Source: Alcaligenes aquatilis (GTDB taxonomy: Bacteria; Pseudomonadota; Gammaproteobacteria; Burkholderiales; Burkholderiaceae_B). From it: a stretch of 64,000 nucleotides of DNA. Under the pieces are notes generated by a model, which was not told the origin of the DNA, did not search any database, and saw only the letters and a program-made list of their open reading frames with translations. Each line of letters begins with the position of its first letter. Position 1 is the first letter of the stretch. The DNA lies in the NCBI RefSeq assembly GCF_003076515.1, contig NZ_CP022390.1:2418001-2482000 (forward strand), written 5' to 3'. Positions 1-64,000 of this stretch are shown here, one piece after another. The position numbers and the translations under genes were made by a program.

Positions 1-733
1 AGTTATTCGCAATAATCTCCTGACCCTGGCGAGTCAGTTCGGCCACACCGATCACAATAAACAGCGATGAATCCTTCAGGCTGATAATGCACTGGTTACC
101 CATGGCCGGAATCATGCGGCGAAATGCCACGGGCCCAATGATGTGCCGCAAAATCTTGTAAAACGGCAAGCCCATCGCCTCGCCCGCCTCTTTCAGCCCC
201 TTGGGTACCGATTGCAAGGCACCACGTACGATCTCGGAAATATAGGCTCCGGAATTGATCATCAAGGTAAAAATGGCGGCAGTCAGTCCATCAATGCGGA
301 TGTTGGCCAGCAGGGGCAGCGCAAAGTAGATAAACATTACCTGCACGACAATCGGCGTGCCGCGGATAAGCAGCACATAGACCTGGCACAGAAAGGACAG
401 AACCAGCAGCAGATAGCGCCTGAAAAAAGCCAGCAAGAACAGAGCCATCAATGCCTGCAGCGAACTCCAGATCCAGGCCGGCACAAAGCTCAACCAATTA
501 CCTGTCAGCCAGGACAGGCCCTTGATCACAAAACCGAGCACAAACAGCCCCAGGATGAACCATGCTGCCCGGCGCCAAGTGACCGGCACCCGAACATAGG
601 TGGTAATCACCCCGGTCAGAAAACCCAATACAGCGCCACCCATCAAACCCGACAGGGTAATGAGCAGCGTCATTTTTGTACCTTCCAGAAGGCTGGGTAA
701 AGCCCCCCAGATAGCGTCCCATTCAAAAGTCAC
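1..733 (-). CDS. glnP: Amino-acid ABC transporter permease, glutamine type (3' end outside window)
   Basis: Inner-membrane permease of a polar amino-acid importer, working with the binding protein encoded just upstream (846-1604). The frame reads from a GTG at 733 preceded by an AAAGG ribosome-binding site; an ATG-only search would miss it. The first residues are [15 protein letters not shown]. Hydrophobic segments follow, then the family's cytoplasmic coupling loop, seen as [14 protein letters not shown]. The region [19 protein letters not shown] is typical of HisM/GlnP permeases. An extra pair of hydrophobic stretches sits between the first membrane segment and the conserved core (about residues 35-95), so it is longer than a minimal GlnP. 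The reading frame is still open at the window edge and lacks its C-terminus. The ATPase gene (glnQ) is expected outside the window. The exact substrate is inferred from family resemblance only. Confidence 0.88.
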
Positions 734-778
734 AGTGCTACCTTTGTCTTTGAATAAACGCCCGCAACAGAGCGTCAA

Positions 779-819
779 AAAATAAAAGCGGTGATCCCGT
801 TACGACACGCGATCACCGC
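779..819 (-). terminator. Attenuator-like hairpin between glnH and glnP
   Basis: A 9-bp perfect inverted repeat (788-796 with 811-819, arms GCGGTGATC/GATCACCGC, 14-nt loop) is followed on the minus strand by a T-rich run (787-779). It lies after the glnH stop and before the glnP start. It could terminate part of the transcripts, so that the binding protein is made in excess over the permease, a common arrangement in ABC importer operons. It could also protect the glnH message from 3' decay. Confidence 0.7.
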
Positions 820-845
820 CTGGCATGCGCTTGGCTCCAAGCTGT

Positions 846-1604
846 TTAATCAGGCTGCTTGCCAAACCATTTTTGGTAGATTTTGTCGTAAGTGCCGTCA
901 GCACGAATGTCTTTCAGAGCCTGGTTCACAACCGGAACCAGTTCGCTGTTCTTGGGAAAGCCAATACCGTAGAAGTCACCACTTTTCACGGCGCCAGTGA
1001 CCTTCACACGGTCCTTGCCGCCGGTCTGGGCGTAATACTGCACATTGGGGGTATCGTGCACCACGGCATCCACACGGCCTGTTGCCAGCTCCAGGAAGGC
1101 GTTGTCGATATTGGGAAACAGCTTGAGCTTGGCAGTCGGCACCGAACGCTGCATGAAGTCCACAGTGGCCGTACCGATCTTCACAGCCACCGTCTTGCCT
1201 TCCAGGTCGGCGGCGGTCTTGATGGCGGAGTTATCGGTGTTGACCAAAATAGCCAGACCGCTTTCGTAGTAAGGATCGGAGAAATCAATCACTTGCTTGC
1301 GGTCATCACGGATGGTGATCCCGGCCAGCGCGGCATCCAGATTGCGCGTTTGCAAACCTGGAATAATGCCGTTGAAATCCATGGGCTGGAAGCGGTAATT
1401 CAGATTGGCTTTTTTTGCGACCGCATCCCACAAGTCGATATCAAAGCCTGTGTACTTACCGTTCTGCTTGAACTCAAAAGGCACAAACGCCGTATCGGTT
1501 GCGACCACCAGCTCTTTGCCTTGTTGCGCCAAGGCCTGCCCAGCGGGCAAAGCCAAAGCCAGGGCCAAGCCGGCCATCAGGGTTTTCATTTTCTTATTGA
1601 ACAT
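846..1604 (-). CDS. glnH: Periplasmic glutamine/amino-acid-binding protein
   Basis: Solute-binding protein of the polar amino-acid ABC importer; captures substrate in the periplasm and delivers it to the permease encoded downstream. It has 252 residues, usual for the family. A signal peptide (Lys-rich start, hydrophobic core about 8-22) ends at a likely signal peptidase I site after ALA around residue 26. The mature part begins with KELVVATDTAFVPFEF, the family-3 binding-protein hallmark, and contains GFDIDLWDAVAKKANL and the domain-crossing region with KIGTATVDFM. The ATG at 1604 has a strong AGAGGAG ribosome-binding site. Glutamine is the best guess from overall similarity to GlnH; another polar amino acid is possible. 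Confidence 0.92.
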   Translation of the reverse strand: MFNKKMKTLMAGLALALALPAGQALAQQGKELVVATDTAFVPFEFKQNGKYTGFDIDLWDAVAKKANLNYRFQPMDFNGIIPGLQTRNLDAALAGITIRDDRKQVIDFSDPYYESGLAILVNTDNSAIKTAADLEGKTVAVKIGTATVDFMQRSVPTAKLKLFPNIDNAFLELATGRVDAVVHDTPNVQYYAQTGGKDRVKVTGAVKSGDFYGIGFPKNSELVPVVNQALKDIRADGTYDKIYQKWFGKQPD

Positions 1605-1747
1605 CCGTTACTCCTCTGTAGGGACTGACCCACAATCAGCCAGTTCGATGTTTACCCAAGTCTGGTACAGGCTCATGACCTGGCCCAGCGTTGATCTATG
1701 CTACCCGAAGCAGCCCAACTCTTCGTATTTAATAGTTTTAAAAAAAG

Positions 1748-1775
1748 AAAAACCTCGGGAAATCCCGAGGTTTTT
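1748..1775 (-). terminator. Rho-independent terminator of metNIQ
   Basis: Stem of about 12 bp (1748-1759 with 1764-1775, core ACCTCGGG/CCCGAGGT) with a 4-nt loop AAAT, followed on the minus strand by an almost unbroken T run. It lies 30 nt past the metQ stop. Confidence 0.9.
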
Positions 1776-1804
1776 CAGACAATGAGCCGTATCAAAACTC
1801 ACAT

Positions 1805-2596
1805 TCAGAACGCAGGAACAATGGCCCCCTTGTATTTGTCTGCAATGAATTTCTTTACATCTTCGCTATGCAAAGCCTGGATCAGCTTGGCTACACGTGG
1901 GTCGTCCTTGGACTTGGCAGCCACCGCGATCAAATTGGCGTAAGGAGAGTCTGCACCTTCAATAGCCAAAGCATCCTTGGTGGGGTTCAGACCCGCTTCC
2001 AGCGCGTAGTTGGTGTTGATCAGAGCGATATCCACATCAGCCAGTACGCGCGGCAAGGTAGCAGCTTCCAGTTCCTTGAACTTCAGCTTCTTGGGGTTCT
2101 GGTCCACATCACGCGAGGTTGCCAGAATATTGGAAGGATCCTTCAGGGTCAGAACACCTGCTTTTTGCAGCAACAGCAAAGCACGAGCGCCATTGGACGG
2201 ATCGTTAGGGATTGCCACCAGTGCGCCTTCTTTCAGCTCGTCCAGGCTCTTGATCTTGGTGGAGTAAGCACCAAAGGGCTCAACGTGAACCACGGCCACC
2301 GACACCAGATCGGTTTTGTGTTCTTTGTTGAAGGTATCCAGGTAAGGCTTGTGCTGGAAGAAGTTGGCATCGATATGGCCGTCAGCCACTTGCTGGTTGG
2401 GCTGCACGTAATCGGTGAACACCTTGATATCCAGGTTCACGCCTTCCTTGGCCAAAGCAGGCTTGACAAACTCCAGCAGCTCGGCGTGTGGCACAGGGGT
2501 AGCAGCAACCGACAAGGTCTCGGCGGCTTGGGCCACGCTGGCCAGCAGAGCCGACACGGACAAGGCCAGAACGGGAACAAATTTCTTCAAAGACAT
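1805..2596 (-). CDS. metQ: Methionine-binding protein MetQ (NlpA family)
   Basis: Substrate-binding component of the methionine ABC importer; last gene of metN-metI-metQ. It has 263 residues with an N-terminal signal peptide (SLKKFVPVLALSVSALLASVAQA). Family landmarks include VAATPVPHAELLEF, DYVQPNQQVADGHIDANFFQH and a C-terminal AKSKDDPRVAKLIQALHSE. E. coli MetQ is a lipoprotein, but no cysteine is visible near the end of this signal peptide. I infer cleavage by signal peptidase I after AQA and a soluble periplasmic protein. Methionine, D-methionine or a related sulfur compound is the likely ligand. The distance from metI is 50 nt. Confidence 0.93.
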   Translation of the reverse strand: MSLKKFVPVLALSVSALLASVAQAAETLSVAATPVPHAELLEFVKPALAKEGVNLDIKVFTDYVQPNQQVADGHIDANFFQHKPYLDTFNKEHKTDLVSVAVVHVEPFGAYSTKIKSLDELKEGALVAIPNDPSNGARALLLLQKAGVLTLKDPSNILATSRDVDQNPKKLKFKELEAATLPRVLADVDIALINTNYALEAGLNPTKDALAIEGADSPYANLIAVAAKSKDDPRVAKLIQALHSEDVKKFIADKYKGAIVPAF

Positions 2597-2646
2597 GAGC
2601 GACTCCAGTTTCAGAAAGGCAAGACTATCACGATAGCTGCCAGAAC

Positions 2647-3306
2647 TTATTTTCGGCTCAAACGAGCCACCATGGCGTCTCCAAACACCTGCAGGAGTTG
2701 CACCAGCACCACCAGAATAGTCACGGTAACCACCATGACATCCGTTTGATATCGTTGATAACCAAAGCGCAGGGCCAGGTCACCCAGACCACCACCGCCA
2801 ATCACCCCGGACATGGCTGAATAGCCCACCAGTGCAATCGCAGTCACAATCAGGGCTGCCACAATGCCGGTCGTCGCTTCGGGCAATAAAGCCAGTAAAA
2901 CCGTCTGACGAGAGTTGGCTCCCATGGCACGGCAGGCCTCATTCACACCAGGATCCAGTTCACGCAAAACATTTTCTACCAAGCGGGCAAAAAACGGCGC
3001 CGCACTCAAGACCAAAGGCGGAATCGCGCCCTGCACTCCCAAAGACGTACCGGCCAAAATGCGCGTCAAGGGAATAATGACGATCAAGAGAATCAGGAAC
3101 GGCACGGAACGCAAAATGTTCACGATCAGGGACAAGCTCTGGTAGATCCAGGCATTGTCCAACATCTGCTTGCGGCTGGTCAGAAACAGCAGCACGCCTA
3201 ATGGCAAACCAATAATTGCGGTAAAGCCCAGCGAAATACCTGTCATCAACAAGGTATCAATCGTGGCCTCACCAATCAGCGCCCAATCCAAGTTGCTAAA
3301 GTTCAT
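2647..3306 (-). CDS. metI: Methionine ABC transporter permease MetI
   Basis: Inner-membrane channel subunit of the MetNIQ importer. It has 219 residues, the usual length, with about five membrane helices. The BPD_transp_1 coupling region reads NEACRAMGANSRQTVLLALLPEA, and the MetI-typical YSAMSGVIGGGGLGDLA follows. The ATG overlaps the metN stop by 4 nt, indicating translational coupling, as expected for the subunits of one complex. Confidence 0.95.
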   Translation of the reverse strand: MNFSNLDWALIGEATIDTLLMTGISLGFTAIIGLPLGVLLFLTSRKQMLDNAWIYQSLSLIVNILRSVPFLILLIVIIPLTRILAGTSLGVQGAIPPLVLSAAPFFARLVENVLRELDPGVNEACRAMGANSRQTVLLALLPEATTGIVAALIVTAIALVGYSAMSGVIGGGGLGDLALRFGYQRYQTDVMVVTVTILVVLVQLLQVFGDAMVARLSRK

Positions 3307-4313
3307 GGCCGCAATACCTCAAATTGGACATTCAATTCAGTCAGCAAGGCATCCAGCCCTGCCTTAGCCTGCGCATCCCCTTGTACGGCCACAACCAGTT
3401 GGCCGTAAGGCTCGGTTTTGATGCGACCAATGGCCCCCTGCAATATGCTCACATTCAGCCCCAGTTGGCTGGTAATGCGGCTAATCAAAGGCTCGGTCGT
3501 GGCCACACCACGCACACTCAGGCGCATGACACTACCGGGCACACCCTCTGCCAATGCATGCCAGTCGTCAGCGTTCACGCCGCTTTCGCTGAGCAGGGAC
3601 TGCGTGGTGGGATGATGCGGATGCAGAAACACATCCAGCACTTCGCCACACTCTACAATCTGGCCGGCGTCAATCACCGCCACCCGGTCACAGACGGAGC
3701 GAATGACATCCATACCGTGGGTAATCAAGACAATCGTCAGCCCCAGTTCCTGATTGATCTCGCGCAGCAAGCGCAAGATGGACTGGGTAGTTTCTGGATC
3801 CAGCGCCGAGGTGGCTTCGTCACAGAGCAAAAGCTGCGGTCGATTAGCCAGGGCACGCGCAATACCGACACGCTGCTGCTGTCCGCCCGATAACTGACGG
3901 GGATACTTGTTGGCATGATCCTTCAAGCCCACTAGCTCCAACACTTCCAGAGCACGAGCGTGGCGTTGAACACGACCTACCCCTGCCAATCGCAGAGGAA
4001 AGCAGACATTATCCAGAACCGTGCGGGAGTGAAGCAAATTAAAATGCTGGAACACCATGCCCACGCCTTGTCGGAAAGCGCGCAACTGCGCGCCCGAAAA
4101 ACGTGTGATGTCCTGATCCTGTACCCAGACCTGGCCTGAACTGGGTTGCTCAAGCAGATTGAGCATGCGGATCAGCGTACTTTTCCCAGCACCCGAGCGA
4201 CCAATAATACCGAAGACCTCTCCTTGGTGAATCTGCAAGGAAACGTCGTTCAAAGCATGAACGGTCCTGCCTGCCAAAGAATAGGTTTTTGAGATGTGTT
4301 CAAGACGAATCAA
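3303..4313 (-). CDS. metN: Methionine ABC transporter ATP-binding protein MetN
   Basis: Cytoplasmic ATPase that powers the methionine importer. It has 336 residues. Walker A is GRSGAGKST (about 37-45), Q-loop FQHFNLLHSRTV, signature LSGGQQQRVGIARAL, Walker B LLLCDEATSALD and switch ITHGMDV. A C-terminal NIL-type domain (about 260-336) matches the methionine-sensing domain of MetN, which mediates trans-inhibition by internal methionine. The start is a TTG at 4313; the encoded MIRLEHISKTY aligns with MetN N-termini and no in-frame ATG lies nearby upstream. First gene of the operon. I saw no SAM riboswitch in the 246 nt upstream. Confidence 0.95.
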   Translation of the reverse strand: MIRLEHISKTYSLAGRTVHALNDVSLQIHQGEVFGIIGRSGAGKSTLIRMLNLLEQPSSGQVWVQDQDITRFSGAQLRAFRQGVGMVFQHFNLLHSRTVLDNVCFPLRLAGVGRVQRHARALEVLELVGLKDHANKYPRQLSGGQQQRVGIARALANRPQLLLCDEATSALDPETTQSILRLLREINQELGLTIVLITHGMDVIRSVCDRVAVIDAGQIVECGEVLDVFLHPHHPTTQSLLSESGVNADDWHALAEGVPGSVMRLSVRGVATTEPLISRITSQLGLNVSILQGAIGRIKTEPYGQLVVAVQGDAQAKAGLDALLTELNVQFEVLRP

Positions 4314-4515
4314 AATGAACTCAGCCTAGTTAGTCAGTCGAGTTATAAAAGCCTGAGCTGTAAGCGAAATTTACCATAAAGCAAATTTGACAATGACCAG
4401 ATAGATATAACCCTTGGAAATATTGAAACCATACTGAGGGCTGCACTGTATAGCAAGATTTCCGACCGGCTAATGCGCGGACGTGACCTTGGCTGTGCAA
4501 GGCAAGCGCCCAAAG

Positions 4516-4539
4516 AAAAAGGCCGCTAAGCGCGGCCTT
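4516..4539 (-). terminator. Terminator downstream of tRNA-Lys
   Basis: Stem AAGGCCGC/GCGGCCTT (4519-4526 with 4532-4539) with a 5-nt loop; on the minus strand it is followed by TTTTTC. It lies 20 nt after the 3' end of the tRNA. Confidence 0.85.
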
Positions 4540-4559
4540 GTTTCTACGTTTCAGTGTAG

Positions 4560-4635
4560 TGGTGGGTCGTGCGCGACTCGAACGCGCGACCAACGGATTA
4601 AAAGTCCGCTGCTCTACCAACTGAGCTAACGACCC
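4560..4635 (-). tRNA. tRNA-Lys, anticodon TTT
   Basis: A 76-nt cloverleaf on the minus strand. The acceptor stem is GGGTCGT with ACGACCC, the D-loop region is TAGCTCAGTTGGTAGAGC, the anticodon loop ACTTTTAA holds TTT, the T arm contains GTTCGAGTC, and the 3' CCA is encoded (4560-4562). It decodes AAA and AAG. Confidence 0.97.
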
Positions 4636-4829
4636 CCTACTGAAAGATGAAATTATGACCCGATTCCAAGGACTCGTCAAGCATTAAATGCAAAATAATC
4701 AGAAAAAAAGCATTTTTCTTCAAAAAAGATGAAAACAACGGCTTTCAACGCCCCAGTCTCAACACTTTTCTCTGTTTCAGAAACAAAATTTGAACTTCTA
4801 TTCAACAGAGTTTTGTGCTGAAAATAGAA

Positions 4830-4873
4830 AATGCCTCCCGACACGGGGGCTAACCCCACTGCCGGAAGGCATT
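4830..4873 (-). terminator. Terminator of the GH31-like gene
   Basis: Arms 4830-4840 and 4863-4873 (AATGCCTCCCG with CGGAAGGCATT, one mismatch) enclose a small inner GGGG/CCCC hairpin. On the minus strand a T-rich stretch follows. It lies 27 nt past the stop of the 4900-7128 gene. Confidence 0.75.
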
Positions 4874-4899
4874 CAAAGACAATCAGGTTCGTCTAAGAC

Positions 4900-7128
4900 T
4901 TAACGGGCACGAGAAATACGAACCTCGGCACCACGGCGTTTGACCTCCAGCCCTTCGGACGGCAGGATCTTCAATCCCTCCAGACCTTTGATGTAGCTGG
5001 AGCCTTGCATCTGCATGACGCGGATCTTGTTGCGCATCACAACCGGGCTGTGCTCGGGCATGCCAAACATCCAGACCTCATCAAGCAAGCGGGCCGAGTT
5101 AAATTCAGAGGTGTGCTTGACCACCGGTCCCAAACACAGCATATGTCCTTCGCGACCAAAGACCGGCAAACGATCCAAACCCACTATCATTTTCACGGTC
5201 GTGCCACCCTCGTAGCGCCAACCGGTACTCAGATCCCACCAGGCATCGCCTTCAGGCAGATAGACCTCAACATCCTGCCCCGGCTGCAAGACAGGAGCCA
5301 CCAGCAAGGCAGGGCCCAATAAATACTGGGTGTCCCACAAACGCGCCTGAGCATCTGCCGGGAAGCTTTGAGCCATAGAGCGCTGTACAGGCAAGCCGGT
5401 ACGCACAGCGTCCTCAATAATGCCCAATACATAAGGCACCAGACGAAAACGCCACTCCAACCAATGGGCAACCTGAGCCTGCGTTTCTTCGTCAAACGCA
5501 TCAGGCCGCAAAGCAGGAATACCTTGCAGGCTGAAATTCGCCGAGAAAACCGACATGGCCAGCCACCGCAGGTACAACTCTGGCGTCATTTCGCTGGTCG
5601 ATGCTGCCGCATTGCCCCAACCATGAATCTGGATAGGCACGCCACTATTGCCGGTGGCCAGGGCTGACTTCAAGGATTCCGTCAGACCCGCCCAGGTATT
5701 TTCGACCTGAGGACCCAATTGCCAGGCAAAGCGCTGACAAGATGGACTCAGGTCGCGGCTGGCGACCACCCCTTCTTGCGGCGTCTTGTGACCAGCAACC
5801 GCGTCGAACAAGGCTTGACGTGCCAGCACAGGATAAATTGCACGCAACAAAGCGCCAGACTCGCCTCCCCGGCTGGTAACGGCATCAGGAATGTCAAAGC
5901 GGGCATTGCACAGCACGGCCCCCAGGCCATCGTCGACCATCTGACGCTGACGCTCGGTCCACATGCGAAATACGTCTTTGTGAGTCAGGTCCAGCAAGCC
6001 GTAATCGCGGCCACCGCTAAGCGTGTCGCCCGGGAATACATAGGCGCAGCCGTCATCATCATTGATGAGCAACCAGCCGCGATCTTCCCACTCCTCAAAC
6101 AAGCTGGTGCCCGCCTGTACGCAGGGACGCGTCCAGGCAGCCAGTTGCAACTGATCATTATGCAAGGCAGAGAACGCCTCGCGGGGATCAGCCATGCGGG
6201 CGGCGTCCCACTCCAGCGTCGGTTTGTCCTGCTGGAAATCGTACGGCTCAGGAGGCGGCAAGACGGCCACATCCAGTGCAATACCCTGCTCGCGGCACTG
6301 ATTGGCCAACTCACGCAAGGACGTTACGTCTTGCGCTTGAGCGCCATCCAGCCACAAGCCCATAGGCGTGACACCGGGTTGACCCGCACGGCCCGTCAAT
6401 GCGGAGTACTGGTTGATGATTTCGCTGGGATCGCCCAGGAACAGGAAAAAATCCAGTTCGGCAGCGTGTACGCGAGCGCGGTACGCATCCAAATCCTGCT
6501 GGCCCAGATCGTGTTCCACCCGCTCGAAGGTATTGATGTACAGCCCCCAGCCTTGCGTGCTCCAGAGCAAAGGCAGGCTGCGATCATCCGGACGATCGGT
6601 ATCGATCATTTCCTCGCGGCGGTCCAGCTCGCCCAAGGTTTCGCCCAGACCATACAAGGCATCTTCCTCGGCCAGGGCCAGATCCAGCTGCCAACAGCGG
6701 CTGGGCTCTTGCACCAGTGTCAGCGGTTGCGCCGCACTGCTCAAGAGCAGTTGATCGCCGCGCCGGACCTCGAAGCGCCAGGGATTGGACTGAATATGCA
6801 AGGCGACTTCGCCCTGCTCAATCCGCCAGCCGGAATCGGCTGTTTCCAGTTGAAATTCGCTGACCGCCTCATGGCGGGCCAGCAGCATATCGCCCAAAGC
6901 TTTGGCACGGGTACTGAGCTTTTCGTTATCGAGCCGGGCAAGCGGCATACAGCGGAAACGAAAAACACCCGGCGCATGAGCTTCGATGCGCAGCGCAAAA
7001 TCGGTTTCGACAAAAGCGAAATCGGCCAAGGCCGGTTTCGTCGTCAACAAACTCAGATGATTAAACAATTGTGTCACGTCGTCAGAGTGGAGCGAACGGC
7101 ACGATGCTGATCGCAGGGTCACGCTCAA
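4900..7128 (-). CDS. Glycoside hydrolase family 31-like protein with altered active site
   Basis: A 742-residue relative of GH31 alpha-glucosidases/xylosidases (YicI type). The N-terminal beta-sandwich (about 1-245) carries ALYGLGETLGELDRR. A TIM barrel follows (about 250-590, PMGLWLDGAQ onward), then C-terminal beta domains with LLGPALLVAPVLQPGQDVEVYLPEG. Aligned by eye with YicI, the nucleophile Asp of the KTDFGE motif falls on Asn408 and the acid/base Asp of the WGGD motif on Gln474. The DCFW aspartate is also absent (PPPEPY near 291). The fold looks kept while retaining hydrolysis is doubtful, so I infer a pseudoenzyme or a changed chemistry. The start is uncertain: TTG at 7128 or GTG at 7122; an in-frame stop lies three codons upstream of the TTG. 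It is a single-gene unit with its own terminator. Confidence 0.82.
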   Translation of the reverse strand: MSVTLRSASCRSLHSDDVTQLFNHLSLLTTKPALADFAFVETDFALRIEAHAPGVFRFRCMPLARLDNEKLSTRAKALGDMLLARHEAVSEFQLETADSGWRIEQGEVALHIQSNPWRFEVRRGDQLLLSSAAQPLTLVQEPSRCWQLDLALAEEDALYGLGETLGELDRREEMIDTDRPDDRSLPLLWSTQGWGLYINTFERVEHDLGQQDLDAYRARVHAAELDFFLFLGDPSEIINQYSALTGRAGQPGVTPMGLWLDGAQAQDVTSLRELANQCREQGIALDVAVLPPPEPYDFQQDKPTLEWDAARMADPREAFSALHNDQLQLAAWTRPCVQAGTSLFEEWEDRGWLLINDDDGCAYVFPGDTLSGGRDYGLLDLTHKDVFRMWTERQRQMVDDGLGAVLCNARFDIPDAVTSRGGESGALLRAIYPVLARQALFDAVAGHKTPQEGVVASRDLSPSCQRFAWQLGPQVENTWAGLTESLKSALATGNSGVPIQIHGWGNAAASTSEMTPELYLRWLAMSVFSANFSLQGIPALRPDAFDEETQAQVAHWLEWRFRLVPYVLGIIEDAVRTGLPVQRSMAQSFPADAQARLWDTQYLLGPALLVAPVLQPGQDVEVYLPEGDAWWDLSTGWRYEGGTTVKMIVGLDRLPVFGREGHMLCLGPVVKHTSEFNSARLLDEVWMFGMPEHSPVVMRNKIRVMQMQGSSYIKGLEGLKILPSEGLEVKRRGAEVRISRAR

Positions 7129-7219
7129 GATTACTTAACAAGGCCACTATTTTGACGTATTTGCGCTACAAAGGAAAATGTTGCTTCAAATTTCGCCGAA
7201 ATAATTCGAAAAACGGGCC

Positions 7220-9085
7220 TTAGCGAGGTATTAAAGCTTGCTCCAAACGCCGCTCCAAAGGAATAGGTTCCTCCAGACAATAAGCGGCAAACAAACTGGC
7301 TGCCAGCAGGCTCCAGCTCAAACCACGTGAGCCGTAAGCCGCAGCCATAAACAAACCGGGCTGGCCCGGCACAAAACCCATCACGGGCAAATGGTCACTT
7401 AAGGCACAACGCCAACCGGCCCAACCCTGTTCGGGTATCTCCCCCCTCACAGCAGGATTGGCCAGCATGGCAGAAACTTTTTCGATATTTTGCTGATGTC
7501 CCTGGTGGCTGACCTGGGCAGATTCACCAAAACGCTCGTAGGTGCTACCGATGACTTGCCCCTGCGGGTCAACAGGCAGGATATAGCCCTGGCCACTTAA
7601 AGTCACTCCACCTTGCGTCAACGCCTGCTCAACAGATAAATACGTCACCTGCCCGGCCAGACGCTGCATGGCTGCCAAGCGAGGCATGGGATGCGCCGCC
7701 AGCAGCTCGTCTGGCAACAGGCTCAGGCTTTGGGCCGCTGCCGCTATCACGACACGATTGCTGCTTTCCAGGCATTGTCCCCGCTGATTGCAGACATCCC
7801 ACACATTCGGCTCCTGGCCGGTTTGCAAGAACACATGCTCTGGAAGGCATTGAATCAAAGGGTGATCCAGCAGACAGGCGACCAGTGCACTGGGATCCAC
7901 CACCATGCCTTGCGGGAAATACAGGCCACCGCCTTGCAAAGGCACTCCGGCCAAGGCCGAGCCCTGCTCGCGATCCAGCCATTGCACCCAGTCCTGATCC
8001 AAAGCCAAACGCGCCAACGCCTGCTGAATATCCGCATCGCTATTGCCCGCCTGACCAAATACCAGCGTCCCGACTCGGCGCGGGCGTGCCGCCTCTGGCA
8101 AGCCTTTCCAGCCTTGCCAGGCATGCAGCACAGCATTGCGGCTCAACCGGGCCAAGGGAGCATCATCCAGAGCGAATACCGGAGAGATGGCAGCCAGACG
8201 GTGACCTTGATGCGTGGCATCCAGGCCCCGGCTCAAGGCCGGATCACAAACCAGAACAGGCACACCTTTACGCGCCAGCTCCCAGGCACACGCCGCCCCC
8301 GCCAAACCAGCACCGATCACCACCACCCGCCCCTGTTGCGGCGGCAAGCTGCCGCGTCGTCCCAGATGGGGACGCAAGCGAGCGCGAATAGTGCACCACT
8401 TGCCCCCGGCACCGGGGACTTTTTCCACTTCAAACCCTACCGAGGCCAGATCACGTCGCACCTGCCCTGCACAGCACCAGGAAGCCGCTGTCGCCCCTGG
8501 CGCAGCCAGACGCACCAGTTGCCCCAGAACCGAACGCGACCACATGGCAGGATTGCCACGGGGAGCAAAACCATCCAGGTAAAACGCGTCGGCATGGCAT
8601 TGCAGCTCGCGCATCATGGTTTCAGCTTGCCCAAAGGCCAGGGTCAGCGTGACCCGCCCCTCATCCAGCTCCAGCCTGTGTATACCCGGCACCAGTATGG
8701 GCCAGGCTGCCAGCAACTCCTGGGCTTGAGCCTGCAACTGCTCGGGCAAGCGAGCATACAGAGTCGCCAAATCGGCCTGGCGAAAGGGATGAGCCTCTAC
8801 CGAGACGAAATGCAGCCTCTGGCTGCGTTGCGGATCCTGACGCCAAGCCTGCCAGGTCGCCAGAAAGCTGGCTCCCAGTCCAAAGCCGGTTTCACAAATC
8901 GTGAATTGAGATCGCCCCCGCCAACGCTCGGGCAACCCATTGCCTTGCAGAAAAACCCGCCGGGCTTGGCCCAAGGGGCCATCTGCCGGGTGATAGCTAT
9001 CCTGATACAGAGCACTGACAGGCACGTCGTGCTCATTGAATTCCAAATCGGCCGGGACCAAAGGCTCAAACGCAAAGGCAGCCAT
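7220..9085 (-). CDS. mnmC: Bifunctional tRNA wobble-uridine methyltransferase/oxidoreductase MnmC
   Basis: Performs the last steps of mnm5s2U synthesis at tRNA position 34: an FAD domain removes the carboxymethyl group of cmnm5U to give nm5U, and a SAM-dependent domain methylates it to mnm5U. It has 621 residues. The N-terminal methyltransferase domain (about 1-235) shows FTICETGFGLGASFLATW and DAFYLDGFAPRGNPAMW. The C-terminal FAD oxidoreductase domain opens with the dinucleotide-binding motif VVVIGAGLAGAACAWELA (about 254) and ends with AAAYGSRGLSWSLLAA. Length and domain order match MnmC. The substrate tRNAs include tRNA-Lys(TTT), encoded at 4560-4635, but that proximity may be coincidental. 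Confidence 0.94.
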   Translation of the reverse strand: MAAFAFEPLVPADLEFNEHDVPVSALYQDSYHPADGPLGQARRVFLQGNGLPERWRGRSQFTICETGFGLGASFLATWQAWRQDPQRSQRLHFVSVEAHPFRQADLATLYARLPEQLQAQAQELLAAWPILVPGIHRLELDEGRVTLTLAFGQAETMMRELQCHADAFYLDGFAPRGNPAMWSRSVLGQLVRLAAPGATAASWCCAGQVRRDLASVGFEVEKVPGAGGKWCTIRARLRPHLGRRGSLPPQQGRVVVIGAGLAGAACAWELARKGVPVLVCDPALSRGLDATHQGHRLAAISPVFALDDAPLARLSRNAVLHAWQGWKGLPEAARPRRVGTLVFGQAGNSDADIQQALARLALDQDWVQWLDREQGSALAGVPLQGGGLYFPQGMVVDPSALVACLLDHPLIQCLPEHVFLQTGQEPNVWDVCNQRGQCLESSNRVVIAAAAQSLSLLPDELLAAHPMPRLAAMQRLAGQVTYLSVEQALTQGGVTLSGQGYILPVDPQGQVIGSTYERFGESAQVSHQGHQQNIEKVSAMLANPAVRGEIPEQGWAGWRCALSDHLPVMGFVPGQPGLFMAAAYGSRGLSWSLLAASLFAAYCLEEPIPLERRLEQALIPR

Positions 9086-9216
9086 TAATTTTCCTGCCCA
9101 TCACAACACTCACACACGCTCTAACCCCTTAAACTGGCCTTAATCAAACTGACACCAACAAACACGTACAATCAAAGGTCTTTCTTTCAGACTCTTCTTT
9201 TTAAAACCGGATTGCC

Positions 9217-10080
9217 ATGCCATTGTCACGTTTACCGCTCAGCGCCTGCCTGGACGCTGCTGTTACTGCAGCCCATGCCGCCGCCGCTATTTTACAAGCC
9301 TATGCGTCGGACCGTAGCTCTCTGGTGATCAGCAACAAAATGCACAACGATCTGGTGTCACAAGCCGATCACGAAGCCGAACAGGCCTGCATCAGTGTGT
9401 TGATGGAACGCACTCCAGACATTGATATCGTGGCCGAAGAAAGCGGCGGTGTGAATACAGGCCGCCCCACCTGGTATATCGACCCGCTCGATGGCACCAC
9501 CAATTTCTTGCACGGCATCCCGCACTATGCCGTTTCGGTCGCCCTGATTGCGCCTGCTGGCACCCAAATGGACAACGGCGTTCTAGCCCAGGACACCCCA
9601 GTCATTGCCGTGGTCTACGACCCCAATCGCGAAGAGCTGTTTACAGCCATGTACGGGGTGGGCGCCTGGTTAAATGGCAGCCGTATTCAAACATCCTCAT
9701 CGAAAAAACTGGCGGATTCGGTATTGGCCACCGGCTTTCCATTTCGCGACTTTTCTTTTTCCGACCAGTACATGCCCAGCCTGAACGTCGCCATTACCGG
9801 CAGCCGTGGGGTACGTCGCATGGGTGCCGCCGCGCTGGATCTGGCCTGGGTCGCTTGCGGCCGTTACGACGGATACTGGGAAATGGGCTTGGCCCCCTGG
9901 GACGTTGCTGCGGGTACTTTGCTGGTGCGTGAAGCCAAGGGCGTGTGCCAGGACCTGTATCAGGAAGAGCCCTGGCCCGTCAGTGGCCACGTCTACGCAG
10001 GCAATGCCCACATTGCCGATGAATTGCTGGGCATGGTGCGCCCGTCGCTGACACAGCGTCCGACCAAACCCAAACCTTAA
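9217..10080 (+). CDS. suhB: Inositol monophosphatase family protein
   Basis: Mg2+-dependent phosphatase of the inositol monophosphatase fold; in bacteria this protein (SuhB) also acts in rRNA transcription antitermination. It has 287 residues. The metal-binding motifs are all visible: EES (74-76), DPLDGTTNF (89-97) and the C-terminal WDVAAGTLLVREA. The segment RRMGAAALDLAWVACGRYDGYWE matches the substrate-binding region. It is divergent from mnmC with 131 nt between the starts. The symbol suhB is a family-level assignment; a paralogous phosphatase such as CysQ is less likely from the motifs. Confidence 0.88.
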   Translation: MPLSRLPLSACLDAAVTAAHAAAAILQAYASDRSSLVISNKMHNDLVSQADHEAEQACISVLMERTPDIDIVAEESGGVNTGRPTWYIDPLDGTTNFLHGIPHYAVSVALIAPAGTQMDNGVLAQDTPVIAVVYDPNREELFTAMYGVGAWLNGSRIQTSSSKKLADSVLATGFPFRDFSFSDQYMPSLNVAITGSRGVRRMGAAALDLAWVACGRYDGYWEMGLAPWDVAAGTLLVREAKGVCQDLYQEEPWPVSGHVYAGNAHIADELLGMVRPSLTQRPTKPKP

Positions 10081-10134
10081 CGCCTTATTCGGGGCCGGTT
10101 GCCACACTTCCTGCTCCGATCTTCATCACCCAAT

Positions 10135-10167
10135 AAAAGCGAGCCATTTAAAACGGCTCGCTTTTTT
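10135..10167. terminator. Bidirectional terminator between suhB and fadD
   Basis: Stem AAAAGCGAGCC (10135-10145) with GGCTCGCTTTT (10155-10165), with A and T tracts on both sides. It serves the plus-strand phosphatase gene and, from the other side, the converging acyl-CoA ligase gene. Confidence 0.92.
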
Positions 10168-10237
10168 CATGCAGATCAGGTTGCAGGCCAGGTTTGACGA
10201 TTTGCTGAATAATCGCCCCCTGCTCCAAGCCGCCAAA

Positions 10238-11935
10238 TCAAGCCTGCGCTTCAGGCTTGGCTTGCTCGTCCCGCAGGACACGGCGCAAGATCTTGCCCAC
10301 ATTGCTCTTGGGCAGTTCATCACGGAACTCAATGATACGGGGACGCTTGTACGCCGTCAGGCGCTCTTTGCACCATTGCTTGATATCGGCTTCAGTCAGT
10401 GATGAATTACGTTTGACCACAAACAGCTTGATGCTTTCACCGCTATGCTCGCTGGGCACTCCGACCGCCGCCACTTCCAGCACATCGGGATGAGCCGCAA
10501 CCACGTCCTCAATTTCGTTCGGATAAACGTTAAAGCCCGACACCAGAATCATGTCTTTCTTGCGATCCACCAGGCGAATTCGTCCCTGCTGATCCATGAC
10601 ACCAATATCACCCGTTTTCAGGAAACCATTAGGCGTAAAGACATTGGCGGTTTCCTCGGGCTGATTCCAGTAAGCCGACATTACCTGGGGCCCTTTGACG
10701 GCCAGCTCGCCCTGCTCACCCATCGCCACTGGCTGGCCTTGCTCATCGAGCAAGAGCACATCGGTAGACGGCAAGGGAAAGCCAATCGTACCGCTGTACT
10801 CGCGCGAGTCCGTCGCATTGACCGCCACCACAGGCGAAGTTTCCGACAGGCCGTAGCCTTCTATCAAGGGGCAGCCTGTCACGGCCAGCCAGCGCTCGGC
10901 CACGGCCTTTTGCAAAGCGGCACCACCGGCCAGGCACAGCTTGAGTTGTGCAAACGGCAAAGTACGGAATTTTTCGTGATTCGCCAGCGCATTGAACAAG
11001 GTATTGACGGCGGGGACGACTTCGGGCGGATTGCGTTTCCAGGCCTTGTATACCGAATTCAGATCACGTGGATTCATCACCAGCACCATGTGCATACCCG
11101 CATACATGGCGAACAAGCCACAAATGGTCAGCGCGAAGATGTGATACAGCGGCAAGGCCACCATCATGGTGTAGGCAGGGCCCTTGAAGTCACCCAAAGC
11201 GGGAAAGCCCACGGCCTCCACCTGTAAAACGTTGGCCATCAGATTGCGTTGGCTCAGCATGGCGCCTTTAGGGCGGCCCGTTGTACCACCCGTGTATTGC
11301 AGCAGCGCCAAATCATCCGGTTTGGCGGGCTGACGGCTCAGGCTCAATTTGCTGCCCCGCTCCAGCACTGCTTCCAGACGCTGCGAACCGGGCAAAGAAT
11401 AAGACGGCACCATACGTTTCAAATAACGCACGGCAAAATTCACCACACTGCCCTTAAGTCCCATCAGGTCGCCCACGGTGCTCACCACCACATGGGCGGG
11501 CTTCACATTCGCCGGAACCTGCTGGAGCACATGCGCAAAATTCTCCAGAATCACAATAACCTGGGCCTGACTATCGGCCAGTTGAAACTCAAGCTCACGT
11601 TCGGTGTATTGGGGGTTGGTATTGACGCCCACCATGCCCGCTCGCATCGTGCCCAGCAAGCAAATAAGGAAAGGCAGCCCATTGGGCAACATCAGCATGA
11701 CACGGCTGCCACGCTCCAGGCCCTGGGCTTGCAACCAGGCGGCAAACGCATCTGCGCTGCGGTCCAGATGCTCGTAGGAAATGTCATGCCCCATAAAGGT
11801 CAGCGCAGTCCTGTCCTTATGCTTTTTCATGGCGGCATCCAGACAATCGATCAAGGTCTGCTCGGCGCCTAGCTGAATGTCATGGGGCACGGAGGCCGGA
11901 TAATGCTCGAGCCAAGGTTTTTGCTGAGTATCCAA
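10238..11935 (-). CDS. fadD: Long-chain fatty acid-CoA ligase
   Basis: Activates fatty acids to acyl-CoA through an acyl-adenylate, at the inner face of the cytoplasmic membrane. It has 565 residues, close to E. coli FadD (561). The AMP-binding P-loop is YTGGTTGRPKGAML (about 215), followed by IEGYGLSETSPVV, the hinge region FLKTGDIGVMD and the C-terminal KDMILVSGFNVYPNEIED and catalytic-lysine segment LPKSNVGKILRR. The start is a TTG at 11935 with an AGGTGA site about 8 nt upstream. It is transcribed away from the M20 hydrolase gene at 12016, so the 80 nt between them should hold two promoters. Confidence 0.92.
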   Translation of the reverse strand: MDTQQKPWLEHYPASVPHDIQLGAEQTLIDCLDAAMKKHKDRTALTFMGHDISYEHLDRSADAFAAWLQAQGLERGSRVMLMLPNGLPFLICLLGTMRAGMVGVNTNPQYTERELEFQLADSQAQVIVILENFAHVLQQVPANVKPAHVVVSTVGDLMGLKGSVVNFAVRYLKRMVPSYSLPGSQRLEAVLERGSKLSLSRQPAKPDDLALLQYTGGTTGRPKGAMLSQRNLMANVLQVEAVGFPALGDFKGPAYTMMVALPLYHIFALTICGLFAMYAGMHMVLVMNPRDLNSVYKAWKRNPPEVVPAVNTLFNALANHEKFRTLPFAQLKLCLAGGAALQKAVAERWLAVTGCPLIEGYGLSETSPVVAVNATDSREYSGTIGFPLPSTDVLLLDEQGQPVAMGEQGELAVKGPQVMSAYWNQPEETANVFTPNGFLKTGDIGVMDQQGRIRLVDRKKDMILVSGFNVYPNEIEDVVAAHPDVLEVAAVGVPSEHSGESIKLFVVKRNSSLTEADIKQWCKERLTAYKRPRIIEFRDELPKSNVGKILRRVLRDEQAKPEAQA

Positions 11936-12015
11936 GGGCTTGTCACCTAATACGTGTTTATTTATGGTTAACTCTACTCTACTTTATTGTTCAAGCCCAA
12001 GGACAAGCCCGCATC

Positions 12016-13215
12016 ATGAAGCTGTTTGATCCCATTTCCGCCTGGTCCCATGAAATTGCGGCCATCCGGCGTGATCTCCACACCTACCCCGAACTGGCTT
12101 TCGAGGAAACCCGGACGGCCGATCAGGTCGCGTCCTGGCTGGAGAAATGGGACATTCCGGTGCATCGCGGACTGGGTGGCACAGGTGTTGTTGGTATCTT
12201 GAAGGGCACCGGCGGCCAGGGCCCATCGGTGGGGCTGCGTGCCGATATGGACGCCCTGCCCATGCAGGAGCTGAACGAGTTTGAACACAAAAGCCGCCAC
12301 GACGGCAAGATGCACGCCTGTGGACACGATGGACATACCGCCATGCTGCTGGGCGCAGCTCGCTACCTGTCCGAACACCGCGATTTTGCTGGCACTATTT
12401 ATCTGATTTTTCAGCCTGCCGAAGAGGGCTTTGGTGGCGCACGCGAGATGATCAAGGACGGCCTGTTCTCGCTTTTCCCCATGCAAGCGGTATTTGGCCT
12501 GCACAACTGGCCCGGTATGCCTGCCGGCACCTTCGGCGTTTTACCTGGCGCCATGATGGCCTCCAGCAATACCTTTGAAATTCGCATTGAAGGCAAAGGA
12601 GCCCATGGTGGCATGCCCCATCTGGGCGTGGACCCTATCATGGCAGCGGTGCAACTGGCGCAAAGCCTGCAAACCATCGTCAGCCGCAATGTGGATCCGC
12701 TAGAGCCTGTCGTGTTGAGCATTACCCAAATTCACGCAGGCTCTGCCGACAACGTCATTCCCAACGAGGCCGTCATGCGCGGCACGGTACGCACCTTTTC
12801 CACCGAAGCCCTGGATCTGGTCGAGACCCGTATGCGCGAACTGTGCGAACAAAGCTGTGCGGCCCAAGGCTGCAAGGCCGAATTCGACTTTGACCGCCGC
12901 TACCCTCCCACCATCAATGATCCCGAACAAGCAGCCTTTTGCGCGCAAGTCATCCGGGAACTGGCCGGCCCCGACAAGCTGCGTCAGGACATCCGCCCTT
13001 CCATGGGTGCCGAAGACTTCTCCTTCATGTTGCAGGAAGTCCCAGGCTGCTATGTCTGGTTAGGCAATGGCGATGGCGATCATCGCAGCCCTGGTCACGG
13101 CATGGGTCCGTGCATGCTGCACAACGGCAGCTACGATTTCAACGACGCCCTGATCCCCATTGGTGCCAGCTACTGGGCCAAGCTGGCCCTGGACTGGCTG
13201 GCACAACATCATTGA
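12016..13215 (+). CDS. M20-family amidohydrolase (hippurate hydrolase-like)
   Basis: Zinc-type aminoacylase/carboxypeptidase that removes an acyl group from an N-acyl amino acid. It has 399 residues. Family motifs: RRDLHTYPELAFEE (18-31), GLRADMDALPM (75-85), the metal ligands in HACGHDGHTAM (101-111), PAEEGFGGA with the catalytic glutamate (about 135-143) and the late metal-binding histidine region. The dimerisation or lid domain begins near GAHGGMPHLGVDP. The natural substrate (hippurate, N-acetyl amino acids or IAA conjugates) cannot be decided from sequence. Confidence 0.9.
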   Translation: MKLFDPISAWSHEIAAIRRDLHTYPELAFEETRTADQVASWLEKWDIPVHRGLGGTGVVGILKGTGGQGPSVGLRADMDALPMQELNEFEHKSRHDGKMHACGHDGHTAMLLGAARYLSEHRDFAGTIYLIFQPAEEGFGGAREMIKDGLFSLFPMQAVFGLHNWPGMPAGTFGVLPGAMMASSNTFEIRIEGKGAHGGMPHLGVDPIMAAVQLAQSLQTIVSRNVDPLEPVVLSITQIHAGSADNVIPNEAVMRGTVRTFSTEALDLVETRMRELCEQSCAAQGCKAEFDFDRRYPPTINDPEQAAFCAQVIRELAGPDKLRQDIRPSMGAEDFSFMLQEVPGCYVWLGNGDGDHRSPGHGMGPCMLHNGSYDFNDALIPIGASYWAKLALDWLAQHH

Positions 13216-13344
13216 TGCTTTAACAAATGTTTCATAGCGGGGTTAAAGCTTGCCGTTACAATGGCAAGTTCTATTGTTGACGGCGTGCGCCCGCGCGCTA
13301 CGGGCATCGGTCCCACCACCCTTTCCTCCTATACGGGAGTATTT

Positions 13345-13746
13345 GTGACTACTTCAAGCAACATCTCTTCGCTCCCGGACGGAGCCCCCACCCTGCGCGT
13401 CATGCCCATGCCCACCGACGCCAATATTCACGGCGATGTATTCGGTGGCTGGATCATGTCCCAGGTGGACATTGCCGGAGCAATTCCTGCAACACGACGT
13501 GCCCAAGGCCGGGTTGCCACGATTTCCGTCAATGCCTTCACCTTCAAACAGCCCGTGTTTGTGGGTGACTTGCTCAGCTTCTACACAGAAATCATCAAAA
13601 CTGGCCGCACCTCCATTACGGTGTCGGTGGAAGTGTATGCAGAACGCAAACGCCTGCAACTGGAAACAGTCAAAGTAACGGAAGCCACGCTGACGTATGT
13701 GGCCACCGATGACGAGCGCCGCAGCCGCCCGCTGCCCCCTCTCTAA
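13345..13746 (+). CDS. yciA: YciA-type acyl-CoA thioesterase
   Basis: Hotdog-fold enzyme that hydrolyses short- to medium-chain acyl-CoAs. I choose the GTG at 13345, which has GGGAG 6 nt upstream and gives 133 residues, matching E. coli YciA (132). An in-frame ATG at 13261 would add 28 residues with no counterpart. Visible motifs are ANIHGDVFGGWIMSQVDIAGA, with the family's catalytic Asp region, and VNAFTFKQPVFVGDLLSFY. The stop is 21 nt before the mgtE start, so the two may be co-transcribed. Confidence 0.9.
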   Translation: MTTSSNISSLPDGAPTLRVMPMPTDANIHGDVFGGWIMSQVDIAGAIPATRRAQGRVATISVNAFTFKQPVFVGDLLSFYTEIIKTGRTSITVSVEVYAERKRLQLETVKVTEATLTYVATDDERRSRPLPPL

Positions 13747-13767
13747 GCATTTGTGACAGGCAGGCCT

Positions 13768-15249
13768 ATGCAGGAAAACCTGGTACACCCTACTTCGCCC
13801 AGTGACACTCCCAAGCCACGCCGCCTGGAGCCCGAGGACGCGCAGCAGGCACTTTACCGCCTGAAAAACATCCTCAAACGCCAAGAGGTGGTCGAGTCAC
13901 TGGCTCAACGCCAGTTCGAGGACGACGACCGTTCCAACCTGCTTGAAGGCCTGATCCATCGCCAGCATGAAAGCGAGATCAAGGCCATCCTGAACGATCT
14001 GCATCCGGCCGACATTGCTTTCATTCTGGAGTCCTTGCCCGAGCTGGAACGCCAGGCCATTTGGCAACTGGTGGATGCCGAGCACGATGCTGACGTGCTG
14101 CTGGAAGTGGCGGACTGGGCCCGTGAGTCGCTGATTCGCTCCATGGATGCGGCAGACCTGATCGCCGCCGCCGGCAATATGGATGCCGACGAAATCGCCG
14201 ATCTGGTGCCCGACCTGCCGCCCGATGTGGTGGCCGCCGTGCAGCGCGGCCTGACGGACGAAGAACGTGCGCAACTGATCGAAGCCATGGGCTACCCCGA
14301 AGATACGGTGGGTGCCATCATGGACTTTGACATGGTGCGCGTGCGCGAGGACGTGACCCTGGAAGTGGTCTTGCGTTACCTGCGTCGCCTGCAGGAACTG
14401 CCAGACCACACTGACCAGATCTTCGTGGTAGACCGTGCCGATAAACTGCAGGGCACCCTGTCGCTGACACGTCTGCTGGTCAGCGAACCCGAAACTCTGG
14501 TGTCCTCGGCCATGTCCACCGACTACCTGACTCTGAATCCATTGGACTCGGACTCGGATGCCGCCGGGGCATTTGAGCGCTATGACTTGGTGTCCGCCCC
14601 GGTGGTGGACGATATTGGCCGCCTGATTGGCCGAGTCACCATTGACGAGGTGGTGGACGTGCTGCAAGAGGACTCGGAAGAGCAGGCTCTGTCTCGCGCC
14701 GGTCTGCAAGAGGATGACATTTTCGCCCCCATCCGCACCGCTATCCGCAACCGGGCCCCCTGGCTACTGATCAACCTCTGTACGGCGGCCACGGCCTCTT
14801 TCATTGCCTCGCGCTTTGAGGACACCGTCAGCCACATTGTGATCCTGGCGTTCCTGATGTCGATTGTGGCCGGTATTGGCGGCAACTCCGGCAACCAGAC
14901 CATGACCATGATTATTCGTGCCATTGCCACTGGCCGTGTCACCGGTTCCAACGTCATCCCACTGATCAAGCGCGAGCTGCTGGTGACCTTTCTGGTCGGG
15001 GTCTGTGGCAGTGCAGTAACCGCTTTCTTTGCCTGGTTTATCTCCGGCTCCATTGCCATTGCTGCGGTGATGATGGCCGCCATGATCGGCAATATGCTGA
15101 TTGGGGCCGCACTGGGTGTGCTAATCCCGATCCTGCGCGACCGCTTTGGCAATGACCCGGCCGTAGGTTCCTCGGTACTGCTGACCTTTGCAACAGACTC
15201 GCTGGGGTTTTTGCTGTTCCTGGGACTGGCGACGGTGTTTTTGCTGTAG
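13768..15249 (+). CDS. mgtE: Magnesium transporter MgtE
   Basis: Homodimeric Mg2+ channel of the inner membrane, gated by cytoplasmic Mg2+. The chosen ATG at 13768 gives 493 residues; a GTG 15 nt upstream is possible but has no ribosome-binding site. Order: acidic MgtE_N domain (about 35-150, HPADIAFILESLPELERQ), a CBS pair (about 155-285, including GYPEDTVGAIMDFDMV and YDLVSAPVVDD), then five membrane helices (about 310-490) with GIGGNSGNQTMTMIIRA, which holds the pore motif. Mg2+ bound between the cytosolic domains closes the channel in known homologues. Confidence 0.95.
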   Translation: MQENLVHPTSPSDTPKPRRLEPEDAQQALYRLKNILKRQEVVESLAQRQFEDDDRSNLLEGLIHRQHESEIKAILNDLHPADIAFILESLPELERQAIWQLVDAEHDADVLLEVADWARESLIRSMDAADLIAAAGNMDADEIADLVPDLPPDVVAAVQRGLTDEERAQLIEAMGYPEDTVGAIMDFDMVRVREDVTLEVVLRYLRRLQELPDHTDQIFVVDRADKLQGTLSLTRLLVSEPETLVSSAMSTDYLTLNPLDSDSDAAGAFERYDLVSAPVVDDIGRLIGRVTIDEVVDVLQEDSEEQALSRAGLQEDDIFAPIRTAIRNRAPWLLINLCTAATASFIASRFEDTVSHIVILAFLMSIVAGIGGNSGNQTMTMIIRAIATGRVTGSNVIPLIKRELLVTFLVGVCGSAVTAFFAWFISGSIAIAAVMMAAMIGNMLIGAALGVLIPILRDRFGNDPAVGSSVLLTFATDSLGFLLFLGLATVFLL

Positions 15250-15270
15250 GTGGCCAGCAGGCATGATTAG

Positions 15271-15297
15271 AAAAACCGGCTTCTGGCCGGTTTTTTT
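15271..15297 (+). terminator. Terminator of mgtE
   Basis: Stem AAAAACCGGC/GCCGGTTTTT (15271-15280 with 15286-15295), 5-nt loop, T run to 15297; 21 nt after the mgtE stop. Confidence 0.92.
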
Positions 15298-15396
15298 ATC
15301 TGCCTCAAAGGCCTTCGATCACGTCTTTTAATCTTTTAACACCAGGAAACTCGGAAATCCGAACACCGGGACGCCGGAACACCCAAGTATCGCGGC

Positions 15397-15483
15397 GTTG
15401 GCTCGTTGGCTCGTTGGCTCGTTGGCTCGTTGGCTCGTTGGCTCGTTGGCTCGTTGGCTCGTTGGCTCGTTGGCTCGTTGGCT
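15397..15483. repeat. Tandem repeat, 8-bp unit GTTGGCTC, ten copies plus 7 nt
   Basis: Ten perfect head-to-tail copies start at 15397 and every 8 nt to 15469; an eleventh matches for 7 of 8 bases. It sits in the only gene-free stretch over 300 nt (15250-15622), between the mgtE terminator and the 3' end of a converging dehydrogenase gene. No gene, promoter or second hairpin is evident in the rest of that stretch. Perfect short-unit repeats of this kind change copy number by replication slippage. Confidence 0.97.
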
Positions 15484-15622
15484 TTCAGTATGCTTGCTTC
15501 ATCTCATTAAGCACAAGCTCTTTATCCTTCTCAGGGGAAAATCTTGATAGCCAATCCCACAAGTGGCCTCAAACTCAGACGCCAAGCACCTGACGCAAGC
15601 GCCAAACTGACCTTCCAAGCAA

Positions 15623-16516
15623 CTAAGAACGGGGGGACGACGATCGGGCCTCTTCCAAAAAGACCTCCAGACTCTCCTTCGTCTCCACAACCTGACTTCG
15701 TTGTAACGACTCAGTCTGTGCCGTATGTTCAAAGAAATCCAGCACGCCATTGGTCACTCTGGGTGCAATGCCTGCCAGATCCAGTTGGCGGCGTACTTGC
15801 AGAACTTCGTCACGGCGGCGCACACCATGAACCAGATGGCTGCGCAAGCAGGATTCCATGAAGTCCTGCAAGCCCCGCTGGTTCAAATCCTCCAGCACCT
15901 CATACAGTTCGTCCCGCAGCCCCATTTGCTCGGCCAGCATCAGAGTTTCAATCCCCAAGGCTTCCAAGCCCTTAGTCATCAGGCTGCGCAACAACTTCAA
16001 GCGCATCGCATCCCCGGCCTGCCCCGACAAAATACGCACAGGAGCCCCCTGAGCCTGCCAAAACGCCGCAGCCCTACCAGCCCCTTGCCCGGCGGCCAAC
16101 AACGCCGTCTGAGCGCCTGTAGAGGGCACAGAACCCATAATCGCCAGGTCAGCCAGCTCGACTCCATGCTGTCGCGCTAAGACATCCATGCTTTCCATAG
16201 CCTGAGGCTCGGCTGTACACAAATCCATATACAGCGTCCCTGCGGACAGATACGGCATGACAGTCTTGGCCACCACGTCTGCCTGTGTACCCGTCACGGC
16301 GGACAACACCCCATCCAGGCCCTGCCAGTGTGCATTCGTCTGCAAACATAGCTGCGCCCCTAACTGCTGAGCCAGTTCACGAGCGGCAGCACTTTCCCGG
16401 CGCACCAGGATAAACGGCACCTGCACACCGGCAGCCTTCAAGGCTGCGCTATAAAAACGCGCAACTTCGCCCGCCCCGATCAAGGCAACACGATGCAATA
16501 AGGGAGATAGTGTCAT
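15623..16516 (-). CDS. NAD(P)-binding dehydrogenase of the 6-phosphogluconate/3-hydroxyisobutyrate type
   Basis: A 297-residue cytoplasmic protein. The N-terminal Rossmann domain begins RVALIGAGEVARFYSAAL, a GxGxxA-type dinucleotide-binding motif (9-20). A middle segment has YMDLCTAEPQAMESMDVLARQHGVELADLAIMGSVPS, in the place of the substrate-binding loop of beta-hydroxyacid dehydrogenases. The helical C-terminal half (about 165-270, MRLKLLRSLMTKGLEALGIE) resembles the DUF1932 phosphogluconate-dehydrogenase-like domain, with the usual catalytic lysine position occupied by K in MRLKLLRS or MTKG. The substrate is unknown. It converges on mgtE and is preceded by 211 nt shared with the secA 3' region. 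Confidence 0.75.
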   Translation of the reverse strand: MTLSPLLHRVALIGAGEVARFYSAALKAAGVQVPFILVRRESAAARELAQQLGAQLCLQTNAHWQGLDGVLSAVTGTQADVVAKTVMPYLSAGTLYMDLCTAEPQAMESMDVLARQHGVELADLAIMGSVPSTGAQTALLAAGQGAGRAAAFWQAQGAPVRILSGQAGDAMRLKLLRSLMTKGLEALGIETLMLAEQMGLRDELYEVLEDLNQRGLQDFMESCLRSHLVHGVRRRDEVLQVRRQLDLAGIAPRVTNGVLDFFEHTAQTESLQRSQVVETKESLEVFLEEARSSSPRS

Positions 16517-16658
16517 AGAGAAAATACGCAGAAAAACGATAGGCAGCAGCCGGTAGCATCAGGCTGCGCCCTGTAGCTTACAGGGAAAAATGGCCATGAA
16601 TGAGCGCGATGCAGCAATCCAGAAGCCTAACTACACAATCGAGGCCACCACCCAAGAA

Positions 16659-16690
16659 AAAACCCCATGGCTTATAGCACATGGGGTTTT
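16659..16690 (-). terminator. Terminator of secA
   Basis: Stem AAAACCCCAT/ATGGGGTTTT (16659-16668 with 16681-16690), 12-nt loop, T run on the minus strand; 37 nt past the secA stop. Confidence 0.9.
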
Positions 16691-16727
16691 ATCTAACAGC
16701 CGGTAGGCCGAGGGGCTTGAGACAGCA

Positions 16728-19457
16728 TCAGCTCAAACGACCGTGGCACTGCTTGTACTTCTTGCCGCTACCGCAAGGACAAGGGTCGTTACGGCCTACA
16801 CGTGGCACTTCGCCCTTGGCCGCCTCATCCAGACCGGGGTCTTCACCACTCAGGGCGGCATCATAGTCCGAATGATGGAAACGAACATTGGAGTTGGCTG
16901 GAGGCGCCTCGACAGCGGCTTCCTCGATTTGCTCCGGTGTCTGGATACGCACCGTCATCAGCACTTTGACTACTTCATCACGTACACGATCAAGCATGTC
17001 GGAGAACAGCTCAAAGGCTTCGCGCTTGTATTCCTGTTTGGGGTCTTTCTGGGCATAGCCGCGCAGATGAATACCCTGACGCAGATGATCCAAAGCCTGC
17101 AAATGACCACGCCATTGCGTGTCAATGGACTGCAAGAGCACGGAGCGCTCGAAGTTGCCCCAGTTAGGCTGGCCCACTTGGTCAATCTTGGCTTGCAACA
17201 GGCGCTGAGATTCTGCGATGACGCGATCATGCAGGTCGTCGTCGTTAAGATTGGATTCTTTCTCCAGCATTTCAGCCAAAGGCAGCTCAATCTGGAAGGT
17301 GCTTTGCAAATCAGCCGTCAGGCCGGGAATATCCCATTGCTCTTCCATCGTGTCTTGCGGCACGTATTCACGGAACAGACGGCTGACAGCGGCTTCGCGC
17401 AGGCTGCTGATGGTATCGGTAATGTCAGCGGACTCCAGCACTTCGTTACGCTGGGCGTAGATCACCTTGCGTTGATCGTTGGCCACATCATCATACTGCA
17501 GCAGTTGTTTACGGATATCGAAGTTGCGGGCCTCGACCTTGCGCTGGGCGGACTCGATGGAACGGGTCACCATGCGGGCTTCGATCGGTTCGCCCTCTGG
17601 CAAACGCAGGCGCTCCATGATGGCGCGCACACGATCGCCAGCGAAGATGCGCATCAGCGAATCTTCCAGCGACAGGTAAAAGCGCGAGGAACCTGGGTCA
17701 CCCTGACGACCGGCACGACCACGCAGCTGGTTGTCGATACGGCGGGACTCGTGACGCTCGGTACCAATAATGCGCAAACCGCCGGCCTGTTTGACCTGCT
17801 GGTTCAAGGGCTCCCACGCAGCGCGAATAGCCTGGATCTTGGCTTCTTTCTGTTCGGCGCTCAGGGACTCGTCTTCACGAACCAGGGCAATCGGACGCTC
17901 GATGCTGCCACCCAACACAATGTCGGTACCACGACCGGCCATATTGGTCGCGATGGTGACATGGCCCGGCATACCGGCTTCAGCCACGATATCGGCTTCA
18001 CGGGCGTGTTGCTTGGCGTTCAGCACCTCGTGCTTGACGCCTGCGGCGTTCAAGCGTGTGGAAATCAGCTCGGAGTTTTCAATGCTGGTGGTACCCACCA
18101 GAACAGGCTGCCCACGTTCGTGGCAGTCCTGGATATCTTTCAGAATGGCGTTGAACTTCTCGTCATCGGTCTTGAAGACCTGGTCGTTCTGGTCCTTGCG
18201 GGCCAGCGGACGATTCGGTGGAATGATGACGGTTTCAAGGCTGTAGATTTCCTGGAACTCGTAGGCTTCCGTATCTGCTGTACCGGTCATGCCAGCCAGC
18301 TTGTCATACATGCGGAAGTAGTTCTGGAAGGTAATCGACGCCAGGGTCTGGTTTTCGTTCTGGATACGAACGCCTTCCTTGGCCTCCACAGCCTGATGCA
18401 AGCCATCGGACCAGCGGCGACCGGCCATCAAACGGCCCGTGAATTCGTCCACGATCACCACTTCACCGTCCTGAACCACGTATTGCTGGTCGCGGAAGAA
18501 CAGGTTGTGGGCGCGCAGGGCGACCATCAAATGGTGCATCAAAGAAATATGGCGTGGCTCGTACAGCGATTCGCCTTCGGGCAGCAGGCCGATTTCAGTC
18601 AAAATCTGCTCGGCACGCTCGTGACCGGCTTCGGAAATATGAACTTGCTGGCCCTTTTCATCGACCCAGAAGTCGCCTTCGGGCTCGGGCTCGTGTGGAC
18701 GAGGCTCTTGCGTCATGCGGGTCAGCATGGGCGGGACCACGTTCATGCGCACGTACAGCTCGGTATTGTCTTCGGCCTGGCCGGAGATGATCAGCGGTGT
18801 ACGGGCTTCGTCGATCAGGATGGAGTCAACTTCGTCGACAATCGCGTAGGACAAACCGCGCTGGCGGCGATCCTCTGCGCGGTATTCCATATTGTCGCGC
18901 AGGTAGTCAAAACCAAATTCGTTGTTGGTACCGTAGGTAATGTCGGCCTGGTAGGCGGCAATCTTCTCGGCATTGTCTTGCTGGGGAACCACTACACCCA
19001 CGCTCAAACCCAGGAAGTTGTACAGACGGCCCATCCAGTTCGCATCGCGTCGTGCCAGGTAATCATTAACGGTCACCACATGCACGCCCTTGCCGGACAG
19101 TGCATTCAGGTACACGGCCAAGGTCGCAGTCAGGGTTTTACCCTCACCCGTACGCATTTCGGAAATCTTGCCGTTGTGCAAAGCAATGGCACCGAGCATC
19201 TGTACGTCAAAGTGGCGCATGCCAAATACACGGATACCTGCTTCGCGCACCACAGCAAAGGCTTCGGGCAAGAGCGAGTTAAGCGAGGCGCCATCCTGAA
19301 CACGTTGGCGCAGCTCCTGCGTCTTGGCTGCCAAGGCCTCGTCACTCAGACCCTGCATGGCAGGCTCAAGAGCATTAATCTGGGCGACCTGCTTACGGTA
19401 CTGTTTGAGCAGTCGGTCGTTACGACTGCCAATAAGCTTTTTCAGCAATGAAACCAT
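16728..19457 (-). CDS. secA: Protein translocase ATPase SecA
   Basis: Motor ATPase that pushes unfolded preproteins through SecYEG. It has 909 residues (E. coli 901). NBD1 carries Walker [15 protein letters not shown] (about 101-114) and the DEAD-type [16 protein letters not shown]; a preprotein cross-linking domain follows, then NBD2 with [27 protein letters not shown] (written here in part), helical scaffold/wing domains, a variable linker rich in E and A, and the zinc-binding C-terminal tail [18 protein letters not shown] that contacts SecB. Complete and intact. It lies downstream of an M23 peptidase gene, both on the minus strand, 119 nt apart. Confidence 0.98.
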
Positions 19458-19576
19458 TCTTGTGTCGTCAATGTAGGCGAGGCCGCAAGGGCTTGAATCT
19501 GTGCCTCGAGCCTATCTCTGGTTAAAAGGGATGCGCAAGCAAACAATCAGTTTAACGCACATGCTGCAAGACGGAG

Positions 19577-20509
19577 CTACTTGTCCGAATCCAATTGCGC
19601 GATCTGCTGTTCTACGTACTCACGCGCCGGCAGAAAAAGCTTGGGGTCCAGGGCATGCCCGGCCATGCGCACTTCAAAATGCAGGTGCGAACCAGTGGAC
19701 TGTCCGGTCGATCCGACACGGGCAATCAACTGCCCTTTTTCTACTACGTCGCCTAATTTAACAACGATTGATGACGCATGGGCGTATCGCGTGCTCATGC
19801 CATTGCCATGATTGATTTCCACCAGCTTGCCGTAGCCTGTCATGTAACGGGCTTCGGACACGACTCCACCGGAGGCCGCGTAAATAGGCGTACCTTTGGG
19901 AGCGGGAAAATCCAAACCTTCGTGCAAGGCGTGACGACCCGAAATCGGGTGGCGACGCCAGCCAAAGGAGGACGCCACCTCGTCGTAATCCACCGGGCGG
20001 TAATTGGGCAGGCGGGCCTCATTGCCGGTTCGCTCAGTAAGCACACTGTCCAACATCTGGAACCAGTCCTGCTGCTCGGACATCTGTTTGGCCAGATTAT
20101 CCAGCTGCTCGCCCAAACGGTCGGCACTCCAGACCAGATCGGCGCCGTCCATGCTGTCCATGACGGCCAGGTCCTGCACCGGCATGGCACCGGCCAGCTC
20201 CGGATCGGTATACTCGATACCGGCGGCTTTGGCCACGCGTTTGCTGACACCGTCCATCTCGATCAGTTTGGCCTGCAAACCGCCGACTTTTTCAGCCAGA
20301 CGGGTAACGTTGTCCTGCATGGCGGCGGCCTGGCTTTGGGCCATATCCGTATCCAGCGACATGCTGCTGCGATCCCCCCAGTGCGACTGCACCAGAGCTC
20401 CCGCCGCTGCGGAAACGCCCAGCGATACCAAAGCCACCAGGGCAATCACCGTACGGCGCACCCCTTTGGCTTTGGCATCTAAGGACGTATAGTCTTTATG
20501 TTGATCCAC
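19577..20509 (-). CDS. Membrane-anchored M23 metallopeptidase
   Basis: LytM-type zinc endopeptidase or its regulator, acting on peptidoglycan peptides on the outer side of the inner membrane. It has 310 residues. A short cytoplasmic N-terminus is followed by one membrane segment (about 20-40), a probable coiled-coil region (about 60-160) and the M23 domain (about 180-300). The zinc-binding motifs look intact: HEGLDFPAPKGTP (H and D) and HLHFEVRMAGH (HxH), with GYGKLVEINHGNGMSTRYAH between them. This supports an active enzyme rather than an EnvC/NlpD-like activator. The start is a GTG at 20509. It is divergent from dciA and its role near the dcw cluster is inferred, not shown. Confidence 0.9.
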   Translation of the reverse strand: MDQHKDYTSLDAKAKGVRRTVIALVALVSLGVSAAAGALVQSHWGDRSSMSLDTDMAQSQAAAMQDNVTRLAEKVGGLQAKLIEMDGVSKRVAKAAGIEYTDPELAGAMPVQDLAVMDSMDGADLVWSADRLGEQLDNLAKQMSEQQDWFQMLDSVLTERTGNEARLPNYRPVDYDEVASSFGWRRHPISGRHALHEGLDFPAPKGTPIYAASGGVVSEARYMTGYGKLVEINHGNGMSTRYAHASSIVVKLGDVVEKGQLIARVGSTGQSTGSHLHFEVRMAGHALDPKLFLPAREYVEQQIAQLDSDK

Positions 20510-20527
20510 TCTCGTATAACCTCGAAC

Positions 20528-21010
20528 ATGACCTGGAAGCCCCCTTTTTCCTCATCCGCGCCAAAACGCAGTAGCGGGCAAAGCCACGCTTTGGGTTGGC
20601 TGGCTAGCGACCAGCAAGGTTCCCAGGTACTGGAAATGGCCCGGCAGCTGATGGCGGCACAGACCCATGTAAGCAAAGCCTTGCCACCAGCTTTAGGCAA
20701 GGCTTGTAAAGTAGCCCGTATAGACAGACAGCAATTGACGCTGGCAGTTCCCAGCGCGGCGCATGCGGCCAAGCTACGCCAGCTTTTACCTACAGTCATA
20801 CGGAAGATGAATGCCGCTGGCTGGAACATTAACGAGGCGCTGGTTCACGTGCAAGCCCATTTGTTTGCAAGCGTGACAGAAAAGCCCACACGCCAGGTAC
20901 AAGTCCTGGACGAGCGGGCCCTGGAATCATTCGAAAAGCTCCATGATTCATTGCCTCAAGGTCCCTTGGCGCAAGCCATCGAACGCTTGCTGCGCCATCA
21001 TCGTGGCTAA
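20528..21010 (+). CDS. dciA: DUF721/DciA-family protein
   Basis: DUF721 proteins (DciA) interact with the replicative helicase DnaB and help load it in bacteria that lack DnaC. The chosen start is the ATG at 20528, giving 160 residues. An in-frame ATG at 20498 would overlap the start of the divergent M23 gene by 12 nt. The DUF721 core runs from about 25 to 115: LGWLASDQQGSQVLEMARQL, then LPPALGKACKVARIDRQQLTLAVPS (given in part) and AKLRQLLPTVIRKMNAAGWN. The C-terminal 40 residues are rich in charged residues. It is convergent with lpxC, 33 nt apart, with no clear terminator. Confidence 0.8.
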   Translation: MTWKPPFSSSAPKRSSGQSHALGWLASDQQGSQVLEMARQLMAAQTHVSKALPPALGKACKVARIDRQQLTLAVPSAAHAAKLRQLLPTVIRKMNAAGWNINEALVHVQAHLFASVTEKPTRQVQVLDERALESFEKLHDSLPQGPLAQAIERLLRHHRG

Positions 21011-21043
21011 ACAAAGCACCACGATCGAAACCCTAGACAAGTA

Positions 21044-21967
21044 TCAGGCGAATTTCCACTCGCTGGAAAATGCATGGGGCGCGCTGGCAGCGGACTCGAA
21101 AGTCACCAGTTCCCAGCTATCCTGAGCGGCGAGCAAGGCGCGCGCCAACTGATTGTTCAAACCATGACCAGATTTACACGCCACATAGCGCGCAATCAGG
21201 GGATGGCCAATCAGGTACAAGTCGCCAATAGCATCCAAAATCTTGTGCTTGACGAACTCGTCCTCGTAACGCAGACCATCGCTGTTTAAGACGCGGTACT
21301 CGTCCATGACGATAGCATTGTCCAAACTGCCACCACGGGCAAGACCTGCCGCACGCAAGGCTTCCACTTCGCTGGCGAACCCGAAGGTGCGCGCACGGGA
21401 AATGGTCTTCACATACGAGTCATGCGCAAAATCCACCTCGGCAAAATTGGCCGTTGCATCAATAGCCGGGTGATGAAAATCGATAGAGAACTGAAGGGCA
21501 AAGCCTTCATAGGGCTCCAGACGAGCCCATTTAATGTCCTGTCCCTCGCCCTCAGAAACTTCAATAGGCTTGAGGACACGCAAAAACTTCTTGGCCGCTT
21601 CCTGCTCTTGCAAACCCGCTGAACGCAACAAGTACACAAACGTACCGGCGCTGCCATCCATGATGGGGACTTCTTCAGCCGTCAGGTCCACGTGCAGATT
21701 ATCGATGCCCAGACCAGCAATGGCCGACATCAAATGCTCCACGGTCGACACCCGGACATTATCCTTGATCAGCACCGAAGCCATACGTGTGCCACCGACC
21801 TTGTCTGCCTGAGCGGGTAAATCCACGATTTCGGGCAAATCAACACGATGAAACACAATACCCGTGTCAGGCGCAGCAGGACGCAGTGTCAGTTCGACAC
21901 GACGACCAGAGTGCAAGCCGACTCCTTTGGTACTGATGACATTTTTGATGGTGCGCTGACGAAGCAT
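21044..21967 (-). CDS. lpxC: UDP-3-O-acyl-N-acetylglucosamine deacetylase LpxC
   Basis: Zinc deacetylase catalysing the first committed step of lipid A synthesis. The start ATG at 21967 encodes [21 protein letters not shown], the family N-terminus, and gives 307 residues (E. coli 305); the frame extends 22 codons further upstream without support. Zinc ligands are visible in [17 protein letters not shown] (His), and in [15 protein letters not shown] (His and Asp); the catalytic histidine lies in [14 protein letters not shown]. It is the last gene on this strand of the dcw cluster, as in E. coli, and follows ftsZ by 210 nt, which may contain its own promoter. Confidence 0.97.
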
Positions 21968-22100
21968 AGCTATTCTTGTATTTGTAAAGTGTTGTTCGCA
22001 AAGACTATTGTAACCGTAATACGGGTTATCCACTATAGGCTTTCTTCAAACCTGCGTCATTGCCAAGCATCAAACACCAGAGCACGACAAAGCACTTACA

Positions 22101-22126
22101 CCCCCTGAGCGCGAACGCCCAGGGGG
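22101..22126. other. GC-rich hairpin between ftsZ and lpxC
   Basis: CCCCCTG (22101-22107) pairs with CAGGGGG (22120-22126), with a second inner GCG/CGC pairing. No T run follows on the minus strand, so it is not a convincing terminator. It could slow or cleave the ftsZ transcript, or be an mRNA stability element. Confidence 0.5.
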
Positions 22127-22177
22127 AGTCGTGGGAGAAATCAAATTGGCGACTCGGGTAATCGCCGAACCTGATTT

Positions 22178-23344
22178 TTAATCAGCCTGCTTGCGCAAAA
22201 ACGCCGGAATATCGAAGTGATCCATACCGGCGGTCTCCAACGCGCGCACCTGAGCCGAAGCCTGGCTGCGTGGGTTGCGAATGACAGCAGGTACATCAGC
22301 GTTGGCGTAATCAGCACCGATGACAGGCATATTGTCCGTACCTGTACGTAACACTTCTTCGTTGTTTTGTACCAACTGTGGGCGCGCTTGTTTGCGACCC
22401 AGGCCGGTAGCCACAACAGTAACACGCAGGCTGTCACCCATGGACTCGTCGTAAGCGGTACCGAAGATAACGGTGGCATCTTCTGCCGCATAGCCACGAA
22501 TCGTGTCCATGATTTCGCGCGTTTCGCGCATCTTCAGGGACGAGGAGGACGTAATGTTCACCAACATGCCGCGGGCACCGTGCAGATCCACCCCTTCCAG
22601 CAATGGGCAAGCGATGGCACGCTCAGCCGCCTCACGAGCGCGGTTCGAGCCGGAAGCCACTGCCGTACCCATCATGGCCTGGCCTTGCTCGCCCATAATG
22701 GTTTTCACGTCTTCAAAGTCGACGTTCACGTTACCTTCAACATTGATGATCTCGGCAATACCAGCGCAGGCATTGTGCAAGACATCGTCAGCGGCCTTGA
22801 AGCAATCGGACTGCGTGGCGTCCTCATCCATCAAGTCATACAGGTTTTCGTTCAATACAACGATCAGAGAGTGAACGTGCTTGCTCAACTCCTCGATCCC
22901 TTCTTCGGCCATGCGCAAGCGGCGGTTGCCTTCAAAGGAGAAAGGTTTGGTGACCACACCCACGGTCAAAATACCCAATTCCTTGGCCACTTCAGCCACA
23001 ACGGGGCTGGCGCCCGTACCGGTACCACCGCCCATACCGGCCGTGATAAACACCATATTGGCACCGTTCAGTGCGGCGCGAATTTCTTCACGAGCAGTTT
23101 CAGCGGCCGCACGGCCTTGATCAGGCTTGGCACCGGCACCCAAGCCACTGCGGCCCAGACGGATCTGGATAGGAGCATCGCTGCTGGCCAGAGCCTGCGA
23201 ATCAGTATTGGCGCAGATGAAATCAACGCCCTGAACACCAGACTTGATCATATGCATCACAGCGTTGCCGCCTGCGCCGCCCACGCCCACGACCTTAATG
23301 ACCGTGCCGCTACCGCTGGTATCTAACATTTCAAAGTTCATCAT
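22178..23344 (-). CDS. ftsZ: Cell division GTPase FtsZ
   Basis: Tubulin homologue that forms the Z-ring. The start at 23344 is chosen for its GGGAG ribosome-binding site and because it yields MMNFEMLDTSGSGTVIK, as in other betaproteobacteria; it gives 388 residues. Motifs: KVVGVGGAGGNAVMHM, the tubulin signature GMGGGTGTGASPVVAE (about 103-118), and the T7 loop region NVDFEDVKTIM. The C-terminal conserved peptide FDIPAFLRKQAD binds FtsA and ZipA. It follows ftsA by 171 nt, which allows a private promoter as known for ftsZ elsewhere. Confidence 0.98.
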   Translation of the reverse strand: MMNFEMLDTSGSGTVIKVVGVGGAGGNAVMHMIKSGVQGVDFICANTDSQALASSDAPIQIRLGRSGLGAGAKPDQGRAAAETAREEIRAALNGANMVFITAGMGGGTGTGASPVVAEVAKELGILTVGVVTKPFSFEGNRRLRMAEEGIEELSKHVHSLIVVLNENLYDLMDEDATQSDCFKAADDVLHNACAGIAEIINVEGNVNVDFEDVKTIMGEQGQAMMGTAVASGSNRAREAAERAIACPLLEGVDLHGARGMLVNITSSSSLKMRETREIMDTIRGYAAEDATVIFGTAYDESMGDSLRVTVVATGLGRKQARPQLVQNNEEVLRTGTDNMPVIGADYANADVPAVIRNPRSQASAQVRALETAGMDHFDIPAFLRKQAD

Positions 23345-23515
23345 GATTGACTCCCACTCAAACACTTAATTAGTCAAGTTCCTACGTACTTCCCCGATAC
23401 AACTGAAATTTGGAATCAGCTCAAAACATCTGCCAACCAAGGGGTTCGCACCCGGTTTGAACTGCCTCCTGGACCGCCCTTTCAGGCTGCCCGACCTGAG
23501 CGTATTGCAACGCCC

Positions 23516-24742
23516 TTAATTCATGAACCATTCCTTCATGCGTGCCATCAGACCTTTGACGCTCCCTTTTTGCTGGGCCACTTTGCGGCCACGAGCGCTT
23601 TGCAGGCGAGCTTCGGTCAACAGCCCCATCACCGTCGAAAAACGAGGGTTACGCATCACATCAGCCAAACTGCCTTCATAGCTGGGCACAGCGATACGCA
23701 CTGGTTTCAGGAATACGTCCTCGGCCAGTTCCACGATGCCCGGCAACATCGCCGTACCACCAGTCAGTACCACCCCCGAGGACAACAAATCTTCGTAGCC
23801 GGACTCACGCAGGCTTTGCTGCACAAAGGTAAACAGCTCTTCCACTCGTGGCTCGATCACGGCGCCCAAAGCCTGACGCTTGACCTGACGGTTAGGGCGA
23901 TCACCCAAACCGGGCACTTCAATCATTTCCTCCGGATGCGCCAGCGACTGCTTGGCCACCCCAAAGCGCAGCTTGATCTCTTCCGCATCTGGCGTGGGGG
24001 TGCGCAACATGGCGGCAATATCGCTGGTGATCTGGTCGCCCGCAATCGGGATTACATCGGTATGACGGATAGCCCCACCGGTGTAGATGGCGATGTCGGT
24101 CGTACCACCGCCAATATCGACCAGCACCACGCCCAGCTCTTTTTCGTCCGCCGTCAGGCAGGACAGGCTGGAGGCCAAAGGCTGCAAAATCAGGTCCTGC
24201 ACTTCCAGGCCGCAACGGCGCACACATTTGACGATGTTCTGCGCCGCGCTGACCGCACCAGTCACAATGTGCACCCGCACTTCCAGACGCAGACCGCTCA
24301 TGCCGATGGGTTCGCGAATGTCCTCTTGCGAGTCCACGATGAATTCCTGCGTCAGCACGTGCAGCACCTGCTGATCGGTGGGGATGTTCACGGCCTTGGC
24401 CGTTTCGATCACGCGCGCCACATCGGTGGCTGTCACCTCTTTGTCCTTCACCGCCACCATGCCGCTGGAGTTAAAGCTGGTGATGTGGCTGCCTGCAATG
24501 CCGGTGTAGACCTCACGGATCTTGCAATCGGCCATCAACTCCGCCTCTTCCAAAGCGCGCTGGATGGAATTGACTGTCGTCTCGATATTGACGACCACCC
24601 CTTTGCGCATGCCCTGGGATTCATGCTGGCCCAGACCAAGCACTTCAAACCGGCCTTCCGGCAGCACTTCGGCCACCACCGCAACCACTTTGCTGGTGCC
24701 GATATCCAATGCAACGATCAGGTCTTTGATGTCACGAGTCAT
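23516..24742 (-). CDS. ftsA: Cell division protein FtsA
   Basis: Actin-like ATPase that anchors FtsZ to the membrane and signals to septal wall synthesis. It has 408 residues. The phosphate 1 motif is LIVALDIGTSKVVAVVAEV, the 1C domain lies about 85-165, the phosphate 2 region is GVVLVDIGGGTTDIAIY and the adenosine motif is GVVLTGGTAMLPGI. The final residues LMARMKEWFMN form the amphipathic membrane-targeting helix. The gene starts 7 nt after ftsQ. Confidence 0.97.
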   Translation of the reverse strand: MTRDIKDLIVALDIGTSKVVAVVAEVLPEGRFEVLGLGQHESQGMRKGVVVNIETTVNSIQRALEEAELMADCKIREVYTGIAGSHITSFNSSGMVAVKDKEVTATDVARVIETAKAVNIPTDQQVLHVLTQEFIVDSQEDIREPIGMSGLRLEVRVHIVTGAVSAAQNIVKCVRRCGLEVQDLILQPLASSLSCLTADEKELGVVLVDIGGGTTDIAIYTGGAIRHTDVIPIAGDQITSDIAAMLRTPTPDAEEIKLRFGVAKQSLAHPEEMIEVPGLGDRPNRQVKRQALGAVIEPRVEELFTFVQQSLRESGYEDLLSSGVVLTGGTAMLPGIVELAEDVFLKPVRIAVPSYEGSLADVMRNPRFSTVMGLLTEARLQSARGRKVAQQKGSVKGLMARMKEWFMN

Positions 24743-24749
24743 ATATTCT

Positions 24750-25541
24750 TTACTTCACAGGGGTAGATGAAACCGGAGCCAGCGTTATCGCAAAGCCATT
24801 CGGGTAACGTAAATCGGCACTTTGCAAAGCACGGTCGCCAAGCCGTTGCATCAAGGCAGGCCAGGCCTGCACAAATCGTTCGACACGAACCGCAAAGGGC
24901 AAAGCCCCTTTTCGGCCGTGCGGGTCGGCGATATCAGCCGCCGGGTCGCGGCCCAGGCTCAACTGCACACCGTTCGACAAAACCACATCCCAGGCATAGC
25001 GCGGGCTCAAGGTCACTTCACTGACCTGCACATCCAATGGGCCAAACCAGCGTGCCAGCTCGGCATAGCGCTGCACCACCAGACGCTCCGAGTTCGGAGG
25101 GCCACTTAACTGGGGTAAATCCACATCATCGGGCACCACCGCTTTATTAGCCGAAAATGACTCACCCCAGGTGTTGATCATCTCGTCTTCATTCCAATAC
25201 GCCAGCGGCTGCTGCTCTTCAATCCGTACCGACAGGCTGTTGGGCCAGACGCGGCGAATTTGCGCACGTCGCACCCAAGGGGCCGTTTCAACCAAAGCGC
25301 GAGACTGATCCAGGTCTACCGTAAAGAAATTTCCCTGCAAACGACCGGCAATCGTGGCTTTCACCCCTTCTGGAGTGACGTAGGCCAGACGTTCGCCTTG
25401 CGAGGACTCGATCTGAATGCGCTCGATATTGAAGTACGGACGACGCACCGCCCAAACCACAACACCGATCACCAATGCCGATACCGCTAGCAAAGCCAGC
25501 GTATTGGCGATCAGGTTGGTCAGACGGGCATCGGAAAACAT
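24750..25541 (-). CDS. ftsQ: Cell division protein FtsQ
   Basis: Bitopic membrane protein that recruits FtsB and FtsL to the divisome. It has 263 residues: a short cytoplasmic tail, one membrane helix (about 12-32), a POTRA domain (FNIERIQIESSQGERLAYVT to about residue 105) and the FtsQ beta domain containing EEQQPLAYWNEDEMINTWG. The terminal residues are Ser/Pro-rich. It lies 17 nt downstream of ddl and 7 nt upstream of ftsA. Confidence 0.95.
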   Translation of the reverse strand: MFSDARLTNLIANTLALLAVSALVIGVVVWAVRRPYFNIERIQIESSQGERLAYVTPEGVKATIAGRLQGNFFTVDLDQSRALVETAPWVRRAQIRRVWPNSLSVRIEEQQPLAYWNEDEMINTWGESFSANKAVVPDDVDLPQLSGPPNSERLVVQRYAELARWFGPLDVQVSEVTLSPRYAWDVVLSNGVQLSLGRDPAADIADPHGRKGALPFAVRVERFVQAWPALMQRLGDRALQSADLRYPNGFAITLAPVSSTPVK

Positions 25542-25558
25542 GACTCAGACTCCACGCT

Positions 25559-26509
25559 CTATAGGCTGCGGGCAATGGCCTGCACTTTGCAGCGTGCCGT
25601 TGCCAAAATGTTCACACACAACTGGGCGTAGCTAATACCCTCCGCTTTGGCTGCCATAGGCACCAAAGAGTGGCTGGTCATGCCAGGAGAGGTGTTCATC
25701 TCCAGCAACCAGGGACGGTTCTGCTCGTCTAGCATGAAATCGGCACGGCCCCAGCCTTCGCAGCCCAGTGCATTAAATGCACGAACCGAGAGATCCTGAA
25801 TATGCGCCGTCAGTTCAGGCGACAGATCAGCAGGACAGAAGTATTGGGTTTCGTCCGAGTAGTACTTGTGTTCAAAGTCGTAATTGCCTTGCGGAGCCAC
25901 AATGTCGATCACAGGCAAGGCACGCGCCTGGGCACCCACGCCGATGATGGGCACTGTCAACTCGCGACCACGAATGAATTGCTCTGCCAATACGTTTGTG
26001 TCGTAATGCATAGCCGTTTCGAAGGCGGCAACAGCGTCCTCGGCGCGATCCACACGCACCACACCCACAGTCGAACCTTCATGAGGGGGCTTCATGATCA
26101 GGGGAACACCCAGACGTTCCACTGCGGCGGCAACCTGGCTGACATGATCCAATTGCGCAAAGCCAGGGGTGGGTAAACCCAGATGCTGCCAAACGTGCTT
26201 GGTCATGATTTTGTCCATGGCCAGACCGGAGGCCATCACTCCGCTACCGGTGTAAGGGATACCCATCCATTCCAGTGCCCCCTGCAAGGTGCCGTCTTCG
26301 CCGTAACGACCATGCAAAGCAATGAACACGCGATCAAAACCGGCCTGAGCCAGTTCGGTCAGTCCTTTCTCGCCCATATCGAACAAATGCGCATCCACCC
26401 CCATGCTGCACAGAGCTTCATGCACGCCTGCACCAGACATCAAGGACACTTCCCGTTCGGCGGACTTGCCGCCGTACAACACGCCGACCCGACCAAAATC
26501 CGCTGTCAT
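25559..26509 (-). CDS. ddl: D-alanine-D-alanine ligase
   Basis: ATP-grasp ligase that makes the D-Ala-D-Ala dipeptide used by MurF. It has 316 residues. Motifs: [18 protein letters not shown] (8-25), [21 protein letters not shown], the ATP-grasp strand [18 protein letters not shown] and the metal site [24 protein letters not shown] (shown partly). The ATG overlaps the murC stop by 4 nt. Confidence 0.96.
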
Positions 26510-27912
26510 GCCATTTCTCCCAATTGAGCAGGAATCCGGCTGATGGATCCTGCACCCATTACCAACACCACATCACCATCACGGACAAAGTCCAGAACGG
26601 CTTGTGCCATATCGCTGATTTCGGCCACAAAAATAGGTTCGACCTTGCCCAGTACGCGCACGGCGCGACTCAAGGCACGGCCATCGGCGGCCACCAGGGG
26701 CGCCTCGCCTGCGGGATAGACCTCACCCAGGAGGACAGCGTCAGCCTGGCTAAGTACCTGCACGAAATCTTCAAAGCAATCACGGGTACGCGTATAGCGG
26801 TGTGGCTGGAACGCCAACACAATGCGGCGATCAGGCCAAGCACCCCGTGCGGCCGCCAAGGTAGCAGCCATTTCGACAGGATGGTGACCATAATCGTCAA
26901 CAACGGTAAACGTCCCGCCGCCTTGTGCCTGGGAAACCGGGAAGTCTCCCACCATGGAGAAGCGACGGCCCACACCGGTGAACTCTTTCAGGCCTTTGGC
27001 AATGACCTCGTCACTGACACCCAATTCAGTGGCTACTGCAATAGCAGCCAAGGCATTGAGTACATTGTGTTTTCCGGGCAGATTCAGACACACGGACAGC
27101 AAAGGAAGCTCGCCTGTTGCCCCTTTGCGCTGCACATCAAAACACATGGTGGTGCCACGGCTTTCGATGTTGATCGCGCGGACCTGAGCATCGGTATCAA
27201 TACCGTAAGTGGTGACAGGGCGCGATACAAAAGGAATGATTTCGCGCACATTCGCATCGTCATTGCACACAATGGCACTGCCGTAAAACGGCAGGCGATG
27301 CGTGAAATCAATGAACGCACTTTTCAGTCGGGCAACGTCATGACCATAGGTGTCCATATGGTCTACATCGATATTGGTGATGATGGCCATCACCGGCAAC
27401 AGATTCAAAAAGGAGGCGTCAGACTCGTCGGCTTCCACCACGATGTAATCACCCTGCCCCAAACGAGCATTGGCACCCGCCGAATTCAGGCGACCACCGA
27501 TCACAAAGGTCGGGTCCAGATCAGCGGCCCCCAACAGACTGGCCACCAAGCTGGTGGTGGTGGTCTTGCCGTGCGTGCCGGCCACGGCGATACCGCGCTT
27601 TAAGCGCATCAGCTCGGCCAGCATCAGGGCGCGTGGCACCACAGGGATGCGGGCTGCACGCGCAGCCAGAACTTCGGGGTTGTCGCCTGCAATGGCGGTG
27701 GAAGTGACAATAGCGCCCATACCAGCAACGTTTTCAGCCTTGTGACCGATAACAATACGGGCACCGAGCTGCTCCAGGCGACGAGTTACCGCCGTTTCCT
27801 GGATATCCGAACCACTGATAGCAAAACCCAGGTTCAGCATGACTTCGGCAATGCCGCTCATGCCCGAGCCGCCAATCCCTACAAAATGAATATGTTGAAT
27901 GCGGTGTTTCAT
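26506..27912 (-). CDS. murC: UDP-N-acetylmuramate-L-alanine ligase MurC
   Basis: Adds L-alanine to UDP-MurNAc, the first amino acid of the peptidoglycan stem. The start at 27912 encodes [20 protein letters not shown], has an AAGGAGG site, and overlaps the murG stop by 4 nt; a longer frame exists but these signals decide the start. It has 468 residues. Rossmann UDP-binding [12 protein letters not shown]-binding [15 protein letters not shown] (about 112-126), [13 protein letters not shown] and the C-terminal [14 protein letters not shown], typical of MurC, are visible. Confidence 0.97.
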
Positions 27913-28982
27913 TCCACCCTCCTTGCCGCCTGCTGACATGCTTCGGCAATTTGCTGCGTGGCATTCAACTGTGCATGTTCTTGCGCGTGGCTGGCCACGC
28001 GACTTAATTCTTCACGGTCCAGTCCTTGCAACCATTGTGCAAGCCACTGGGCCGTCAACTCCGATTGTTTCTTGAGCCACGCGCCCGAACATTCGCTCAG
28101 GTAACGGGCATTGGCGCTCTGGTGATCGTCAATAGCGTGTGGCAGAGGCACAAACAAGGCCGCCACACCAATGGCGGCGACTTCGGCCACCGTCATGGCC
28201 CCGGCACGACAAATCAGTAGATCGGCCTCTTTCATGGCCTGAGCCATATCACCAATAAAGGCTTTACAGTCCGCCTGTACCTGATGATCTGCGTAGCGTT
28301 GCTGCAAGCTCTCCAGATGCTGCTGACCGGACTGGTGTGTGACATGCGGACGCTGCTCGGCAGGGATCAGTGCCATGGCCTCAGGCACCACCTTGTTCAG
28401 TGCTGCCGCCCCCAGGCTGCCGCCCACCACCAGAATACGCAGCGGTCCAGTCCGTTTGGCATAACGTTGCGCAGCGGGGCCCTGACCTACGAAGGCATCA
28501 CGCACAGGGTTGCCAACCGTCACAGCGCCAGGCAAGGCACCCGGAAAACCGGTCAATACACTGGTCGCCATTTTGGCCAAGTAGCGATTGGCCGTACCGG
28601 CCACCGCATTTTGCTCATGCACAACCAAAGGACGGCGCGACACAAAAGCCATCAGGCCACCCGGGAAGGCGACATAGCCACCCATTCCCAAAACCACATC
28701 AGGTTTGGCTTGCTGCAAGCAACGGTGTGCCTGCCAGCAGGCACTGATCAAGGTAAAGGGTAAAGAGAGCAATGCCTTCACGCCCTTGCCTCGTAATCCG
28801 GAAAATCGCAGAGGCAGCATTTTAATCCCATGCTGGGGGACCAAGCTACCTTCCATGCGCTCGGGATGACCTAACCACACCACTTGCCAGCCACGTTGCT
28901 GCATGGCCTGGGCCACCGCCAGTCCGGGCATGATGTGCCCACCTGTACCGCCAGCCATGATCAGGATGGTTGGAGTGCTCAT
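27909..28982 (-). CDS. murG: Lipid II-forming GlcNAc transferase MurG
   Basis: Transfers GlcNAc from UDP-GlcNAc to lipid I at the inner face of the membrane, giving lipid II. It has 357 residues. The N-terminal lipid-acceptor loop is [19 protein letters not shown] (10-28) and a second G-loop is [13 protein letters not shown]. The UDP-GlcNAc site lies in [18 protein letters not shown] and [16 protein letters not shown]. It overlaps ftsW and murC by 4 nt each. Confidence 0.97.
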
Positions 28983-30172
28983 GTGCGCTTACCTCGCATC
29001 ATTTGCCGGTTCTCAAAATCAACCCGCATTAACAAGGCAAAAGCCACCAGATTCATCACAATGCCCGAACCACCATAGCTGACCAAAGGCAGCGTCAGGC
29101 CCTTGGTCGGCAAGAGGCCCAACACGACACCAATATTGATAAAGGCCTGTACGCCAAACCAAAGCGCCACACCTTGAGCAACCACACCACTGAACAAACG
29201 ATCCATGGCGCAGGCCTGACGACCAATATTGAAGCCGCGCCAGATAACAAAACCAAAGGTCAGGACCAAGGCGGCAACGCCCACAAAGCCCAGCTCCTCG
29301 CCAATAACGGCAACGATAAAGTCGGTATGGGCTTCAGGCAGGTAATGCAGTTTTTCCACGCTGGAGCCCAAGCCCACGCCAAACCATTCACCTCGGCCCA
29401 AAGCAATCAGTGAGTGCGACAACTGATAGGCACTGCCATAGGCATTGTCAGGATTCCAGGGGTCCAGATACACAAACAGACGCTCACGACGCCAAGGCGA
29501 GAGCCAGATCAGCAAAAGAAAGCTGCTGACCATAATCCCCAGCAAGGCAGAGAACAATTTTCCGTTAATCCCACCAATGAAAAGAATGCCCACCGCAATA
29601 GCCACGATGACCATGAAGGCACCCAGATCGGGCTCCATCAAAAGCAGCACACCGACCAACCCCAAGGCCACCGCCATAGGCAGGAACCCTCGCACGAAAG
29701 CATGCAGATGCTGCTGTTTGCGCACCGTGTAGTCAGCGGCATACAGCACCATGGCCACTTTCATCAGCTCCGAAGGCTGAAAGTTGATGATGCCCAATGG
29801 AAGCCAGCGGCGTGCACCGTTCACTTCTCGGCCAATTCCGGGGATCAAAACAACCACTAACAGGAAAATAGCCAGTGCAAACATGGGCACAGCCAGCTTC
29901 TGCCACACCCGCAAGGGAACCGTAGCCGTGAACATGGCCAGCACCACACCCACTACGATGAACAGGGCGTGACGTATTACAAAGTAATAGCGGCCATAAC
30001 TTTCATAACGCGGTCCGTCTGCCAAAGCGATCGAAGCGGAATACACCATCAGCAAACCGAACAGAGTCAGCATCAGTGTGGCGGTCAGCAAGGGACGATC
30101 CAGCACAGGCAATGCCGTACGTCCAGGACGCACCGCATTGACACCTGAGGTCAGCTCAGCAAACAGGCTCAT
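28979..30172 (-). CDS. ftsW: SEDS peptidoglycan polymerase FtsW
   Basis: Septal glycosyltransferase that polymerises lipid II together with FtsI. The start at 30172 ([10 protein letters not shown]) has an AAGGAG site and overlaps the murD stop by 4 nt; it gives 397 residues with about ten membrane helices. Family motifs are [34 protein letters not shown] (loop holding the catalytic Asp region) and the terminal [21 protein letters not shown] (shown partly). Upstream in-frame codons lack family similarity. Confidence 0.96.
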
Positions 30173-31698
30173 GCCAACTCTCCTTTGTCCAACGCCATCT
30201 CGGTCACGGCAGCAACAAAGCACATGCCACGATGGTGATAGCTTTTGAACATATCCATGCTGGCGCACGCCGGGGACAGCAAGACCACATCGCCCGAACG
30301 GGCCTGTTCGGCGGCTGCCTGCACCGCAGCTTCCAGACCATCACAAAAACGGTGACGGACATCGTGTGCGGCTAGAACAGCAGCAATCTGCTTGGCGTCC
30401 TGCCCAATCAGAAAGGCCTCAGCCACATTTTGGGCAGCAGCCACAGCCAGCGGCTCAAAATCCTGGCCCTTGCCCAGCCCACCGGCAATCAGCCAGACGC
30501 GCTGATCGAAGCCACGCAAGGCCGCGACAGTCGCGCCAACGTTGGTGCCTTTGCTGTCATCCAGATACTGAACACCATCGAGCACACGAATCAGTTCTAC
30601 ACGGTGCGGCTCGCCTTGATAGGTGCGCAGGCCATTGAGCAACTCCGCCCAACCCAGCCCCAGGCAGCGAGCCAGCAGCAAAGCTGCTTGAGCATTCAAG
30701 GCGTTATGACGGCCCTTGATCTGCAAAGCCTCAACCGGCATCAGACGCTTCAAGCCGCCCTTGCCACGCACGGCGGGCTCAAGCGGCGCATTACGTTTTT
30801 TCAGACCGGTGGCAGGCAGCTCAAAATCGGTAGGCTCGTTGGCCACCAGCCACTGCATACCGCCATCCGTCAACAAGCCCATATCGCCCAGCAAAGCGGG
30901 CTTGTCCAGACCGAAGCTGCGCACCGACTCCTGACCGGCATCGGGAATCATGGCCATGACGGCAGGGTCATCGCGATTGACCAAGGTCACATCGCACATG
31001 CCATACATACGTTGTTTGGACTGGATATAGGCATCCATGCCGCCGTGCCAGTCCAGATGATCCTGCGAAATATTCAGTACAACGCCAGCATCCGCCTGCA
31101 AGCTAAAGGTGCTATCCAGTTGGAAGCTGGACAGTTCCAGCACCCAGACTTGAGGCAAAGCGTTATTTTCCAGAGCGTCGCACAAGGCGGTCAGCGCAGC
31201 AGGGCTGATATTGCCCACAGCCAGCGCAGCGACACCAGCTTGTTCGAGCAAGTGGCGCGTCATGGCAGTGACCGTCGTTTTGCCATTGGTGCCGGTGATG
31301 GCCACTACGCGGCTTTCATGCCCTTGATCGGCCAAATCTTTCAGGGCACGAGCGAACAGCTCGATCTCGCCAATAACTTCAATGCCACGATCGCGTGCCT
31401 GAGCTAAAAAGTCAGCCAAGACAGGATCCACTGGCGACAGACCGGGGCTAATCACCACCGTGTGTACACCGCTCAGGCTATCGGCCTGCAAAGCGCTCTG
31501 CCCCAAACGCACATCCAGAGCCGTGCCAGTCAAGGCCTGGAGCTTGTCCAGACCTTGCACGTTTTCGCGCGTATCCGCCAAACGAATGCTAGCCCCCTGA
31601 GCCAAAGACCAACGAGCCGCAGCAAAGCCAGTCTCGCCTAACCCCAGGATAAGCATGAGACCGTCTTTACGGATCGAAGGAAAACTCAAGGCATTCAT
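30169..31698 (-). CDS. murD: UDP-N-acetylmuramoyl-L-alanine-D-glutamate ligase MurD
   Basis: Adds D-glutamate to UDP-MurNAc-L-Ala. It has 509 residues, longer than E. coli MurD (438), with an N-terminal extension of about 14 residues and an insertion near [18 protein letters not shown] (about 275-300). Landmarks: [20 protein letters not shown] loop [25 protein letters not shown], and the C-terminal [15 protein letters not shown] and [18 protein letters not shown]. It overlaps mraY and ftsW by 4 nt. Confidence 0.96.
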
Positions 31699-32867
31699 CG
31701 CAGTTTCAATGTAGATAGGCCAATCATGACCAGCATCATGGTGATGATCCAGAAACGGACCACTACCTGTGTTTCTTTCCAGCCGCTGACTTCAAAGTGA
31801 TGGTGCAGCGGTGCCATACGAAATATTCGTCTGCCTTGTCCGTAACGTTTCTTGGTGTACTTGAACCAGGTCACCTGCAACATCACCGACAAGGTTTCCA
31901 CCACAAACACGCCACCCATAATGAACAGCACGATTTCCTGACGCACGATCACAGCGATCGTACCCAGCGCCCCCCCCAGAGCCAGAGCGCCTACGTCGCC
32001 CATGAACACCTGCGCGGGATACGCGTTAAACCACAGAAAAGCCAAACCCGCACCAGCGATGGCCGCGCAAATCACTAGCAATTCGCCCGCACCGGGAATA
32101 TAGGGAAACAAAAGATATTTGGAGTAGTCCACACGGCCGACCACATAGGCAAAAATGCCCAGTGCGGAGCCCACCAGCACGGTAGGCATAATCGCCAGCC
32201 CGTCCAGACCATCTGTCAGATTGACGGCATTGCTGGAGCCCACGATCACTGCCCAGGTCAACACGACAAAACCCAGCACTCCCAGGGGGTAGCTCACAGA
32301 CTTGAAGAACGGCACGATCAGATCAGCCTGGGTCGGCAATGACATGGTGAAGCCGCTCAAGACCCATTCTTTGAACAGGGGCCACAATTCGGTATTGGCA
32401 GGCACCGAAACGGCAAAGCTCAGGTACACGGCCGCCACCATACCGATCAGGGCTTGCCAGAAGAATTTCTGACGTGAGGACATTCCCTCGGGGTCACGGT
32501 TGACGACTTTCTTGTAGTCGTCAGCCCAACCAATCCAGCCAAAACCGAACGTCACCAGCAAAACGACCCAGACAAAACGATTGGTCCAATCTGCCCACAG
32601 CAAGGTGCTGATACCGATAGCGATCAGGATCAAAACACCGCCCATGGTGGGGGTACCGTTCTTTTGCAAATGCGATTCCGGACCGTAGGCACGTACAGCC
32701 TGACCGATCTTCAGTTCGGTCAGCTTGCGGATAACCCAGGGACCTGCCAACAAGCCAATTGCCAGCGCGGTGGCGCTGGCCAAAATAGCACGCAGGGTGA
32801 TGTACTCAAACACCCCAAAGGCGCGAATATGATCGTCCGATAGCCAGCGTGCCAGTTCAAGAAGCAT
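31695..32867 (-). CDS. mraY: Phospho-N-acetylmuramoyl-pentapeptide transferase MraY
   Basis: Integral membrane enzyme forming lipid I from UDP-MurNAc-pentapeptide and undecaprenyl phosphate. The start at 32867 encodes [22 protein letters not shown], as in other MraY, and gives 390 residues; it overlaps the end of murEF by 11 nt. Motifs: [30 protein letters not shown] with the catalytic DD pair, [14 protein letters not shown], the Mg-binding [15 protein letters not shown], and the C-terminal [15 protein letters not shown]. About ten membrane helices. Confidence 0.97.
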
Positions 32868-35634
32868 GAGTGGCCCCTTCGTTATGGGAGAAATGGCTTT
32901 CCAAGGCGGCAACCACACGCTCCATACGAGCACTGCGCGAACCCTTGATCAACACATGGGACGGCTCCAAAGCCAATAGGTACGCCACCATGTCCTCCAG
33001 CGTCTCGAATTGATGCGCACGTGCACCAAAAGCCTGAGCAGCATGGCTGGCATCACCACCCAAGGTCAGCAATTCATCCATGCCGCGCTCTTTGGCGTAG
33101 GCACCGACTTCCGCGTGCAACTCAGAGCTGTTGTCACCGATCTCGGCCATATTGCCCAGCACCAGCACCTTGCGTCCTTTCAGCTGTGCCAGCACATCAA
33201 TCGCGGCACGCACCGAATCCGGGTTGGCGTTGTAAGTGTCATCAATCAACTGGTAACCGGAAGACAACTGCTTGGGCTGCATCCGTCCCGAGACAGGACG
33301 AAAGCTCTCCAGACCTTGCGCAATCGCGCTCAAAGGAGCACCGGCGGCATGGGCGCAAGCGGCAGCCGCCAAGGCATTACGCAGGTTATGTATACCAGGG
33401 CTGTTCAAAGTCAAGGCGCAGGACTGCCCTGCCACGTGCAGCACAAAACGGGTTTGGGCCGGCTCGACAAACATATCGGCTGCAAATACCGTCTCCTGAC
33501 CACTCAGGCCAAAGCGCAACACGGTGCGCTGACCGGCTTGTTCGGCCCACATCGCACTGAAAGCATCGTCATCGGGAATGACCAGCGCGCCGTCTAGAGG
33601 CAGCGCATCAATAACGGCCCCGTTTTCACGAGCCACCGCTTCCACGCTGTGCATGAACTCCTGATGTTCGCGCTGTGCGTTATTGATCAGGGCAATCGTG
33701 GGGCGAGCCATGGACGCCAGCACGGCGATTTCGCCGGGATGGTTCATGCCCATCTCCAGGACGGCAGCCTTGTGCTCGGAGCTCAAACGCAGGATGGACA
33801 GGGGTACGCCCAGATCGTTGTTCAAATTGCCGCGAGTTGCCAGGCTTTCTGCTTCGCCCAACCAGGCGCGCAAGATAGCGGCAATCATTTCCTTGGTCGT
33901 GGTCTTGCCATTGCTACCGGTCACGCCGATGACAGGGATATCAAAGCGCGAACGCCATTCGGTGGCCAAGGTCATCAAGGCACGGCGTGTATCACCCAGT
34001 ACAAGTTGGGGCAGTTCAACTTCGGTATCCCGTTGAGCCACGATGGCGGCAACAGCGCCCTGCTCTTTGGCTTTCTCCAAATAGCGGTGACCATCGAATT
34101 GCTCACCACTCAAAGCCAGGAACACATCCCCTTTGGCCAAGCTACGGGAGTCGGTGCTCAAACGCACACCACGCAACCACAGCAAGGCCGCTTTGGCCCA
34201 GTCGCAGTCATCAAACACAGAGCGTTCGCCCTGCACTTCCTGGTAGGTTTCATGCCCTTTGCCGGCCAGCAGCACAATATCGTCAGGACTGGCAGCCCAG
34301 ATTGAGGACAGAATGGCGCGGGCGCGATCCATTTGTACGGCAGGCGCTTCAGGCATACCAGCCACAATCTGACGAATGATCTCGGCAGGATCTTCAAAAC
34401 GAGGATTGTCAGTCGTCACCAGCACGCCGTCGGCCAGACGGGCGGCTATTTCACCCATGATGGGGCGTTTGCTGGTGTCGCGGTTACCGCCACAACCAAA
34501 TACGCAGATCAGCTTGCCACCCCGAACACTGGCCACTTCACGCAGTGCTTGCAGGGCACGCTCCAACGCGTCAGCGGTATGAGCGTAATCCACCACGACC
34601 AAAGGCAGAGGCTGGCGGCCTGCGGTGCTCTTGGGCGTCACAATTTGCAGGCGACCAGGAACGGACTCCAGCTTGTCCATGATGCGAGCGATCTTGGACA
34701 CCGGCCAACCCACCTCTTGCAGCACACCGGCCACCAACAGGAGGTTGGCCACGTTATGCTCGCCCAGCAGGTGGGTCAAAATCTGTGCAGTACCGTGCGC
34801 GGTGACCAGGTTGAATACCTGGCCATCAGCCCCGGTATGCACATCCTGTGCCAGCAGATCCACCTCCGGTTGGCTCATGGAATACGAAATCACACGAGCA
34901 GCCAAGCCGGCCTGCATCAATTCACGGCCAGTTTCATCGTCCGCATTCACAACGGCGCTACGCAGACCGGGCCAGCTAAACAGGCGCAGCTTGGCCTGTT
35001 TGTATTCTTCCATGCTGTGGTGATAGTCCAGATGGTCATGCGTGAGGTTGGTGAACCCGGCAATATCAATGCGGACACCGTCCAGGCGGCCTTGCTCCAG
35101 GCCAATCGACGAGGCTTCCAGCGCCACGGCATTGCCACCTTGGGCGCGAATGGCGGCCAAGCTGCGATGTACGGTCAGTACGTCCGGCGTCGTCAGTACG
35201 CCACCCAGATTGGAGCCGTCAGGCAAGGTCACGCCCAGCGTACCAATGGTGCCGCAAGGCACTTGGGAATGATTCAGAGCCGAAGCCACCCACTGCGCCG
35301 TGGAGGTCTTGCCATTGGTACCGGTCACCGCGACAACCGTCATTTCCTCGGAAGGACGACCCCACCACTGATGAGCCACTTCACCCAACAAGGCACTGAG
35401 GTTGGCAACCTGCAAAACAGGTACGCCGGGATCCACCGCCTGATCGCCCTGCTCACGCACAATCGCAACCGCACCTTGTTGCACAGCCTGAACTTCATAC
35501 TCACGACCATCACCTTGATGACCAAGGCAGGCAAAAAACGCATCACCCGCCTTGATCTGGCGGGAATCCAAACACAGGTTAGCCGTGGGCGCTACATGCT
35601 GCGCCAGCCACTCCAGTATTGCTGCGGCGTTCAT
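32857..35634 (-). CDS. murEF: Fused MurE-MurF peptidoglycan ligase
   Basis: One 925-residue polypeptide carries two successive cytoplasmic ligases. The MurE half (about 1-480) adds meso-diaminopimelate: ATP loop [15 protein letters not shown], carbamylated-lysine region near [13 protein letters not shown], and the mDAP-selecting motif DNPRFEDP. The MurF half (about 483-925) adds D-Ala-D-Ala: [23 protein letters not shown] loop [30 protein letters not shown], and [16 protein letters not shown]. No stop or frameshift separates them. The MurF half lacks the usual first 20 or so residues, with the junction WLRGVRL acting as linker. The same fusion is known in Bordetella. The ATG overlaps the ftsI stop by 4 nt. 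Confidence 0.96.
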
Positions 35635-37370
35635 CGTACATTCTCCGCACCGGGGCCAACGGCCACCAGCGAATCTATGGGCGCATCAGGCTGGACACCT
35701 AGGCGTCGCAAGCTCCGGGCCACAATTTCTGAAAAAATCGGCGCGGCAATACGCCCGCCGTAATAATTGGAACTATGTGGCTCGTCAATCGTGACGGCCA
35801 CCACAATGCGAGGATCAGAGACGGGCGCAAAGCCTACAAAAGAGCCGCGATACAGAGATTTGCTGTAACGGCCATCCACAATCTTGCGGGCCGTACCGCT
35901 CTTGCCAGCGACGCGATAACCTTGCACCTGAGCCAGACGGGCACCGGCCGGGCCAGCCGCATCTTCCAGCATGGCGCGCAGTTCCGCCGCCACTTTAGGG
36001 GTATAAACCTGAACACTGGCGGGTTTGCCCTCGCGCTTGAGCAAGGTCATGGAAACCATATCGCCATTACGCGCAAACGCCGTATAGGCGTGGGCAATTT
36101 GCAGCAGGGAAACCGACAGGCCATAACCGTAGGACATGGTGGCGCGCTCGATAGGACGCCAGCGCTCCCACGGACGTAGTCGTCCGCTGGCAATACCGGG
36201 GAAGTCGGCCTGCGGAGAACGGCCAAAACCCAGCTCGGTAAATTTGTTCCACATTTCCTGCGATGTCAGACGCTCGGAAATCATAGTCATGCCGATATTG
36301 CTGGAGCGACGCAAGATTCCCGCAGCATCCAAGGTGCCATTGTGACGGCTGACATCGCTGATCACATTGCCTTGGTAGCGATACTGACCATTACCCGTAT
36401 TGAACAGGGTGGCCGTGGTAATGCGGTTGATATCGAGCGCCAACCCCACCGTAAAGGGCTTCATGATGGAACCGGGCTCGAAGGTGTCGGTCAAGGCACG
36501 GTTACGCAGAGCTGGCCCTTTGCGGTCATCCCGGTCATTAGGGTTATAGGTAGGCAGATTCACCAGGGCCAGGATTTCCCCGGTTTTTACATCCATGACC
36601 ACAGCGGCAGCCGCATTGGCTTTGACATCTTCCATCCCCTTTTTCAGGGCGGTATAAGCGTCAAATTGCAAACCAGCGTCAACTGACAGGTGCAAATCCT
36701 GACCGTGAGTAGGCGGGATGACAGCGCGTACGTCTTCAACCACACGGCCCAAACGGTCACGAATCACACGACGCGAACCAGGAGTGCCGGACAAGGCAGA
36801 ATTAAAGGCCAACTCGATGCCTTCAATACCTTGGTCCTCAATATTCGTAAAGCCCAGAATATGCGCCATGACTTCCCCTTCGGGATAGAAACGGCGCATT
36901 TCCTCTTGCTGGTGAATGCCTGGAATTTTCAGTTCGGCAATCTGGGCAGCCACATCGACGTCCACCTGACGCTTGATGTAAACAAAATTACGGTCCTCGA
37001 CGGACAAACGGCGCTCAATATCGGATGCACCCATGCCCAACAGCTTGGCCAATTGTCCGATCTGCTCGGGCTTGGCATTACGGGCATCATCAGGAATAGC
37101 CCAGATTGCCTTGACCGGCACGCTGGAGGCCAGCACCACCGAGCCACTGCGATCAAACACCTTGCCACGCATGGGCGGCAACACCTGGGTGCGCTCGTAG
37201 CGACGCTCGCCTTGTTGCTGCAAGAATTCAGTAGACAGGCCTTGCAAGTACAAAGCCTTGACGATCAGGGCGCCGAAACCCAGGAATAAAAGAACCAGCA
37301 CCAAACGCGAACGCCAAAATGGCATCTGCACGCTCAGTGCGGGATTCTCGTGATAGCCGTATCGTTTCAT
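35631..37370 (-). CDS. ftsI: Septal peptidoglycan transpeptidase FtsI (PBP3)
   Basis: Class B penicillin-binding protein that cross-links septal peptidoglycan. It has 579 residues. A short cytoplasmic segment, one membrane anchor (about 21-40), a pedestal domain (about 60-220) and a transpeptidase domain (about 245-565). The active-site serine is in EPGSIMKPF (SxxK), the SxN motif is SSNIGM and the KTG-type motif is AGKSGTARK. It overlaps ftsL and murEF by 4 nt each and should act with FtsW. Confidence 0.97.
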   Translation of the reverse strand: MKRYGYHENPALSVQMPFWRSRLVLVLLFLGFGALIVKALYLQGLSTEFLQQQGERRYERTQVLPPMRGKVFDRSGSVVLASSVPVKAIWAIPDDARNAKPEQIGQLAKLLGMGASDIERRLSVEDRNFVYIKRQVDVDVAAQIAELKIPGIHQQEEMRRFYPEGEVMAHILGFTNIEDQGIEGIELAFNSALSGTPGSRRVIRDRLGRVVEDVRAVIPPTHGQDLHLSVDAGLQFDAYTALKKGMEDVKANAAAAVVMDVKTGEILALVNLPTYNPNDRDDRKGPALRNRALTDTFEPGSIMKPFTVGLALDINRITTATLFNTGNGQYRYQGNVISDVSRHNGTLDAAGILRRSSNIGMTMISERLTSQEMWNKFTELGFGRSPQADFPGIASGRLRPWERWRPIERATMSYGYGLSVSLLQIAHAYTAFARNGDMVSMTLLKREGKPASVQVYTPKVAAELRAMLEDAAGPAGARLAQVQGYRVAGKSGTARKIVDGRYSKSLYRGSFVGFAPVSDPRIVVAVTIDEPHSSNYYGGRIAAPIFSEIVARSLRRLGVQPDAPIDSLVAVGPGAENVR

Positions 37371-37669
37371 GGCTGCGCTCCGGGCTGCGCCAGCGTCGAG
37401 CTGAGCTGACCACCTTGCACATAGAGAGTGCGCTCAGGAGAGCTAAGCACCAGGCCCAATTCATTACGGCCAATATCATCCACCCGGGCATTACGAGCCA
37501 GTTCGGCCCGCTCCAGTTGCAAACGACGCCAGTCCGTATCCAGTTCACCGGCTTTGGTGACCAGACGATCGGTTTGCACAAACAGTTCGCGCGCCTGATA
37601 GCGCGCCGTCACCAAAGAGATGGCCGACAGCATCAACACCAAAGAGAGGGTGATGACCAGGCGCATCAT
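37367..37669 (-). CDS. ftsL: Cell division protein FtsL
   Basis: Small bitopic divisome protein that forms a complex with FtsQ and FtsB and activates FtsWI. It has 100 residues: a single hydrophobic segment near the N-terminus (about 4-19), then a heptad-like periplasmic helix with [20 protein letters not shown]. Sequence conservation is weak in this family, so the assignment leans on size, topology and position between rsmH and ftsI, which is diagnostic. Both neighbours overlap it by 4 nt. Confidence 0.92.
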
Positions 37670-38736
37670 CGGCGGCCTCGCTTGCCAGCAGGCTGGCGGC
37701 TATAGGCGGCCTGTTGCAGCAGACGCTCGCTGGCGCTGCGCATCCAGTCCTGGGGGATAGGGGTGTCGGTGCGTTGCACCACACGTAATACCGCCGAGCG
37801 GGCTCGGGGGTTGTCGCTGGACTCCTGGTCGGTGGGCAAGATTCTGCCCAAAGACTGCACCAGAGGCTGGGGCAAGTCTTTTTCAAGAATAGGTAGACGT
37901 GACTGTTCCTGCGCGGGACGCGCAGCTGCGTTCATGAACTGTTTGACCATGCGGTCCTCCAGTGAATGAAATGCAATCACCGCAAGCCTGCCCCGAGTCG
38001 CCAATCGACTCAGAATTGACGGAAGCGCGTACGCGAGCTCTTCGAGCTCACGATTGAGGTAAATCCGTATAGCCTGGAAGGTCCTGGTTGCCGGATGTTG
38101 ACCCTTTTCGCGCGTGCGGACGACACCGGCGACGAGCTCGGCGAGATCACGCGTTGTATGTAGCGGGCGGGATTGGCGGCGATCAACAATCGCCTTTGCA
38201 ATCTGGAAAGCAAACCGTTCTTCGCCATATTCTGCAATGACCTCCTTTAAAACTTCCACGCTGACCTCGGCCAGCCACTGTTCAGCGGTCAAACCACCGC
38301 TGGTATCCATGCGCATGTCCAAGGGACCTTCGCGCATAAAAGAGAAACCTCGTTGTGCGTCGTCGATTTGTGGCGAGGAAATGCCCAAATCCATCATGAC
38401 GCCTTGCAATGGCCCCACCTCCAGCTCGTCCAGAGCCTGGGCCAGATCACCAAAACCACTATGTACAACCGTGACACGGCTATCTTGTGCCGCCAGCTCC
38501 TGGGCCACGGCAATGGCCTGCGGGTCCTTGTCGATCACGATCAGGCGCCCCTGCGGGCTCAAGTGCGACAACAGCAGCCGGCTATGACCACCACGACCAA
38601 AGGTGCAATCGACGTACACCCCATCGACCAGGCCCTGGATTTCAGGGTTTTGCGCCCAGCGCCGGGCCTCAAAGGACGGATCCACGAGGGCCGCCACCGT
38701 AGGCTCCAACAGCACGGATCGATGTACCAGCGTCAT
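37666..38736 (-). CDS. rsmH: 16S rRNA m4C1402 methyltransferase RsmH
   Basis: SAM-dependent methyltransferase acting on C1402 of 16S rRNA (also called MraW). It has 356 residues, about 40 longer than E. coli. Visible: [52 protein letters not shown] (partly) and the C-terminal [18 protein letters not shown]. The extra length is a C-terminal extension rich in R, Q and A. It lies 7 nt after mraZ. Confidence 0.97.
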
Positions 38737-38743
38737 GACTTAC

Positions 38744-39172
38744 TCAGAAAGAAAAAGTGTCGAATACGTCTGTGGAGTTTTCAGCCAGATCCTGGGCCTG
38801 TCGGCGTTCCAGTTCCTGGGCATTCCACAACTCAAAATGGGTGGCCATACCCAGCAGCATGGCGTCGCGCTCCAGCCCCACTGCGGCGCGCAGTTCGGGA
38901 GCGATCAATATCCGACCAGCGGAGTCCAGATCAACGTCCTGAGCACTACCCAGCAGCAGGCGTTGCAAGAAACGGGCACTCATGGGAAAGCGGGCAATTT
39001 GTTCGCGCTTTTCTTCCCACACACTGCGCGGATACACCAGCAAACAGCCGTCGGGATGGCGAGTGAGGGTCAAGCGGCCTTGTTCCTGTTGCAAAAGCGC
39101 GTCACGGTGCCGAGTCGGAATGGACATCCGACCCTTAGCATCCAGTGTGAGTGCGCTGCTGCCTTGGAACAC
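38744..39172 (-). CDS. mraZ: Transcriptional regulator MraZ
   Basis: AbrB-type ring-shaped DNA-binding protein, first gene of the dcw cluster and its repressor in E. coli. It has 142 residues with two SpoVT/AbrB-like halves: LTLDAKGRMSIPTRHRDAL (9-27) and DVDLDSAGRILIAPELRAAVGL (about 76-97, shown in part). The start is a GTG at 39172, six nt after a run of five G that is both the ribosome-binding site and part of the last MraZ-type repeat. This suggests tight autoregulation. Confidence 0.96.
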   Translation of the reverse strand: MFQGSSALTLDAKGRMSIPTRHRDALLQQEQGRLTLTRHPDGCLLVYPRSVWEEKREQIARFPMSARFLQRLLLGSAQDVDLDSAGRILIAPELRAAVGLERDAMLLGMATHFELWNAQELERRQAQDLAENSTDVFDTFSF

Positions 39173-39175
39173 TTT

Positions 39176-39215
39176 TTTCCCCCACTTTTTTACACTATTT
39201 CCTACTTTTCCCCAC
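39176..39215 (-). promoter_or_regulatory. Probable MraZ operator, four 10-bp direct repeats
   Basis: On the minus strand four repeats of 10 bp begin with GT: GTGGGGAAAA, GTAGGAAATA, GTGTAAAAAA and GTGGGGGAAA. MraZ boxes in E. coli are GTGGG-type repeats spaced by one helical turn, so the arrangement fits. The first repeat overlaps the likely -10 element; the last contains the mraZ ribosome-binding site. Confidence 0.78.
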
Positions 39216-39242
39216 TCTACGGGGGAAAGGCTTTTCGGTCAA
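39214..39242 (-). promoter_or_regulatory. Probable dcw (mraZ) promoter
   Basis: TTGACC (39242-39237) and TAGAGT (39219-39214) with a 17-nt spacer on the minus strand match sigma-70 elements. They lie directly upstream of, and overlap, the MraZ-type repeats. Confidence 0.7.
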
Positions 39243-39463
39243 GGCAGCGGTTGCAATTTTTTCAATCACAACAAGCACTTAGCGCACTATCCTAGAAGTG
39301 ACGGAAAAAAAATACTGTGTTAAATCAAGAAATTGCGTTGCGCATTAAAAGTGAATTGTTATAAAAACGCGCACAAGCGACTCCTGCCAAGGATTCAACA
39401 TCCTTAACAATTGCTTTCAAATGTACGAAATCAATGCAATTGGTGGCGAATGCCAGGAGAAGT

Positions 39464-39870
39464 GTGAGACAGGCCTATAGGCCGGATTCTGTATGCCAGC
39501 GGGAACCCGCTGACCGGCAATCATTCCTCTGGACCGACCATTACTGGCCGGTTCTAGCTACCTACCCGCATACTAAGACGAGCCGCCTATCGGCTAAAAA
39601 GCCTGCGTATGCCTATTTGGTATTGCTCCGGGTAGAGGTTACCGCGTTTCACCCCACAGCACTTTGCACCGAAATGCAAGAAAACACGGAAGTGGCCGTA
39701 TCTGTGCCTGCTTGCGCAAGCCCTTGCTGTGGTCTCGTCTCTGTGGCCCTAGTCCTCGGCTTATCTGACGTGATGCCAGCCTTGCCGGACGGCTGTTAGC
39801 CGCTACCCTGCTCTATGGAGTCCGGACCTTCCTCGATACTTGCGTACCGCGACTGCCCAGCCTGCCTCAC
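39464..39870 (-). ncRNA. rnpB: RNase P RNA, class A
   Basis: Catalytic RNA of RNase P, which removes 5' leaders from tRNA precursors. On the minus strand the 5' segment contains GAGGAAGGTCCGGACTCC (39834-39817). The central GGGTGAAACGCGGTAA core follows, and the 3' part contains AGAATCCGGCCTAT; these are the universally conserved blocks. The ends pair as the P1 helix: GTGAGGCAGGC at the 5' end with GCCTGTCTCAC at the 3' end, which sets the boundaries to within a few nt. No convincing terminator follows; short open frames over it are spurious. Confidence 0.95.
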
Positions 39871-39933
39871 AGATGCATTGTAACCTGCGACAATAGAGAA
39901 ATTCGCAGGACGCGCTGTTTTATCTGGAGTCTT

Positions 39934-41748
39934 ATGTCCAACAATCTGATTTCCCTGACCGATGTCCAGTTGGCATTCGGCCACCATCCCTTGCTGGACC
40001 ATGCCGATCTGGTCATACAAAAAAACGAACGCATCGGTCTGATCGGGCGCAATGGTGCTGGCAAATCATCACTTCTGAAAATTCTGGATCAACGCCAGGC
40101 GCCTGACGACGGCCAGATCAAACGACTGGGTGGGCTGAAAATTGCCACCGTCGAACAAGAACCCGAGCTAGATCCCGAAGTCAGCATTTACGACTTTCTG
40201 TGTGGCGATTTCACCGAAACCGAGGACTGGCAACGCCCTGCCCGAGTCAATGCTCTGATGGACAAGCTGGGGCTGGACCCCGACGCCCTGACCGGCAGCC
40301 TGTCTGGCGGCCAGCGCAAACGCGTGGCCCTGGCCAATGCGCTGGTGGAAGAGCCTGATCTGCTCTTACTGGACGAGCCCACCAACCACCTGGACTTTGA
40401 CGGCATTCTTTGGCTGGAACAGTTGCTGCTGGATTTTCGCGGCAGTGCCGTCATCATTACCCACGACCGCCGATTCCTGGATGTGGTAACTACCCGCATC
40501 ATCGAGCTGGATCGTGGAAAACTCTTCAGCTTTCCCGGCAACTTCAGCCAATGGCAGGAACGCAAAGCAGAGTTCCTGGAAGCGGAAAAGCAACAAAATG
40601 CCAAATTCGACAAATTCCTGGCCCAGGAAGAAGTCTGGATTCGTAAGGGCGTGCAAGCGCGCCGCACCCGCGACGAGGGCCGGGTGCGCCGTCTGGAACA
40701 ATTACGCCGTGACCGTGCCGAGCGTCGCGAACGTTCGGGCGACGTCAAATTCGCCATTTCTGAGGGCCAACGCTCCGGCAAACTGGTTGCGGAACTGCAA
40801 GGCGTCACACACGGCTACGATGGCCGCATCCTGATCAAAGACTTCTCGACCGTGCTGATGCGTGGCGACCGTATTGGTCTAATCGGCCACAACGGCGCAG
40901 GCAAGACCACCTTATTGCGCATCATGCTGGGTTTGCAGGAACCCAATTCCGGTGTAGTACGCCACGGCACCAAACTGAATATTGGTTACTTTGACCAGAT
41001 GCGTAGCCGCCTGGACGAAAACGCCACGCTGGCTGACACCATCAGCCCTGGCAGCGAGTGGGTGGAAATTGGCAATCAGCGCAAGCACATCATGAGTTAC
41101 CTGGAGGACTTTCTGTTCCCCGCCGCCCGCGCTCACTCCCCTGTACGTAGTCTGTCCGGCGGTGAGCGTGCCCGTCTGGCGCTGGCCCGTATGTTCGCCC
41201 AACCCACGAATGTATTGGTACTGGACGAGCCGACTAACGATCTGGACATTGAAACGCTGGAACTGCTGGAAGACCTGATTCAGGATTACACCGGCACTGT
41301 GCTGCTGGTCAGCCACGACCGTACCTTCCTGGACAACGTAGTTACTCAGGTCATTGCTGCTGAGGGCGACGGCCATTGGGGTGAATATGTAGGTGGCTAC
41401 GACGAGTGGCTGGCACAACGTCCGCAAACCAGAACCGAGACAGCGGCCAGCAGTGCTCCAGCGCCAGCCGCAGCCGAAAAATCTGCCACCGAGCGCAACA
41501 CCAAGACTGCCAAGCCTGGCCGTCTGGCGCCATGGGAAGAAAAGGAACTGGAAGCGCTGCCCGAGAAAATTGCAGCCATAGAAAGCCAGCAAGCCGAACT
41601 GGCAGAACAACTAAGCGCACCGGATCTCTATAAAGATGGCTCTACCCTGGCCGACGAGATCAACAGCCAACTGGATCAGCTCAATAAAGACTTGGAGCAG
41701 CTATTTGAACGCTGGGAAAAACTGGAAGAAAAACGCTTAGCCAGCTAA
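39934..41748 (+). CDS. uup: ABC-F family ATPase, Uup-like
   Basis: Cytoplasmic twin-ATPase of the ABC-F group, which act on ribosomes; Uup has also been linked to genome stability. It has 604 residues. NBD1: Walker A GRNGAGKSSL, signature LSGGQRKRVALA, Walker B LLLLDEPTNHLD. A linker with EEVWIRKGVQARRTRDEGRV (about 230-250) is Uup-typical. NBD2: GHNGAGKTTLL, LSGGERARLALA, LVLDEPTNDLD. A C-terminal extension (about 515-604) is Ala/Thr-rich and then coiled coil, as in the DNA-binding domain of Uup. It is divergent from rnpB; the window also encodes EttA (59345-61018). Confidence 0.92.
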   Translation: MSNNLISLTDVQLAFGHHPLLDHADLVIQKNERIGLIGRNGAGKSSLLKILDQRQAPDDGQIKRLGGLKIATVEQEPELDPEVSIYDFLCGDFTETEDWQRPARVNALMDKLGLDPDALTGSLSGGQRKRVALANALVEEPDLLLLDEPTNHLDFDGILWLEQLLLDFRGSAVIITHDRRFLDVVTTRIIELDRGKLFSFPGNFSQWQERKAEFLEAEKQQNAKFDKFLAQEEVWIRKGVQARRTRDEGRVRRLEQLRRDRAERRERSGDVKFAISEGQRSGKLVAELQGVTHGYDGRILIKDFSTVLMRGDRIGLIGHNGAGKTTLLRIMLGLQEPNSGVVRHGTKLNIGYFDQMRSRLDENATLADTISPGSEWVEIGNQRKHIMSYLEDFLFPAARAHSPVRSLSGGERARLALARMFAQPTNVLVLDEPTNDLDIETLELLEDLIQDYTGTVLLVSHDRTFLDNVVTQVIAAEGDGHWGEYVGGYDEWLAQRPQTRTETAASSAPAPAAAEKSATERNTKTAKPGRLAPWEEKELEALPEKIAAIESQQAELAEQLSAPDLYKDGSTLADEINSQLDQLNKDLEQLFERWEKLEEKRLAS

Positions 41749-41764
41749 AGGGGAGACGGAGGAA

Positions 41765-42073
41765 TCAGGGATTCAGCCCTGTAAAGCCGAACTGATCCAC
41801 AGATTCCTCTTCAGTCCGGGCAACGCGCTGACAATCGACCATGATCGGCTCGAGTACCGTGCAACAACACGGCAGAACCTCGCCTGGGCCGACATACGCT
41901 AAGGGCTGCTCTTTATAGGCAACCTTTCCATAAACAAGAGGAATACGGCAGGAGCCGCAATAGCCGCTCCTGCATTGGTACTCGACCTGATGGCCGGTTC
42001 GCTCCAAACCTTCCAACAAGGTTTCGCCGTCCCGCAACTGAAAGTAATCATCAGTTGTCCGGACTAGACTCAT
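41765..42073 (-). CDS. yfaE: 2Fe-2S ferredoxin of the ribonucleotide reductase operon
   Basis: Plant-type ferredoxin of 102 residues with the cluster ligands in [13 protein letters not shown] (CX4CX2C) and a fourth cysteine in the CCCTVLEP segment. Its ATG overlaps the nrdB stop by 4 nt. The same arrangement in E. coli (nrdA-nrdB-yfaE) supplies electrons to regenerate the diferric-tyrosyl cofactor of NrdB, and I infer the same role. It converges on uup, 16 nt away. Confidence 0.92.
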
Positions 42074-43206
42074 AGCTCAATACCGTCGAAGTCGCCAGCC
42101 GACACGGCCGAATCAATCTGACCGACCAGGTAAGAGCTCAACTCCACCTCTTGAGGTGCCACCTGCACGGTGTCCGAAGACAACCAGGTGTTGATCCATG
42201 GAATGGGATTGTGTTTGACAGACTCAAACGCAGGCTTCAGGCCCACTGCACCCATACGGATATTGGTGATGTATTCCACATACTGGCTCAGAATGTCTTT
42301 GTTCAGGCCAATCATGGAACCGTCGCGAAACAGGTAATCCGCCCACTGCTTCTCCTGCTCGGCCGCGTCTTTGAACATGTCAAAACACACCGGCTCTAGC
42401 TCATGGGCGATCTGAGCGAACTCAGGATCGTCACTACCAGAACGCAAGATATTAATGATGTGCTGCGTACCAGTCAGGTGCAGCGCCTCATCACGAGCGA
42501 TCAGGCGAATGATCTTGGCATTACCTTCCATCAACTTGCGCTCGGCAAAGGCAAAGGAGCAGGCAAAGCTGACGTAAAAGCGGATGGCCTCAAGAATATT
42601 GACGCTCATCATGCACAGATACAGCTTCTTTTTTAGCTCATAGAGGCTCAACGTGCGAGTCTCGCCGTTGATCTCATGTTCACCAGCCCCCAACTGGGCG
42701 TACAACATGGTGTCACTGATCAGGTCGTCGTAATACGACGAAATATCGGCGGCACGCAACTGGATGTTCTCGTTACGCACGATGTCGTCAAAGATAACGG
42801 ACGGATCATTGGCAATATTGCGAATGATGTGCGTGTACGAGCGTGAGTGAATCGTCTCGGAAAACGCCCAGGTTTCGATCCAGGTTTCCAGCTCTGGAAT
42901 CGACACCAGGGGCAGGAAGGCCACATTGGGGCTACGCCCCTGGATGGAGTCCAGCAAGGTTTGATATTTCAGGTTGCTGATGAAAATGTGCTTTTCATGA
43001 TCAGGCAGGTTCTGATAGTCGATCCGATCCTGAGTAATATCGACTTCTTCTGGGCGCCAGAAAAAGGACAGCTGTTTTTCAATCAGCTTTTCAAAAATCG
43101 GATATTTCTGTTGGTCGTAACGCGCTACGTTAACCGGCTGCCCAAAGAACATGGGCTCTTTGAGCTGATCGTTATCCGTTTTAGAAAAAGTACTATAGGT
43201 AGTCAT
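42070..43206 (-). CDS. nrdB: Class Ia ribonucleotide reductase, beta subunit
   Basis: Carries the dinuclear iron centre and tyrosyl radical that start nucleotide reduction in NrdA. It has 378 residues (E. coli 376). Iron-ligand and radical segments are visible: [19 protein letters not shown] with the radical tyrosine, and [16 protein letters not shown] with a conserved Glu and His. The start is the ATG at 43206, 18 nt after nrdA. Confidence 0.97.
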
Positions 43207-43224
43207 GATGCTCTTTACCCTTGC

Positions 43225-45504
43225 TTAGATCTTGCACGCGCCGCCTGCGCAACCGTCGTCCTCTACTTCGCCATGCGAATCATCCGCTCCGTCGCGGGTG
43301 TTGTGGTAGTACAAGGTCTTCACACCGTATTTGTAGGCCAGCAGCAAGTCCCTGAGCAGTTGCTTCATCGGGACGCGACCACCCTCAAACCGCTGTGGGT
43401 CATAGTTGGTGTTTGCAGAGATCGACTGATCGACAAACTTCTGCATCACGCCAACCAACTTCAGGTAGTCGTCGTTGCCGGGCATTTGCCATAGCAATTC
43501 GTACTGATCCTTATATTTTTCAAATTCAGGCACTACCTGACGCAGGATGCCATCCTTGGATTGCTTGACGGACACCAAACCACGCGGGGGCTCAATACCG
43601 TTGGTGGCATTGGCGATCTGGCTGGAGGTTTCCGACGGCATCAGGGCGGTCAGGGTCGAGTTACGCAGACCATGCTTGACGATGTCAGCACGCAAGGCTT
43701 CCCAATCCAGGTGCAACGGCTCGTTGCAAATACCGTCCACGTCTTTCTTGTACGTGTCGGTAGGCAGCAAACCAGCGGCGTACGTGGTTTCGTCGAAGGC
43801 CTCGCAAGGACCGTATTCGCGCGACAACTGCACCGAAGCCTTCAACAGGTAGTACTGGATGGCTTCAAACGTGCGGTGGGTCAGACCCAAGGCAGCAGGA
43901 TCGGAGTAGCGGGTGCCGTTCTTGGCCAGGTAGTACGCGTAGTTGATAACGCCAACGCCCAGGGAACGACGCTTGTTGGTTGCATTCAGCGCGGCCTTGA
44001 CCGGGTAATCCTGGTAGTCCAGCAAGGCATCCAGAGCACGAACAATCAGTTCAGCCAGGCCGTCCAGCTCGTCCAGGGACTCCAGAGCCCCCAGGTTGAA
44101 AGCCGACAGAGTGCACAGTGCGATTTCACCTTCAGGATCGTTCAGATCGTTCAAGGGCTTGGTGGGCAGAGCGATTTCCATGCACAGATTGGACTGGCGC
44201 ACAGGAGCGCGGTCAGCCTGGAATGGGCTATGCGTGTTGCAATGGTCCACGTTCTGAATGTAGATACGGCCGGTGCTGGCGCGCTCTTGCATCAGCAAAG
44301 AGAAAAGCTCCACGGCAGGCAGGCTGCGCTTGCGGATGGCGGGATCTTGCTCGTACATCTCGTACAGACGCTCGAACTCGTCCTGGTCGGCAAAGAAGGC
44401 TTCGTACAAACCGGGCACGTCATGCGGCGAGAACAGCGTGATGTGGCTGCCCTTGATCAGGCGCTGGTACAACAAACGGTTGATCTGAACGCCGTAGTCC
44501 AGGTGACGGATACGGTTTTCTTCCACACCACGGTTGTTCTTCAGGACCAGCAGTGTTTCCACTTCCAGGTGCCACATGGGGTAGAACAAGGTTGCCGCAC
44601 CGCCGCGCACGCCGCCCTGCGAGCAGGACTTCACCGCAGCCTGGAACATCTTGAAGAAAGGCAGGCAACCTGTGTGTTGTGCTTCACCACCCCGAATTTC
44701 GCTGCCTACAGCGCGAATACGTCCACCGTTGATACCGATACCGGCACGCTGTGACACGTAACGAACAATGGCGCTGGTCGTGGCATTGATGCTGTCCAGG
44801 CTGTCGTCACATTCGATCAGCACGCAAGAGCTGAATTGACGGGTGGGTGTGCGCACGCCAGCCATGATGGGCGTGGGCAAGGAAATCTTGAATTGCGATA
44901 CGGCGTCGTAAAAGCGCTTGATAAAGCCCAGGCGAGTATCGGCCGGGTAACGGGCAAACAAGCACATGGCCACCAGCATGTACAGGAACTGGGGACTTTC
45001 GTAGATGCGCTTGGTCACGCGGTTTTGAATCAGATACTTGCCTTCCAACTGCTTGACGGCACCGTAAGAGAAGTTCATGTCACGCCAGTGATCCAGATGC
45101 GCATCCAGCTCATCGAACTCGGCGCGCGTGTAGTCTTGCAACAGATGCGGATCGTAGCGACCCTCCTTGGTTTGCAAGGTCACATGATCAAACAGGCTGG
45201 GAGGCTCAAACTGGCCAAAAGCGATTTTGCGCAGGTGGAAAATCGCCAGGCGGGCGGCCAGATATTGGTAGTCAGGCGTATCTTCAGAGATCAGATCCGC
45301 CGCCGACTTGATGATGGTTTCGTGAATATCGCTGGTGCGAATGCCGTTGTAGAACTGAATGTGAGAGCGCAGCTCTACTTGAGAGACGGACACATTACTC
45401 AGACCTTCAGCAGCCCAATCAACTACTCGGTGAATCTTGTCGAGGTTAATAGGTTCTGTACGGCCATCTCGCTTAGTGACCATTAACTGTTCGGTTGATT
45501 GCAT
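43225..45504 (-). CDS. nrdA: Class Ia ribonucleotide reductase, alpha subunit
   Basis: Reduces ribonucleoside diphosphates to deoxyribonucleotides; allosterically controlled. The start at 45504 (MQSTEQLMVTKRDGRTEPIN) aligns with E. coli NrdA and gives 759 residues (E. coli 761); the open frame runs 33 codons further upstream through the NrdR-box region. An ATP-cone (about 8-95, VTKRDGRTEPINLDKIHR) implies dATP feedback. Radical-site motifs include NLCMEIALPTKP and CTLSAFNLGAL. The C-terminal GCAGGACKI holds the redox pair CX4C. Confidence 0.97.
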   Translation of the reverse strand: MQSTEQLMVTKRDGRTEPINLDKIHRVVDWAAEGLSNVSVSQVELRSHIQFYNGIRTSDIHETIIKSAADLISEDTPDYQYLAARLAIFHLRKIAFGQFEPPSLFDHVTLQTKEGRYDPHLLQDYTRAEFDELDAHLDHWRDMNFSYGAVKQLEGKYLIQNRVTKRIYESPQFLYMLVAMCLFARYPADTRLGFIKRFYDAVSQFKISLPTPIMAGVRTPTRQFSSCVLIECDDSLDSINATTSAIVRYVSQRAGIGINGGRIRAVGSEIRGGEAQHTGCLPFFKMFQAAVKSCSQGGVRGGAATLFYPMWHLEVETLLVLKNNRGVEENRIRHLDYGVQINRLLYQRLIKGSHITLFSPHDVPGLYEAFFADQDEFERLYEMYEQDPAIRKRSLPAVELFSLLMQERASTGRIYIQNVDHCNTHSPFQADRAPVRQSNLCMEIALPTKPLNDLNDPEGEIALCTLSAFNLGALESLDELDGLAELIVRALDALLDYQDYPVKAALNATNKRRSLGVGVINYAYYLAKNGTRYSDPAALGLTHRTFEAIQYYLLKASVQLSREYGPCEAFDETTYAAGLLPTDTYKKDVDGICNEPLHLDWEALRADIVKHGLRNSTLTALMPSETSSQIANATNGIEPPRGLVSVKQSKDGILRQVVPEFEKYKDQYELLWQMPGNDDYLKLVGVMQKFVDQSISANTNYDPQRFEGGRVPMKQLLRDLLLAYKYGVKTLYYHNTRDGADDSHGEVEDDGCAGGACKI

Positions 45505-45573
45505 GTCAGTCTCGGAAATCGGTGGTGATTGACGGGGGACGCGGCTTTTGCAGCCGCCAGCGTCAGTTGATAC

Positions 45574-45620
45574 ACACCATATATAGTGTGATATTGCCGC
45601 CATTCTACTACATATAGCGG
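45574..45620 (-). promoter_or_regulatory. Pair of NrdR-type boxes upstream of nrdA
   Basis: Box 1, ACACCATATATAGTGT (45574-45589), is a near-perfect match to the NrdR palindrome. Box 2, CTACTACATATAGCGG (45605-45620), is weaker and 31 bp away, three helical turns, the usual spacing of NrdR pairs. A -10-like TAGAAT (45607-45602 on the minus strand) overlaps box 2. Repression by NrdR at high dATP is inferred from established biology. Confidence 0.85.
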
Positions 45621-45702
45621 ATTGAGCGAATAGCGGATTTGTCTTTGCAACGCAAATTCAGCGCAAAAAAAATGCAACCAATCTTTGCGCCATTAACAAT
45701 TT

Positions 45703-47529
45703 TTATTGCGTTTGCAGTTCTTGAACGCAGCGCAGCAAAGCCTCGCCATAGGCTTCTCTTTTGCGTACACCTATGCCTGTAATCGGCTCCAGATCAGCCT
45801 CTGAGCTGGGGCAACGGATGGCAACTTCCCGCAAAGTGGCGTCATGGAAAATGACATAGGCCGGTACGCCGTGTTCGCGTGCGGTAGTGGCACGCCAGGC
45901 GCGCAAAGCCTCGAACCGTCGCTGTTGGTCGGGCTCCAGAGCAGGTCCGGCAGGCGCCTGACCTTTTACGCGATGGGCGGCTGGCCCACGTGTTACGGTT
46001 TCGCGCCGCAACATCAAGGTGCGCTCCCCTTTGAGCACTTCTCGGCTGGCCTCGGTCAGCAACAAGGTGCCGTACCCTTCCGGGTCGACCGCGACCAGAC
46101 TATGCGCCAGCAACTGGCGCAGCACCCCGCGCCAAGCCTGATCGGTCAGTTCCTTGCCCACACCAAAGACGGTGAGCTTGTCATGCTCATGCTCTTTGAC
46201 ACGCTCGGTCAGCTTGCCCAACAAAATATCAATAAGATGGCCGGCGCCAAAGCGCTGGCCACGCTCGCGCCACAATCTATAAATAGTGGACAGCATTTTC
46301 TGCGCGGCCACAGTGCCATCCCAGGCTTCTGGAGCCTCCAGGCAAGTATCGCAGTTCCCACACGGTTCGATCTGCTGATCGAAATAGGCCAGCAAGCGCT
46401 GACGGCGGCAGGAAATGGTTTCGCACAGGCCCAGCATGGCATCGAGCGCATGGCCTTGCTGGCGCCGGTGTGCCGCATCGCCTTGCGACTGGTTAATCAT
46501 GCGATGCAACTGCACCACGTCTTGCAGGCCATAGGCCAGCCAGGCGGTAGCGGCTTCACCATCGCGCCCTGCCCGCCCGGTTTCCTGGTAATACCCTTCT
46601 ACCGATTTGGGCAGGTCAATGTGGGCCACAAAACGCACATCCGGTTTATTGACGCCCATGCCAAAAGCAATGGTCGCCACCATGACCACCCCTTCTTCTC
46701 GAAGAAAGCGAGCCTGGTTGATGGCACGTTGCTGTGCATCCAGCCCTGCGTGGTAGGGCAAGGCATGAATGCCGTTCTTGCACAGAAACTCGGCCGTGTC
46801 CTCCACGCGAGAGCGCGACAAACAATACACAATTCCCGCATCGCCCGAGTGCTCTTCCTGAATAAAACTCAAGAGCTGCTTGCGCACCTCGTTCTTTTCG
46901 ATGATGCGATAGCAAATATTGGGGCGATCAAAACTGGCGACAAAATGCCGGGCCTCTTCCAGCTTCAGGCGCTGGGCAATTTCTACCCGCGTCAACTGAG
47001 TGGCAGTCGCCGTCAAGGCAACCCGCGGCACCCCTGGCCAGCGCTGAGCCAGCAAATCCAGGCCCAGATACTCCGGGCGGAAGTCGTGCCCCCATTGCGA
47101 TACGCAGTGGGCTTCATCAATGGCAAACAAGGAGACCTGGCCGCGTGCCAGCAAATCCAGGCAGCGATCTGTCAGCAAACGCTCAGGGGCGACATAGAGC
47201 AAGTCCAGTTGTCCCGTCAGAAACTCGCGCTCGACCTCGCGGGCGGTCTGCCAATCCTGGGTGGAGTTCAGATAGGCGGCATTCACACCCAATTCATTGA
47301 GCGCATCCACCTGATCCTGCATCAAGGCAATCAGAGGGGACACGACCACGCCGGTGCCGGGTCGCACCAAAGCAGGAATCTGGTAACAGAGCGATTTTCC
47401 GCCGCCGGTGGGCATCAAGACCAGGGCATCACCGCCTTGGATCAGGGTCTCGATAATCTCGTGCTGAGAACCACGAAAACTGTCATAACCAAAAACTTCC
47501 TGAAGAACCTCAAGTGCTGACTGGGCCAT
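45703..47529 (-). CDS. recQ: ATP-dependent DNA helicase RecQ
   Basis: 3'-5' superfamily 2 helicase of recombination and fork repair. It has 608 residues (E. coli 609). Walker [15 protein letters not shown] (about 41-54), DEAH box [15 protein letters not shown], motif VI region [14 protein letters not shown], an RQC zinc site with cysteines in CRRQR and CGNCDTCLE, a winged-helix domain and a C-terminal HRDC domain (about 530-605). It is the last member of a run of minus-strand genes with short gaps, 9 nt after the putative outer-membrane gene. Confidence 0.97.
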
Positions 47530-47538
47530 GCCGCCTGC

Positions 47539-48675
47539 TTAAAAAATCGGAATAGAAAAACGCAGCGCGATGTTCGACTGGCGACTTTCCAGATGACGGC
47601 GAGCTTGCAAACCCACCCTAAGGTGGGGACTGTACCAGAACTGCTGCGTGACCCCAAGGTAGCGATTCTGCCCACCGGCCATTGCCTGCTGCACCTCGTA
47701 CTGGGTCTTGACCTCGCCCCAGCGACGCAAAGGCACGGACAGCCCCACCACCTGTCGGCTGCTGGCCGCATCGATCTTCATGCCCTGATAGCGGCTTAGA
47801 TCCAGGAAGTGATCCTGGTAGCGTTCGCCTTGCCATTGCAGGTGCAAATCATCCAACACATCCAGGCCGTAAGCTGCCTGATAGCGCCAGCCCTGCCCGA
47901 CCGCATGGGAAGCCTTGGCCACACTGGCCTGCCACACCCCAAAATCAGGGGAACGGTAGGTAGCGCCCACCCCGGTCAGGCCAAAATCACGCGCGCTTTC
48001 CATCTGGGTATCAATACTGGTCCTGCTGGTGACGTCGGTGCTGACCATCAAGCTGCTTGCCGACGATCCGTACACCAGATCCCCATTGTCTTGCTTGCCG
48101 GTTATATCCAGCGCACCGACGGCCAGCGCATAGCGCCAAGGACCAGCCGGGCCTTGTTCAAACTGCTGGGTAATATTGATGCCGCCCAGCTCAACAGGCC
48201 GAGCCCAGTCTGGGGCCGTCACCGTGTCATTACCTAGGGTCAACTGCAAGCCATCTTCATTGACGTAGCGCCAATTGCGCTCGCCAAACTGCCAGACCTG
48301 ATCGGGTGCGCTGCTCAACCAGCGCCCATTCCAGATCGGCGAGGACTGCTGACTATATTGAATGGAGCGAGCCAGACTGGCAGTAGTGGAACCGCTCAGG
48401 CTGAAATCAGAAAAAGAAAAATCAAGGGACGCGGCAGAGTTGAGCAAATCCTGGTCGCCCTGGCGATGCCATTGCGAAGCATCAAAAAACGGCTCTACCG
48501 GGGGAAGGTCCTGAGAGGGAATCGCCTGGGCCTCATCCACACCATACACCTGCGTGGCAGACAGGTTCTCCAGCCCGACACGGTTTTGAGCAGTGGCCAA
48601 TGGAACAGCGAACAGCATGGCAAGACCGACAATCAGCCCGCCTGCCAAGCCTCGCTGGCAAGCTTTGGTACGCAT
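47539..48675 (-). CDS. Putative outer-membrane beta-barrel protein, unknown function
   Basis: I do not recognise the family firmly. The 378-residue protein has a signal peptide (about 1-29, hydrophobic core GLIVGLAMLFAVPLA, likely cut after ATAQ or TAQ). The rest is rich in alternating polar and aromatic residues, and it ends RFSIPIF, a C-terminal Phe signature of outer-membrane barrels recognised by BAM. The stretch LQLTLGNDTVTAPDWARPVE resembles a segment of fimbrial usher barrels, so it may be a reduced usher-like barrel without the plug and periplasmic domains. This is weak. No chaperone or pilin gene lies nearby. It is sandwiched between the ClC transporter (21 nt) and recQ (9 nt), which suggests cotranscription. 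Confidence 0.6.
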   Translation of the reverse strand: MRTKACQRGLAGGLIVGLAMLFAVPLATAQNRVGLENLSATQVYGVDEAQAIPSQDLPPVEPFFDASQWHRQGDQDLLNSAASLDFSFSDFSLSGSTTASLARSIQYSQQSSPIWNGRWLSSAPDQVWQFGERNWRYVNEDGLQLTLGNDTVTAPDWARPVELGGINITQQFEQGPAGPWRYALAVGALDITGKQDNGDLVYGSSASSLMVSTDVTSRTSIDTQMESARDFGLTGVGATYRSPDFGVWQASVAKASHAVGQGWRYQAAYGLDVLDDLHLQWQGERYQDHFLDLSRYQGMKIDAASSRQVVGLSVPLRRWGEVKTQYEVQQAMAGGQNRYLGVTQQFWYSPHLRVGLQARRHLESRQSNIALRFSIPIF

Positions 48676-48696
48676 GGTTTATGTCACAAAAAGAGT

Positions 48697-50469
48697 TTAG
48701 CGCCGGGCATCCAACATCACTTCGCCGCTCGCATCCAAGGAGCGTTTGATGGCGGAGTATTTTTCCAGCACAGCAGACTTATAGACTACACCAATCAGGC
48801 GGCCCGAGCCGTCACCATTCAATACAGGCAAGCGCTCTCCAGCAAAGCTGACAAAGTGCTCCTGAGCCTCGTCCAGGCTCATATTCGGGTAGAGCGTCTT
48901 GACGAAATCCATACGCAAAATATCGCCCACCACACGCTCCTGGGCAGCGTTGTCGTCCAACAACATCCGGGTCAGGTCAGGCTGGGCAATCACACCTTGA
49001 TAGATCTGCTCCTCGTCCACCACATAAAGATAGCGCACGGGATAATCTAGAAACATCTGCAAGGCATCACGCATTTGGGTGGTGGTGCTGACCACGGTAT
49101 CGGCCGGACGCACCAACTCGGCCAAGGTGGTGTGACGCAATTTGTGACGTAGCAAGGCATCGCGTTCGCGCACCAGTGTGACTTCATACATGGCCACCTC
49201 GGCCACACCCCGCGAGACAAAATAGGCCATGACACAGGCCACGATCAGCGGCAACACCAACTGATAGCTCAATGTCATTTCAAACAGCATCAAAATGGCC
49301 ATGAAGGGCGCACTGGTTGCCGCCCCCAAAAACGCCCCCATGCCCACCAGGGTGAACAGATACAAAGGCAAGTCCAGACCCGGCAAGATCAACACGCTCA
49401 ACTGGCCAAATAAAGTACCAAAGGCGGCGCCCACAAAGATCGCGGGGGTGAACACACCACCGACAGCGCCCGAACCGACTGTCAGGCCCGTCGCCAGAAC
49501 CTTGAGTGCCAGAATCAGCAGCACGCTGTACCAGGCCCAGTCGCTATGCAGCATGGAAGACACGACACTGAAGCCGTTACCTGCCACGCGCGGCATCACG
49601 ATCAGCAAAAGCCCCAGCAACAGGCCCCCCAACGCCAAACGCAAGGGCAGACCCAGGCCGGTACGCTTGAACAGAGTGCGAAACAGATTGAGCAACTTCA
49701 AAAAAGCGGGCGCAGCCAGACCAATCAGCACTCCCAGAACCAGAAAAGGCAGAATATCCCAACCCGCAACCGCCTGCACATTGGTCATTTCATAAGGGGC
49801 GTGATAGCCGCCCAGCACACGCATGGTCAGATGGGCACTAACGGCTGCCATCAACAAGGGGCCAAAGCTGCTCATGGTCATGGTGCCCAGCACAATCTCG
49901 GCCACAAACACAGCGCCGGCAATAGGGGTGCCATAGGCGGCAGCCACCCCGGCTGCGGCACCACAAGCCACCAGCAAACGCAGACGAGCTTCACCAAACA
50001 GCGTGAAACGGCCAATCGCAGAAGCAGACAAGGAAGCCAGGTGTACCATCGCCCCTTCCCGCCCAATAGAGCCGCCCGAGGCCACCGTCATCAAAGAGGA
50101 CAAGGATCGCAGCAAGCCCTGGCGAATGGACAAACGGCCATCACCAATAGCCACTGCTTCCATATAGTCTGAATTGCTGCCCGACGGCAGACGCCCCGCC
50201 AGCCACAACAAGATACCGGCACACAGACCGCCCAAGGTGGGAAACAAAAGGCGCATGTACCAAGGCAAGCTTTCCGTTACCGCGACGATGCCACCGTGCT
50301 GTCCTGTGACCACTTGCTGCACAAAGCGCATGCCCTGATGAAAGGCCAAGGTCGCCAAGGCCCCCAGGATACCGGCCAAGACCGCCCAGGCCAGCATGGC
50401 GGGCATGTCAGACAACCACTTGAAACCCTGCAGACGCTTGCGCATCGACAGCACGGAATGGGCAATCAT
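48697..50469 (-). CDS. ClC-family chloride channel/antiporter with CBS domains
   Basis: Inner-membrane ClC protein, probably a Cl-/H+ antiporter. It has 590 residues: about 18 hydrophobic segments (20-440), then a CBS pair in the cytosol (about 455-575). Motifs: GSIGREGAMVHL has the external gating glutamate of GREGP; YGTPIAGAVFVAE carries the inner proton-path glutamate position; GSGAVGGVFTPAIFVG is the third selectivity segment. The first selectivity motif GSGIP reads GSNSD here, as in some ClC subfamilies. The start lies 8 nt after the CydB-like gene, so coexpression with that pair is likely. Confidence 0.9.
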   Translation of the reverse strand: MIAHSVLSMRKRLQGFKWLSDMPAMLAWAVLAGILGALATLAFHQGMRFVQQVVTGQHGGIVAVTESLPWYMRLLFPTLGGLCAGILLWLAGRLPSGSNSDYMEAVAIGDGRLSIRQGLLRSLSSLMTVASGGSIGREGAMVHLASLSASAIGRFTLFGEARLRLLVACGAAAGVAAAYGTPIAGAVFVAEIVLGTMTMSSFGPLLMAAVSAHLTMRVLGGYHAPYEMTNVQAVAGWDILPFLVLGVLIGLAAPAFLKLLNLFRTLFKRTGLGLPLRLALGGLLLGLLLIVMPRVAGNGFSVVSSMLHSDWAWYSVLLILALKVLATGLTVGSGAVGGVFTPAIFVGAAFGTLFGQLSVLILPGLDLPLYLFTLVGMGAFLGAATSAPFMAILMLFEMTLSYQLVLPLIVACVMAYFVSRGVAEVAMYEVTLVRERDALLRHKLRHTTLAELVRPADTVVSTTTQMRDALQMFLDYPVRYLYVVDEEQIYQGVIAQPDLTRMLLDDNAAQERVVGDILRMDFVKTLYPNMSLDEAQEHFVSFAGERLPVLNGDGSGRLIGVVYKSAVLEKYSAIKRSLDASGEVMLDARR

Positions 50470-50477
50470 AAAAAAGG

Positions 50478-51527
50478 TCAGCCTTTAAAGCTGGGCGGCA
50501 AAGGTGGGCGGGACAATCCAAACATACGCCAATACACCCACACGTTAAATATCAACACGATGGGCAAGGTAATCACAATCGCCGACAGAATCAGGCTCAA
50601 GGCGGGTACCCCGGCGGCGGCGTCCCAGATCGTCATCTCGTCCAGAATCAAATAGGGAAAGAAACTGAAAGCCAAACCCGCCATGACACAGACCATGACG
50701 AACAAAGTCAGCAAAAAGGGCAAGGCGGTAGTGCGATAGCTGCTGTTGATCATGCGCTGCAGGCTCATTTCAATCGACACAAAGCAGCTAAGGATCAAGG
50801 CCCACAAGAACAGGACCAAGCCCCAGTAAGGCCCATCGCTCCATTTAAGCAGCACACCGGCATTCACAAAGGCCAACACCACCGAAACGCCCACCGCACC
50901 GGCCGCAAACCAACGCACCGAGCGACGCCCCCAGTTCACTGCACGGGCACGCAGTTCGCCTGCCTCGCGCATGATGAGCCAACTGGCGCCCAACAAGCAG
51001 TAAGCGGCAATAGCGCAAAAGCCCATGAAGATAGAGAACCAGATATAGCCCGCATCGCTTTGAAAACCTACCACGACTTGTGCCAACAAAACGCCATGGG
51101 AGAACGCCGTCAACCAGGAACCCAGGGCAAAGCCCATTTGCCAGCGAGACTGACGCTCTACCGGTGCACGCAGCCGGAACTCAAAGGAGACGGAGCGGAC
51201 AAAGACTCCCACGCCCAAGGCGCATAAAGGCGCATACAGTCCCCCCATCACTGCACCCCAGGCTTTAGGAAAGGCGCAGACAAACAAGCCCAAACCCAGA
51301 AACAACCAGAATTCGTTGGCATCGCGCCAAGGGCTAAGCAAGGACAGCATGCGCGGGCGCAGGGAATCCGGTGCCAGCAAGGACAGGCAGCCCACACCAA
51401 TATCGAAGCCATCCAGAACCGTACCGGCCACAATAATCAAAAAGAACAGGGCCAAAAAGGCCAGCGGCATCCAGAACGCGGGATCATGGGCCCCCAAACC
51501 CAACGCATTTGCAAAAGAATCAATCAT
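50478..51527 (-). CDS. Cytochrome bd oxidase subunit II-like protein
   Basis: CydB-like membrane protein of 349 residues with about eight or nine membrane segments. The start at 51527 (MIDSFANALGLGAHD) overlaps the preceding gene's stop by 4 nt; a frame reaching 51608 lacks support. The CydB hallmark TVLDGFDIGVG (about 36-46) is present, and the WRDANEFWLFLG segment matches the PxWDGNQVWL region with the Trp replaced. The C-terminal VWVYWRMFG also fits CydB. It presumably pairs with the CydA-like protein. Because that partner lacks heme ligands, I do not assign cydB. Confidence 0.85.
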   Translation of the reverse strand: MIDSFANALGLGAHDPAFWMPLAFLALFFLIIVAGTVLDGFDIGVGCLSLLAPDSLRPRMLSLLSPWRDANEFWLFLGLGLFVCAFPKAWGAVMGGLYAPLCALGVGVFVRSVSFEFRLRAPVERQSRWQMGFALGSWLTAFSHGVLLAQVVVGFQSDAGYIWFSIFMGFCAIAAYCLLGASWLIMREAGELRARAVNWGRRSVRWFAAGAVGVSVVLAFVNAGVLLKWSDGPYWGLVLFLWALILSCFVSIEMSLQRMINSSYRTTALPFLLTLFVMVCVMAGLAFSFFPYLILDEMTIWDAAAGVPALSLILSAIVITLPIVLIFNVWVYWRMFGLSRPPLPPSFKG

Positions 51528-52864
51528 GCCCGACCCCGATGACGTGCGATCGGCACCACACCAAAACGAACGGCATGTCGTAATTTCTGGAAAAAACCAA
51601 TCATGCACAAGACGTAGACCAGGCTATAAAACAGCAAACCCAGTCCCACAGTAAAAACAGGTTCGGTACTTTGCACTTGTACGGCCTGAATATCGTTACC
51701 TACCAGATAAGGCAGAAAGCCCAGCAAGACATACGCTGCGCCGCCCAACAACATGATCCAGCCCAGTACAGACGCGACCACCATACCCTGGCGCTCTCTA
51801 TAAGAAAGCGAATGCGGATCCAGGCCATAACGACGGGTACGCAACCAGACCCACATCAAGAGAAAAAACATCAATGCGCCGGCCAGCACCGCCACACGAA
51901 AGGACCAGAAGGTCAAGGTAACGGGGGGCATGGCTTCAGAAAACTGATCCAGACCCATCAGGATGCCACTGTCATTGCGACCCAGCCAGCGACCACCGGC
52001 GTGTGACCAGCGCAACACACCCAGGACGCTGTCCTGCATGGCCGAGGGCGCAGCGACCAGAATCAGATCAGGTTGCGAGCCGCTTTCCCAATACGCTGCC
52101 GTAGCCGCTGCCTTGGCAGGCTGATGCTCGGCTGTCATGAAACCATTGCCCACCACCGCAAAAACCAGGGCCAGCCAAGCGGCGGCGCCTAAAAACAAGG
52201 CACTACGAAAAGCCAGGCGCTCCTGATCGGTAACCGGTTTTTGCATGGTCTGCGCACAAGTCACGCCCAAAATAAAAAAGGCGACCGTCAATAAACTGCC
52301 TGCAAATAATAGACCGGCATACCACGGCAAGGCCGGTGTGCTGAGCACATCCAGCCACTCCAGCACCACGTAATGGCCTTCAATAACATCCACCCCCGTT
52401 GGCACCTGCATCCAGGCCACCATCGCCACCAGCCAAAATGCCGTCACGGTGACGCCCAGGGCCACCATCAGCACCACCAGGGTATGAACCAGATTGGAGA
52501 GCATGCGCTGGGCAAACAGCATGACACCCAGAAAACAGGACTTGAAGATAAACAGCGACAACATGGAGGCGGCCAGCATCGGGCCAATCACATCACCTAC
52601 CTGCGCCATCAGCCCTGGCCAGACGCTGCCAAACTGAATCAGTACCGGCATGGACGCAGCAAAACTTAAAATGAACGCCAATGCGAACAGACGCACCCAA
52701 AAACGGTACGCGCCCATCCAGGCCGTTGCGTGGCTGCCGAAGGTTCTGACTTTGAAATACAGCAACACCCAGGCCAACCCCAGCTCCAGAGCCAGAAACA
52801 GCAGCATGAATCCCAGACTAAGGAAAAACTGGGCATGAGACAGGGAAAGGGCGGAGTGCGTCAT
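51524..52864 (-). CDS. Divergent cytochrome bd subunit I homologue lacking heme ligands
   Basis: A 446-residue membrane protein that aligns with E. coli CydA from LSHAQFFLSLGFMLLF to the C-terminus. Manual alignment with E. coli CydA shows: His19 (heme b595 ligand) becomes Met20, His186 (b558) becomes Leu185, Met393 (b558) becomes Ala325, Glu99 becomes Ser100 and Glu107 becomes Lys108. Q-loop Lys252 is kept (Lys251), Glu257 becomes Ala256, and the GRQPW motif is missing. Canonical features that remain include FGSVWPGLMAQVGD and the WMQVPTG segment. The fold is plausible but none of the three hemes can be bound in the usual way. It may be an inactive paralogue, a proton/electron module with other cofactors, or a redox sensor. 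A heme-free function is inference. Confidence 0.82.
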   Translation of the reverse strand: MTHSALSLSHAQFFLSLGFMLLFLALELGLAWVLLYFKVRTFGSHATAWMGAYRFWVRLFALAFILSFAASMPVLIQFGSVWPGLMAQVGDVIGPMLAASMLSLFIFKSCFLGVMLFAQRMLSNLVHTLVVLMVALGVTVTAFWLVAMVAWMQVPTGVDVIEGHYVVLEWLDVLSTPALPWYAGLLFAGSLLTVAFFILGVTCAQTMQKPVTDQERLAFRSALFLGAAAWLALVFAVVGNGFMTAEHQPAKAAATAAYWESGSQPDLILVAAPSAMQDSVLGVLRWSHAGGRWLGRNDSGILMGLDQFSEAMPPVTLTFWSFRVAVLAGALMFFLLMWVWLRTRRYGLDPHSLSYRERQGMVVASVLGWIMLLGGAAYVLLGFLPYLVGNDIQAVQVQSTEPVFTVGLGLLFYSLVYVLCMIGFFQKLRHAVRFGVVPIARHRGRA

Positions 52865-52940
52865 AATGAGCGCTAGTGTAGGGTGAATTGGCCAGCAAAC
52901 GCCACCATACTACCCCAAGTTTCCTCCTGATTTTTCAGAA

Positions 52941-52980
52941 CACGTTCATGGGGTAAATACCCCTCTAAAACAAGAACGTG
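52941..52980. promoter_or_regulatory. Inverted repeat between the CydA-like gene and glnS
   Basis: CACGTTC (52941-52947) pairs with GAACGTG (52974-52980); inside is a perfect GGGGTAAATACCCC palindrome (52950-52963). It lies 76 nt upstream of the CydA-like start and 45 nt upstream of glnS. It could be an operator; no FNR box was found. Confidence 0.45.
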
Positions 52981-53025
52981 GCAAAATGGCCGATTCGTCT
53001 GTCGGCTTCTTTATTTCAAACGTGT

Positions 53026-54783
53026 ATGACCTCTGACACCACTCCCGCTCCCGTATCTAATTTTCTGCGCACGATCATCGACCAGGACTTGAGCGCTGGC
53101 CGTTACGCACAAAAGACCTGGGCCGGTCAGCCGGGCCCGGCAAGCACCCAGGAAGGGGCGGCTGTTGATGCCGCGCGTATTCGTACGCGCTTTCCCCCCG
53201 AGCCCAATGGCTATCTGCACATCGGGCACGCCAAAAGTATCTGTTTGAACTTCGGGCTGGCCAGCGACTACCAAGGCGCCTGCCACCTTCGTTTTGACGA
53301 CACCAATCCTGAAAAAGAAGAGCAGGAGTACGTGGACGCCATTATCGACATGGTGAAATGGCTGGGCTTTGACTGGACCTTCAAGAAAGAAGAAAACCTG
53401 TACTTTGCCAGCGACTACTTCGACTATATGTACCAGTTTGCCGAAGCACTGGTAAATGCGGGTCATGCCTACGTTGACGAACAGAACGCTGAACAAATGC
53501 GTATCAACCGTGGCACCCTGACCGAAAAAGGCGTGAACTCGCCCTGGCGCGACCGCCCTGCCGAAGAATCCATCAAGCTCTTGCGCGAAATGCGTGACGG
53601 CAAGCACCCCGATGGCAGTATGGCCTTGCGTGCCAAGGTTGACATGGGCTCGCCCAATATCAATATGCGCGACCCGGTCATGTACCGCATCCGCCACGCG
53701 GAACACCATCGCACGGGCGACAAATGGTGCATCTACCCCATGTACAGTTGGGCACACCCCGTGGAAGATGCGTTGGAGCGCATCACCCATAGCCTGTGCA
53801 CCCTGGAGTTTGAAGACCAGCGCCCCTTTTACAACTGGATTCTGGAGCGTCTGGTCGAGCTGGGTCAGTTATCCGACCCATTGCCCAAACAATACGAGTT
53901 TTCGCGTTTGAACCTGTCCTACGTGGTCACCAGCAAGCGCAAACTGCGTCAACTGGTTCAGGAAAACCGCGTATCAGGTTGGGACGATCCGCGCATGCCT
54001 ACCTTGGCCGGTTTGCGTCGCCGTGGTTACAGCGCCGGCGCCATCCGTCTGTTTACTGACCGTCTGGGTGTGTCCAAAGCCGCCCAGCACGTGGACTACA
54101 GTTTGCTGGAACAAGCTTTGCGCGATGACCTGGATCCCGTGGCCGACCGTAGCGTTGCCATTCTGGATCCGATCGAACTGATCATCACCAACTACCCCGA
54201 AGGCCACAGCGAGCTGTGCCACGCACCGCGCAATCCGCACAATCCGCAGGCTGGTCAACGCGAGTTCCCTTTCTCCGGTCGCCTGTACATCGAGCGCGAG
54301 GACTTCAAGGAAGAGCCACCTAAAAAGTACTTCCGCCTGTTCCCCGGCAATACCGTGCGTCTGAAATATGGCTATGTCGTGCGCTGCACCGGCTGCGTGA
54401 AAGACGAGCAAGGCAATGTCACTCAGGTTCTGGCTGAATACCTGCCTGACACCAAGAGCGGCACGCCCGGTGCGGACTCGGTCAAGGTCAAAGGCAATAT
54501 CACCTGGATCAGCGCCGAGCACGCGATTGCCGCCGAGATCCGTCTGTACGACCGTCTCTTTGCCCATCCCCAGCCCGACGCGGCCGACCAGGACTTCCTG
54601 GAGCACATCAACCCGAACTCGCTGCGCGTGATTCAGGGCTGGCTGGAACCCGGCACCAAGGCCACCCCCGATGCTCGCTGGCAGTTTGAGCGCCTGGGCT
54701 ACTTTGTGGCTGACCGTGTGGATTCGACACCAGAAAAACCCGTTCTTAACCGTACAACGACTCTGAAAGACACCTGGGTCTAA
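53026..54783 (+). CDS. glnS: Glutaminyl-tRNA synthetase
   Basis: Class I aminoacyl-tRNA synthetase that charges tRNA-Gln. The start at 53026 ([18 protein letters not shown]) gives 585 residues; an ATG 48 nt upstream would be longer than the family. The HIGH motif is in [14 protein letters not shown] and the KMSKS-equivalent in YVVTSKRKL. Anticodon-binding beta-barrels fill about 350-585, with [19 protein letters not shown] (partly). Presence of GlnRS indicates direct tRNA-Gln charging in addition to any amidotransferase route. Confidence 0.97.
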
Positions 54784-54793
54784 GGCTATTGAC

Positions 54794-55564
54794 GTGAACG
54801 ATCAGACTCATGCCAAGGGGCCTCAAGCCCTGGATTTCAAAAGCGCCACCCTGTACGCCGTACGAGTGGTGCTGCGTTCGGCTGATACGGCCGAGCAATT
54901 AGCCGCACTGGCTCAACGCATGAAAGACGCTGGCTCCTTCTTTGAGGACGAACCCGTCGTCATCGATGCCAGCGCCATTGACGCGCCGGTGGACTGGACC
55001 GCACTGGTGGACGCGCTGCGTCAGCACAAACTGCATCCGGTCGGCATCATTGCCCACCCCGGTCATGCCGACAACGCCATCGACAGCGGTTTGCCACACG
55101 TTGAACTGTCCAACCCACCTGCCCGCCCACAAACCCAGGCAGCTCCGGACAAGGACGTGCCCGTGCTATCGCAAACGGCCCAGCAACAGGTACCCGCAAC
55201 GCCCACCCCACCGCCGCCTGCTCAAGCCCCGGCTGCCCTTCTCATCAACCGTCAGTTGCGCTCCGGCCAGCGTATCTATGCGCGCCACACCGACCTGATT
55301 GTGATCGGGGCAGTCAGTCAGGGCGCAGAAGTAGTGGCCGATGGCAATATCCATGTTTACGGCCCACTGCGAGGCAAAGCCATGGCCGGTGCCCGTGGCG
55401 ATACCAAGGCACGCATCTTCACGACCGAGCTGGACCCGGAACTGATCGCTATTGCCGGCGTGTATCGCATTATTGAAACGCGACTGGATGCGCAGTTACG
55501 CAACAAGCCAGCCGTGGTCACGCTGGAAGACGACACGCTCAGATTTGATCCCCTGAGCCCCTGA
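54794..55564 (+). CDS. minC: Septum site-determining protein MinC
   Basis: Inhibitor of FtsZ polymerisation, activated at the cell poles by MinD. It has 256 residues (E. coli 231). The N-terminal FtsZ-binding domain (about 1-105) is followed by a Pro/Gln/Ala-rich linker (about 110-150), and the C-terminal beta-helix domain contains [18 protein letters not shown] and [16 protein letters not shown]. The start is a GTG at 54794, 10 nt after glnS. A strong terminator follows immediately, so it is cut off from minDE. Confidence 0.95.
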
Positions 55565-55570
55565 CAGTAC

Positions 55571-55598
55571 AAGGCGCCGGCATTTGCCGGCGCTTTTT
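55571..55598 (+). terminator. Terminator between minC and minD
   Basis: Stem GCGCCGGC/GCCGGCGC (55574-55581 with 55586-55593), 4-nt loop, then TTTTT; 10 nt after the minC stop. Confidence 0.92.
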
Positions 55599-55787
55599 AT
55601 AGTGGCTTGCACTGAGAGCCCGCCTGAGAGCAAGCAAGTGCAAGTGCAACCGTGTAAGCTGACACGGAACAAAGCAATTGATATGTTTTGTTTCTAAGCA
55701 GTAGGTAAAGTGGCAGAACGGATGTCAAAATAAGGCCCGTTATGCTTTACGATTATGTGACTTGAAAAACAAAGGAATCCGATTGTC

Positions 55788-56603
55788 ATGGCGCGTATAG
55801 TTGTAGTGACCTCCGGCAAGGGTGGTGTGGGCAAAACCACCACCAGTGCCAGTTTTGCATCTGGTCTTGCGATGCGCGGTCACAAGACCGTGGTCATCGA
55901 CTTTGACGTCGGTTTGCGCAACCTGGATCTGATCATGGGTTGCGAGCGACGCGTAGTGTATGACTTCGTCAACGTGATCCAGGGCGAAGCCACATTGAAC
56001 CAGGCCCTGATCCGTGACAAACAGCTGGAAAATCTGTTCATCCTGCCCGCTTCCCAGACGCGTGACAAAGACGCCCTGACCCGCGAAGGCGTGGAGAAAG
56101 TACTGGAAGAGCTCAAGGGCATGGGTTTTGAATACATTGTGTGCGATTCGCCCGCAGGTATCGAAACCGGCGCCTTGATGGCCTCCTACTTCGCAGACGA
56201 TGCACTGGTTGTGACCAACCCCGAGGTGTCCTCGGTTCGTGACTCGGACCGCATCCTGGGCATTTTGGCCGCCAAATCGCGCCGTGGTGAACAAGGCAAA
56301 GAGCCCATCAAAGAATATTTGCTGCTGACCCGTTACAGCCCCAAGCGCGTATCGGACGGCGAGATGCTGTCCTTGCAGGACGTGGAAGATATCTTGCGCA
56401 TCAAACTGATTGGGGTCACTCCCGAGTCGGAAACCGTGCTGCAAGCATCCAACCAAGGAGTACCCGTTATCCATCTCAAAGAAAGTGATGTGTCCCAGGC
56501 CTATCAGGACATCGTAGATCGTTACCTGGGTGGTGAAAAACCGTTGCGTTTTGTGGATTACGAAAAACCAGGGCTATTCAAGCGCCTGTTCGGAGGAAAG
56601 TAA
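55788..56603 (+). CDS. minD: Septum site-determining ATPase MinD
   Basis: ParA-type ATPase that cycles on the membrane and recruits MinC. It has 271 residues. Deviant Walker [19 protein letters not shown] (7-24), switch [17 protein letters not shown] and ICDSPAG-type segment VCDSPAGIE are visible. The C-terminal [12 protein letters not shown] is the amphipathic membrane-targeting helix. AAGGA lies about 10 nt before the ATG. Upstream, 189 nt without a gene should carry its promoter. Confidence 0.97.
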
Positions 56604-56604
56604 T

Positions 56605-56883
56605 ATGTCTTTCCTGTCCTTCCTGCTCGGTCACAAGAAAACCTCGGCAACGGTCGCCAAAGACCGTCTGCAACTGATCCTCATTAACGAACGTGGTCAA
56701 GGTGGGGTTGCCCCGGACTACTTGCCCCGCTTGCAAAAAGAGCTGGTCGAGGTCATCTCGCGCTACGTGAAGATTAATCCCGATGACATCAAGGTAAACC
56801 TTGATCGCCAGGACTCGCTGGAAGTGCTGGAAGTCAAAATCGAAATGCCGCAAATTGATGCCAGTGCGCTGGAAAACAAGTAA
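56605..56883 (+). CDS. minE: Cell division topological specificity factor MinE
   Basis: Stimulates MinD ATPase and drives pole-to-pole oscillation. It has 92 residues from the ATG at 56605, which has GGAGG inside the end of minD and is 1 nt after its stop; an upstream extension inside minD is spurious. The N-terminal [16 protein letters not shown] includes the membrane-binding helix, [13 protein letters not shown] the MinD-contact helix, and [20 protein letters not shown] (partly) the dimer domain. Confidence 0.97.
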
Positions 56884-56915
56884 AGCGCCACTGGCAATCA
56901 AACGCTTGCTGCTTG

Positions 56916-56945
56916 AAATGGCCATCCCATGCGGATGGCCATTTT
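56916..56945 (+). terminator. Terminator of minDE
   Basis: A 12-bp stem (56916-56927 with 56933-56944, AAATGGCCATCC/GGATGGCCATTT), 5-nt loop, followed by a T-rich stretch; 33 nt after minE. Confidence 0.88.
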
Positions 56946-57142
56946 CTTGGCGGCTCCCTATACCAAAAGCAAGGCGAAAAACACCTGTGACGGCTGGCGC
57001 CATGCGGCTAGGTGGCTAATAGATAAGGTACAATTTCGCCTTGGTAATCGGCCAGTTCCGATTTTTCTTCGCGCCAGAGATGGCAAGCAATGCCATCCAA
57101 TGCCCCCAGAGGCCTGGCTTATTGACCCATGCGGAGGGAATC

Positions 57143-58291
57143 ATGACCGAGCTCGGTCAGATGGCACGTCTTGTGCCCGCTCACCCCCAGCTTCCTGTTA
57201 GCGCCTATTTTGACCATGCTCTGTTCGAGCGCGAACAAGAGCGTATTTTTCAGCAGTCCGCCTTATACGTCGGTAATGAAAAACTCGTTCCCGAACCCGG
57301 CGACTGGCGCACCTTGATTCAGGAAAATGCCGCCCGTACGCTGATACGGAGCCACCACGGCGTAGAACTACTCTCTAACGTCTGCAGACACCGTCAGGCC
57401 CTGATGCTAGGTGGCATGCCCGGCCAACCTAATCAGGCCAGCCACGGCTCCCTGAGCAGCACAGGAGGCAACATTGTCTGCCCCTTGCACAACTGGACTT
57501 ATAGCGCCCAAGGCAACTTGCTGGCGGCACCTCGCTTCAAAGACAAACCCTGTCTGAACCTGGAGCGCTACCCCTTGCAGGACTGCCATGGCTTGCTGTT
57601 TGAAGGCCCACGCGATCCAGCCAAGGATATGGCCGCCTTATTCAGCCGCCCCGAGTTCGACTTTCAGGACTATGTGCTCGATCACGTCGAAATCCACCAG
57701 TGCAACTACAACTGGAAGACCTTCATCGAGGTCTATCTGGAGGACTATCACGTCGCCCCCTTCCACCCCGGCCTGGGTCAGTTCGTGACCTGCGACGATC
57801 TGGAGTGGGAGTTCAGCGACTGGTACAGCCTGCAACGAGTCGGTGTGCATCAGGCTCTGGCTAAGCCGGGCTCACCCACCTATCGCCAATGGCATGACAA
57901 TCTGCTGGCCTACCGTCAGGGCGAAGCACCGGACTTCGGTGCAGTCTGGGTAACCTATTTCCCCACCCACATGATCGAGGTCTACCCGCACGTACTGGTG
58001 CTCTCCACGCTGTACCCCAAGGGGCCGCAGGAAACCATGAATGTGGTGGAGTTTTACTACCCGGAAGACATCGTGGCCTTCGAGCGGGATTTTGTAGAAG
58101 CACAACGCGCCGCCTATATGGAGACCGCAGTAGAAGATGACGAGATTGCCGAGCGCATGGATGCTGGCCGCCGCGCCTTGATGGAACGCGGGGTATCAGA
58201 AGTTGGCCCTTACCAGTCACCACTGGAAGATGGCATGAAGCACTTTCACGAGTGGTATCGCTCCATGATGGATGAGGATGCGTACCGATAG
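57143..58291 (+). CDS. Rieske-type aromatic ring-hydroxylating oxygenase, alpha subunit
   Basis: Non-heme iron oxygenase alpha subunit. The start at 57143 has a GGAGG site and gives 382 residues. The Rieske ligands are C81-R-H83 and C113-P-L-H116, with 29 residues between the two pairs rather than the usual 15-17, so a loop insertion is likely. The catalytic iron site is in NWKTFIEVYLEDYHVAPFH: His203 and His208 with Glu200, resembling the carnitine monooxygenase type (CntA), where the bridge is Glu, rather than naphthalene dioxygenase (Asp). A C-terminal Asp or Glu should complete the site. The substrate and reductase partner are unknown; no reductase gene is adjacent. Confidence 0.88.
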   Translation: MTELGQMARLVPAHPQLPVSAYFDHALFEREQERIFQQSALYVGNEKLVPEPGDWRTLIQENAARTLIRSHHGVELLSNVCRHRQALMLGGMPGQPNQASHGSLSSTGGNIVCPLHNWTYSAQGNLLAAPRFKDKPCLNLERYPLQDCHGLLFEGPRDPAKDMAALFSRPEFDFQDYVLDHVEIHQCNYNWKTFIEVYLEDYHVAPFHPGLGQFVTCDDLEWEFSDWYSLQRVGVHQALAKPGSPTYRQWHDNLLAYRQGEAPDFGAVWVTYFPTHMIEVYPHVLVLSTLYPKGPQETMNVVEFYYPEDIVAFERDFVEAQRAAYMETAVEDDEIAERMDAGRRALMERGVSEVGPYQSPLEDGMKHFHEWYRSMMDEDAYR

Positions 58292-58357
58292 ATCCGGACA
58301 TGCCTGTCAGAAATCGCGCACAGGCACAGCAGCAAACGCCTGTTGGACGCATCATGA

Positions 58358-58404
58358 AAAAAGCCTCAAGGTCGGGATCCATTCCCAATGCCTTGAGGCT
58401 TTTT
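58358..58404. terminator. Bidirectional terminator after the Rieske gene
   Basis: A 14-bp stem (58358-58371 with 58391-58404, AAAAAGCCTCAAGG/CCTTGAGGCTTTTT) with a 19-nt loop and A/T tracts on both sides. It serves the Rieske gene and the converging glycine-zipper gene. Confidence 0.9.
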
Positions 58405-58444
58405 GCTTCGGCGAGCGTGTCAGCTCAACCAAACAATCTTCAAT

Positions 58445-58672
58445 TTAACGGTTCTTGCCGACCTGGTCGCCAATCACACCGCCAATCGCTGCGCCGCCCA
58501 CAGTGCCCAGTACGCCGCCGCCAGTAATCACCGCCCCGGCCACGCCACCTACACCAGCGCCTGTAACGGCCCCCTTCTGACGCTTGCTCATACTATCCCA
58601 GGAAGAGCAGCCCGCCATCACGACGGCTAGAACCGTGGCCATACCTACTTTAGTGATAGTCGTCATTTTCAT
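58445..58672 (-). CDS. Small glycine-zipper lipoprotein
   Basis: A 75-residue protein with a lipoprotein signal (hydrophobic segment, lipobox VMAGC with Cys at 22). The remainder is a glycine-zipper domain: GAVTGAGVGGVAGAVIT and GGGVLGTVGGAAIGG, a pattern of Gly every fourth position found in OsmB/SlyB-like envelope proteins. It probably sits in the outer membrane or periplasm. Start ATG at 58672 with a GGAGG site. Function unknown; stress induction in relatives is established but not shown here. Confidence 0.85.
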   Translation of the reverse strand: MKMTTITKVGMATVLAVVMAGCSSWDSMSKRQKGAVTGAGVGGVAGAVITGGGVLGTVGGAAIGGVIGDQVGKNR

Positions 58673-58797
58673 CCGTAAACCTCCGTGAAGTCTCCGTGCT
58701 TAACACGGCGTTAAAGTCTATCTTCACCCTATGGAGCAGATTAGTCCATACCCGATTGTTAGGTAACGCAACAGATGTAATTCAGCTTTTATTCAGT

Positions 58798-59334
58798 TTA
58801 TTTAATCAAGGCCAGAACCTGCTTGAATGCGGGGTTAGCTGGCGTTTCCAGCCATTCAAACATGGCCATTTCGGCGCTAACGCGCTCCAGTCCGTGCATC
58901 GCCCAGCGATCCCAGGCGGCCTGGCGGGACTGGGGATGACGCGAGCCGACGCAATCGCCGACCAGTACCGGCTCATAACCACGCTCCATCAAACCCAGGC
59001 CAGTTTGTAACACACACACATGAGACTCTGTACCCAGTAACAAAACGCGCGTGCGTCCTACAGGCAAGGCTGGCAAAAAATCGGTTTCACGCGTGGCATC
59101 GAAATGGGTTTTATGCAGCACTTTGTCTATGTGGGGCAACAAGGCTGGATCAGTTGGGCCGATTTTCCCGGCCCAGTGCTCGGTTGCCAGAACCGGCACC
59201 CCTAAAAGGCGGGCCGCCTGTGCCAGCTTCCCGGCCCGTTCGACCAAGGCTTGGTGGTCTGCGATAGCGGGCAAGAGCCCGGTTTGCATATCAACAATCA
59301 AGACGAAAGACTGGTGGGCATTGAGCACAGGCAT
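58798..59334 (-). CDS. Isochorismatase-fold cysteine hydrolase
   Basis: A 178-residue protein of the isochorismatase-like superfamily (YcaC type). The catalytic triad is recognisable: Asp15 in LIVDMQTG, Lys75 in VLHKTHFD and Cys107 in ESHVCVLQT, with the cis-peptide region VLLLGTESH. Substrate unknown; nicotinamidase, ureidoacrylate and N-carbamoyl amidohydrolase activities occur in the family. It starts 10 nt after ettA and is likely translated from the same transcript. Confidence 0.87.
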   Translation of the reverse strand: MPVLNAHQSFVLIVDMQTGLLPAIADHQALVERAGKLAQAARLLGVPVLATEHWAGKIGPTDPALLPHIDKVLHKTHFDATRETDFLPALPVGRTRVLLLGTESHVCVLQTGLGLMERGYEPVLVGDCVGSRHPQSRQAAWDRWAMHGLERVSAEMAMFEWLETPANPAFKQVLALIK

Positions 59335-59344
59335 GGCACTTTCC

Positions 59345-61018
59345 TTATTTCAGGGACTTGTAGCGGATACGACGGGGTTTGGCAGCATCTTCGCCCAGAC
59401 GTTTTTTCTTGTCTGCTTCGTATTCCTGATAGTTGCCATCAAAGAATACGACCTGCGAATCACCCTCAAAAGCCAGAATGTGGGTGGCGATACGGTCCAG
59501 GAACCAGCGATCGTGACTGATCACCATGACCGAGCCGGCAAACTCCAACAAGGCGTCTTCCAGGGCACGCAAGGTTTCCACGTCCAGATCGTTGGACGGT
59601 TCGTCCAGCAGCAAGACGTTGCCACCAGCAATCAGTGTCTTGGCCAGGTGCAAACGACCACGCTCCCCGCCGGACAGATTGCCCACGATCTTGTTCTGAT
59701 CCGCGCCCTTGAAGTTGAAGCGGCCCAGATAAGCACGTGATGGCATTTCAAAGCGGCCCACCGTCAGCAGGTCAGCACCATCGGCAATCGCATCAAACAC
59801 AGTTTTTTCATTGGCCAAGGCATCACGCGACTGATCCACATACGCCAGCTTGACGGTCTGGCCCAGTTTGACCGTACCGGAATCAGGCTGCTCTTTACCA
59901 GCCAACATGCGGAACAAGGTGGACTTACCGGCACCGTTAGGACCAATAATCCCGACGATGGCACCCGCTGGCACCTTGAAGCTCAGATTGTCGATCAGCA
60001 AACGATCGCCATAGCCCTTGCTGACATTTTCAAACTCAATCACCTCGTTACCCAGACGCTCGGCCACCGGAATAAAGATTTCCTGGGTTTCGTTGCGCTT
60101 CTGGTATTCATGCGAGGACAGTTCCTCAAAGCGGGCCAGACGGGCCTTGGCTTTAGCCTGACGTCCCTTGGGATTCTGGCGTACCCATTCCAACTCTTTC
60201 TTGATAGTGCGCTGGCGTGCGCTTTCCGAAGCCTCTTCCTGCTTCAGACGATCATCTTTTTGCTCCAGCCAGGAGCTGTAGTTGCCCTTCCAAGGAATAC
60301 CGTGGCCACGGTCCAGTTCCAAAATCCACTCGGCAGCATTGTCCAGGAAGTAACGATCATGGGTTACTGCTACAACCGTGCCGGGGAACTGGCGCAGGAA
60401 CACTTCCAGCCAGTCCACACTTTCAGCATCCAGGTGGTTGGTGGGCTCGTCCAGCAGCAACATATCGGGCTTGGACAGCAGCAACTGGCACAAGGCCACG
60501 CGGCGTTTCTCGCCACCGGACAGATTGGCAATGGACGCATCCCAAGGTGGCAGACGCAGCGCATCGGCCGCGATTTCCATCTGGGTTTCGATGTCGTCAG
60601 CACCGCTGGTCGCGGCGGCGGCAATAATGGATTCCAGCTCGGCCTGCTCTGCCGCCAAAGCGTCAAAGTCCGCATCGGGCTCGGCGTATTCGGCGTAGAC
60701 CTGTTCCAGACGCTGGCGCGCCTCGAACACCTGGCCCAAACCGGCCTGCACAGCTTCGCGCACGCTGTGTTCGGGGTTCAGTTGAGGTTCTTGTGGCAGG
60801 TAACCGATCTTGATCCCCGCCATGGGGACGGCTTCGCCCTCGATCTCGGTATCTACCCCGGCCATGATCTTGAGCAAGGTGGACTTACCCGAGCCGTTCA
60901 GGCCCAGCACACCAATCTTGGCACCTGGAAAAAAGGACAAGGAGATATTGCGCAGAATCTGCCGCTTGGGCGGCACAATTTTGCCCACGCGGTTCATCGA
61001 ATAAACGTATTGAGCCAT
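59345..61018 (-). CDS. ettA: Energy-dependent translational throttle protein EttA
   Basis: ABC-F ATPase that binds the ribosomal E site and gates entry into elongation according to the ATP/ADP ratio. It has 557 residues (E. coli 555). NBD1: GLNGSGKSTLLKIMAG, signature LSGGEKRRVALCQLL, LLLDEPTNHLD; an arm domain near 95-140 and P-site tRNA interacting motif (about 242-322) with LEWVRQNPKGRQAKAKARLA (partly). NBD2: GPNGAGKSTLFRML, LSGGERGRLHLAKTL, LLLDEPSNDLD. The N-terminal MAQYVYSMNRVGKIVPPKR is EttA-typical. Confidence 0.96.
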   Translation of the reverse strand: MAQYVYSMNRVGKIVPPKRQILRNISLSFFPGAKIGVLGLNGSGKSTLLKIMAGVDTEIEGEAVPMAGIKIGYLPQEPQLNPEHSVREAVQAGLGQVFEARQRLEQVYAEYAEPDADFDALAAEQAELESIIAAAATSGADDIETQMEIAADALRLPPWDASIANLSGGEKRRVALCQLLLSKPDMLLLDEPTNHLDAESVDWLEVFLRQFPGTVVAVTHDRYFLDNAAEWILELDRGHGIPWKGNYSSWLEQKDDRLKQEEASESARQRTIKKELEWVRQNPKGRQAKAKARLARFEELSSHEYQKRNETQEIFIPVAERLGNEVIEFENVSKGYGDRLLIDNLSFKVPAGAIVGIIGPNGAGKSTLFRMLAGKEQPDSGTVKLGQTVKLAYVDQSRDALANEKTVFDAIADGADLLTVGRFEMPSRAYLGRFNFKGADQNKIVGNLSGGERGRLHLAKTLIAGGNVLLLDEPSNDLDVETLRALEDALLEFAGSVMVISHDRWFLDRIATHILAFEGDSQVVFFDGNYQEYEADKKKRLGEDAAKPRRIRYKSLK

Positions 61019-61180
61019 ATAAACCTAAAAGGGAAAAACAGGTCGTGTTCGGAAAACTGGGATTGTAGGCGTTTGGCGCCCAAAAGGCGCGCTTCTGTCT
61101 GGTCCAGAACGAAACACCCGGCCTGAATGCAGGCCTGTCTCAGGTAATATACTCACTTTTGCCGACAATCCAAAAACGCT

Positions 61181-61681
61181 ATGTCCACACCTGACGCCCC
61201 TGAACTTGTATTTACCACTGAAGAGATCGAAACCCTGGGCCGCACTGCCGATGCGCTGAGCGCCTACCTGGGTCGCGCCGTACTGGCCGAGATCGTGGGC
61301 GCAGAAGAAACCGGCTTTGAATGGGTCATCTTTGCCATGCCCCTGGACAAGAACGAGGACGAAAGCGAATTCACAGTGGTTCAGGTCGGCGGCGCGCAGG
61401 CCCGCATCGTGGGCAACCGTGGTGGCCTGGACCCCAAGGACAATGCTGTCTACGCCTGCCGTTACCTGTGGGCCATCCAGTTAAGCGATGCCGAGCCCGT
61501 GCGCTTTATCAAAGTGGATGAAGAAGGCGAGGAAGTCGCCTGGACTGAAACCCTGGAAGAATTGCTGCCGTTCGCCTTGAGCGAAGATGCCTTTGCCCCC
61601 GAAGACGATACGGACGAAGACGACGATGATGATGATGATGACAGCCCGGAACCGGGTGTTCACGGTCATACCCTGCACTGA
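61181..61681 (+). CDS. Hypothetical protein with Asp-rich tail
   Basis: A 166-residue cytoplasmic protein that I cannot assign to a family. The body (1-130) is acidic and contains the block FEWVIFAMPLDKNEDESEF and the Cys in YACRYLWAIQLSD. From about 138 the tail is an acidic run, DDTDEDDDDDDDD, encoded largely by repeated GAT codons, followed by SPEPGVHGHTLH. It may bind a basic partner or be a charge-based linker. It is divergent from ettA (162 nt between starts). No signal or membrane segment. Confidence 0.75.
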   Translation: MSTPDAPELVFTTEEIETLGRTADALSAYLGRAVLAEIVGAEETGFEWVIFAMPLDKNEDESEFTVVQVGGAQARIVGNRGGLDPKDNAVYACRYLWAIQLSDAEPVRFIKVDEEGEEVAWTETLEELLPFALSEDAFAPEDDTDEDDDDDDDDSPEPGVHGHTLH

Positions 61682-61798
61682 TCGTGTCCGTCTCAACTGC
61701 CCAAATCTGATGTAAAAGCCAGGGGGCCGTGTTTTGACAACGGCCTACCTGTCGCATTGGTACGCCCCGCTCCCTGTAATACCTAGAGCCCCATAAGC

Positions 61799-62722
61799 TC
61801 AGGCCCGCCGCTTGTCGCGCAGATATAAAGCGACACCTGCCGGCCACATCAAAGCGACCAACAAATAAGAGGCCAGGCCTTTCAAGCCATAGCCTGGTGG
61901 TGGTTTGCGCCCGCTGGCGCGCAAGTGCAGCCCAAAGCGCGTGTAACGTGCGGCAGCCATCAAGAAAGCCTTGGGTTCGTAACGAAACCAGGGCAGGCAC
62001 TTCACCACCGTATCCTGCGCCAGCAGCCACAAACCCAGTGCATGTTGCTGACTGGTCTTGCCTTGTACCGACAAAGAATCCGGGCTGTCGTGATAGACAC
62101 GAAACACGGTATTTACGAAACGGTTTTTATAGCCTGCCCGGGCAATGGCACGCCATACCAGGCTTTCAGGCACAAAGCCTTCGATCTGATCAGGAAAGGG
62201 AAACTTGCGCAGCACAGCGGTGCTCAAACAGCCAAACTTTTCGCCCCGCACGTGGTAGCGAAAGCTCATGTCCAGGGAGCTGGCATCAAAGACATCCTGG
62301 GGAAACATATCCCCGACAACCTTGCCATCCGGACGCACACACAGACCGGTAATGCCTGCATAGCCTGCCCGCTCTGAGACGGGGATGTCGGCCCAGATCT
62401 GCGCCATGTCGTAGAGCGCATTGACCAGCAAGGTGTCATCACTGTCCAACGCGACGATCAGTTCTCCTTGGGCCAGGGCCACGCCGTGATTGAAAGCAGC
62501 CTTTTTGTGACGATTTTCCTGCCAGACATAGCGAATTGGAAAGGCAGCCTGCTGTTGCCAGCCCTCTACCAGCTCCCGTGTGCCATCCGTGGAGCCGTCA
62601 TCAACCACAATCCACTCAAAGTCCTGACAGGTTTGCTCGCACAGTGAACGGTAGACGCGCTCCAGCGTGTGAGCGCGGTTATAACTGGGTGTCAGAACAG
62701 TGAATAAATGGCGCCATTCCAT
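61799..62722 (-). CDS. Family 2 glycosyltransferase
   Basis: A GT-A fold inverting glycosyltransferase of 307 residues. The nucleotide-sugar start FTVLTPSYNRAHTLERVYRSL (partly) and the EWIVVDDGSTDGTRELV segment are standard GT2; the DXD-type metal site is VALDSDDTLL. The C-terminal 30 residues hold a hydrophobic segment (LASYLLVALMWPAGVALYL) that could attach it to the membrane. A role in lipopolysaccharide or capsule assembly is plausible; acceptor unknown, and it stands alone here. Confidence 0.88.
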   Translation of the reverse strand: MEWRHLFTVLTPSYNRAHTLERVYRSLCEQTCQDFEWIVVDDGSTDGTRELVEGWQQQAAFPIRYVWQENRHKKAAFNHGVALAQGELIVALDSDDTLLVNALYDMAQIWADIPVSERAGYAGITGLCVRPDGKVVGDMFPQDVFDASSLDMSFRYHVRGEKFGCLSTAVLRKFPFPDQIEGFVPESLVWRAIARAGYKNRFVNTVFRVYHDSPDSLSVQGKTSQQHALGLWLLAQDTVVKCLPWFRYEPKAFLMAAARYTRFGLHLRASGRKPPPGYGLKGLASYLLVALMWPAGVALYLRDKRRA

Positions 62723-62882
62723 AAGCTAATGTCCCCAAAATATGCAATCAGCCGTTTTGATTATTATTACGGGCAACGCTTACTTCTGCATGAAGATGAC
62801 ACCATCATAAGGCAAGCTTCTTCTTGGACAAGGTACGATGTGCAACAGATTTTCCGAACTCGCAGAAAAATCAAACGCGCAC

Positions 62883-62914
62883 AAAAAAACCACAGGCAAG
62901 CCTGTGGTTTTTTT
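62883..62914 (-). terminator. Terminator of the 42-residue gene
   Basis: Stem CCACAGG/CCTGTGG (62890-62896 with 62901-62907), 4-nt loop, extended by A and T tracts. It is 65 nt past the stop at 62980 on the minus strand. Confidence 0.88.
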
Positions 62915-62979
62915 GCTGCTGGCTGTGATTTCAAGCTGGAAAATCAGATTCCTGCCTGTCCACCGCCCAAGCCAGGCAC

Positions 62980-63108
62980 TTAGACGCGCTTGACTTTTTC
63001 CAGCATTTTGAAAACGCCCTTGGGTGCGCGCACAAACAGACGTTTGAATGCTTTACCCAGGCAACGACGCTCCAGCGTGTTGCGGCGAGTGCGTTTGATT
63101 TCCGCCAT
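62980..63108 (-). CDS. 42-residue basic protein, unknown function
   Basis: The ATG at 63108 has CGGAG about 6 nt upstream, giving 42 residues: MAEIKRTRRNTLERR then CLGKAFKRLFVRAPKGVFKM and a KRV end. It has roughly 15 Lys/Arg. The signal-based start and a strong downstream terminator support a real gene; an 18-codon upstream extension has no ribosome-binding site. It is not bL34, bL36 or another ribosomal protein I can recognise. Nucleic-acid or membrane binding is possible but not shown. Confidence 0.7.
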   Translation of the reverse strand: MAEIKRTRRNTLERRCLGKAFKRLFVRAPKGVFKMLEKVKRV

Positions 63109-63333
63109 GGTGATCTCCGATCTTAATGTAAGCCCTGCCGGATGATCCCGACAAAAGCGCAATAGCTAACCAGAAATTCTACCGTAATCCGCGTTAAGAT
63201 ACAAAGGCTAGAGTGAGCATCCCTGGCAACACCTTGCTGGCATATACCGCTCTGACTGGCGCATGGGGCCTGTTTGACAGGCCTTTTCGCTGCCGCTTTC
63301 CCACCCAGCCCTCTCCAGAAAGCCGACCTTGCC

Positions 63334-64000
63334 ATGAGCTCAGAAATTCGCATTTTTGGCGCCCGCCAGAACACTCTGAAAAACCTGAATGTACGTATCA
63401 AAACAGGCGAGTTACTGGTTATTACCGGCGTTTCCGGCTCGGGCAAAAGCTCGCTGGCCTTTGACACCCTGTATGCAGAAGGTCAACGGCGCTATGTGGA
63501 AACCTTCTCTCCCTATGCACGCCAGTTCCTGGATCGCATGGACAAGCCCCAGGTTGATCGCATTGAAGGCATCTTGCCCGCCATTGCCATTGATCAGGTG
63601 AACCCGGTGCGCAACTCGCGCAGTACCGTGGGCACCATGACGGAGCTGAACGATTACATCAAGCTGCTGTACGCCCGTCTGGGCGAGCTGTATTGCCGCC
63701 AGTGCGCCCAACCTGTGCGCCGCGACAATGCCGACAGCATCGCCAAACAGATTCGCCAGTTGGCGGTGGACCACGACGACCCGCGTTTGGTTCTGACCTT
63801 TGCCGTCAAGGTCCCGGCCAACTTCACGCAGCAAGAAATTGAAACCTTGCTGCATCAGCAGGGCTACACCCGCCTGCACCACGAAGAAACACAATCCATC
63901 ACGCCCAGCAGCAGCACGAAAAAGGGCAAAAGCAGCAAAGCCGCTCCTACAGAACAAAAGCTTCTTTATGTGATTCAGGACCGCTTCCGTGCCAGCACGG
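63334..64000 (+). CDS. UvrA-family ABC protein (N-terminal part, cut by window end)
   Basis: First 222 residues of a UvrA-type DNA repair ATPase. Walker A is GVSGSGKSSLAFDTLYAEG, then RRYVETFSPYARQFLDRM and [20 protein letters not shown] (partly), and a zinc-finger start CRQCAQPVRRD. The motif SPYARQFLDRM differs from canonical UvrA (SAYARQFL), suggesting the UvrA2-like paralogue rather than the main UvrA. From general knowledge, tandem-duplicated long forms exist in Burkholderiales; this copy's full length lies outside. Start ATG at 63334. Confidence 0.85.
   Translation, partial: MSSEIRIFGARQNTLKNLNVRIKTGELLVITGVSGSGKSSLAFDTLYAEGQRRYVETFSPYARQFLDRMDKPQVDRIEGILPAIAIDQVNPVRNSRSTVGTMTELNDYIKLLYARLGELYCRQCAQPVRRDNADSIAKQIRQLAVDHDDPRLVLTFAVKVPANFTQQEIETLLHQQGYTRLHHEETQSITPSSSTKKGKSSKAAPTEQKLLYVIQDRFRAST

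Follow-up and report, generated by a model that had tools for sequence, protein, structure and literature searches.

A glnS-side CydA/CydB-type gene pair that has lost its heme ligands and probably serves another role in the membrane

Can a cytochrome bd-type protein that lacks the residues holding its hemes still be an oxidase, and if not, as what is it kept? This question is raised by a gene pair of Alcaligenes aquatilis found in the window, the whole stretch of 64,000 nucleotides analyzed here. The window genome is a single contig of 3.84 Mb, in which a canonical CydA gene (L002) is also present. The genes and the one protein segment on which the argument rests are:

51524..52864, minus strand: CydA-like subunit (P0001), 446 aa, heme ligands lost; ORF, Pfam Cyt_bd_oxida_I at 247.8 bits
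50478..51527, minus strand: CydB-like subunit, 349 aa, with a 4-base overlap with the CydA-like ORF; PF02322 (Cyt_bd_oxida_II) at 199.3 bits, and dN/dS
53023..54783, plus strand: glnS, glutaminyl-tRNA synthetase, the divergent neighbour by which the locus is recognised; start chosen among candidates, ORF from 52978
48697..50469, minus strand: CLC-family channel/antiporter gene with a CBS domain; PF00654 at 272.8 bits
51527..51562, minus strand: C-terminal residues 435-446 of the CydA-like protein (GVVPIARHRGRA), with conservation confined to the glnS-side clade described below

The initial annotation had taken the 446-aa protein for a full-length CydA relative paired with a CydB-like subunit, and this was confirmed by the ORFs, their overlap and the Pfam scores. 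The closest solved chains to the window proteins by sequence were bd oxidases, and in NCBIfam both proteins scored under all curated CydA or CydB cut-offs. The relatives of the window protein at 92-94% identity were Alcaligenes. The CLC-family gene begins 8 bases past the CydB-like stop, and the two genes are likely co-transcribed in the window. However, among 128 loci the first gene recognised downstream was the CLC gene in 31 and a histidine kinase gene on the opposite, convergent strand in 74; the CLC gene was therefore dropped as an obligate partner. An ORF of 378 aa at 47539-48675 (minus strand) of the window was without a Pfam match and recurs at the same locus in relatives. Genes for a histidine kinase and an OmpR-type response regulator were seen near the locus at L066:6138-7793 and L049:1-810, and MinC- and MinD-like genes, named by their size and order, follow glnS in many loci. 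The stretch between glnS and the CydA-like gene (52865-52977) holds a GGGGTA-N2-TACCCC palindrome, which was present in 7 of 125 upstream stretches and whose conservation ends with Alcaligenes. No FNR/ANR-like box was found in these 125 upstream stretches (each up to 250 bases), and no sigma-70-like promoter passed the promoter scan.

The active-site residues were located by aligning the window CydA-like protein via CIO-type relatives (29-37% identity) and the canonical CydA of its own genome, L002. The codons at the decisive places are:

52805..52807, minus strand: Met20, heme d ligand place (E. coli His19); alignment
52310..52312, minus strand: Leu185, heme b558 ligand place (His186); alignment
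51890..51892, minus strand: Ala325, second heme b558 ligand place (Met393); alignment
51725..51727, minus strand: Leu380, heme b595 ligand place (Glu445), within the block replacing E-x-GRQPW; alignment
52541..52543, minus strand: Lys108, place of the proton-path Glu107; K in 118 and R in 3 of 121 unique orthologues
51321..51326, minus strand: Arg68-Asp69 of the CydB-like subunit, where Arg68 replaces the invariant Trp of CIO-type CydB and Asp69 is kept; alignment

The equivalents of H19, H186 and M393 had been assigned to Met20, Leu185 and Ala325, and both the CIO-type relatives and L002 gave the same result. The replacement of Glu99 and Glu107 by Ser100 and Lys108 was likewise borne out by the alignment, as was the loss of the GRQPW motif, where GFLPY now stands. 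At the quinol site, Lys252 is kept as Lys251 and Glu257 is replaced by Ala256; we take Lys252 and Glu257 to be quinol-site residues, the latter being the quinol-oxidation glutamate. The equivalent of R448 was also changed in comparison with CIO-type oxidases. The statement that three ligands of hemes b595 and b558 are replaced held for all three residues, but it was incomplete, because the fourth ligand, Glu445, is lost too (Leu380), and it misassigned the hemes: in the bd structures described in the accessible part of PMC8324918, His19 is the ligand of heme d and Glu445 that of heme b595. According to the available text of PMC5322542, the different bd types show almost no variation around Met393, in contrast with the glnS-side clade.

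We then read the same places across the family. The search covered 200 genomes, and 129 clade loci were read, from 121 genomes plus eight further loci that were repeats of already counted genomes or came from the named-genome scan; together with 38 other CydA genes they made up a ligand table of 167 loci. After L081 (broken ORF) and L168 (contig-cut) had been excluded from the alignments and identical sequences merged, 121 unique orthologues were left. An open clade ORF was present in at least 121 of the 200 family genomes. The glnS gene lay within the fetched stretch at 125 of the 129 clade loci and was divergent in all 125; the four other contigs end first. No native ligand was kept by 105 of the 121 unique orthologues, one by 13, two by 2 and three by 1. 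His186 was kept by none of them, Met at the 393 place by 11 and Glu at the 445 place by 4, and the heme d ligand place (20) was Leu in 54, Met in 53 and His in 5. Not one of the 121 had Glu at the E99 place or at the E107 place. At the E257 place Ala was found in 86 of 121, with Glu outside the five commonest residues, whereas Glu was present in 36 of 36 CIO-type sequences. R323 (E. coli R391) was kept by all 121. None of the 38 CydA genes read at places other than the glnS side had lost any of H, H, M, E, E99 and E107. The ligand loss in the clade is not chance.

Database proteins gave the same picture. The 238 proteins were among the matches listed (the best 120 of 419, 120 of 925 and 120 of 260), and 234 of them were complete at the scored places. 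Position 108 was K in 233 of these listed proteins and R in 1; 203 kept no ligand, 26 kept one, 3 two and 2 three, and all four were kept in none. Named relatives among the matches listed include Achromobacter, Bordetella, Pusillimonas and Orrella. Outside the family, 78 of 391 genomes of the order matched at E <=1e-50, and the best 22 of these 78 kept all ligands (22/22). Of the 10 loci from the genome-contig scan, five belonged to the clade and the other five had all their ligands. Met replaces His186 in two basal proteins, P0210 (H, M, M, E) and P0227 (H, M, V, E), and the first of them might have a bis-Met site for heme b. Glu27 had looked diagnostic in a first set leaning to window-near sequences (161/172); it was dropped because it was found in only 66 of 121 family-wide.

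The view that the known bd oxygen chemistry is impossible for the window protein is thus supported by the ligand replacement, which is general in the clade, and the window complex would be expected neither to oxidize quinol nor to reduce oxygen. Other conserved His or Met residues that might stand in at the ligand places were also sought. Among the 121 orthologues, no gained conserved His/Met pair was found at a level of at least 85%. The only CydA-like His residues at this level were H127 (119/121), a proton-path residue also present in oxidases, and H430 (104/121), near the C-terminus; the sole internal Met was M115, which is common to oxidases. The CydB-like subunit showed M60, M186 and M254 and no His. 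No conserved His was found within 4 residues of the 325 place in any of the 121 orthologues, and the novel cofactor suggested at first was without positive evidence. The predicted CydA-like monomer keeps the CydA fold. Among the features of a cytochrome bd, the fold, the Pfam family and the CydB partner were found, and His19, His186/Met393, Glu445, Glu99/Glu107 and, of the Lys252 plus Glu257 pair, Glu257 were missing. Among those of a CIO, the short Q-loop (446 aa) and CIO ancestry (relatives and tree) were found, and the intact active site was missing.

In solved oxidases a proton route lies between TM2 and TM3 of both subunits (PMC8951039, available text). The residues CydA108-CydB68-CydB69 were E-W-D in 34 of 34 CIO-type pairs; among 120 clade pairs they were K-R-D in 116 and R-R-D in 2. 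CydB Asp39, Asp69 and Asn71 and CydA His127 were retained despite the rebuilt interface. The tail was also specific to the clade: the mean frequency of the commonest residue over positions 435-446 was 0.77 in the 121 orthologues and 0.26 in 35 CIO-type sequences, and the C-terminal motif gained in the clade is basic.

A tree of 86 sequences (LG+F+G4, ultrafast bootstrap) was built. All 60 clade tips were monophyletic with an ultrafast bootstrap of 93, and the clade appeared to group with the family's own CIO, L059. The first branch of the clade comprised L049, L066, L054, L053, L052 and L060; the ligand places were H, S, M, E in L049 and H, L, A, E in L066. Because these six members all carry K108 and CydB Arg68, E99, E107 and H186 appear to have changed first, and the remaining ligands would have been lost later in several lines. 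Since the basal members keeping one to three ligands have K108, and R68 where CydB was read, rewiring of the proton path may have preceded the loss of most heme ligands; taken with the ion-conduit reading set out below, we hold this order tentatively. L060 has a long branch and may be decaying: its CydB is without the DGFD and WRDANE motifs and its CydA without the C-terminal motif.

Selection on the pair was estimated over 15 pairs of sequences. The dN/dS values were 0.029-0.202 for CydA, 0.007-0.087 for CydB and 0.023-0.113 for glnS, and the CydB value was lower than that of glnS in 13 of the 15 pairs, including all eight Alcaligenes pairs. The clade is under strong purifying selection. Because the heme-holding residues are lost and yet selection is strong across the family, the gene pair probably has a different job in the membrane.

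The clade gene was the only PF01654 member in G006, G042, G128, G174 (99% complete) and G193 (97%). Six clade genomes had a single match, of which G149 (81% complete; second CydA fragment, 61 aligned positions) was not counted. CydD over the cut-off was found in none of the five sole-CydA genomes and CydC in none of four (G193 was outside this set). Both were found in all three genomes that also have canonical CydA (G000, G141 and G008), and the window genome has CydDC beside its canonical CydA. Heme-copper oxidase genes were present in all seven genomes examined. Therefore the complex is independent of a canonical bd partner and probably also of bd assembly, the latter in a set of few genomes and with CIO oxidases that may not need CydDC.

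A member of this clade seems to have been studied already in Bordetella. B. bronchiseptica RB50 has three bd-type loci, cydAB1, cioAB and cydAB3 (PMC11257404, available text, as for all data from this source). In the Bordetella-like genome G141, PF01654 matches three genes (576, 553 and 336 bits); the 336-bit one is the clade member, and its protein shares 90-91% identity with named Bordetella proteins. Because the three RB50 loci match these three genes in number, and one of the three belongs to the clade, cydAB3 (BB4012-4011; BP3225-3224) is by elimination the glnS-side clade locus. In the accessible part of PMC1891110, BP3224 and BB4011 share a table row, where the C/G tract is 9 in BP3224 (cydB3) and 6 in BB4011; an insertion in BP3224 is also listed in the available text of PMC7163038. 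Deletion-size arithmetic from PMC11257404 is compatible with a length near 1.34 kb for the CydA gene, which proves nothing. Deletion of B. bronchiseptica cydAB3 was without phenotype in growth and in mice (PMC11257404). Attempts to obtain a cyd3-only strain failed, and because the same was true of cco-, cio-, ctaD2- and cyo2-only strains, this failure is weak support for a pair that is no oxidase (PMC11257404). The cyd3 transcripts were low (PMC11257404), and bp3224-3225 are termed not expressed in laboratory conditions in the available text of PMC12914433. The cydB3 gene is disrupted in B. pertussis 18323, as it is in six of 13 further strains of that species (PMC11257404). A 2026 review, in its accessible portion, describes these oxidases as annotated by similarity only (PMC13367067).

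The gene pair is most likely a redox-dead cytochrome bd pseudo-oxidase, a refunctionalised CydA/CydB-type membrane heterodimer of CIO-type ancestry, as judged from the aligned residues. A descendant of a CIO-type bd oxidase would have abandoned heme binding and oxygen chemistry and been retained for another role. By sequence, the former proton-uptake route at the CydA-CydB interface has been rebuilt, now with Lys108 of CydA and Arg68-Asp69 of CydB. K108, R68 and D69 would lie close together, going by the aligned positions in solved oxidases, and would either seal the old proton channel or make a non-redox ion path. The complex might then conduct or gate ions (protons or anions) along the former channel at the interface, while its basic tail would make a contact in the cytoplasm; we regard this specific role as possible but tentative. 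A quinone- or lipid-binding sensor or scaffold, in which the vacated core binds quinone or lipid and the basic C-terminal tail reports occupancy to a cytoplasmic partner, would suit the fold and the part of the Q-loop that remain. However, the quinol glutamate is lost, conservation of the Q-loop is 0.58 in the clade against 0.71 in CIO-type sequences, and the frequent downstream kinase lies on the opposite, convergent strand, so that no operon links it to the pair; we consider such a sensor or scaffold rather doubtful.

For some basal members, binding of one or two hemes is possible, since 16 of the 121 orthologues keep one to three ligands, as P0210 does, and heme could in principle be held without a protein axial ligand or via K, C or Y ligands. 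These basal proteins (L049 is another) would favour a residual heme protein, with one or more hemes on unusual ligands, or a heme carrier; Met20 could also coordinate heme, and M or L stands at position 20 in 107 of 121. But Leu is as common there as Met, H186 and a His near the 325 place are absent throughout, and no new conserved His/Met pair was gained, so that for the clade as a whole a heme protein seems unlikely. That the pair is a functionless, decaying relic of a CIO-type oxidase might be read from the L081 clade member, broken into two ORFs, from L060, and from the broken cydB3 of B. pertussis (PMC11257404). It is very improbable in view of dN/dS values well under 1 in every one of the 15 pairs, an ORF open in most family genomes and an invariant K/R108. 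Finally, canonical CydA occurs in many carriers (the window genome, G141 and G008), as would be expected if the pair regulated a coexisting canonical bd oxidase or served as its decoy partner, but in five genomes of at least 97% completeness PF01654 has no second member, and we give this explanation very little credence. The pseudo-oxidase of CIO-type ancestry is therefore the reading that we retain.

Automatic annotation treats the clade genes as oxygen reductases, and inventories of respiration in Alcaligenaceae, including published Bordetella oxidase sets, may for this reason overcount by one enzyme. Because ligand retention at a single syntenic locus grades from three to none, the succession of steps by which the chemistry was lost can be tested directly. 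If the interface channel conducts ions without heme, the bd proton route would be separable from redox chemistry. The literature titles and abstracts searched included none describing a heme-free CydA in this family, though an earlier mention is possible.

Among the closest known systems we count the membrane subunits of alternative complex III and PsrC. The archaeal CydAA' and the OR-C / OR-N proteins of Murali et al. 2021 are reportedly, like the clade, paralogues of CydA in which cofactors or donor sites are altered. An OR-N bd family occurs in Nitrospirales (PMC12342949, available text). Bordetella cydAB3 was published as a predicted high-affinity oxidase, and the missing heme ligands are unmentioned in the accessible text of that paper (PMC11257404). 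The closest heme-bearing relatives are the CIO-type bd oxidases (CioAB), which have a short Q-loop, 29-37% identity, the same length class and the same CydA-CydB pair. In contrast with CioAB, the clade differs in all the heme ligands and in the equivalents of E99, E107, E257 and R448, has RD in place of WD in its CydB, and occupies its own locus beside glnS.
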